A DNA stretch of 28,586 nucleotides from a virus. The first letter of the stretch is position 1. Every line of letters begins with the position of its first letter. The notes under the pieces are model-generated. The model had not been told where the DNA came from and searched no databases. It saw only the letters and a program-made list of their open reading frames with translations. The position numbers were made by a program, and so were the translations under genes. This document shows positions 1 through 28,586 of this stretch, piece after piece. Location: the IMG/VR virus record IMGVR_UViG_3300025326_000166, positions 1-28,586 of that record; one strand, given 5' to 3'.

Positions 1-79
1 CAGACAAAGGCGCGGCCGCACTTTCGAAGGCTCTAGGATTTCATACCGAATCATACAAATCAGTCTGCGAGGCGATCGT

Positions 80-616
80 ATGGCCAGAGGGGGGAAACGG
101 CTGGGCTCGGGACGGAAGCCCCACACGCGACGTGAGCGGTGGCTTGGGGGCAATGCGGGGCGTCGGCCGCCGCTCATGTTGGTGGCGCCGGAGCGGTCTG
201 GCGCGGCATCTGAGGACGTGGTCGAGCCGGTGCGGGCCGAGGCGGGGGTGCTCTTACCGGAGGCGCGGGTCTATTGGGCGCGCTGGGCACCACTGGCGCA
301 TCGGCGGGGGACACTCCATGCGGACACCCTGCCGGGGTTTGTGCTGCTGTGCGAGACCGCCCATCGGGCCGCGGTGCTGTGGGCGTGCATCGAGGCGCGG
401 GGGTACGAGCAGGAGCGGGTGACGATCGACGGCGCGGGACAGGAGCATCGGGAGTGTCGCGCGAATAGCCTCCTGTCGCATTGGCGGGCGCTGATGGTGC
501 GGGTCGAGCAGCTCCAGGCGCGCTATGGGCTGGCGGCCGACGGCAGGGTGCCGGTCGCCGCGCCAGTCCCGGACGACGAGGAGGCGCGGCTTGCCCGATT
601 GCTCGCCGTCCAGTGA
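80..616 (+). CDS. terS: Terminase small subunit (P27 type)
   Basis: This is a likely small terminase of 178 residues, which would recognise the phage DNA and hand it to the large subunit for packaging. The N-terminus has the basic, glycine-rich GGKRLGSGRKP signature typical of P27-family small terminases (residues 4-14). The middle is a helical stretch (about 60-150) of the kind that forms the oligomerising and DNA-binding part. The C-terminus is acidic (PDDEEARLARLL). Start ATG 80 has GAGG at 69-72. The gene overlaps the large terminase, whose best start (TTG 591) lies inside it. Family assignment rests on the N-terminal signature and on position directly before a clear large terminase. Confidence 0.85.
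   Translation: MARGGKRLGSGRKPHTRRERWLGGNAGRRPPLMLVAPERSGAASEDVVEPVRAEAGVLLPEARVYWARWAPLAHRRGTLHADTLPGFVLLCETAHRAAVLWACIEARGYEQERVTIDGAGQEHRECRANSLLSHWRALMVRVEQLQARYGLAADGRVPVAAPVPDDEEARLARLLAVQ
579..584 (+). promoter_or_regulatory. Ribosome binding site that sets the large terminase start
   Basis: AGGAGG lies six bases before TTG 591, in frame with the large terminase and inside the 3' end of the small terminase gene. The ATG at 525 would add residues unlike the family, and TTG 618 lacks a good site. TTG 591 with a 26-base gene overlap is therefore the best-supported start. Confidence 0.6.
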
Positions 617-2276
617 TTTGGTCACGGTCTATGCCCAGCGGGTCATCGAGGGGCTGGTGCCGGCGGGCAAATGGCAGCGGGCGGCGTGCGCGCGGCATCT
701 GGCGGATCTGGCGCAGATGGCGGCCGGGGGGCCGTGGGTGTTTCGGCCGGCCTTGGCCGACAAAGCCTTCGGCATTTTCCAGCTCTATCGGCACTACAAA
801 GGCGAGTGGGCGGGGCAGCCGATTCAGCTCGAGCCGTGGCAGCAGTTTGTGATCGGCTCGCTCATGGGCTGGGTCGATCGGGCGACTGGGCGGCGGCGTT
901 TTCGGAATGCGTTTGTCGAACTTCCGAGGGGCAACGGCAAATCGACGATAGCGGGCGGACTCCTCGTGCTCTTCGCGTTCTTTCTGGACGAGGGCGGCGC
1001 GGAGGCGTACTCGGTCGCCACGAAAAAAGATCAGGCGCGGATCTGCTTCCAGGCGGGTCGGCAGATGATGTTGCGCTCGAAGGCGCTGAAGGCCCACGCC
1101 ACGATCGGGAAGCACAACATCCATAATGCGGCGAGCGAATCGAAGATGGAGCCGCTCGGCGCCGATGCCGATACGCTCGATGGGCTCCGGCCGTTTCTCG
1201 TCGTGGTCGATGAAGTCCACAAATTGAAATCGCCGGACGTGATCGAAGTGATGGAGTCGGGCATGGGGACGCGGCTCGATCCGCTGCTCTTCGAGATCAC
1301 GACCGCGGGCATGGATGATCACAGTGTCTACGGGCAGCATTACACGCTCAGCACGCGGGTGCTCGAGGGCACACTGGATCTGCCCTCCTGGTTCGCCTTC
1401 ATCGCGGCCGCCGATCGGGACGATGACTGGACGAGTGAAGCGACCTGGCGGAAGGCGAACCCGAATTACGGCATCTCCGTGAAGCCGGAGTTTCTCCACA
1501 CGGAATGCGCCAAGGCGCTGGCGAATCCCGCCGAGCAAGCGAAGTTCCGTCGGTTCTATCTGGGGCAGCAGGTCCAAGCGCAAGAGGCGTATTTCTCCGT
1601 GCCCGATTGGCAGGCGTGTCCGCCGTTACCGAGCGAGAGCGAATTACGCGCGTGGCCGTGCTGGCTGGGCTTCGACCTGTCAAGTACGACGGACATCACG
1701 GCGGCCGCGCTCGTCTGGAAGATGCCTGACGAGGAGTTCGCGGTGCGGCCGATCTTCTGGCTGCCCGACGACACGCTCGAGGATCGGAGCCAGGAGGATC
1801 GGATATCGTATCGCCAGTGGGCGCGAGAGGGATGGCTGCACACGACGGCCGGCCGGACGATCGATCGCCAGCAGGTGCGCCGGCAGCTCGTGGCGGTCGC
1901 GCGCGAGTGGCGCGTGAGAGAACTCTGTACCGACCCCTGGCAAATGCATGAACTCGGCCCCCAGCTCGCGGACGAGGATCAGGTGCCCGTGACGTTCGTG
2001 CCTCAGCGGTACGAGAAACTGAGCGAGCCGATGAAAATGCTGCAAGGGAGAATCCTTGAGCGTCGCATCCGGCACGACCATAATCCGCTGATGGCCGTCA
2101 TGGTCGGCAATGTGACGGCGCGGCCCGACGATCGGGGCAATGTCTTGACCAGCAAACGCCGCTCACGGGGGCGGATTGACGGTGTGCAGGCCCTCCTGAA
2201 TGCCGTCGCGCAGATCCCGACCGCGACCGCGTCCCCGGTGCGGATCTTCGTGGCGGGTCGCCGGCCGAGTGGGTAG
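591..2276 (+). CDS. terL: Terminase large subunit (Terminase_1 type)
   Basis: The packaging motor and nuclease, 561 residues from TTG 591. The ATPase domain carries a Walker A (ELPRGNGKST, about 943-972) and a Walker B with catalytic acid (FLVVVDEVHKLK, about 1195-1230). The nuclease domain has GFDLSSTTD (about 1669-1695) and a second acid in RELCTDPW. The C-terminus shows the family's conserved NP...VGNVTARPDDRGN...K...RIDG pattern, with IDG at about 2175-2183. The typical N-terminus (VTVYAQRVIEG...ACARHL) begins just after the chosen start. Length fits the family. It ends in TAG directly followed by the ATG of the next gene. Confidence 0.95.
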   Translation: MPDCSPSSDLVTVYAQRVIEGLVPAGKWQRAACARHLADLAQMAAGGPWVFRPALADKAFGIFQLYRHYKGEWAGQPIQLEPWQQFVIGSLMGWVDRATGRRRFRNAFVELPRGNGKSTIAGGLLVLFAFFLDEGGAEAYSVATKKDQARICFQAGRQMMLRSKALKAHATIGKHNIHNAASESKMEPLGADADTLDGLRPFLVVVDEVHKLKSPDVIEVMESGMGTRLDPLLFEITTAGMDDHSVYGQHYTLSTRVLEGTLDLPSWFAFIAAADRDDDWTSEATWRKANPNYGISVKPEFLHTECAKALANPAEQAKFRRFYLGQQVQAQEAYFSVPDWQACPPLPSESELRAWPCWLGFDLSSTTDITAAALVWKMPDEEFAVRPIFWLPDDTLEDRSQEDRISYRQWAREGWLHTTAGRTIDRQQVRRQLVAVAREWRVRELCTDPWQMHELGPQLADEDQVPVTFVPQRYEKLSEPMKMLQGRILERRIRHDHNPLMAVMVGNVTARPDDRGNVLTSKRRSRGRIDGVQALLNAVAQIPTATASPVRIFVAGRRPSG

Positions 2277-2480
2277 ATGTCGGGCAAACTGCGCGCCGAA
2301 GCGCCGAGTCATCCGGTGCCGATCCGGCTCTCGCCGCGAGAGTTGCGGCAAGCGGCGGAAGCCGCCCAGCGGAATCATATGACGGTCTCGGCTTTCATCC
2401 GGGAGGCGATTGTGTCGGCGACGCTGGAATGTCTGGAGCCCTTCCCAGACGACGAGCATCACCCGCGCTGCCAACCCTAA
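2277..2480 (+). CDS. Small ribbon-helix-helix-like protein
   Basis: A 67-residue protein starting on the base after the large terminase stop. Residues about 14-46 look like an Arc/CopG ribbon-helix-helix unit: a strand (PVPIRLSP), a helix (ELRQAAEAAQRNH), then MTVSAFIREAIVSA as the second helix. Such dimers bind DNA and commonly act as repressors. Between terminase and capsid genes it could regulate late transcription or assist DNA recognition during packaging; neither is shown. The acidic, His-rich tail (PDDEHHPRCQP) has no recognised role. The fold call is moderate and the role unknown. Confidence 0.6.
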   Translation: MSGKLRAEAPSHPVPIRLSPRELRQAAEAAQRNHMTVSAFIREAIVSATLECLEPFPDDEHHPRCQP

Positions 2481-2529
2481 CGTATTACGTGATTCCCTTT
2501 CCCCCTGACACTGCGGCCTCAGTGGTCGC

Positions 2530-4500
2530 ATGCAGCGGGCCTATTCCCTTCTCACGCTGAAATCGCTCGACGACGAGCAGCGGCTGCTCGAGGGTATCGC
2601 CACGACACCCTCGATGGATCGTTCGGAGGATATCGTCGAGTCGTCGGGCGCGGTCTTTCATCTCCCGCTCCCGCTCCTCTGGCAGCACGGCTCCGATCCC
2701 TTCGTCGGTAGAACGCCCGTCGGCCATGTGATCGCGGCGACACCCCGATCCGATGGCATTCCGGTGCGGATTCAGATGGCGCGCACCGACGAGCCGGGCC
2801 GGCTGCGTGACATCTTGGATTTTGCCTGGCAGGCCGTGGCACATCAGCTCGTGCGCGGGCTCTCGATTGGGTTTCACGCCCTCGAACCGCCCGAGGCCAT
2901 CAAGGGCACGTTCGGGTTTCGCTACAAGAAATGGGAATGGGTGGAACTCTCGGCGGTGACGATCCCCGCCAATAGCGCAGCCACCATCACCACCATCAAG
3001 GCCATTGCTGCACAGGATCTGACCGCGTCAGGTCAGGGTCCGGTGCGGGTCGTTCGGTCCTCGGCCGGCGTTGCGGCCGTTTCCCGTGCAGGGCAGATCA
3101 TGAAGAAAACCTTTCAGGAACAGATCACCGAGTTCGAGGCGACGCGGGCGGCGAAAGATGCCGAGCGCGTGGTGCTCATGACGAAGGCGGCGGACGCGGG
3201 CGAAACGCTCGATGCGGCCGCGGCCGAACAGTACGACACGTTGACGGACGAGATTCGCGCGGTCGATGCGCATCTGAAGCGGTTGCGTGACCTCGAAGAG
3301 TCCAACCAGGGCGCGGCGCGGCCGGTGGCCGGCGCGTCGTTCGCGGACGGGGCGGCCAGTCGCGCGCCGGTCATTCAGGTTAAAGAGACCCTGCCGCCGG
3401 GCCACGAGTTCGCCCGCATGGTGATGTGCAAGGCGCACGCCTATCTCGAGCACATGAGCCCAGTGGAACTCGCGAAGGCGCGGTACCCGGATTCGCCGCG
3501 CATCCACCAGTACCTCCAGCGTGGAGCGGTCCCGGCGGCGACGACGGGGACGGCGGTCTGGGCCGGCGCGCTCGTGGACCCGACGAATCTTGCGGGCGAG
3601 TTCATCGAGTTCCTCCGGCCGCAGACGATCATCGGCAAGTTCGGCACGGGGGGGATTCCGTCCCTCCGGCGCGTGCCGTTCAACGTGCGCGTGATCGGCC
3701 AGATCTCTGGCGGAGAGGGCTACTGGGTGGGCCAGGGCGCGCCGAAGCCGCTCACCAGCTTCCAGGTGGCCCCGACGACGCTCACCTGGGCGAAGGTCGC
3801 CAACATCGCTGTCCTGACCGAGGAGATCGTGCGATTCTCCTCGCCGTCGGCTGAAGCATTGGTGCGCGACGAACTCGCGCGGGCGTTGATTGAACGGCTG
3901 GATGTCGATTTCGTCGATCCGGCGAAGGCCGCCTCGGCGAATGTCTCGCCGGCCTCGATCACAAATGGGCTGACGGCCCTGACCTCGGCGGGCACCGGAG
4001 CTGACAATGCGCGGACCGACCTCCAGAACCTGCTCGAGACGTTCATCCTCGCCAACATCGACCCGACCAGCCTCGTGCTGATCATGCCGAACACGTTGGC
4101 GTTGGCGCTGTCGCTGATGGTGAACAGCCTCGGGCAAGCGGAGTTCCCCGGTCTGACGATGCGGGGTGGCACGCTCCAGGGCATCCCGGTCATCACCTCG
4201 CAGTATGCGGCGAATCAGAGCGGGGGCGGGAATCTGGTGATCGCGGTCAACGCGTCGGACATCTTCCTGTCGGATGACGGGCAGGTGACGATCGACATGA
4301 GCCGCGAAGCCTCGCTCGAAATGCTCGACAACCCGACGAACAACAGCGCGACGTCGACGGCGACGAGTGCCGTGTCCATGTGGCAGACGAACTCGATCGC
4401 CCTCCGGGCCGAGCGGTTCATCAATTGGGCGAAGCGGCGCGCCGATGCCGTCGCCTACATGGATGACGTGAACTGGGGATCGATCGGATCGCCGAGCTAG
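2530..4500 (+). CDS. Prohead protease fused to HK97-fold major capsid protein
   Basis: One uninterrupted 656-residue frame holds two normally separate products. Residues 1-165 match the S78-type (HK97) prohead protease: His53 in LWQHG, Ser112 in VRGLSIGF, and WVELSAVTIPAN at about 137-148. Residues 191-275 form a charged coiled-coil region like the delta (scaffolding) domain of HK97 capsid precursors. Residues from about 290 to 656 are a Phage_capsid-type shell protein (PTNLAGEFIEFLRPQ, GYWVGQGAPKPLTSF, NVAVLTEE-like NIAVLTEEIVRFSS, GTLQGIPVITS). Autoprocessing between the parts would be expected. Met191 (ATG 3100, weak GGGCAG upstream) could also start separate capsid synthesis. No strong ribosome site precedes ATG 2530. 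Confidence 0.92.
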   Translation: MQRAYSLLTLKSLDDEQRLLEGIATTPSMDRSEDIVESSGAVFHLPLPLLWQHGSDPFVGRTPVGHVIAATPRSDGIPVRIQMARTDEPGRLRDILDFAWQAVAHQLVRGLSIGFHALEPPEAIKGTFGFRYKKWEWVELSAVTIPANSAATITTIKAIAAQDLTASGQGPVRVVRSSAGVAAVSRAGQIMKKTFQEQITEFEATRAAKDAERVVLMTKAADAGETLDAAAAEQYDTLTDEIRAVDAHLKRLRDLEESNQGAARPVAGASFADGAASRAPVIQVKETLPPGHEFARMVMCKAHAYLEHMSPVELAKARYPDSPRIHQYLQRGAVPAATTGTAVWAGALVDPTNLAGEFIEFLRPQTIIGKFGTGGIPSLRRVPFNVRVIGQISGGEGYWVGQGAPKPLTSFQVAPTTLTWAKVANIAVLTEEIVRFSSPSAEALVRDELARALIERLDVDFVDPAKAASANVSPASITNGLTALTSAGTGADNARTDLQNLLETFILANIDPTSLVLIMPNTLALALSLMVNSLGQAEFPGLTMRGGTLQGIPVITSQYAANQSGGGNLVIAVNASDIFLSDDGQVTIDMSREASLEMLDNPTNNSATSTATSAVSMWQTNSIALRAERFINWAKRRADAVAYMDDVNWGSIGSPS

Positions 4501-4510
4501 TCCCGTGAGT

Positions 4511-4547
4511 GCCCCGCCGCTGTGAGCGCACGCTCCGGCGGCGGGGC
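4511..4547 (+). terminator. Strong GC hairpin after the capsid gene (possible attenuator)
   Basis: GCCCCGCCGC (4511-4520) and GCGGCGGGGC (4538-4547) are perfect inverted repeats with a 17-base loop. It lies in the 54-base gap just after the capsid stop. No T-run follows, so it is not a classic intrinsic terminator. It could pause transcription, protect the capsid mRNA 3' end, or limit read-through to downstream genes. It also ends close before the GTG start of the next gene and could affect its translation. Confidence 0.5.
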
Positions 4548-4554
4548 GTGATGT

Positions 4555-4809
4555 GTGGCAGGGATGACTGACGCGCGTGTGGCCGTCGTGGCCCTCAAAC
4601 CCTTCGCGTATCGTGGCCAATCGGTTGCGGCCGGGGAGCTCTGTCTCGTGCGGCCGATTGAAGCGGCGGCGCTGCTCTATCGGCGGCAGGCGCGCTGGGT
4701 CCAGGAGGACGAGGCCGCGGGCGTCTATGCGCGTCGGGATCTGGTCGCGGACGAGCCCAGCGTGCGCGGACGAGCCCAGCGACCGAGACGGCCTCCAGAA
4801 GCGTCATGA
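4555..4809 (+). CDS. Hypothetical small phage protein
   Basis: An 84-residue protein from GTG 4555 (a nearby ATG at 4564 is an alternative). The first half has a compact, probably beta-rich pattern (ALKPFAYRGQSVAAGELCLV, then IEAAALLYRRQARWV). This resembles small proteins found beside capsid and portal genes in other tailed phages, of no assigned function. The C-terminus is Arg/Pro-rich and probably disordered. The stop overlaps the portal start as ATGA (4806-4809), so the two are probably translationally coupled. A head-associated role is inferred from position only. Confidence 0.65.
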   Translation: MAGMTDARVAVVALKPFAYRGQSVAAGELCLVRPIEAAALLYRRQARWVQEDEAAGVYARRDLVADEPSVRGRAQRPRRPPEAS

Positions 4810-6167
4810 CCGTGTTCGGCTTCACGATTACGCGTCAGAAACAGATCCCGGCCGTCCTTTCGTCTCCCGAGGCGCGGGGCGGCTGGTGGCCGGTCGTGCG
4901 CGAAGGCTTCAGCGGCGCGTGGCAGCGCGGGATCGAACTCCGACCGGAGAACGTGCTGACGTTCTATGCGGTCTATGCGTGCGTCACGCTGATCGCCTCG
5001 GACATCGCGAAACTGCGTCTCACGCTCCAGCAGCAGGATGCCGATGGTATCTGGCAGGAGACGGAGAGCCCAGCCTTCTCTCCGGTGCTGCTGAAACCTA
5101 ATCGGTATCAGACCCGAATTAAGTTTATCGAACAATGGATGACCTCGAAGCTCATTCATGGCAACACGTACGTGCTGAAGCAGCGCGATCTCCGGCGCGT
5201 GGTGAGGGCGCTCTATGTGCTCGACGCCCAGCGCGTGCGGGCGCTCGTGGCCCCGGATGGGGCCGTCTATTACGCGCTCCAGCAGGACGATCTGGTGGGC
5301 GTGGCCTCCCAGGTTACGGTGCCGGCGAGCGAGATCATTCACGATGTCATGGTCCCGCTCTATCATCCGCTCGTCGGCGTGTCGCCGCTTAGTGCCGGGC
5401 TCTTGCCCGCGGTCCAAGGTTTGCGCATCCAGCGGAACTCCTCGAACTTTTTCGCCAACGGATCGCAGCCTGGCGGGCTCCTGACCGCGCCGGGGACCGT
5501 GTCCTCCGAGGACGCGCAAGAAATCCGACGCATCTGGGACACGGAATACACCGGGGACAATGCGGGCAAGGTGGCCGTGTTGGGAAATGGGCTGAAGTAC
5601 GAATCGATGACGATCAACGCCGTCGATGCGGAACTCGTGAAACAGCTCAAGCTCTCTGCCGAAAACGTCTGCGCCGTGTACAAAGTGCCCGCGCACATGG
5701 TGGGCGTGGCCCCCGCGCCCGCCTACACGAACGTCGAGGCGCTGAATCTCCAGTACTACACGCAGTGTTTGCAGAATCCGATCGAGTGCATTGAAAGTCT
5801 GCTCGACGACGGCTTGTCATTGCCCGCGAAGTACGGCACCGAGTTCGATCTCGATGATTTGCTCCGCATGGATACCGCCTCGCGCATCAAGGCGGCGGCC
5901 GAGGCGATTGGCGGCGGGGGGATGTCCCCGAATGAATCGCGGCGGCGCTTTCTGCACCTCGGCCCCGTGGAGGGCGGCGACGGACCGTATCTCCAGCAGC
6001 AGAATTATTCCTTAGCGGCGCTGGCGAAGCGCGACGCGAAGGCCGATCCCTTCAGTGCTGGGACGACCTCCTCTCCAGCCACGGAGATGGACGAGGAGAT
6101 GTCCGAGGAGATGATGGCCGCCGCGATTCGGGGGACCATCACGAAAGCCTGTCATGACCTCGCCTGA
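4806..6167 (+). CDS. Portal protein (HK97 family)
   Basis: A 453-residue portal subunit, the 12-mer ring at one capsid vertex through which DNA passes. Family features are an N-terminal VYACVTLIASDIAKLRL segment, HGNTYVLKQR, a DVMVPLYHPLVGVSPL stretch (I-H-hydrophobic-P-L-x-G-x-S-P-L), NFFANGSQPGGLLTAPG, and the stem/wing region NAVDAELVKQLKLSAENVCAVYKVPAHMVGV. Length is in the usual range. The acidic C-terminus (EMDEEMSEEMM) is probably flexible. It follows the capsid gene instead of preceding the protease as in HK97. The end overlaps the collagen-like gene by 14 bases. Confidence 0.95.
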   Translation: MTVFGFTITRQKQIPAVLSSPEARGGWWPVVREGFSGAWQRGIELRPENVLTFYAVYACVTLIASDIAKLRLTLQQQDADGIWQETESPAFSPVLLKPNRYQTRIKFIEQWMTSKLIHGNTYVLKQRDLRRVVRALYVLDAQRVRALVAPDGAVYYALQQDDLVGVASQVTVPASEIIHDVMVPLYHPLVGVSPLSAGLLPAVQGLRIQRNSSNFFANGSQPGGLLTAPGTVSSEDAQEIRRIWDTEYTGDNAGKVAVLGNGLKYESMTINAVDAELVKQLKLSAENVCAVYKVPAHMVGVAPAPAYTNVEALNLQYYTQCLQNPIECIESLLDDGLSLPAKYGTEFDLDDLLRMDTASRIKAAAEAIGGGGMSPNESRRRFLHLGPVEGGDGPYLQQQNYSLAALAKRDAKADPFSAGTTSSPATEMDEEMSEEMMAAAIRGTITKACHDLA

Positions 6168-6801
6168 TTTGCAGATCGTGGCGGCCGCGACGGCCGACGC
6201 CGTGCGCGAGGTCTGTGCCCCGCTCCTGCGGCGCATCGCCGCCTTGGAAGCGCGGACGGTGGAGGCAGGACCGCCAGGACCGCCAGGACTTGCAGGTGAA
6301 CGAGGCCTTGACGGCCGTGATGGCCGCGACGGCCACGACGGGACGAACGGCAAGGATGGCCGCGATGGGGCAGACGGCGCGCCTGGGCCGATCGGCGAGC
6401 GAGGCGCCGATGGCCGCGACGGCCACGACGGGACGAACGGCAAGGATGGATTCGGCCTGGAGGATTTCTCCGTCGCTTACGACGGGGATCGCACGCTCTC
6501 ATTTCGCTTCATGCGTGGCGAGCTCGAGCGGTGTCAGATCGTGACCCTGCCGATGGTGATCTATCGCGGGGTGTTTGCCGAGGGGCAGACCTATGCGGTC
6601 GGCGATGCGGTGACGGCGGGCGGGTCCGTGTGGATCGCCAAGCAGGCGACCAGCGCGAAGCCGGGGCTGCCCTCAGAGGAGTCGCGTGCGTGGCAGCTCG
6701 CCGTGAAAAAGGGCCGCGATGGCCCGATGGGTCCGGCCGGGCCGCTCGGTCCGGCGGGACCGCGGGGCGAATCGGGCGCGCCCGGTCCTGTCCGCTATTA
6801 G
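6154..6801 (+). CDS. Collagen-like protein with carbohydrate-binding-like module
   Basis: A 215-residue protein. Residues 1-36 are helical and could nucleate a trimer. About 38-98 are uninterrupted Gly-X-Y triplets rich in Asp, Arg and Asn (GRDGHDGTNGKDG occurs twice). About 100-180 form a globular part with YRGVFAEGQTYAVGDAV...WIAKQATSAKPG...WQLAVKKG, the pattern of small CBM5/12-like modules seen in phage fibres. A second Gly-X-Y stretch (about 188-213) ends the chain. There is no signal peptide. It is probably a trimeric virion fibre or head/portal decoration. It sits between the portal and a glycosyltransferase cassette, which makes it a candidate glycan acceptor; that link is inference. 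Confidence 0.8.
   Translation: MTSPDLQIVAAATADAVREVCAPLLRRIAALEARTVEAGPPGPPGLAGERGLDGRDGRDGHDGTNGKDGRDGADGAPGPIGERGADGRDGHDGTNGKDGFGLEDFSVAYDGDRTLSFRFMRGELERCQIVTLPMVIYRGVFAEGQTYAVGDAVTAGGSVWIAKQATSAKPGLPSEESRAWQLAVKKGRDGPMGPAGPLGPAGPRGESGAPGPVRY
6319..6359 (+). repeat. 41-bp direct repeat, copy 1 (collagen-like gene)
   Basis: An exact 41-base segment that recurs 90 bases downstream at 6409-6449 in the same reading frame. Each copy encodes part of the Gly-X-Y region (GRDGHDGTNGKDG). Identity at silent positions indicates recent duplication, a possible route to changing fibre length. Confidence 0.9.
6409..6449 (+). repeat. 41-bp direct repeat, copy 2 (collagen-like gene)
   Basis: Second exact copy of the segment at 6319-6359. 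The 90-base offset equals ten Gly-X-Y triplets, so recombination between copies would stay in frame. Confidence 0.9.
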
Positions 6802-6812
6802 TCGGTCATGCC

Positions 6813-7424
6813 ATGCCGCAGGTCGCGCGTCTCTGGCCTGGGGAGACCGTCGTTGTTCTCGGGACCGGGCCGTCCTTGACCGTTGAGGATGTGGACTACT
6901 GTCGCACGAAAGCGCGCGTGATCGCCGTGAATGACGCCTATCACCTCGCGCCGTGGGCCGATGCGCTGTACGGCTGTGATGCGCAGTGGTGGCAATGGCA
7001 TCGTGGCGTCCCAGAGTTTACGGGGCCAAAGTGGGCGCTCGATCATTCAGCGTGGACGAAGTATCGCGCGATCTATCCGGACGTGCAGCGGCTCCGCAAC
7101 ACCGGATGGTCCGGGCTGGAGCATCTGCCGACCGGGCTCAAATCCGGCCGCAACTCCGGGTATCAGGCCATCAATCTCGCCGTGCATTACGGCGCGGCGC
7201 GGATTCTCCTTCTCGGATTCGACATGCAGGCGGCCAAAGACCGCAGTCATTTCTTCGGCGAGCACCCGAATCGCCAGCGGTCGCCGTACCCGCTCTTTCG
7301 GCACGCGTTTGATTCGCTGGTCAAACCGCTGGCTAAGATCGGCGTCGTCGTGCTGAATTGTTCTCGCTCGACGATGCTGACGGCGTTTCCGCGCGTGCCC
7401 TTGCGCGAGGCGTTGCCATGCTGA
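6813..7424 (+). CDS. DUF115/GT42-like glycan enzyme candidate
   Basis: A 203-residue protein from ATG 6813, the first in-frame ATG after the collagen-like stop. It opens with a nucleotide-binding-like turn VVVLGTGPSL (13-21). It continues with VIAVNDAYHL (36-45), ALYGCDAQWW (51-60), and a helix-strand unit SGYQAINLAVHYGAARILLLGFDM (115-138). This arrangement resembles DUF115/MptE-like proteins and the GT42 sialyltransferase fold (GxGPSL near the N-terminus; A...LGxxxIxLxGxDF later). Acceptor and donor are unknown. It is the first gene of the glycan cassette and overlaps the next by 7 bases. Other explanations include a non-catalytic sugar-nucleotide-binding protein. Confidence 0.6.
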   Translation: MPQVARLWPGETVVVLGTGPSLTVEDVDYCRTKARVIAVNDAYHLAPWADALYGCDAQWWQWHRGVPEFTGPKWALDHSAWTKYRAIYPDVQRLRNTGWSGLEHLPTGLKSGRNSGYQAINLAVHYGAARILLLGFDMQAAKDRSHFFGEHPNRQRSPYPLFRHAFDSLVKPLAKIGVVVLNCSRSTMLTAFPRVPLREALPC

Positions 7425-8131
7425 CGGTCTGCACGTTCAAGTGGTGCGCCGCGCCAGGCTACCGATCCACGTTCGGTCCGACAGCCGTCCTGGCGTTGCG
7501 GAATGCCCTACGCCGGCAGTATCCCCTGCCGCATCGGTTTGTGTGCATCACGGATGATTCGCGCGGGTTAGAGGACATCGAGACCATCCCGCTGTGGCCC
7601 GATCATGCGGCCGTGATCAGTCCTCACGGACGGCATCAGCCGAGTTGCTATCGTCGACTGAAGCTCTTCGATCCTGCGATTGAGTTGCTGCTCGGTCCGC
7701 GCTTTGTCTGTATCGATTTGGATACCGTGATTGTCGGCGATGTGACGCCCTTATTTTCTCGCGCTGAGGACTTTGTCATCTGGGGCGAGACGAATCCCAA
7801 AACCTTCTACAACGGCTCGATGTTCATGTTGACGGCCGGGGCGCGCCCGCAGGTGTGGACGGCCTTCGATCCGCAGCGGTCGCCGTCGTTGGCGAAACGC
7901 GCGGGCCGGTTCGGGTCCGATCAAGGGTGGATCAGCTATGTGCTCGGGCCGGGTCAAGCGACCTGGACGCGTGACGATGGCGTGTACAGCTTCCGCGTGC
8001 ATCTCGAGCCGAAGGGCGGCGCGCTGCCAGCGAATGCGCGCGTCGTGCATTTTCACGGCAAGGTCGATCCGTGGGACTGGCGCGGTCAGCGGCTCGCCTG
8101 GGTGCGTGAGCATTGGGGGATCGCGGCATGA
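7418..8131 (+). CDS. GT8-like glycosyltransferase (GT-A fold)
   Basis: A 237-residue protein from ATG 7418, overlapping the previous gene. GT-A features occur in order: HRFVCITDD (39-47), RRLKLFDP (79-86), the metal-binding DLD in FVCIDLDTVIVGD (100-102), NGSMFML (132-138), GSDQGWISYVLG (166-177), and VVHFHGKVDPWD (209-220), the His-x-Gly...Pro-Trp ending typical of GT8-like retaining enzymes. A metal-dependent sugar transfer from a nucleotide sugar is expected in the cytoplasm. A diverged paralogue lies at 10018-10668. Sugar and acceptor cannot be told from sequence. The stop overlaps the next start as ATGA. Confidence 0.82.
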   Translation: MLTVCTFKWCAAPGYRSTFGPTAVLALRNALRRQYPLPHRFVCITDDSRGLEDIETIPLWPDHAAVISPHGRHQPSCYRRLKLFDPAIELLLGPRFVCIDLDTVIVGDVTPLFSRAEDFVIWGETNPKTFYNGSMFMLTAGARPQVWTAFDPQRSPSLAKRAGRFGSDQGWISYVLGPGQATWTRDDGVYSFRVHLEPKGGALPANARVVHFHGKVDPWDWRGQRLAWVREHWGIAA

Positions 8132-8769
8132 GCCGGTGGGCGTGGGAGACCTTTCGGGGGAGTCCGCAGGCGCTGAAGTTCAATCGGCGGGACTTGCCGC
8201 ATCTCGTCACGATCATCGCGGCCTGTGCGGCGCACCGGGTGGCGATTCAGGCCGGCGGGCATCTCGGGATCTGGCCGAAGCGGCTTGCGGCCTCGTTCAA
8301 GACGGTCTACACCTTCGAGCCCGCGCCCACGCTGTTCGCGGCCTTGCAGGCGAATGCGCCGGAGCCGAACATCATTCGCTTGCAGGCGGCGCTGGGGGAC
8401 GTGCGGGGGCCGGTCGGCCTGTCGCAACGGCGCCGGCATGGGCGCATGGTGGGCGACCATGAGGGTCTGACCCACATCGAAGGATCGGGCGTCCTGCCGA
8501 CGCTCTGCATCGATGATCTCGCCGTGCCGGTCTGCGATCTGATTTGTCTCGACGTCGAAGGCTACGAACTCCCGGCGTTGCGCGGCGCGCATGGCACGCT
8601 GCGGCGCTGTCGGCCGGTGGTGGCGGCCGAAGTCAACGAGAATTGTCAGCACTACGGGTTCACGCCAGAGGATCTACATGGGTTCTTGCGCGATCAGGGG
8701 TACGCCTATTCCTTCCGCGCGGGATCGGATGACATTTTCCTCCCGGCGGAGCGGACCGGATGCACTTAA
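8128..8769 (+). CDS. FkbM-family methyltransferase
   Basis: A 213-residue SAM-dependent methyltransferase. ATG 8128 was chosen because it gives an ATGA overlap with the preceding stop; a TTG at 8113 is less likely. Residues 38-54 form the SAM-binding loop (VAIQAGGHLGIWPKRLA). FEPAPTLFAAL (63-73) is the conserved acidic-ribose motif of FkbM enzymes. LCIDDL (126-131) and CDLICLDVEGYELPALRGA (136-154) are the hallmark later motifs. FkbM members typically O-methylate hydroxyls, often on sugars. Among glycosyltransferases, a sugar-capping role is the natural inference. It overlaps the next gene by 10 bases. Confidence 0.85.
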   Translation: MSRWAWETFRGSPQALKFNRRDLPHLVTIIAACAAHRVAIQAGGHLGIWPKRLAASFKTVYTFEPAPTLFAALQANAPEPNIIRLQAALGDVRGPVGLSQRRRHGRMVGDHEGLTHIEGSGVLPTLCIDDLAVPVCDLICLDVEGYELPALRGAHGTLRRCRPVVAAEVNENCQHYGFTPEDLHGFLRDQGYAYSFRAGSDDIFLPAERTGCT

Positions 8770-9467
8770 TTCCCCCCGTCGAGGCGTATGAGGCGGCGTT
8801 CGCGCTCGAGCGTACGCGCCGGTATCCGCTAGTGGACGACTTCGAGGCGCGGCAGGGCTTCGCGCTCGATCGCGCCCGCCTCGAGGCGGCGGCGCGCGTG
8901 TTGGCCTGTCCGATTAAAGCGCGTCCGCCCAATTGGCAGCATGGGCGCGTGCTCTATGCGCTCACGCGACGGTATCGCCTGACGGCCGAGGGGCCGCTCT
9001 ACTGTCTCGACATCGGGACGGCGAAAGGTTTTTCGGCGCTTTGTCTGCTCTGGGCTGTGGAGGGCACGGCGAGCCGCGTGGTCTCCGTTGATGTCGTGGA
9101 CCCGGAGTCGCATACCCGGCGGAATACGATCGCGGAATGTCACGGCTTGTTGACGCTGGCCGAGACCCTCGCGCCGTGGCCCGAGAGTCAGGCCATCGAG
9201 TTCCGGCACGACACCGGCCTCGAGTGGCTGGCCCGGACGACCGATCGCGTGCATGTCGCCTTCCTTGACGGCAAGCACGACTATGCGGTCGTGCTCGGCG
9301 AAGGCCGGCTGCTCGCGGCCCGTCAACGGCCGGGCGATGTGGCCGTCTTCGATGATGCACATCTCACCGGCGTCGCCCACGCGATCGAGGAGTTGGGCCT
9401 GCACTATCGTTTCGAGGCATTCAGGCTGCTTCCCGAACGCGGCTATGTCCTGGGAGTCCGGCGCTGA
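8760..9467 (+). CDS. Class I SAM-dependent methyltransferase (Methyltransf_24 type)
   Basis: A 235-residue protein. Motif I is LDIGTAKGFSALCL (83-96), followed by VVSVDVVDP (107-115), HVAFLDGKHDYAVVLGE (165-181) and GDVAVFDDAH (192-201). The D-G-x-H-x-Y followed by DDxH pattern is characteristic of Methyltransf_24 enzymes, which often modify small hydroxylated compounds or sugars. The N-terminal 75 residues are helical and less recognisable. It overlaps FkbM upstream by 10 bases, and its stop shares TGATG with the next gene. The substrate is unknown; cassette context points to a glycan or its precursor. Confidence 0.82.
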   Translation: MHLIPPVEAYEAAFALERTRRYPLVDDFEARQGFALDRARLEAAARVLACPIKARPPNWQHGRVLYALTRRYRLTAEGPLYCLDIGTAKGFSALCLLWAVEGTASRVVSVDVVDPESHTRRNTIAECHGLLTLAETLAPWPESQAIEFRHDTGLEWLARTTDRVHVAFLDGKHDYAVVLGEGRLLAARQRPGDVAVFDDAHLTGVAHAIEELGLHYRFEAFRLLPERGYVLGVRR

Positions 9468-10024
9468 TGGGCATTCTGAAAGAGCCGGCGGTCTTTATTG
9501 AGCAGTTGCATCTCCCGCATGGATTTTCCGTCTGTGAGTTAGGCGATCAATGGGTGACGTGGACCGATCCGCACGAACTCGCCGAGGCGTGGTATCGCCG
9601 GCTCGGCTGCGCGCGGTATTGCTCGATCGATGGGAATGGGCGCGGCACGATCATGGCCGACCTGAATCTTCCCCTCGTCCGGCCGCGGAAACCATTCGAT
9701 CTCGTGACGGATTTCGGTACGGGCGAACACGTCTTTGACCAGGCGCAAGTGTGGCGGACGCTGCACTCCCTCACCAGACCCGGCGGGTATCTCGCGTTCG
9801 ACCGGCCCGTGCAAGGCTACCGCCAGCACTGCTACTACCTCACCGATGAATGTCTCTTTCGCGATCTGGCCGCGGCGAATGCGTACGACATCGTCCAGCT
9901 TGCGCGGCAGATCACCCCACGCGGCGAATTGATTCGCGGCATCTTTCGTCGGCCGAAGGATCGCGCGGCGTTTCGGGTCCCGCAGCAGGGCCGGTATCAC
10001 AAGTCCCTGGTGATTCCATGTTGA
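9467..10024 (+). CDS. Methyltransferase-like protein (Methyltransf_11-like, divergent)
   Basis: A 185-residue protein with a class I methyltransferase outline. SVCELGDQWVTW (21-32) replaces the usual E/D-x-G-x-G-x-G loop with a degenerate E-L-G-D-Q. RYCSIDGNGRG (50-60) would be the ribose-binding acid strand. FDLVTDFGTGEHVFDQ (77-92) and LTRPGGYLAFDRP (102-114) match the later motifs. The same FGTxEHV-DQ-(L)TxPGG pattern occurs in methyltransferases near glycan genes. The weak glycine loop makes activity uncertain. It overlaps the next start by 7 bases. Confidence 0.65.
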   Translation: MGILKEPAVFIEQLHLPHGFSVCELGDQWVTWTDPHELAEAWYRRLGCARYCSIDGNGRGTIMADLNLPLVRPRKPFDLVTDFGTGEHVFDQAQVWRTLHSLTRPGGYLAFDRPVQGYRQHCYYLTDECLFRDLAAANAYDIVQLARQITPRGELIRGIFRRPKDRAAFRVPQQGRYHKSLVIPC

Positions 10025-10668
10025 CGGTCGTCTGTGTGTGGGTCCGCGCGAATGTGCCGTACGGCGCGGAGTATGTCGCCCGCTTGCGCGCGAGTGTGGC
10101 GCGGCATCTCGCCCGCCCGCATCGGTTCGTCTGCCTCACCGATCACCCGTTGCAGGTGCCAGCGGATGTCGCAGCGATCTGGATTCCGTCGCCGAAGCCA
10201 CTGCCGGGCTGGTGGGCGAAATTGCGCCTGTTCGATCCGGCGGTGGGGCTCGGCGGGCGGGTGCTCTATCTCGATCTCGATTCAATCATCGTGCAGGCGC
10301 TCGACCCGATTGTGGAGTTTCCGTCGGCCTTTGCGCTCGTGCCGCCGGGTGGGGCCTTCCGACCGGCGAACGGCCAGCAGACCGTGCGGCGGTACAACTC
10401 CTCGGTCATGGTGTTCGATGGCGGCACGTTGCCGCATCTCTGGACGCAATTCACGCCGGCCATTGCGGCGCGGCTCTGGGGCGATCAGGACGCCATCGGA
10501 GAATGGCAGCCGACGGCCGACACGATGCCTGCGGCGTGGTTTCCTCGGATCTCCGAGATCGGGGCCGCTGGCCAGATCCCCGCCGAGGCCCGCGTGATCC
10601 TCGCGAAGACGCCCAAGCCGGCTGACGCGGTGGCCCGCTGGCCCTGGGTGGCGGCGCACTGGGGCTGA
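10018..10668 (+). CDS. GT8-like glycosyltransferase paralogue, C-terminal His motif lost
   Basis: A 216-residue paralogue of the protein at 7418-8131. Shared elements are HRFVCLTDHP, AKLRLFDPAVG (67-77), the DLD in VLYLDLDSIIV (86-88), YNSSVMVFD (126-134) and GDQDAIGEW (155-163). Where the first copy has VVHFHGKVDPWD, this one has VILAKTPKPADA, so the His-x-Gly that helps hold the metal in GT8 enzymes is missing. It may use a different site geometry, be inactive, or act with its paralogue. ATG 10018 overlaps the previous stop. One base separates it from the next gene. Confidence 0.78.
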   Translation: MLTVVCVWVRANVPYGAEYVARLRASVARHLARPHRFVCLTDHPLQVPADVAAIWIPSPKPLPGWWAKLRLFDPAVGLGGRVLYLDLDSIIVQALDPIVEFPSAFALVPPGGAFRPANGQQTVRRYNSSVMVFDGGTLPHLWTQFTPAIAARLWGDQDAIGEWQPTADTMPAAWFPRISEIGAAGQIPAEARVILAKTPKPADAVARWPWVAAHWG

Positions 10669-10669
10669 G

Positions 10670-11407
10670 ATGGCTCTCTGGTGTCGCGATCTGCCGTCGG
10701 TCCAGATCCCGCCGAGCGCCACGCCCAAGCCCCTCACGCTCGTCTTGCCGTATTACGAGAATCCGACCTTCCTTGAGACTCAGTGTCAGCTCTGGCGCGG
10801 GTATCCGCGGGATCTCACGGCGGGGCTGACCGTCATCGTCGTGGATGACGGATCGCCCGTGCCGTGCGTCCGTCCGCGCGACGTGCCGTGTGCGCTCCGG
10901 CTCTTTCGGATCGGCGTGGACGTGCGGTGGAACTGGTTGGCGGCGCGCAATCTCGGCGCGCATCACGCAGAGGCGGGATGGTTGCTCCTCACCGATATGG
11001 ATCACCTCATGCCGACTGACACGCTCCGCGCGGTGATGTGGGGGCAGCACGATCCTCGCGTGGTCTATGCGTTCGCGCGGCGTGAGCACACCGGGCAGAC
11101 CATCGCGCCGCATTCGGCCAGCTTTCTCCTCACCCGCGATCTGTTCTGGCGTGTGGGCGGTTATGACGAGGCGCTCTCGGGCTACTACGGGACCGATGGC
11201 GAGTTCCGGCGACGGCTGGCGCAGCAGGCCCCGATCCATCTCCTACCTCATGTGCTCGTGCGACATGAGTTCGTCGGGGACAGTTCCACCACGCGGTACC
11301 GGCGCAAACAACCTGTAGATGCCGCCGTTAAGCGCCTCGTCGCGCGACGTCCGAAGACGTGGCGCCCGCGCGTCTTGTCGTTCCCCTACACCGAGGTGCT
11401 GACGTGA
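10670..11407 (+). CDS. GT2-type glycosyltransferase
   Basis: A 245-residue GT-A enzyme. LTLVLPYYENP (22-32) and VIVVDDGSP (55-63) form the nucleotide-binding start of GT2 proteins. NWLAARNLGA (88-97) is the conserved R-N-x-G helix. WLLLTDMDHLMP (104-115) holds the metal-binding DMD. FWRVGGYDEALSGYYGTDGEFRRRL (159-183) includes the catalytic-base region around TDGEF. There is no membrane segment, so transfer would occur in the cytoplasm. It ends the glycan cassette and overlaps the head-tail connector start as GTGA (11404-11407), which couples cassette and virion gene expression. Confidence 0.88.
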   Translation: MALWCRDLPSVQIPPSATPKPLTLVLPYYENPTFLETQCQLWRGYPRDLTAGLTVIVVDDGSPVPCVRPRDVPCALRLFRIGVDVRWNWLAARNLGAHHAEAGWLLLTDMDHLMPTDTLRAVMWGQHDPRVVYAFARREHTGQTIAPHSASFLLTRDLFWRVGGYDEALSGYYGTDGEFRRRLAQQAPIHLLPHVLVRHEFVGDSSTTRYRRKQPVDAAVKRLVARRPKTWRPRVLSFPYTEVLT

Positions 11408-12027
11408 GCCTGCCGTGGGATGCCGGCCTCCAGTGGCGGACGGCGCTCGTGAGCGCCGAGACAGATTTTCTCGCCGTGGATCGCGAGTTCATCGCCCATC
11501 GCGTGCTGCGTGTGTATACGGAGGACGTGGAATCCGACCTGATCGATCACTACATCCGCGCGGCGACGGCATTCGTGGAGCGCCGCCGCGGCGAACACAT
11601 CGCGCCGAAGACCCTCACGCTCACCGCTGATGGGTTTCCGACCGGTGCCTTCGAGTTTGTCGATGGGCCGGTGCGTGAGGTCGAGTCGGTGGTCTATCTC
11701 GATGGCGAGGGCACTGAAACCACGTTCGATAACGTCTCGCCGCATACCTGGATCTTCGTGCCGGCCGGCCGCGTGCGACGCGCGACCCTGCAACCGGCCT
11801 ATGGCGAGGCGTGGCCTGTCGCCCGCGCGCAACCGGATGCCGTGGTCGTGACGTTCACGGTGGGCTCTGCGACGCCAGAAGAGATCCCTGACGACGTGCA
11901 GCATGAAATCGGGTTAACCGTGGGTGAGTTCTACACACACCCCGATCTCTCGAATGCCGACGGCCAGGTCGAAAACATCCTCGGGCTCGCGGCCTTCTAT
12001 CCGCGGCGGTGGAGCAATGGCCTTTAG
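11404..12027 (+). CDS. Head-tail connector (gp6 / phiE125 gp8-like)
   Basis: A 207-residue protein from GTG 11404; an upstream in-frame ATG at 11359 lies within the preceding gene and is less likely. VYTEDVESDLIDHYIRAATAFVERRRGEHIAPKTL is the helical signature of gp6-like adaptors. A central beta-rich insert has FEFVDGPVREVESVVYLDG and VTFTVG. The C-terminal helix (EIPDDVQHEIGLTVGEFYTH) closes the fold, with DDVQHEI typical of the family. The protein would form the ring under the portal. It overlaps the next gene by 11 bases. Confidence 0.85.
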   Translation: MSLPWDAGLQWRTALVSAETDFLAVDREFIAHRVLRVYTEDVESDLIDHYIRAATAFVERRRGEHIAPKTLTLTADGFPTGAFEFVDGPVREVESVVYLDGEGTETTFDNVSPHTWIFVPAGRVRRATLQPAYGEAWPVARAQPDAVVVTFTVGSATPEEIPDDVQHEIGLTVGEFYTHPDLSNADGQVENILGLAAFYPRRWSNGL

Positions 12028-12406
12028 ATGGCGCACCGTGGCGCGACTGGAGGCTGGTCAGCGCGATCGTCTGATCGAGATCCAGCAGCGTCCGGTCGCG
12101 GATGTGGCGGATGCGGACTCGGGGGAGCCGGTCGAGACCTGGAGCACGCTGGTCGCGCGCCTGCCGGCGGCGCGGACGGACATCCAGGGGTATGAGCGGG
12201 TGCGTGTCACGCATCTCGCCTCGGCGTCGGATGTGCGGTGGGAGATCAACTACCGGCGGGACATGGACCCGGAATTGCTGGACGTGCCAAAGACGCGCCG
12301 GCTCCTCGTGGCCGATCGCGTGCATGACATCGTGGCCGCCTCTATTCTCGGCCGCAAGCGCGGCATCGAGCTCTGGACGATCGCCTCGACGCAGGTGCCC
12401 GCATGA
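12017..12406 (+). CDS. Head closure / head-tail adaptor protein
   Basis: A 129-residue protein from ATG 12017, with GGAG at 11-14 of the 12011 block just before it. It matches the SPP1 gp16-like head-tail joining family: RLEAGQRDRLIEIQQR at the N-terminus, WSTLVARLPAART in the middle, and a C-terminal RLLVADRVHDIVAASILGRKRGIELWTIAS, the usual ending where the barrel strands pair. It would seal the head after packaging and receive the tail. The stop overlaps the following start as ATGA. Confidence 0.85.
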   Translation: MAFRWRTVARLEAGQRDRLIEIQQRPVADVADADSGEPVETWSTLVARLPAARTDIQGYERVRVTHLASASDVRWEINYRRDMDPELLDVPKTRRLLVADRVHDIVAASILGRKRGIELWTIASTQVPA

Positions 12407-12840
12407 TTAGCGTGCAACTGCACGGCGGAGCCCAGCTCGCGCAGGCGCTGGCGAGCTTAAGTCCGGCCAAGTCGCGCGGCCTCATGACGGCGATGTTAAA
12501 GCAGGCGGCCGTACCAATTCAACAGCGCATGCGGGAACTGGCGCCCGTTGAACCTGGGCCGCCGGATTTGCGCGATCACATCGCGATTGCGACGGCCTCC
12601 GGCGTGCTCGAGGGGCCAGATGAAGTGCGCGCGAAGCAAGCAGGCGAAGCGGCGGTCGCGATCGGACCGGAGCCAGCGTTCTTCTACGGACTATTTCAGG
12701 AATACGGGACGGTGCGGCATGCTGCGCAACCGTTCATGCGGCCGGCGCTCGATCAGCGGGCGTCGGCGGCGATCAAGCTGCTGCAAGACGTGATCTGGCG
12801 GCATCTGCGTGCCCGATCGGGGAGCGGGCGAACGACATGA
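12403..12840 (+). CDS. HK97 gp10-like neck/tail component
   Basis: A 145-residue protein. LMTAMLKQAAVPIQQRMRELAPV at the N-terminus, and YGLFQEYGTVRHAAQPFMRPALDQ at about 85-110, are the hallmark pattern of HK97-gp10-like proteins (E-x-G-T...H/A-x-Q-P-F-x-R-P-A). The order connector, closure, gp10-like, tail terminator is standard for long-tailed phages. It starts and ends in ATGA overlaps, so it is translated with its neighbours. Its exact place in the neck or tail top varies among phages. Confidence 0.88.
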   Translation: MISVQLHGGAQLAQALASLSPAKSRGLMTAMLKQAAVPIQQRMRELAPVEPGPPDLRDHIAIATASGVLEGPDEVRAKQAGEAAVAIGPEPAFFYGLFQEYGTVRHAAQPFMRPALDQRASAAIKLLQDVIWRHLRARSGSGRTT

Positions 12841-13262
12841 CGTTGGCTGAAGTGGTCCGGGCGTATCTCTTGAGTCTCGCGCCCGTGACGGCGCTCGTGA
12901 ATGCGCGGATCTGGGAGGTCCAGATGCCGCAGAATCCGACGCTGCCCGCCGTCCTGATTCAGCAGATCAGTGAGGTGCAGGCCCCCCATTTGCGCGGCAC
13001 GGACGCGCTCGTCTGGGGCCGGGTGCAGATCGATTGCGTGGCCGCCACGATCAAGGCGGCTCGTGCCGTCGATCAGGCCATCCTGGGCGACTACGTGGGT
13101 GGTGTGGTGACTGGTTTGCGTGGGGCGACTGCGACGCTGGGGAGTCCAGCCGTCGAACTGGTGCAAGCCCTCGCGGACGGCTACCGAGAACTCTTCGACC
13201 GGGATGAAACGCACCGGGCGCGGGTGTCGCGAGACTACCGCGTCTGGATGATGCAAGCCTAA
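12837..13262 (+). CDS. Tail terminator / completion protein (DUF3168-like)
   Basis: A 141-residue protein in the position of the tail terminator, the ring that caps the finished tail tube and joins it to the head. LPAVLIQQISEV and WGRVQIDCVAATIKAARAVDQAI match the DUF3168-type core (strand, then helix). DRDETHRARVSRDYRVWMMQA resembles the C-terminal strand with R-x-S-x-D-Y/F of that family. It overlaps gp10-like upstream by 4 bases and is followed by a 35-base gap carrying the ribosome site of the major tail gene. Confidence 0.8.
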   Translation: MTLAEVVRAYLLSLAPVTALVNARIWEVQMPQNPTLPAVLIQQISEVQAPHLRGTDALVWGRVQIDCVAATIKAARAVDQAILGDYVGGVVTGLRGATATLGSPAVELVQALADGYRELFDRDETHRARVSRDYRVWMMQA

Positions 13263-13284
13263 CGCACGACCGACACGCACGACC

Positions 13285-13290
13285 AAGGAG
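13285..13290 (+). promoter_or_regulatory. Strong ribosome binding site of the major tail protein gene
   Basis: AAGGAG lies seven bases before ATG 13298. Most neighbours rely on stop/start coupling instead. A strong independent site fits the high copy number of a tail tube subunit. The 9-base CGCACGACC occurs twice just upstream (13263-13271 and 13276-13284). Confidence 0.8.
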
Positions 13291-13297
13291 CACTGAC

Positions 13298-13801
13298 ATG
13301 GCAGACCTGACCGATACGACGTACCAAGGGGCCGGGATTCACGGGTATCTGGCCCAGTTTCTCGTCGGCGACGGCGCGAGCCCGGAAGGGTTCGAAGCCG
13401 TGGCCGATGTGATTGCGATCACGCCGCCGAGCACCGACACGGCGGTGATCGACATTACGCATCTTCGATCACCAGGGGCGCACCGCGAAGTCATCGCCGG
13501 CTTGCGGAGCAGCAATCCCTTCACCGTGCGTTGCAACTACCGGCCGAGCCACGAATCGCACGCCTATGCGGGCGGCGGCAGCGGGTCGTTCGCGGGCGGC
13601 GGCATTCCGTATCTCGCGCAGCAGCGGGCGATCAAAAACTTCAAGGTCGTGATCTATGAGGCGGGCTCGCCCGCGGGCGAAGAACTGCCCGTGACTGGGT
13701 TCATCTCGAACCTGACGTTCGGCGAGATCGGCCCGGACAACAAGATCGAAATGACCTTCGCGGTCCAGCCGAGCACGGACTTCACGTCCACCCTGCCGTA
13801 A
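13298..13801 (+). CDS. Major tail (tube) protein
   Basis: A 167-residue beta-rich protein in the standard place before the tail assembly chaperone. Features seen in tail tube subunits are VADVIAITPPSTDTAVIDITHL (N-terminal sandwich strands with the D-x-T-x-x pattern), KNFKVVIYEAG in the middle, and VTGFISNLTFGEIGPDNKIEMTFAVQPS near the end, the typical last strand pair. Length is normal. It has the strongest ribosome site of the tail block. The flexible glycine-rich part (AGGGSGSFAGGGIP) would be a loop. Assignment depends on context plus fold pattern. Confidence 0.85.
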   Translation: MADLTDTTYQGAGIHGYLAQFLVGDGASPEGFEAVADVIAITPPSTDTAVIDITHLRSPGAHREVIAGLRSSNPFTVRCNYRPSHESHAYAGGGSGSFAGGGIPYLAQQRAIKNFKVVIYEAGSPAGEELPVTGFISNLTFGEIGPDNKIEMTFAVQPSTDFTSTLP

Positions 13802-13810
13802 GGCGGACGC

Positions 13811-14227
13811 ATGGCGAACCGTGAAAAGGGTGAAGTCGATCTCGAGATCGGCGGCCAGCGGTATACGTTGGCGCTGCCGACGAACGCGATCGTGGAACTC
13901 GAGACCTTGCTCTCGACCAAAGAGACGCGCGCGCGTGTGCCCGAGGTGGTCTACGAGGTCGCGATGGGCAACATCACGTATACGCGGGCGTTTCTCTGGG
14001 CGGCCTTGCGCAAACATCACAAGGCGATCACCTTGGAGGGCGCGGGGGATCTCTTGGATGTGGTCGGCGGCACGGAGCAGCTCTTCGCCGCCATCCAGGC
14101 GCTCCATGCCTCCACTCGGCCGGACCCGGAGGATCAGACAACCGTGGACCAGGGCCGCCCTCAGGCGCCGCGCTCGATCCCTGGGATTGGCGCGGCTGCT
14201 ACATCCACGCCCGACGCATCGGCCTGA
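13811..14227 (+). CDS. Tail assembly chaperone, zero-frame product (G-like)
   Basis: A 138-residue protein. Residues 1-100 are the folded chaperone part: KGEVDLEIGGQRYTLALPTN, a beta start common in GTA gp11-like and lambda G-like proteins, followed by helices (AIVELETLL, YTRAFLWAALRKHH, LLDVVGGTEQLFAAIQAL). From about 103 the sequence turns low-complexity and Pro/Ala-rich, as expected when the natural reading frame has been left. In tail chaperones a minority of ribosomes shift -1 to give a longer GT form. A matching open -1 frame with conserved-looking sequence follows (14161-14514). Confidence 0.85.
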   Translation: MANREKGEVDLEIGGQRYTLALPTNAIVELETLLSTKETRARVPEVVYEVAMGNITYTRAFLWAALRKHHKAITLEGAGDLLDVVGGTEQLFAAIQALHASTRPDPEDQTTVDQGRPQAPRSIPGIGAAATSTPDASA

Positions 14228-14514
14228 CGGCTCAGGCGTTTTGGGCGTTGACGATTCGGGAGTTGTTCCGCGAGTTTGCGGCGGCCCGCTTGCGCGCGGA
14301 GGATACGTATCGGCGCGATCTGACCCTAGCGTGGCAGATCGCCCGCTTGCATGGGGCACTGAGGAGTAAGCGAGGGCTCCAACCGTTGTCTATCTATCTC
14401 GATGAGTCTGCTCGTGCCGTGCCGGCACAGCAGACGTATCCGCAGATGCGCGCCGTGTTGCGTGTCTTGAGCGAATCGTACGGCATTCCGATTCGGCAGG
14501 TGACACGTGGCTGA
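14161..14514 (+). CDS. Tail assembly chaperone, -1 frame extension (T-like)
   Basis: This frame lies -1 relative to 13811-14227 and has no ATG or GTG start near its beginning. It encodes LDPWDWRGCYIHARRIGL then TAQAFWALTIRELFREFAAA, the GL-x(4)-FW-x-LT-x(2)-E pattern of DUF2376/TAC-type chaperone extensions, and then a helical region. The conserved-looking part starts about 70 bases before the first possible start (TTG 14248), so a frameshift fusion fits better than separate initiation. No perfect X-XXY-YYZ heptamer is visible. G-GGC-CGC (14152-14158) and C-CCT (14158-14161) are partial candidates. The given start is the first codon after the second of these. The fused protein would be about 233 residues. 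Confidence 0.7.
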   Translation, partial: SGAALDPWDWRGCYIHARRIGLTAQAFWALTIRELFREFAAARLRAEDTYRRDLTLAWQIARLHGALRSKRGLQPLSIYLDESARAVPAQQTYPQMRAVLRVLSESYGIPIRQVTRG

Positions 14515-17464
14515 TGCGACGGGGATTGTCGGCGTCCTGCGCGTGCTCTTGCAGGCGGATACCGTCCAATTCGAGCAGAAGCTCAAGACGGCCGACAAGA
14601 ATGTCCAAGCGATTGCGCAGCGGCTCAAGATGGATCTCGAGCCGTCGCAGCGGTCGGTCAATGCGGTGGTGCGGCAATTTCTGGGCACGCGGGAGATTGG
14701 TGCGGCCGAACGCTACGCGAAAGCGGTCCAGCAGATTGGCGGCGCGAATCGGCTGACGGCCGGCGATCAAGCCAAAGTCAATCGTGTGGTGACGGAGGCG
14801 CTCGGCCACTACAAGGCCCTCGGCCAGCAGGCGCCGCCGCATCTTCTCGCCCTGGCGAACGCCACAAAACAAGTTGAAGCCCCGACCAGTAAGCTAAATA
14901 CGACGCTCTCGACCATGAAGGGCGTGCTCGGCGCGTTCGGGATTTCGGTCGGCGTGTCGTCGCTGGTGAGTTTCGGGAAGTCGGTGTTCGCCGCAGCCGA
15001 TCAGATTGGCGACCTCGCCCAGAAGATGGGCGTCTCCACGGAGGCGGCCCAGCGGTTCCAATTCGCGGCCCGGCAATCTGGCGCGGACATCGAGGATGTG
15101 ACGCGCGCACTCGTGCAGATGAACGACCGCTTGGCCGAAGGCGACAAGGGCACCGTGGGGGCGCTGACAGCGGCTGGCCTGAAGTTCCAGGAGATTCGGG
15201 CGATGCGGCCGGAGGTCGCCTTCCGCACCATCGCGGATGCCATCGGACGGATCGCTGATCCGATGCAGCAAACGCAAGTCGCGATGGAACTGTTCGGCAA
15301 GGCCGGGCAGGAACTGCTGCCGATGATTCGAGAAGGCACGCTCAAGGTCGCCGATAGCGTGCGTGTGATGTCGGATGAGACCGTGCAACGGCTGAAAGAG
15401 GCAAAACAATCCTGGGAGAACTTCTGGGCTGGTCTCACGATTGTCAGCGGCGAAGCCATCGTCAAGATGTTCGATCAATGGCACAAGTTCATCGCTGATT
15501 TTCGAACCGGCGTCGTCTTTCTCGCGCGCGTCGCTGGGAGCGGCGGGAATGTGGCCCAAGCCCTCGCCCTCGGATCGGCCGAGTTCCTGGCGGCGGAGGC
15601 GTCAAAGACCAAGGCGCGGCCAGCGACCACTGGTCCGGCGCCCTTCAGTCCCGAAGGCTTAGGCCTCGGCCTACGGCATCTTCCCTCACTGCCGCAGACG
15701 AAGGAAGAACGCGACCGGGAAGCGGCGGCCGTCAAGAAGGCGGCCGAGGACGCAAAACGGCTGAACGAGTTGTATCGCGCGTTCGAGCGCGAGCGGTTGA
15801 CCGGCGTCACGGACACCCAGCGGCAACGGCAGGCGTTCGAGGCGCGCTTTCTGGCCGAGCGCGGGCTCACGGGCGCGGCGGCGTGGGCCAGGGCTATTGT
15901 CTCGCCCATCAGTCCGGCCGCGTTGTTCGGCGGCTCGGTGCCGCTCGGGGCACCACCAGCCCCTGTCGGCGGCTTTCCGATCGCGCGTCCGCCTGGGCCC
16001 AAGTTCGGCCCGAACTTTTTCCAGCCTGGTGTGAGTGCGGCCGATCTGGCGAAAGGCGTGCCCGTGGCGTCCTTGGGGATGCTCTTCCGAGGCGGCATGA
16101 GCACGACGCTCGGCCAAGCGCCGCAGACGATTCTCGCGGCGTTGACCGGCGGCGGGAATGTTGGGAAGGCCCTTGGCAGTCTCTTCGGCGGGAATCTCGC
16201 TGGCTCGCTCGTGGGGAAATCAACCGAGGGTGTCTTCGAGAGTGGTCTTGGGAAATCGTTGCAGGGCGTGTTCGGCAAGTCCTTCGGCGGCGCGATCGCG
16301 AATCTCTTGCCCGGCATCGGGGCACTGCTCGGCCCGATCATGGGGAAAGTCTTCGGCGCGATTGGGAATCTCGGCAAGAACGTCACGCTTGGCGCGCGGC
16401 AGGATTTCGCCAAGCAACTCGGCTTCGAGTCCCTGGACAATCTGTTTGAAAAATTGCGGAGCTTGGGGCCGGAGGGCGATCGGCTGGTCTCGACCGCGCT
16501 GAATGTGATTGGCAAGAAAGACGAAGCGGCGAATCGCCGCTGGATGGCCGATGTCACGAAGTTCTTCGATCGGCTGGAAAAAGTTCCCGGCAAGGTGCAG
16601 GAACTCTCAGCCGCGCTCGGGAAGTTTGGCGGCGCGATTCCCAGTCAACTCGACCCGCTCCTCGATTCAATTCTCGGCCAGGCCGGACTCTCGGGCGATC
16701 TGCGTCGGCAACTCGAAGGCCTGAAGAAACCGTCGTGGCAATCGGCGCAGGACTTGGCCTCGACTTTTGGGATTCAACTGGGGGCGCTCGGCGGCGGCTT
16801 CAATCAGGCTCGGTTAGCCGAGTCCGCCTTCCAATTGACGCGCGCCTTGGATGTCTTCAAGCGATTCGAGGGCGCGGATCAAAACGCGATTCTCCGCGAC
16901 ATGGCCGATGAGTTTTCCGCGCTGGCGCGGGAGGCGATGAAGAACAATGTCGCGCTCCCGCGCGCCATTCAGCAGTTCATTCGGCAAGTGGACGAGATGG
17001 GCCTCCTGCTCGATGAGAACGGCAATCGGATCGATCTGTCGCTCCTGAAGTTTGCCGACATCGAGGATGAATACCAACAGCAAGTCGTCTCGCTCTTGGA
17101 ACAGATTCGCGATCTACTGGCGGGGCCGAGCGCGACGACGCCGGGCCGTCCGCAATTACCCTGGATCGAACCTAGTGAACCAGGCGAAGGCCGTCGCCGA
17201 TTCAGGGAGGGCACGTATGTTGGCTTGCCGAGTTTTGCCGGCGGCACGCGCGGCCAATATATGGACTTCGGGCCGGGCACGCCCGTGATGCTGCACGGCA
17301 GCGAACGGGTGATGACCGCCGGGGAGGCGGGCGCGGCTCACTTCACCATCAATGTGATGACCCCGGATACGCAGACGTTCGAGTCCTGGCTGCGGCGTGG
17401 TGCGGCGAGTGTCATCGCGCGCACGCTCACGCCCGAGCTCGAGCGGATCGGCTTGGCGCGCTGA
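14507..17464 (+). CDS. Tape measure protein
   Basis: A 985-residue protein starting at GTG 14507, with AGGTG a few bases before it and overlapping the chaperone frame. It is long, helical and follows the chaperone, as expected for the ruler that sets tail length. About 120-165 is a hydrophobic, Gly/Ser-rich helix pair (MKGVLGAFGISVGVSSLVSF). About 170-300 resembles a tape-measure core (IGDLAQKMGVSTEAAQRFQF...VAMELFGKAGQELLPMI). About 400-460 is a charged coiled coil. About 535-635 is a Gly-rich, membrane-like stretch (GALLGPIMGKVFGAIGNLGK). The end has FGPGTPVMLHGSERVMTAGE (about 920-940), common at tape-measure C-termini. At roughly 1.5 angstrom per residue the tail would be about 150 nm. 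Confidence 0.95.
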   Translation: MADATGIVGVLRVLLQADTVQFEQKLKTADKNVQAIAQRLKMDLEPSQRSVNAVVRQFLGTREIGAAERYAKAVQQIGGANRLTAGDQAKVNRVVTEALGHYKALGQQAPPHLLALANATKQVEAPTSKLNTTLSTMKGVLGAFGISVGVSSLVSFGKSVFAAADQIGDLAQKMGVSTEAAQRFQFAARQSGADIEDVTRALVQMNDRLAEGDKGTVGALTAAGLKFQEIRAMRPEVAFRTIADAIGRIADPMQQTQVAMELFGKAGQELLPMIREGTLKVADSVRVMSDETVQRLKEAKQSWENFWAGLTIVSGEAIVKMFDQWHKFIADFRTGVVFLARVAGSGGNVAQALALGSAEFLAAEASKTKARPATTGPAPFSPEGLGLGLRHLPSLPQTKEERDREAAAVKKAAEDAKRLNELYRAFERERLTGVTDTQRQRQAFEARFLAERGLTGAAAWARAIVSPISPAALFGGSVPLGAPPAPVGGFPIARPPGPKFGPNFFQPGVSAADLAKGVPVASLGMLFRGGMSTTLGQAPQTILAALTGGGNVGKALGSLFGGNLAGSLVGKSTEGVFESGLGKSLQGVFGKSFGGAIANLLPGIGALLGPIMGKVFGAIGNLGKNVTLGARQDFAKQLGFESLDNLFEKLRSLGPEGDRLVSTALNVIGKKDEAANRRWMADVTKFFDRLEKVPGKVQELSAALGKFGGAIPSQLDPLLDSILGQAGLSGDLRRQLEGLKKPSWQSAQDLASTFGIQLGALGGGFNQARLAESAFQLTRALDVFKRFEGADQNAILRDMADEFSALAREAMKNNVALPRAIQQFIRQVDEMGLLLDENGNRIDLSLLKFADIEDEYQQQVVSLLEQIRDLLAGPSATTPGRPQLPWIEPSEPGEGRRRFREGTYVGLPSFAGGTRGQYMDFGPGTPVMLHGSERVMTAGEAGAAHFTINVMTPDTQTFESWLRRGAASVIARTLTPELERIGLAR

Positions 17465-19245
17465 TGGCCGAGTTCCGCGTCCTCATCGGGGGCACCGAGC
17501 GCACGGTCGCGTTGCCGTCGCTCACGCTCCAGCGCGTGGTGAATGGCCCGGACATTCTGACGTGTGAGGTGCTGGACGAAGACGGCGTGTATCAGCCTGG
17601 AATTGATGATCTGCTGGCGCTCGAACGGACGGATGTGTCGCCGGCGTCCTTCTGGGAAGGCGTAATCCAAGTGACCGAGGAGCGGGCGCTGACGGGCCAC
17701 GGCGTGGGGCGCGTGACGCGCGTCACCGCCTACGATTACAGCGTCTATCCGTCGTTCGTGACGGCGACGATCTCGTTCGGGAGCGCCACGTCGCCCGTCG
17801 CCACACTGGAAAGCGCGTTACAGGATCTCGTCACGGAGTATCTGACCGCCTACGGCATCACGCTGCATCCCAGTCAAGTGACCGGGCCGACGCTCGACGC
17901 GCTGGCCTACGACGGCGCGACGGTGGACAGCATCCTCAACGATCTGTCTCAGCAGACGGGCTTCGTCTGGAAGGTTGATGCCGATCTGCAATTAGAAATG
18001 TGGGACCCGTCCACACGATCGGCGGGTTTCGATCTGACGGGCACGCCGAATACCTATGTCGGCGACGTGACAGTCGAGCGGTTTCGCCAGCGGTACTACA
18101 ACCGCGTGATTGTGTACGGCGGCGAAGGCTACAACCAGAACATCAGCGGCGAACTGAAGATCGGGGACGGCAGCGCGACCAAGTTTCTGCTTGACGCGCC
18201 GATGTACTATTTCGGTCCGGTGGTGTTGGAAGTCACGCGGAGCGGCGTCGCGGGGATCGAACTCGTGGATGGCGTCGAGTGGATCTTCGACGGCGATGAC
18301 TACTCGATCAATAACGGGACGGCGGCCACGCTCGGCAATGGCGATACGATGCTCGTGGGCGTGACCGGGTATTCGGCCTGGTATCCCATGAAGATCGTCG
18401 CGGACGGCCGCGGGTCGCCGCCCGATCCGCCGCGGGATCTCATCATCCGCCGACCGGATTTGTTCAATCGCGCGGCCATGCAAACGTTGGCCGACCAAGC
18501 GCTCGCGGTCAGCCAAAGCGATTTCATTCGCGCGACCTACGAGACGGAGGAGCTGGACATCGCGCCGGGTGAATCGCAGACCTGCACACTCACTGAACGC
18601 AATCTGAGTGGCGCGTTCATCTGCACCGAAGCGCGCCTATTCAACGTCACCGATGGTGATACGTCCACCTTTCGCCAGCAGCTCACGGTCGTCAATGGCG
18701 TCAACGCGAAAGCGATCTGGATGGACCTCTATCGACGGTGGCTGGGCAGCACGGCCGGCAGCGCGCCGGTGGCGAGCAGTCCGACGACGACGGCGGTCAT
18801 CAGCGCCACCGCGACTGCGGGCATTGTGCCGTTGCCGCTCGAGGTGCGAGTCGCGAAGCTGGACTACACGAACGCGCAGATTCTCGCAGGCGCCACCTCG
18901 CCGCGTATCATTCTTCAGGCCCCGGCGGCGAATGAACTCTACCTTCCGATCCGCCTCCTGGTCATTCAGGATTTCGCCAATCCGACTGGCTACAATAACG
19001 CGCGTGGCTGGGGGGTGCATTATGCAGGCTTCAGCGCCAGCCTGTTCACCACGGCCTCATCCACGACCACGGCGGGATTCTCCCTCGTGAATAACACCGC
19101 ATGGCCCACTGGGCTCGGCATCACGGCGGAGAATCAAATCCTCGCGGCGGCGATGGAGTGTCATCTGAATGCTGATCCGGGGGGCGCTGGGGATGCGGCG
19201 AATACGGCGACGGTCTATCTCATCTACGGGAGAATCGTGCGGTGA
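17464..19245 (+). CDS. Tail hub-like protein with C-terminal beta domain
   Basis: A 593-residue protein starting on the last base of the tape-measure stop. The N-terminal 400 residues look like a baseplate hub protein: beta start (FRVLIGGTERTVALPSLTLQ), LDEDGVYQPG, and VDSILNDLSQQTGFVWKVDADLQLEMW at about 157-183, the pattern of gp27/gp44-like hubs, then a beta-rich part (YYNRVIVYGGEGYNQNISG). From about 460 a separate domain (LDYTNAQILAGATSPRIILQ then APAANELYLPIRLLVIQDF) resembles a beta domain found in many phage tail proteins. No separate distal tail protein precedes it, so this gene may combine several tail-tip roles. It overlaps the next start as GTGA. Confidence 0.8.
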   Translation: MAEFRVLIGGTERTVALPSLTLQRVVNGPDILTCEVLDEDGVYQPGIDDLLALERTDVSPASFWEGVIQVTEERALTGHGVGRVTRVTAYDYSVYPSFVTATISFGSATSPVATLESALQDLVTEYLTAYGITLHPSQVTGPTLDALAYDGATVDSILNDLSQQTGFVWKVDADLQLEMWDPSTRSAGFDLTGTPNTYVGDVTVERFRQRYYNRVIVYGGEGYNQNISGELKIGDGSATKFLLDAPMYYFGPVVLEVTRSGVAGIELVDGVEWIFDGDDYSINNGTAATLGNGDTMLVGVTGYSAWYPMKIVADGRGSPPDPPRDLIIRRPDLFNRAAMQTLADQALAVSQSDFIRATYETEELDIAPGESQTCTLTERNLSGAFICTEARLFNVTDGDTSTFRQQLTVVNGVNAKAIWMDLYRRWLGSTAGSAPVASSPTTTAVISATATAGIVPLPLEVRVAKLDYTNAQILAGATSPRIILQAPAANELYLPIRLLVIQDFANPTGYNNARGWGVHYAGFSASLFTTASSTTTAGFSLVNNTAWPTGLGITAENQILAAAMECHLNADPGGAGDAANTATVYLIYGRIVR

Positions 19246-19655
19246 CGGAGCGCGAGAGCATGGATCTTGAGGTACGGATCGCGCGCTTGCAGACCGTGGT
19301 CGAGACCGGCTTCCACGAGTTACATCGGCGGCATGATGATTCCGAGCGACGGTCGGAAAAGCGCCATGAGCAGAATACGGTCCGGCTCAATGGCATCAAT
19401 GGGCGCGTCGGCGAGGCCCATGAAAAACTCGCCCGGCATGATGGCTGGATTCAGAGTCTCCAGACGGAGTTCGCGCGCGTGCGGGAACGGGTGCATGAAC
19501 TGGTGAATCGTCTCCAGACCAGGCCGGACGGGAAGTTTGAGGACGGCCATGTCAGTCGGTTAGAATTGCGTTGGCTAGTGGTGCTGATTGTCAGCTGTTT
19601 CTCGGCCGGGGCGGGTGTGATGGCGTGGATTCTGAAGCTCGTCGGCATCATGTGA
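19242..19655 (+). CDS. Coiled-coil protein with C-terminal membrane anchor (XhlA-like)
   Basis: A 137-residue protein from GTG 19242. Residues 7-95 form a highly charged helix with heptad character (DLEVRIARLQTVVETGFHEL, then RVGEAHEKLARHDGWIQSLQ). Residues 110-135 are a single membrane span (WLVVLIVSCFSAGAGVMAWI). This layout matches XhlA/holin-associated proteins in lysis modules, and the endolysin gene follows 7 bases downstream. It could be a holin accessory or tail-bound membrane-contact protein. The topology is clear; the role is inferred from position. Confidence 0.65.
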   Translation: MTERESMDLEVRIARLQTVVETGFHELHRRHDDSERRSEKRHEQNTVRLNGINGRVGEAHEKLARHDGWIQSLQTEFARVRERVHELVNRLQTRPDGKFEDGHVSRLELRWLVVLIVSCFSAGAGVMAWILKLVGIM

Positions 19656-19662
19656 CCGGATC

Positions 19663-20121
19663 ATGACGATCATGCGGCCCGTAGCGATTGTCGCGCGTGA
19701 CAGTAAGCGGCTCGAATCGATCACGCCGCCGCTCCGCGCGATCGTGACGAAGATCCTTACTGCGATGGAGGGACTCGGGTATCCCATGACGGTCACGGCG
19801 GGCGTGCGCACGGTCGAAGAACAGGTGGCGCTCTTTGCCAAAGGCCGGACGGCGCCCGGATCGGTCGTCACAAATGCTGACGGCGTGGCGAAGAAGTCCA
19901 ACCATCAGGCGAAAGCGGACGGCTTCGGCTGGGCCGTCGATTGCGCGTTTCTGGTGGACGGGCCGGATCGGGATGGTGAGCTCGAGACGCCGTCGTGGGA
20001 TGAGGCGCATCCGTGGACGCTCTACGGCACGATGGCCGAAACGCTTGGCGCGGGCAGGCTCGTGTGGGGGGGCCGCTGGCCGCATCTCCGAGACCTGCCG
20101 CATGTGGAGTGGAAAGGATGA
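19663..20121 (+). CDS. Endolysin, M15-type peptidoglycan peptidase
   Basis: A 152-residue peptidase of the VanY/CwlK-like M15 family, expected to cut peptide cross-links in the cell wall at lysis. GVRTVEEQVALFAKGRTAPG (47-66) is the conserved substrate-side segment. The zinc ligands are His81 (SNHQ), Asp93 (GWAVDCAF) and His147 (LPHVEW), with Glu149 as likely catalytic acid. LVWGGRWPHLRDLPHVEW matches the family's GGxW...D..H.E ending. It has no signal peptide, so it needs a holin. Length is typical for a single-domain phage enzyme. The stop overlaps the next start as ATGA. Confidence 0.92.
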   Translation: MTIMRPVAIVARDSKRLESITPPLRAIVTKILTAMEGLGYPMTVTAGVRTVEEQVALFAKGRTAPGSVVTNADGVAKKSNHQAKADGFGWAVDCAFLVDGPDRDGELETPSWDEAHPWTLYGTMAETLGAGRLVWGGRWPHLRDLPHVEWKG

Positions 20122-20375
20122 AGCCACGGGCCGGCGATGTTATCGTGGATAGCACGGGCGCGCACGTAGAAGTCGTGTCGGTCATCGGCGCACACGAGTT
20201 TCTCGCTGGACTGTCCGAGCAACAGCGGAGCCTGCATGCGCCGACATTGCTCCGCGATTCGAGCGCCGCGGCCTGTTGCGCCCAGGGCGCCACGACCTCC
20301 GGCCGGGAGCGACGGAACACGGACCGCGCGCAGCATCGTGACCGGCGGTATGTCTGCGCGATGAGAGGGGAATGA
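20118..20375 (+). CDS. Hypothetical protein in lysis region
   Basis: An 85-residue protein whose ATG 20118 overlaps the endolysin stop. The first 45 residues (RAGDVIVDSTGAHVEVVSVI then GAHEFLAGLSEQQRSLHAPT) look like a small beta-rich fold. The rest is Arg-rich, with AACCAQG, and probably disordered. No membrane segment or known domain was recognised. One base separates its stop from the holin-like gene. No function can be assigned. Confidence 0.6.
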   Translation: MKPRAGDVIVDSTGAHVEVVSVIGAHEFLAGLSEQQRSLHAPTLLRDSSAAACCAQGATTSGRERRNTDRAQHRDRRYVCAMRGE

Positions 20376-20376
20376 G

Positions 20377-20802
20377 ATGAAACGCTGGTGGATCTTCATG
20401 GTGATCGTTTTCGTCGCGGCATGGGGCGTGCCGATGCTGGCGCAGGCTGCGGCCGCGGCGGTCGATACACCGTTGGAACCTGGGCAAGCAAATGAGTCCG
20501 TGGTCTCCTTCGTCTGGGCCTACGCCTCGGCGGCCTTCCTTCAATGGTGGAAGCGATCGAAGTTTGGCGGGATGAGCGAGAATGCGCTCCGGCATGTCAA
20601 GACGGCCATTGCCTTCGCGATGGCGTTCGCGGGCGCGCTCGGCGTGCATTCCTCGTTTGATGCCGCGCAGGGGACGCTGACCATTACCGGCTTACTCTGG
20701 CCGGGCGTGTGGACGGCCGTGGGTGATACCATCCGTCAGTTCGGGTTTCAGCAGTTCGCGTATCGAACGGCGATTGAACCGCGAGCTACGACGGAGACGT
20801 AA
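20377..20802 (+). CDS. Holin-like multi-span membrane protein
   Basis: A 141-residue protein with GAGAGGGG upstream of ATG 20377. It has an N-terminal hydrophobic segment (about 4-24, IFMVIVFVAAWGVPMLAQ-like) that could be a signal anchor. Further hydrophobic stretches lie at about 42-58 (VVSFVWAYASAAFLQW), 75-92 (AIAFAMAFAGALGV) and 98-118. Short polar loops and a charged C-terminus fit a holin that would release the endolysin. No known holin family is clear by eye. Position between endolysin and lipoprotein supports a lysis role. Confidence 0.6.
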   Translation: MKRWWIFMVIVFVAAWGVPMLAQAAAAAVDTPLEPGQANESVVSFVWAYASAAFLQWWKRSKFGGMSENALRHVKTAIAFAMAFAGALGVHSSFDAAQGTLTITGLLWPGVWTAVGDTIRQFGFQQFAYRTAIEPRATTET

Positions 20803-21309
20803 ATGCGTCTGGGCCTCCTGATCCTTTCGCTGGTCCTCACCTCGGCCTGTGCCTCGGCCTTGACGGCGATCCGCCCTGGCGCGAGTGAGCAAGCCCAGGT
20901 CCGGCAGGTCGCGGCGCGAGTGGCTGACGCGGTGCGGACGTCCTTTGTCGTGCTCGACCATGCGGCCGTCCTCGTCAACGCGTTGCCGCTCTCGACCGAG
21001 CAGAAGGATGCGCTCGATTGCGGCATCCTGAAAGCGACGGGTCTGGATACGCCGAGCGACACGGTGCGGAAGGTCTGCGGGCCGCTGCCGACGACACAGA
21101 CCGCGCCGTTGCGCATCGCGTTGCGCGAGTTGCAGGCAGTCACGCGCGAGGCCTCGCTGCGGCAGACGCTGGCCCGCATTGTGATGCTGATGGAATCGCT
21201 TGTCACGAAGCTCGAAGGCGTCCACCAGCCGGCACTGGTCAGCACGGCCGCGATTCTCCGCGCGAGTTTCGCTATCGCTGTGGCCTATCTCACGGGAGGC
21301 GGATCGTGA
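20803..21309 (+). CDS. Predicted lipoprotein, possible outer-membrane spanin
   Basis: A 168-residue protein that starts on the base after the preceding stop. The N-terminus is a lipoprotein-type signal (MRLGLLILSLVLTSAC, Cys16) with a slightly relaxed lipobox. The remainder is helical with amphipathic repeats (VRQVAARVADAVRTSFVVLD, LRIALRELQAVTREASLRQTL) and two further Cys. A lipoprotein after holin and endolysin suggests a spanin-like role in outer-membrane disruption. However, it is longer than most o-spanins and I see no separate i-spanin partner. Alternatively it modifies the host envelope. The stop overlaps the next start as GTGA. Confidence 0.6.
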   Translation: MRLGLLILSLVLTSACASALTAIRPGASEQAQVRQVAARVADAVRTSFVVLDHAAVLVNALPLSTEQKDALDCGILKATGLDTPSDTVRKVCGPLPTTQTAPLRIALRELQAVTREASLRQTLARIVMLMESLVTKLEGVHQPALVSTAAILRASFAIAVAYLTGGGS

Positions 21310-21530
21310 CGTTGGTTTTCACCGAAGTGCTGAAGCTGATTCAGTTGGGCGTCGCGACGGTCCAAGGCGTGAAGGCGGCGGTCGGGGCGCAGAAGCTGCA
21401 TGTGCTGGACTCGCAGACGGGCTTAGGCCTCAGCGTCGAGGAGTTCGACCGATTGTTCGCAGCCGCGCAGGCGCAACTGGAGACTTCGGCGGCACATGCG
21501 GCGGGGCGGATTGAGGCACGGCATGAGTAA
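21306..21530 (+). CDS. Small hypothetical helical protein
   Basis: A 74-residue protein from GTG 21306, coupled to the lipoprotein gene by GTGA. LVFTEVLKLIQLGVATVQGV is an amphipathic to hydrophobic helix. The rest (SVEEFDRLFAAAQAQLETSA) is a charged helix. It could associate with membranes or with tail parts, but there is no recognised family. The 3' end overlaps a 29-codon ORF by 8 bases. Confidence 0.6.
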   Translation: MTLVFTEVLKLIQLGVATVQGVKAAVGAQKLHVLDSQTGLGLSVEEFDRLFAAAQAQLETSAAHAAGRIEARHE

Positions 21531-21612
21531 ACTGACGGCGCAGGAACAGTTCGCTCGCGAACTCGCAAAGGCGATTCGAGATGCCTTTAAGAAGAAGGGG
21601 ACGGTGGGATGA
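21523..21612 (+). CDS. 29-residue small basic ORF
   Basis: ATG 21523 to TGA 21612 encodes 29 residues (start MSKLTAQEQFARELAKAIRD, then a KKK-containing basic end). GAGG at 21513-21516, six bases before the ATG, is a good ribosome site. The ORF overlaps the previous gene by 8 bases and the next by 4 (ATGA at 21609). It forms one amphipathic helix with a positively charged tail. Spacing and coupling argue for a translated gene. Function is unknown. Confidence 0.55.
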   Translation: MSKLTAQEQFARELAKAIRDAFKKKGTVG

Positions 21613-21998
21613 TGGCGACAGTGGTGACGGTCTCCTCTCGTCCTCGGCAGGCTGGTGCGTACACGTTTCAGGCGCCCGATGCCGTGCCTAGTGGTGTGAC
21701 AGAAGTCATCTTCACCCTCACGATCGATCTGGCGGACAAACTCGCGACCGGAAAGATGGTCACATGGGGCTTTGAGTTTTCGTCGGATAATGGCGCGACC
21801 TGGTCGCTCGGCAATCAGGGGACGTGGGACAGTTACGGGCCTGCTGGGTTAACCTACACCGATCTCGATGGCACGCTGGTGACCAATCCTGATCCTCGGA
21901 TTTCCTTGTCGCTGACTGATCGGGCTGGTCAACGACTGCGGGGCACGTTGGTGCTGTCGGACGCACTCCGCACGGGCGTTGTGATCACGGTGACGTAA
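21609..21998 (+). CDS. Hypothetical beta-rich virion protein
   Basis: A 129-residue protein from ATG 21609, overlapping the small ORF. The sequence alternates strands and polar turns: VVTVSSRPRQAGAYTFQAPD, then VTEVIFTLTIDLADK, MVTWGFEFSSDNGATW, and RISLSLTDRAGQRLRGTLVL. This suggests a jelly-roll or Ig-like sandwich of the kind seen in phage decoration and fibre proteins. No signal or membrane segment is present. It opens a run of five such small proteins. A structural role is inferred. Confidence 0.65.
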   Translation: MMATVVTVSSRPRQAGAYTFQAPDAVPSGVTEVIFTLTIDLADKLATGKMVTWGFEFSSDNGATWSLGNQGTWDSYGPAGLTYTDLDGTLVTNPDPRISLSLTDRAGQRLRGTLVLSDALRTGVVITVT

Positions 21999-22000
21999 GC

Positions 22001-22651
22001 ATGGCGATTGCCTTCGATGCGGCGACCGACGGCGGGCTCGTCAATCCGGGCACGTCGTTGACATGGTCGCATACGTGTACGGGGGCGAATCGTCTCATTC
22101 GTGTGGGCACACGGAGCAATACCGTCACCGACAACGTCACGGGCGTGACCTATGCGGGCGTGGCGCTCACGAAAGTCCGTGGACACACCGCATTGGATAG
22201 GTGCATGGCGCTCTGGGAGCTGCAAGATCCCGCCTCTGGCGCCAACAACGTCGTGGTGAGTGGATCATCCGGCGTCATCATGGCGGAAGCGGCGTCCTAC
22301 ACGGGCGCACGAGTGAACGATGTAAATAACAGTGGAGACGGTGGCGGGGCGCAAACATCCTTGACGGTTTCGGCTACGCCTGTCGCGGATAATTGTTGGA
22401 TGCAAGGCGCGTTCGGCAACAACATCGGTAATCCGTCAGCGGGCGGAGGGACGACCAAGCGCATCGGATCAGCGAATGGCATTGGCCTGTTCGACAACAA
22501 TGCCGCCATCTCGCCACCTGCCTCGACCAGCCTCACGGCCTCCACGGCACCGACGTCCGGTCTCCACGTCGGGATTGTCGCGTCGCTGGTGCCTGCCGCA
22601 GCCGCCGGCAACCCCTGGTATTTCTACGCCAACCAGCAGGCGGTGAGGTAA
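22001..22651 (+). CDS. Beta-sandwich phage protein, probable fibre or decoration
   Basis: A 216-residue protein rich in Gly, Ser, Thr, Asn and Val. It shows VGTRSNTVTDNVTGVTYAGV, then ALWELQDPASGANNVVVSGS, a GANNVVV and AASYTGA pattern recurring in phage tail-associated beta-sandwich proteins of unknown function. Near the end, PTSGLHVGIVASLVPAAA is a probable final strand. A lectin-like or fibre-associated role is plausible from composition and from the neighbouring repeat protein. It starts two bases after the preceding stop. Confidence 0.65.
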   Translation: MAIAFDAATDGGLVNPGTSLTWSHTCTGANRLIRVGTRSNTVTDNVTGVTYAGVALTKVRGHTALDRCMALWELQDPASGANNVVVSGSSGVIMAEAASYTGARVNDVNNSGDGGGAQTSLTVSATPVADNCWMQGAFGNNIGNPSAGGGTTKRIGSANGIGLFDNNAAISPPASTSLTASTAPTSGLHVGIVASLVPAAAAGNPWYFYANQQAVR

Positions 22652-22655
22652 CGCA

Positions 22656-23480
22656 ATGATCTGGATGGACGTGGACATCGCGCTGGCGAGCGTTCCGGTG
22701 AACGCGATGCCCTTGATCGATTCGACGGATTTCAAAACTATCGAAGACGCCGTCGTCTTCAACCAGGCGGGCCTCGCGCTGTTTTGGCACTTCACGACGA
22801 CCGCTGGGGTGACAACCTCGACGGCCGTGACGCCGACCTCGGGTGGCGATTACGACTGGACCGATCAAGGTACCTCGGGCATGTACGCGATTGAAATCCC
22901 AGCCTCGGGCGGCGCCTCCGCCAATAACAACACGGAAGGTTTCGGCTGGTTCACAGGCGTGGCGACAGGCATCCTCCCGTGGGCGGGGCCGATCATCGGG
23001 TTCCGCGCGGCTGGGCTGAACAATGCACTCGTGGACAGTGCGTATTCGGCGACACGCGGCCTCGCGGGTACCGCCGTGCCTGACGCCGCCGCCGATGCCG
23101 CCGGCGGCGTGCCGATTTCTGACGCCGGCGGTCTCGATCTCGACGCCAAGATCGGCGCCTTGGCGTTCACCGTGGCCGGCACGGTGGACGCGAACACCAC
23201 TCATCTCGCGGGTGGGTCCACGGCCGCAGACAATCTCCGTCGATCGGCCGAGTCGATCTACTACGGCACGGTCGATAGCGGGACGACGACGACCATCGTC
23301 GATGACCAGCTCACGCAAAGCGGGACCGACCATTGGAAGGGCCGCATCGTGATCTTCCTCACGGGCACGCTCGCCAAACAGGCGACGGACATCACCGCGT
23401 TCACACCCGCGAGTGACGAGTTGACCGTCTCGACGTTGACGGCTGCTCCCCAGGCGGGCGACACCTACGTGATTGTGTGA
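22656..23480 (+). CDS. Conserved-looking phage tail-region protein
   Basis: A 274-residue protein with GAGG at 22645-22648, seven bases before ATG 22656. The N-terminal 125 residues form a beta domain (DSTDFKTIEDAVVFNQAGLA, AVTPTSGGDYDWTDQGTSGM, YAIEIPASGGASANNNTEGF) resembling a family common in uncultured-phage tail regions. The middle (about 127-185) is Ala/Gly/Asp-rich linker. The C-terminal 80 residues (TTIVDDQLTQSGTDHWKGRI ... TLTAAPQAGDTYVIV) are a second beta domain. This suggests an elongated adhesion or decoration protein. No enzymatic motif was seen. Confidence 0.65.
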   Translation: MIWMDVDIALASVPVNAMPLIDSTDFKTIEDAVVFNQAGLALFWHFTTTAGVTTSTAVTPTSGGDYDWTDQGTSGMYAIEIPASGGASANNNTEGFGWFTGVATGILPWAGPIIGFRAAGLNNALVDSAYSATRGLAGTAVPDAAADAAGGVPISDAGGLDLDAKIGALAFTVAGTVDANTTHLAGGSTAADNLRRSAESIYYGTVDSGTTTTIVDDQLTQSGTDHWKGRIVIFLTGTLAKQATDITAFTPASDELTVSTLTAAPQAGDTYVIV

Positions 23481-23491
23481 GGAGTGTCCCG

Positions 23492-23689
23492 ATGATCATT
23501 CAGACCACACGCGGGCCGATGGATGAGGCCGATCTCGTGAAGCGGGCAGGCACGATCGACAACGAGCACGAACGGACGACGTGGATCGAGTATTGGCACG
23601 AGGGCGTCCTCGTGCATCGGTCCGCGCACGTCACACTGAAGCAATGGCCGGAGGGCTGGGGAGCCGTCGCGGCACCATTCGGATCATAG
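23492..23689 (+). CDS. Small hypothetical protein
   Basis: A 65-residue protein. ATG 23492 is preferred over an upstream in-frame ATG because GGAG (23481-23484) lies seven bases before it. It has a polar start (MIIQTTRGPMDEADLVKRAG) and a strand-rich end (WIEYWHEGVLVHRSAHVTLK). This may be a compact alpha/beta fold; the EYWHEGVLVHRS strand pair is common in small phage proteins without known function. Its stop merges into the AGGAG ribosome site of the next gene. Confidence 0.65.
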   Translation: MIIQTTRGPMDEADLVKRAGTIDNEHERTTWIEYWHEGVLVHRSAHVTLKQWPEGWGAVAAPFGS

Positions 23690-23698
23690 GAGACGCAG

Positions 23699-24160
23699 AT
23701 GGCAAACACGCAAGCGTTTTGCAGTCAGGCGAAAGTCGATTTCATGAACGGCCTCCACGCGCTCGGCACGAGTGTCGTCAGAGGCGCGACGACGAAGGAT
23801 GATTTCAAGGGGGCACTCTACCTCGCGACGGCCTCCCGCGGGGCCGGCGACACCGTCTACAACACGACCGGAGAATTGGCCGGTACGGGCAACTACACGC
23901 AGGGGGGCACCGCGGTGACGAACGGCACCGCCCCCACGCTCGACGGCACGACGGCGATCTGGACGCCCTCGGCCTCGCTCTCGTGGGCGAATCTGACGTC
24001 GAGCGGCGCGTTTGACGCGTTGCTGCTCTACAACGACACGTCGGCGACAAACCTCGCCGTGGCGGTGTTCACGTTCGGATCGCAGAACATCGTCGCGGGC
24101 ACGTTCACGCTGACCATGCCGGCGAACGCGGCGGCGACGGCTCTGCTGCGCATCGCGTAA
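23699..24160 (+). CDS. Phage virion-type beta protein
   Basis: A 153-residue protein with AGGAG (23688-23692) before ATG 23699. The sequence QAFCSQAKVDFMNGLHALGT then DDFKGALYLATASRGA, followed by AIWTPSASLSWANLTSSGAF and VAVFTFGSQNIVAGTFTLTM, matches a beta-sandwich type frequently found in tail or decoration regions of tailed phages. The own strong ribosome site suggests substantial expression, fitting a virion component. No catalytic motif is visible. Confidence 0.7.
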   Translation: MANTQAFCSQAKVDFMNGLHALGTSVVRGATTKDDFKGALYLATASRGAGDTVYNTTGELAGTGNYTQGGTAVTNGTAPTLDGTTAIWTPSASLSWANLTSSGAFDALLLYNDTSATNLAVAVFTFGSQNIVAGTFTLTMPANAAATALLRIA

Positions 24161-24176
24161 GCGCGCCGCGGCGCGC
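24161..24176. repeat. 16-bp perfect palindrome in a short gene gap
   Basis: GCGCGCCGCGGCGCGC reads the same on both strands and fills most of the 27-base gap after the 23699-24160 gene. It could be a protein-binding site or a small RNA hairpin. The all-GC composition in a GC-rich genome makes chance a real possibility. Confidence 0.5.
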
Positions 24177-24187
24177 CACGAGGCCCG

Positions 24188-24493
24188 ATGCGCACGATCC
24201 GGCTATTCCCGGCGGAGGATCGGATCGTCCGCCAGGCGGACGGCCACGGCCGGAGTTTCCACGTCACGGGCTATTGCTCTCGGTGCGGCGACTGCTGTGA
24301 GAGCGGCCATCCCTACACGGGCGAGCCAGGCGTCTGCCCGCATTTCGCGCGCATCTCACCGGACGAAGGCCGCTGCACCGATCGATCAGCGACGAATACC
24401 TACTACCAGCAGGCGTGTCGGCACTGGCCGAATCGCGCGTTCCACCCTCGGACCTATCCGCGCTGCACGTACATCGTGACGGAGATCGCGTAA
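24188..24493 (+). CDS. Cysteine-rich CxxCxxCC protein (YkgJ-like, metal-binding)
   Basis: A 101-residue protein with eight cysteines (30, 33, 36, 37, 50, 63, 77, 93). The core YCSRCGDCCESG, then GVCPHF, GRC, and YYQQACRHWPN with PRCTY near the end, resembles the YkgJ-type zinc/iron-chelating domain (CxxCGxCC...C...C). A bound metal or iron-sulphur cluster is likely; a substrate is not evident. A redox or metal protein within a run of fibre-type genes is odd. It could be a virion-bound metal protein or a late-expressed host-modifying protein. The stop is followed directly by the GTG of the repeat protein. Confidence 0.65.
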   Translation: MRTIRLFPAEDRIVRQADGHGRSFHVTGYCSRCGDCCESGHPYTGEPGVCPHFARISPDEGRCTDRSATNTYYQQACRHWPNRAFHPRTYPRCTYIVTEIA

Positions 24494-26470
24494 GTGGCCG
24501 CAAAAACTCTGTTTTTGACGAACACGGCGCTCTCGACGATCTATCAGGAGATTTCCGAGACCTCGCCCGGCGCCGAAGCGACCACGAGCCCCGTCACCGG
24601 CTGGGTCGTGGCGAAGACCGCGCCGACGGTGTATTCAGAGTTCCGCACGCGCACGGAGCGCGCCGCGAATACGTTTAGCGGCACGGTCGTCCCTGACGGG
24701 TCGATCGATACGACGAACGGGGACTGCTGGCGCACGACGAATGCCTACACGGGCACGTTCGCGGCGAACAATTGGGTCTTCACGGCGCGCGTGCGCGCGA
24801 CGAGTGCCGAGAGCGGGGCCGATGGCCGCTGTCGCTTCCGGCTGTTTCGATCGGCGAATGCCGACGGCACGAGCGCGACCGAGATTACGTCTGGCACGGC
24901 GGTCGGGAGTGGCGTCACCGATCTGCTGACGTCGGTCTCGCAGGATTCTGCGGTGACGGTCGCGCTCGGCGCCGTCACGCTGGCGAATGAATATCTCTTC
25001 GTTCAGGTCGCGTGGGAGATTCAAGGCGCGAGCGGATCGAGCACCGCCGATGTGAACGTCCGCATCGGCACGTCGAGCACGCGCGTGGACACGCCGGACT
25101 TTGCGACCACGGTTGCGCTGACCAATGTGGTCGGCACGTCGGCGGTGGGCACGCTGGGCGTGGCGATTGTGATCGCGCTCAGCGGGGTCGGCGCGACCGG
25201 ATCGGTGGGCACGGTCACGCCCACGATGGCCGTCGCGCTCGTGGGCGAGGCGGGAACGGGGAGCGCCGGCACGCTCACGCCTGGGATCAGTGTGGCTCTC
25301 ACGGGTGAGGTGGCCACGAGCGGCGTCGGCACGGTCGTCCCTGGCTCGACGCTGGCGCTCACGGGCGTCAGTGGGACGGGCGGGACCGGCACGCTCAGTC
25401 CCAGCGGGCAGGCGGCCGTCATCCTCACGCAGCTCACGCCGAGCGGCATCCCCGGCCAGCGCTACGGCGCATTCACACGTGCGGGCACGACGGTCGCGCT
25501 GACAGGGGTCGGTGCGACCGGATCAGTGGGCACCGTCGCGCCGACGTGCTCTGTGGCGCTGACCGGCACGACGGGCACGGGTGGGGTCGGCACGCTCACG
25601 CCGAGTGTGTCGGTCGCGCTGACGGGCGTCGGGGCCACGGGATCAGTGGGGACGCTGAGCCCCGGCATCAGTCGTGCGCTCACGGGCGAGGGCACGACGG
25701 CGGCGACGGGCGCGCTGGCTCCCAGCATCTCGGTGCCGCTGACCGGAGTGACCGCGACCGGGGCCACGGGCACGGCCGTCTCCACCTTCTCCGTCGCGCT
25801 GACCGGCGAGGCGGGGACGGGCGGGACGGGGGCACTCCTCCCTGGGTTCTCCGTGCCGCTCACCGGCCAGGCGGCGACTGCGGCGGTCGGCACGATGAGT
25901 GCCGGGGCCGACATCACGATCGCCCTGACGGGCGTCGTCGGCACAAGTGCGGCCGGGACAGTGGGTCCGACGTTCTCGCTGGCGCTCACGAGCGCGAGTG
26001 CGACGGGCGCGACAGGGACCCTGACGCCGAGCATCACGGTGCCGCTCTCGGGCACGGCTGCCACCACGGCCGTCGGCACGCTGATCGCGGGCGGCGATGT
26101 CACGGCCGCCCTGACGGGCGTCGGAAGCACCGGCGCCACTGGCACACTGACGCCGGTCTTCACGCTGGCCGCGACGTGGGTCGGCGGATCGGCCGCGGTC
26201 GGCAGTGTCGCGGTTGCCATCGATGTCAGTCTGATCGGCCAGCAGGCGACCGGGCAGGTCGGCACGGTGTCCTCAGCCGCCGATGTCACGCTCGCCCTGA
26301 CGGGGGTGTCGGCGACGGCCTCGGTCGGTCTGCTCCGTCTCGATCTGGCGAGCTGGACCTACACCGCAACGTGGCAGCGGACAGCGACGTATACGGCGAC
26401 CTGGCAACGCGCCACGACGTACACCGCGACGTGGCAGCGCACCTTCACCTATGATGCGGAGTGGGACTAA
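24494..26470 (+). CDS. Large repeat-rich beta protein (probable fibre or adhesin)
   Basis: A 658-residue protein from GTG 24494, with GGAG at 24481-24484. Residues 1-205 are a globular beta domain (WVFTARVRATSAESGADGRC ... VTLANEYLFVQVAWEIQG), jelly-roll-like. Residues 207-619 are 19 degenerate repeats of about 20 residues, consensus VALTGVxATGxVGTLTPxxS, interrupted after the fifth by a 30-residue piece with ILTQLTPSGIPGQRYGAF. Residues 620-658 repeat (T/S)xTYTATWQR about every 10 residues. The repeats would give a regular extended beta rod, presenting the ends at a distance. Such repeats occur in phage tail-associated proteins. The hairpin-forming Thr/Gly/Val composition and lack of charge fit an extracellular virion fibre. 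The stop shares a base with the next ATG. Confidence 0.75.
   Translation: MAAKTLFLTNTALSTIYQEISETSPGAEATTSPVTGWVVAKTAPTVYSEFRTRTERAANTFSGTVVPDGSIDTTNGDCWRTTNAYTGTFAANNWVFTARVRATSAESGADGRCRFRLFRSANADGTSATEITSGTAVGSGVTDLLTSVSQDSAVTVALGAVTLANEYLFVQVAWEIQGASGSSTADVNVRIGTSSTRVDTPDFATTVALTNVVGTSAVGTLGVAIVIALSGVGATGSVGTVTPTMAVALVGEAGTGSAGTLTPGISVALTGEVATSGVGTVVPGSTLALTGVSGTGGTGTLSPSGQAAVILTQLTPSGIPGQRYGAFTRAGTTVALTGVGATGSVGTVAPTCSVALTGTTGTGGVGTLTPSVSVALTGVGATGSVGTLSPGISRALTGEGTTAATGALAPSISVPLTGVTATGATGTAVSTFSVALTGEAGTGGTGALLPGFSVPLTGQAATAAVGTMSAGADITIALTGVVGTSAAGTVGPTFSLALTSASATGATGTLTPSITVPLSGTAATTAVGTLIAGGDVTAALTGVGSTGATGTLTPVFTLAATWVGGSAAVGSVAVAIDVSLIGQQATGQVGTVSSAADVTLALTGVSATASVGLLRLDLASWTYTATWQRTATYTATWQRATTYTATWQRTFTYDAEWD
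25112..26350 (+). repeat. Array of 19 degenerate 60-bp coding repeats
   Basis: The repeat unit encodes about 20 residues with the core ALTG-x(3)-TG-x-x-GT. Copies 1-5 precede and copies 6-19 follow a 30-residue insert; some copies have 22 residues. The DNA copies are diverged, yet GC(G)CTGACGGG(C)GT-like blocks recur at the start of each. The near-identical VALTGVGATGSVGT segments (copies 6 and 8, with copy 2 close) indicate past duplication or recombination. Confidence 0.85.
26351..26467 (+). repeat. C-terminal WQR decapeptide repeats
   Basis: Four units of about 30 bases encode SWTYTATWQR, TATYTATWQR, ATTYTATWQR and TFTYDAEWD. The unit is aromatic-rich (Tyr, Trp), in sharp contrast to the aromatic-free array before it. 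Aromatic repeats at a fibre end suggest a stacking beta cap or a sugar-binding surface. Confidence 0.85.
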
Positions 26471-26871
26471 TGGCCACAGATCAACAGATCGGCGGGACGG
26501 ACACGGATCGGCTTTTTCTCGATACCGATTTCACGCGCGATTTTCATGTCCTCGACCTCGACACGGACGCGAGCGGCGCGACCGCCAAAGACATCGCCGG
26601 CTGGGCGATCACGCTCGATGCGCGCAAGACCGATGCGAGTAGCACGGTGCTGAAATCGTGGACACTGTCGATCATCGGATCGTTCAATAGCGTCGCGGCC
26701 ACGAATACGCAGCGGGCACGGTGGACCGCCGCCGATACCGATCTGACGATCGCCGCGTTTGGGAAATCAGGCGGGCGCTATCGGTACTCGCTCAAGCGCA
26801 CGGACGCAGGCCAGGAACTCATTCTCCAGTACGGGGACATCGTGATCGAGCGCGCGACGCAAGCGGCCTAG
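26470..26871 (+). CDS. Hypothetical beta protein, tail-associated by context
   Basis: A 133-residue protein from ATG 26470, sharing one base with the repeat-protein stop. TDTDRLFLDTDFTRDFHVLD followed by AKDIAGWAITLDARKTDASS and YRYSLKRTDAGQELILQYGD fit a small Ig-like or BppU-N-like beta sandwich, seen at the start of some baseplate and fibre proteins. The stop codon lies in the first copy of a 15-bp direct repeat. Its 3' end overlaps a - strand ORF by about 105 bases. It is probably the last gene of the late + strand block. Confidence 0.65.
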   Translation: MATDQQIGGTDTDRLFLDTDFTRDFHVLDLDTDASGATAKDIAGWAITLDARKTDASSTVLKSWTLSIIGSFNSVAATNTQRARWTAADTDLTIAAFGKSGGRYRYSLKRTDAGQELILQYGDIVIERATQAA

Positions 26872-26967
26872 CGGAATAGGCGGCGAAGTAGCATAACCCT
26901 TGTGGTTGTGGTATTCCCATCTTGGTCCTGACCATCCCTGCGTGCCCCCGCACTTCGGGCACATCAT
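26767..26967 (-). CDS. Small CPKCGG zinc-ribbon-like ORF, possibly truncated
   Basis: A 66-residue - strand ORF beginning MMCPKCGGTQGWSGPRWEYH. Its start overlaps the preceding - strand stop as ATGA (26967-26964), supporting translation. CPKCGG with GPRWEY resembles small phage zinc-ribbon proteins, which normally have a second CxxC. Here the second pair is absent: after about 30 residues the frame runs through a 15-bp direct repeat (26860-26874) into the antisense of the convergent gene. The distal part is probably not native. One Cys (in LACVRAL) lies in that antisense part. It may be a truncated or degenerate gene. Confidence 0.45.
   Translation of the reverse strand: MMCPKCGGTQGWSGPRWEYHNHKGYATSPPIPLGRLRRALDHDVPVLENEFLACVRALERVPIAPA
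26860..26874 (+). repeat. 15-bp direct repeat, left copy
   Basis: CAAGCGGCCTAGCGG is identical to 27168-27182. This copy includes the last codons and TAG stop of the + strand gene ending at 26871. Together the copies bracket the - strand gene pair. Confidence 0.85.
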
Positions 26968-27152
26968 GACGCCTTCGCCTCGCGCGCTTTGCGTCGACGC
27001 CGCGCATTGGCGCCGGCCCGCCCGATGGCGGACAGCTCGGCGGGCGTGAGGCGCTGCGCTCGCGCGAGCCCCCCACGACGGCCCAGCGCGACTGCGGCCG
27101 GATCTTTCTCTGGCGTGGGCGGGAGCGCGAGGGGCGCCGCGGGCGGAGCCAT
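26964..27152 (-). CDS. Small basic - strand protein (RGG-LTPAE-AR type)
   Basis: A 62-residue protein. Residues 20-54 (AVALGRRGGLARAQRLTPAE then LSAIGRAGANARRRR) resemble widespread small basic proteins with the pattern G-R-x-GG-x-AR-x(2)-LTPE-x-R-x-x-IA-x-x-A-x-x-ARW, of unknown function and probably nucleic-acid-binding. The N-terminus is Pro/Ala-rich. A TAG lies 12 bases upstream in frame, so ATG 27152 is the earliest start; no clear ribosome site precedes it. Its stop overlaps the next - strand ORF (ATGA). It is opposite to all nearby genes, consistent with a small acquired unit. Confidence 0.6.
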   Translation of the reverse strand: MAPPAAPLALPPTPEKDPAAVALGRRGGLARAQRLTPAELSAIGRAGANARRRRKAREAKAS

Positions 27153-27167
27153 ACGGGGAGTCTAGCA

Positions 27168-27182
27168 CAAGCGGCCTAGCGG
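27168..27182 (+). repeat. 15-bp direct repeat, right copy
   Basis: Second exact copy of CAAGCGGCCTAGCGG, 308 bases from the left copy. It lies in the noncoding stretch upstream of the - strand pair. Copy spacing and position suggest target duplication or recombination at insertion of the pair. Confidence 0.85.
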
Positions 27183-27248
27183 TAGCTATTCGACTTTCCT
27201 TCGCTTTCGCTGTCTCTTCAAAAATCGTATAGGACATGTCGATTTCCC

Positions 27249-27277
27249 TTGACTGGCATCCTAGCGCTAAGTATCAT
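27249..27277 (+). promoter_or_regulatory. Near-consensus sigma70 promoter with internal palindrome
   Basis: TTGACT (27249-27254) and TATCAT (27272-27277) each differ from the consensus -35 and -10 at one base, with the optimal 17-base spacer. Transcription would begin near 27284, about 20 bases before ATG 27305. The spacer holds the perfect palindrome TAGCGCTA (27262-27269), placed where a repressor would block polymerase. A close relative, CCTAGCGGTAGC, occurs at 27175-27186. This is the clearest promoter in the window. Confidence 0.65.
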
Positions 27278-27289
27278 CGTGACCGACAT

Positions 27290-27297
27290 GAGGGAGG
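27290..27297 (+). promoter_or_regulatory. Strong ribosome binding site
   Basis: GAGGGAGG lies seven bases before ATG 27305 and decides that start over earlier in-frame codons, which would fall within the promoter. Short leader and strong site together predict good early expression. Confidence 0.75.
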
Positions 27298-27304
27298 CGA
27301 ATCG

Positions 27305-27706
27305 ATGACGCACACCGGTCCGCCCCTCACGCTCGTGCTCGGCGCAGATCGGCTGAGGCGCCTGATCGCAGGCGAGGACATCCCATGGCTGCCTGCCGTG
27401 TCCAGCGTGTGCTGGCGCGTCGTCGCGTGGCCACGAGTCACCGTGCGCGCAGAAACGGACGACCCCAGCCTCGGGCCACTCCTCGACGCCATCCGCCTCG
27501 CCTCCGACCCCGCGCAGCCGCCCACGGTGTATCGGCCCGCGCGAGAGGCCGCCTACCGGCTGACACGTCAGGCGGCGCGTGACGCCATCGCCGCACAGTG
27601 GCGCGCAGACCTCGAGGCGTCGGCGGCCCTTGTCCGCCGCCGACCACATGACGCGCGACCGGACGACGGTCTCTACGACGGCACGCATCGCTGGACAGGA
27701 GATTGA
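27305..27706 (+). CDS. Hypothetical protein, first gene of a new operon
   Basis: A 133-residue protein from ATG 27305, set by a strong ribosome site and a promoter just upstream. It begins with LTLVLGADRLRRLIAGEDIP and contains WRVVAWPRVTVRAETDD, then a helical Arg/Ala-rich segment (AREAAYRLTRQAARDAIAAQ). The end is polar (DDGLYDGTHRWTGD). No known domain was recognised. With its own promoter and the two following small genes it looks like an early or regulatory block, distinct from the late genes. Function is unknown. Confidence 0.7.
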   Translation: MTHTGPPLTLVLGADRLRRLIAGEDIPWLPAVSSVCWRVVAWPRVTVRAETDDPSLGPLLDAIRLASDPAQPPTVYRPAREAAYRLTRQAARDAIAAQWRADLEASAALVRRRPHDARPDDGLYDGTHRWTGD

Positions 27707-27709
27707 TCG

Positions 27710-28054
27710 ATGCCGCGCTGCCTTATCTGCCGTGAGCCATTCTTTGCGCGCTCTTGGTCCGCGCCGGCCGAGTCCTGCGACTGCGGGCTCGAGCTCATGC
27801 ACTCTGACGACGCCCAGTTCGTCGCCGGACTGCGCGCCCGCTGGCAGAATGATCGGCAGTGGTGGCCAGAGGATCTCGCCCTGCTCGAGCCGCTGATGAT
27901 GACCTACGGCGAGCTCGAGGACGTGCAGGCCGTGATTCGCACGCTCCGGCCCGCCGCCGAACCCCGCTGGAGTCTGACGCCGCACCGTGTAGGCAAGGGG
28001 AACTGGATCATTCGCACGGAGTGGCGACCTTCACTGGAGACTGAGGATGTGTAA
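27710..28054 (+). CDS. Small CxxC/CxC protein, possible zinc binding
   Basis: A 114-residue protein starting three bases after the previous stop. Cys4, Cys7, Cys23 and Cys25 (CLIC ... CDCG) could hold one zinc ion. The rest is acidic to neutral and Trp-rich (ARWQNDRQWWPEDLALLEPL, GNWIIRTEW). No family was recognised. Small zinc proteins of this type are common in phage early regions. The 3' end overlaps the next gene by 8 bases (ATGTGTAA). Confidence 0.65.
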   Translation: MPRCLICREPFFARSWSAPAESCDCGLELMHSDDAQFVAGLRARWQNDRQWWPEDLALLEPLMMTYGELEDVQAVIRTLRPAAEPRWSLTPHRVGKGNWIIRTEWRPSLETEDV

Positions 28055-28586
28055 CTTTTTTTCGGCGCTCGTGCTCCGTAACGGCGACGTCTTGCATCAC
28101 CCGATGCTGGACTCGCACAGCGATCTGGTGACGTATTTCAAACTGCCCGACGAGACCGCACATCACCAGCACTTCGCGAAGATCGAGCTCGTGCCCGTCG
28201 ATTGGCTGGATGCCGCCACGTGGCGATTCCAGCTCGATGCCGAGACGGCCCCTGGCTGGTGGACCGAGGTCGCACAGGCCGCCGAGGAAGCGTGCCGCGC
28301 GATTGTCGCCAAGATGATGCTCCGGTCCGGCGAGCATCGATTGGTTGTGGATGGCTGCTGGATCGTGGGCGGGACGGCCATCGTGCGCGATGTCCGTGCC
28401 GGCCGTATCGTCCAGGTGCGGGACAGTGCTCAGATTCACGACGTGCGGGGCAGTGCTCAGATTCACGACGTGGGGGGCAGTGCTCAGATTCGCGGCGTGG
28501 GGGACAGTGCTCAGATTCACGGCGTGGGGGGCAGTGCTCAGATTCACGACGTGTGGGACAGTGCTCAGATTCACGACGTGCGGGGC
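28047..28586 (+). CDS. Partial phage protein with C-terminal nonapeptide beta repeats
   Basis: An ORF from ATG 28047 (GGAG at 28036-28039) open to the window edge, at least 180 codons. The N-terminal 120 residues are globular (CNFFSALVLRNGDVLHHPML, then HHQHFAKIELVPVDWLDAAT and EHRLVVDGCWIVGGTAIVRD). They are followed by a nine-residue repeat V-(R/G/W)-(D/G)-S-A-Q-I-(H/R)-(D/G), present in six full copies. The alternating small and hydrophobic residues fit a beta-helix/solenoid like those of other phage proteins with this N-terminus. The role is unknown. The start of the repeat region (VVDGCWIVGGTAIVRDVRAG) already has a similar cadence, so the solenoid may begin before the DNA-level repeat. 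Confidence 0.75.
   Translation, partial: MCNFFSALVLRNGDVLHHPMLDSHSDLVTYFKLPDETAHHQHFAKIELVPVDWLDAATWRFQLDAETAPGWWTEVAQAAEEACRAIVAKMMLRSGEHRLVVDGCWIVGGTAIVRDVRAGRIVQVRDSAQIHDVRGSAQIHDVGGSAQIRGVGDSAQIHGVGGSAQIHDVWDSAQIHDVRG
28416..28586 (+). repeat. 27-bp tandem repeat array, cut by the window edge
   Basis: Six full copies (28416-28442, 28443-28469, 28470-28496, 28497-28523, 28524-28550, 28551-28577) and 9 bases of a seventh. The 14-base core CAGTGCTCAGATTC is invariant. Only four positions vary (unit positions 4, 8, 23 and 26), and each difference changes the amino acid. It is head-to-tail, in frame, and has no unique spacers, so it is not a CRISPR array. Confidence 0.95.

Follow-up and report, generated by a model that had tools for sequence, protein, structure and literature searches.

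A moron-like two-gene segment between 15-bp direct repeats in a phage genome, possibly acquired by illegitimate recombination

The window analysed in this study spans the whole of a 28,586-base viral record from an uncultured phage (IMG/VR record IMGVR_UViG_3300025326_000166). Beyond the last gene of its late/tail module, two minus-strand ORFs lie among plus-strand neighbours, bracketed by two exact copies of a 15-bp direct repeat, CAAGCGGCCTAGCGG (Table 1). The first ORF encodes a small basic protein and the second a peptide starting with a CPKCGG motif, and the two share an ATGA stop/start overlap. The product of the convergent tail-module gene, whose TAG stop is contained in the left repeat copy, has a weak PHROG match of unknown function (phrog_1084, E 0.0097). 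This anatomy agrees with the first-pass annotation, which had described two coupled genes opposed to everything nearby, exact repeats at these coordinates and a convergent stop inside the left copy. Its statement that no transposase or inverted-repeat ends are visible was also borne out, as no inverted repeats were found when the segment ends were compared, and no transposase or recombinase was seen among the ORFs inspected by eye.

Table 1. Features at the segment and its edges (positions in the window).
Feature	Position	Strand	Remarks
Last gene of late/tail module, 133 aa	26470..26871	+	Convergent with the segment; TAG stop inside left repeat
CPKCGG ORF, 66 aa (MMCPKCGG...), probable truncated gene	26767..26967	-	First knuckle only
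Left copy of 15-bp direct repeat	26860..26874	+	Exact match
Small basic protein, 62 aa, AVALGRRGG family	26964..27152	-	Family match; ATGA overlap with CPKCGG ORF
Right copy of 15-bp direct repeat	27168..27182	+	Edge of AT-richer intergenic region upstream of small gene
Sigma-70-like promoter TTGACT-17-TATCAT	27249..27277	+	Faces next plus-strand genes (27302 onward)

A simple scan revealed no terminator and no minus-strand sigma-70-like promoter, although the host may use other promoter types, and the small gene has no recognisable Shine-Dalgarno site. The plus-strand promoter to the right of the segment matches 10 of the 12 consensus positions and was the only one found, against a mean of 0.2 in shuffled sequence. 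No Rfam match or unusual RNA fold was detected at either segment edge. The GC content of the segment (0.70) exceeds that of the window (0.65), the left gene (0.62) and the right intergenic stretch (0.47), a contrast weakened by the short length of the segment.

The small basic protein is a genuine gene product by its sequence relatives, which form an uncurated family with the signature K[ND]PxAVALGRRGG. The family is present in both phages and bacteria, with members in 16–20 IMG/VR contigs, at four genome-collection loci and in 22 of the 149 genomes sampled from one bacterial phylum. The window protein has the invariant K..AVALGRRGG.A core and, like the other members, a basic C-terminal helix. 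It differs from them in its longer Pro/Ala-rich N-terminus and lacks the C-terminal ARW that is common in the family. The family is widespread yet uncurated: no Pfam, PHROGs, NCBIfam or PADLOC model scored above threshold, and no relative was found among solved structures. In the phage collection, too, neither the region nor any of the individual proteins gave a match at the DNA or protein level; the small protein may have been masked there by low-complexity filtering. A model of its fold, predicted with moderate confidence (mean pLDDT 80.8, pTM 0.38), shows two helices. Judging from its strong basic character, the protein is probably a nucleic-acid binder. The genes directly downstream of AVALGRRGG genes vary: one encodes an HNH endonuclease, while those in other contigs include genes for proteins of 106 aa and 299 aa.

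Of the CPKCGG ORF, only about the first 20 residues are zinc-ribbon-like; it keeps CPKCGGTQGWSGPR, with CPKC as its sole knuckle, and a second Cys-x2-Cys knuckle is absent from the window in all three frames. As had been noticed before, the second half of the ORF is antisense sequence, since the open frame crosses the left repeat and then runs opposite to the tail-module gene. The frame could be extended upstream as far as a start at 27237, but this longer version was not adopted, because it would overlap the conserved small gene.

Protein searches with the zinc-ribbon ORF gave no match, and complete zinc ribbons were therefore located in IMG/VR by the DNA pattern of the first knuckle. Among the complete relatives, which lie in other viral contigs, L125 and L137 combine CPKCG..GW.GP with a second knuckle of the form CxTCGY; in L162 the second knuckle reads CATCRY. 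These small phage zinc ribbons, of the form CPKCG-x4-W-x-GP, have the first knuckle and the GWSGPR block in common with the window ORF, a homology judged from a short motif that the search pattern itself had in part prescribed. All three possess the second knuckle, whereas the window ORF is without it. An apparent alignment with L125 beyond the repeat was judged forced, as the ORF there lies opposite the tail gene. Because the second knuckle of complete zinc ribbons is missing, the simplest reading is that the ORF is probably a zinc-ribbon gene truncated at its 3' end. The first-pass annotation had placed such a truncation at the junction; the comparison with full-length relatives strengthens the truncation itself, but would place the break no more exactly than somewhere from the first knuckle to the left repeat.

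How unusual is the repeat? Commonness in the genome had been named as a point against an insertion, but the record contains only these two exact copies of the 15-mer, the closest other match differing at 2 positions. Chance was modelled by dinucleotide-preserving shuffles of the whole window and of the local 2 kb. The shuffles led us to expect 1.94 exact direct repeats of at least 15 bp per window, but only 0.09 such pairs at most 400 bp apart; in the local 2 kb shuffles, a fraction of 0.006 (0.6%) contained an exact pair within that distance. The real window has three further exact 15-mers outside repetitive genes, all widely dispersed. In view of these expectations and of the other 15-mers, the repeat is suggestive, not compelling: it is only moderately unusual, and chance could account for it. 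It is noteworthy only for its close spacing and its position at the edges of the gene pair, and this judgement is partly post hoc.

A related phage offers a view of the small gene in another setting. This phage (G006, the contig behind L008; 52,971 bases) shares terminase, coat, portal and tape-measure homologues with the window, with a portal identity of 55–56%. Its AVALGRRGG homologue also lies on the minus strand, but at a different site, flanked by plus-strand genes, on one side a collagen-like gene and on the other a gene at 19994-20653, and it is coupled to an HNH endonuclease rather than to a zinc ribbon. No bounding repeat was found around this cassette. The different site and partner in G006 fit accessory traffic of the small gene, but do not show a shared unit. 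In a related phage (L061, 18856-19921), the plus-strand structural module contains a minus-strand cassette comprising a 69-aa ORF, an AVALGRRGG protein and an HNH endonuclease. It had been proposed to look for the pair at other sites in other phages; a homologue of the small protein indeed occurs elsewhere, while the exact pair with the CPKCGG ORF was not found in the AVALGRRGG neighbourhoods checked.

A relative with an empty site was not found in the collections searched, and searches with the left gene and a right-hand gene yielded no relatives. The exact 15-mer occurs in 19 IMG/VR contigs, none of which (0/19) has homologous flanks. Contigs of the same phage group that are near-identical to the window (L019, L020/L064) or ~70% identical (L021, L022) end before 13.6 kb, and synteny with G006, the one larger relative, is lost at the segment. 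Since no empty-site relative was found, we infer the insertion; its recombination route and the DNA binding of the small protein are inferences as well. The anatomy, the protein family, the missing second knuckle and the other site and partner in G006 are direct observations.

Our preferred explanation, to which we give about even odds (a probability of roughly 0.5), is that a moron-like accessory segment, its small gene intact and its other gene truncated, was acquired by illegitimate recombination. The segment fills the interval from the end of the tail module to the promoter of the next plus-strand operon. The intact gene encodes the small basic, two-helix AVALGRRGG-family protein, and the coupled zinc-ribbon gene would have lost its 3' end either at acquisition or by a later deletion. 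The 15-bp identity may represent the homology used for the crossover, which would leave one repeat copy on each side and the stop of the tail gene intact. Before insertion, the site would then have run from the tail-gene stop through a single repeat copy into TAGCTATTCG. The more specific claim that the repeats record the very crossover that brought a two-gene moron into this phage, and hence are a rare direct trace of acquisition by very short homology, seems doubtful.

Phage morons are accessory genes that have entered between two genes lying side by side in relatives (PMC4378225). How phages pick up single accessory genes has been called mysterious, and their flanks have not been seen to share a recombination target (PMC4378225). 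Like a moron, the segment is small, differs in base composition, lies between two modules on the opposite strand and has a family member elsewhere in a related phage. Unlike a moron, it shows no terminator and no clear promoter of its own. No relative found covers the site. Exact flanking direct repeats, as seen here, are not part of the moron definition. Because its own promoter and terminator were not found, we call the segment moron-like rather than a moron. Similarly, the CPKCGG ORF falls short of a zinc ribbon, which has two Cys-x2-Cys knuckles, and the segment has neither the terminal inverted repeats nor the transposase of an insertion sequence, MITE or mobile cassette. The earlier description of a small inserted and possibly mobile moron is partly supported, namely for a moron-like minus-strand unit with a member of a genuine protein family, a homologue elsewhere in a related phage and a zinc ribbon short of its second knuckle. 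An inserted or mobile unit bounded by its own repeats finds no such support: no empty-site relative was found in the collections searched, the exact pair was not found elsewhere, the related cassette is repeat-less and chance could produce the repeat.

A serious rival, which we consider quite possible if somewhat improbable, is that the two genes have long resided in this phage lineage, as a regular feature between its late and early modules. In that case, the zinc-ribbon ORF would have decayed or be a short one-knuckle peptide, and the 15-mer would be a coincidence in GC-rich DNA. The three other dispersed 15-mers, where 1.94 are expected, and the related phage's cassette without bounding repeats point in this direction. 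Against this, such close spacing with a copy at either edge of the pair is unusual (0.6% in the local shuffles), and the loss of synteny with the one larger relative leaves residency likewise unsupported.

Alternatively, the segment might be a discrete mobile or excisable unit of 308 bp whose terminal 15-bp repeats serve as recombination sites, for instance with a circular intermediate or a recombinase acting in trans. This would be consistent with exact repeats at both edges, and joining the flanks via one copy would keep the tail-gene stop and the downstream promoter region intact. Yet, there is no recombinase, no inverted repeat and no second copy of the unit, the exact 15-mer was not found in a homologous context in IMG/VR, and a precise unit would not be expected to carry a truncated partner gene. 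We found no evidence for a self-mobile element, and consider it very unlikely. It is also very unlikely that the segment is the remnant of a larger replacement, in which an internal deletion, possibly between short repeats, spared only the small gene and part of a zinc-ribbon gene from a bigger minus-strand accessory cluster: the half zinc ribbon and the multi-gene minus-strand accessory cluster of a related phage would agree with it, but the segment holds no further remnants and, without relatives, would look the same as a truncating insertion.

The locus looks like ordinary accessory-gene acquisition by a phage. An exact short repeat at each edge together with a broken gene at one edge would make it a useful case if empty-site relatives are found.

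Several other features were observed in the window. At 6313-6449, a collagen-like repeat gene features a tandem unit of 45 bp as well as an exact repeat of 41 bp; G006 has a longer collagen-like gene adjoining its portal. Glycosyltransferase- and methyltransferase-like genes, recognised by reading translations only, are located between the portal and head-tail genes (7358-11407), inside the structural module. At the other end, an ORF starting at 28047 encodes repeated DSAQIHDV-type peptides and runs off the contig end; it contains a 27-bp tandem array at 28416-28586 (6.3 copies, 91% matches).
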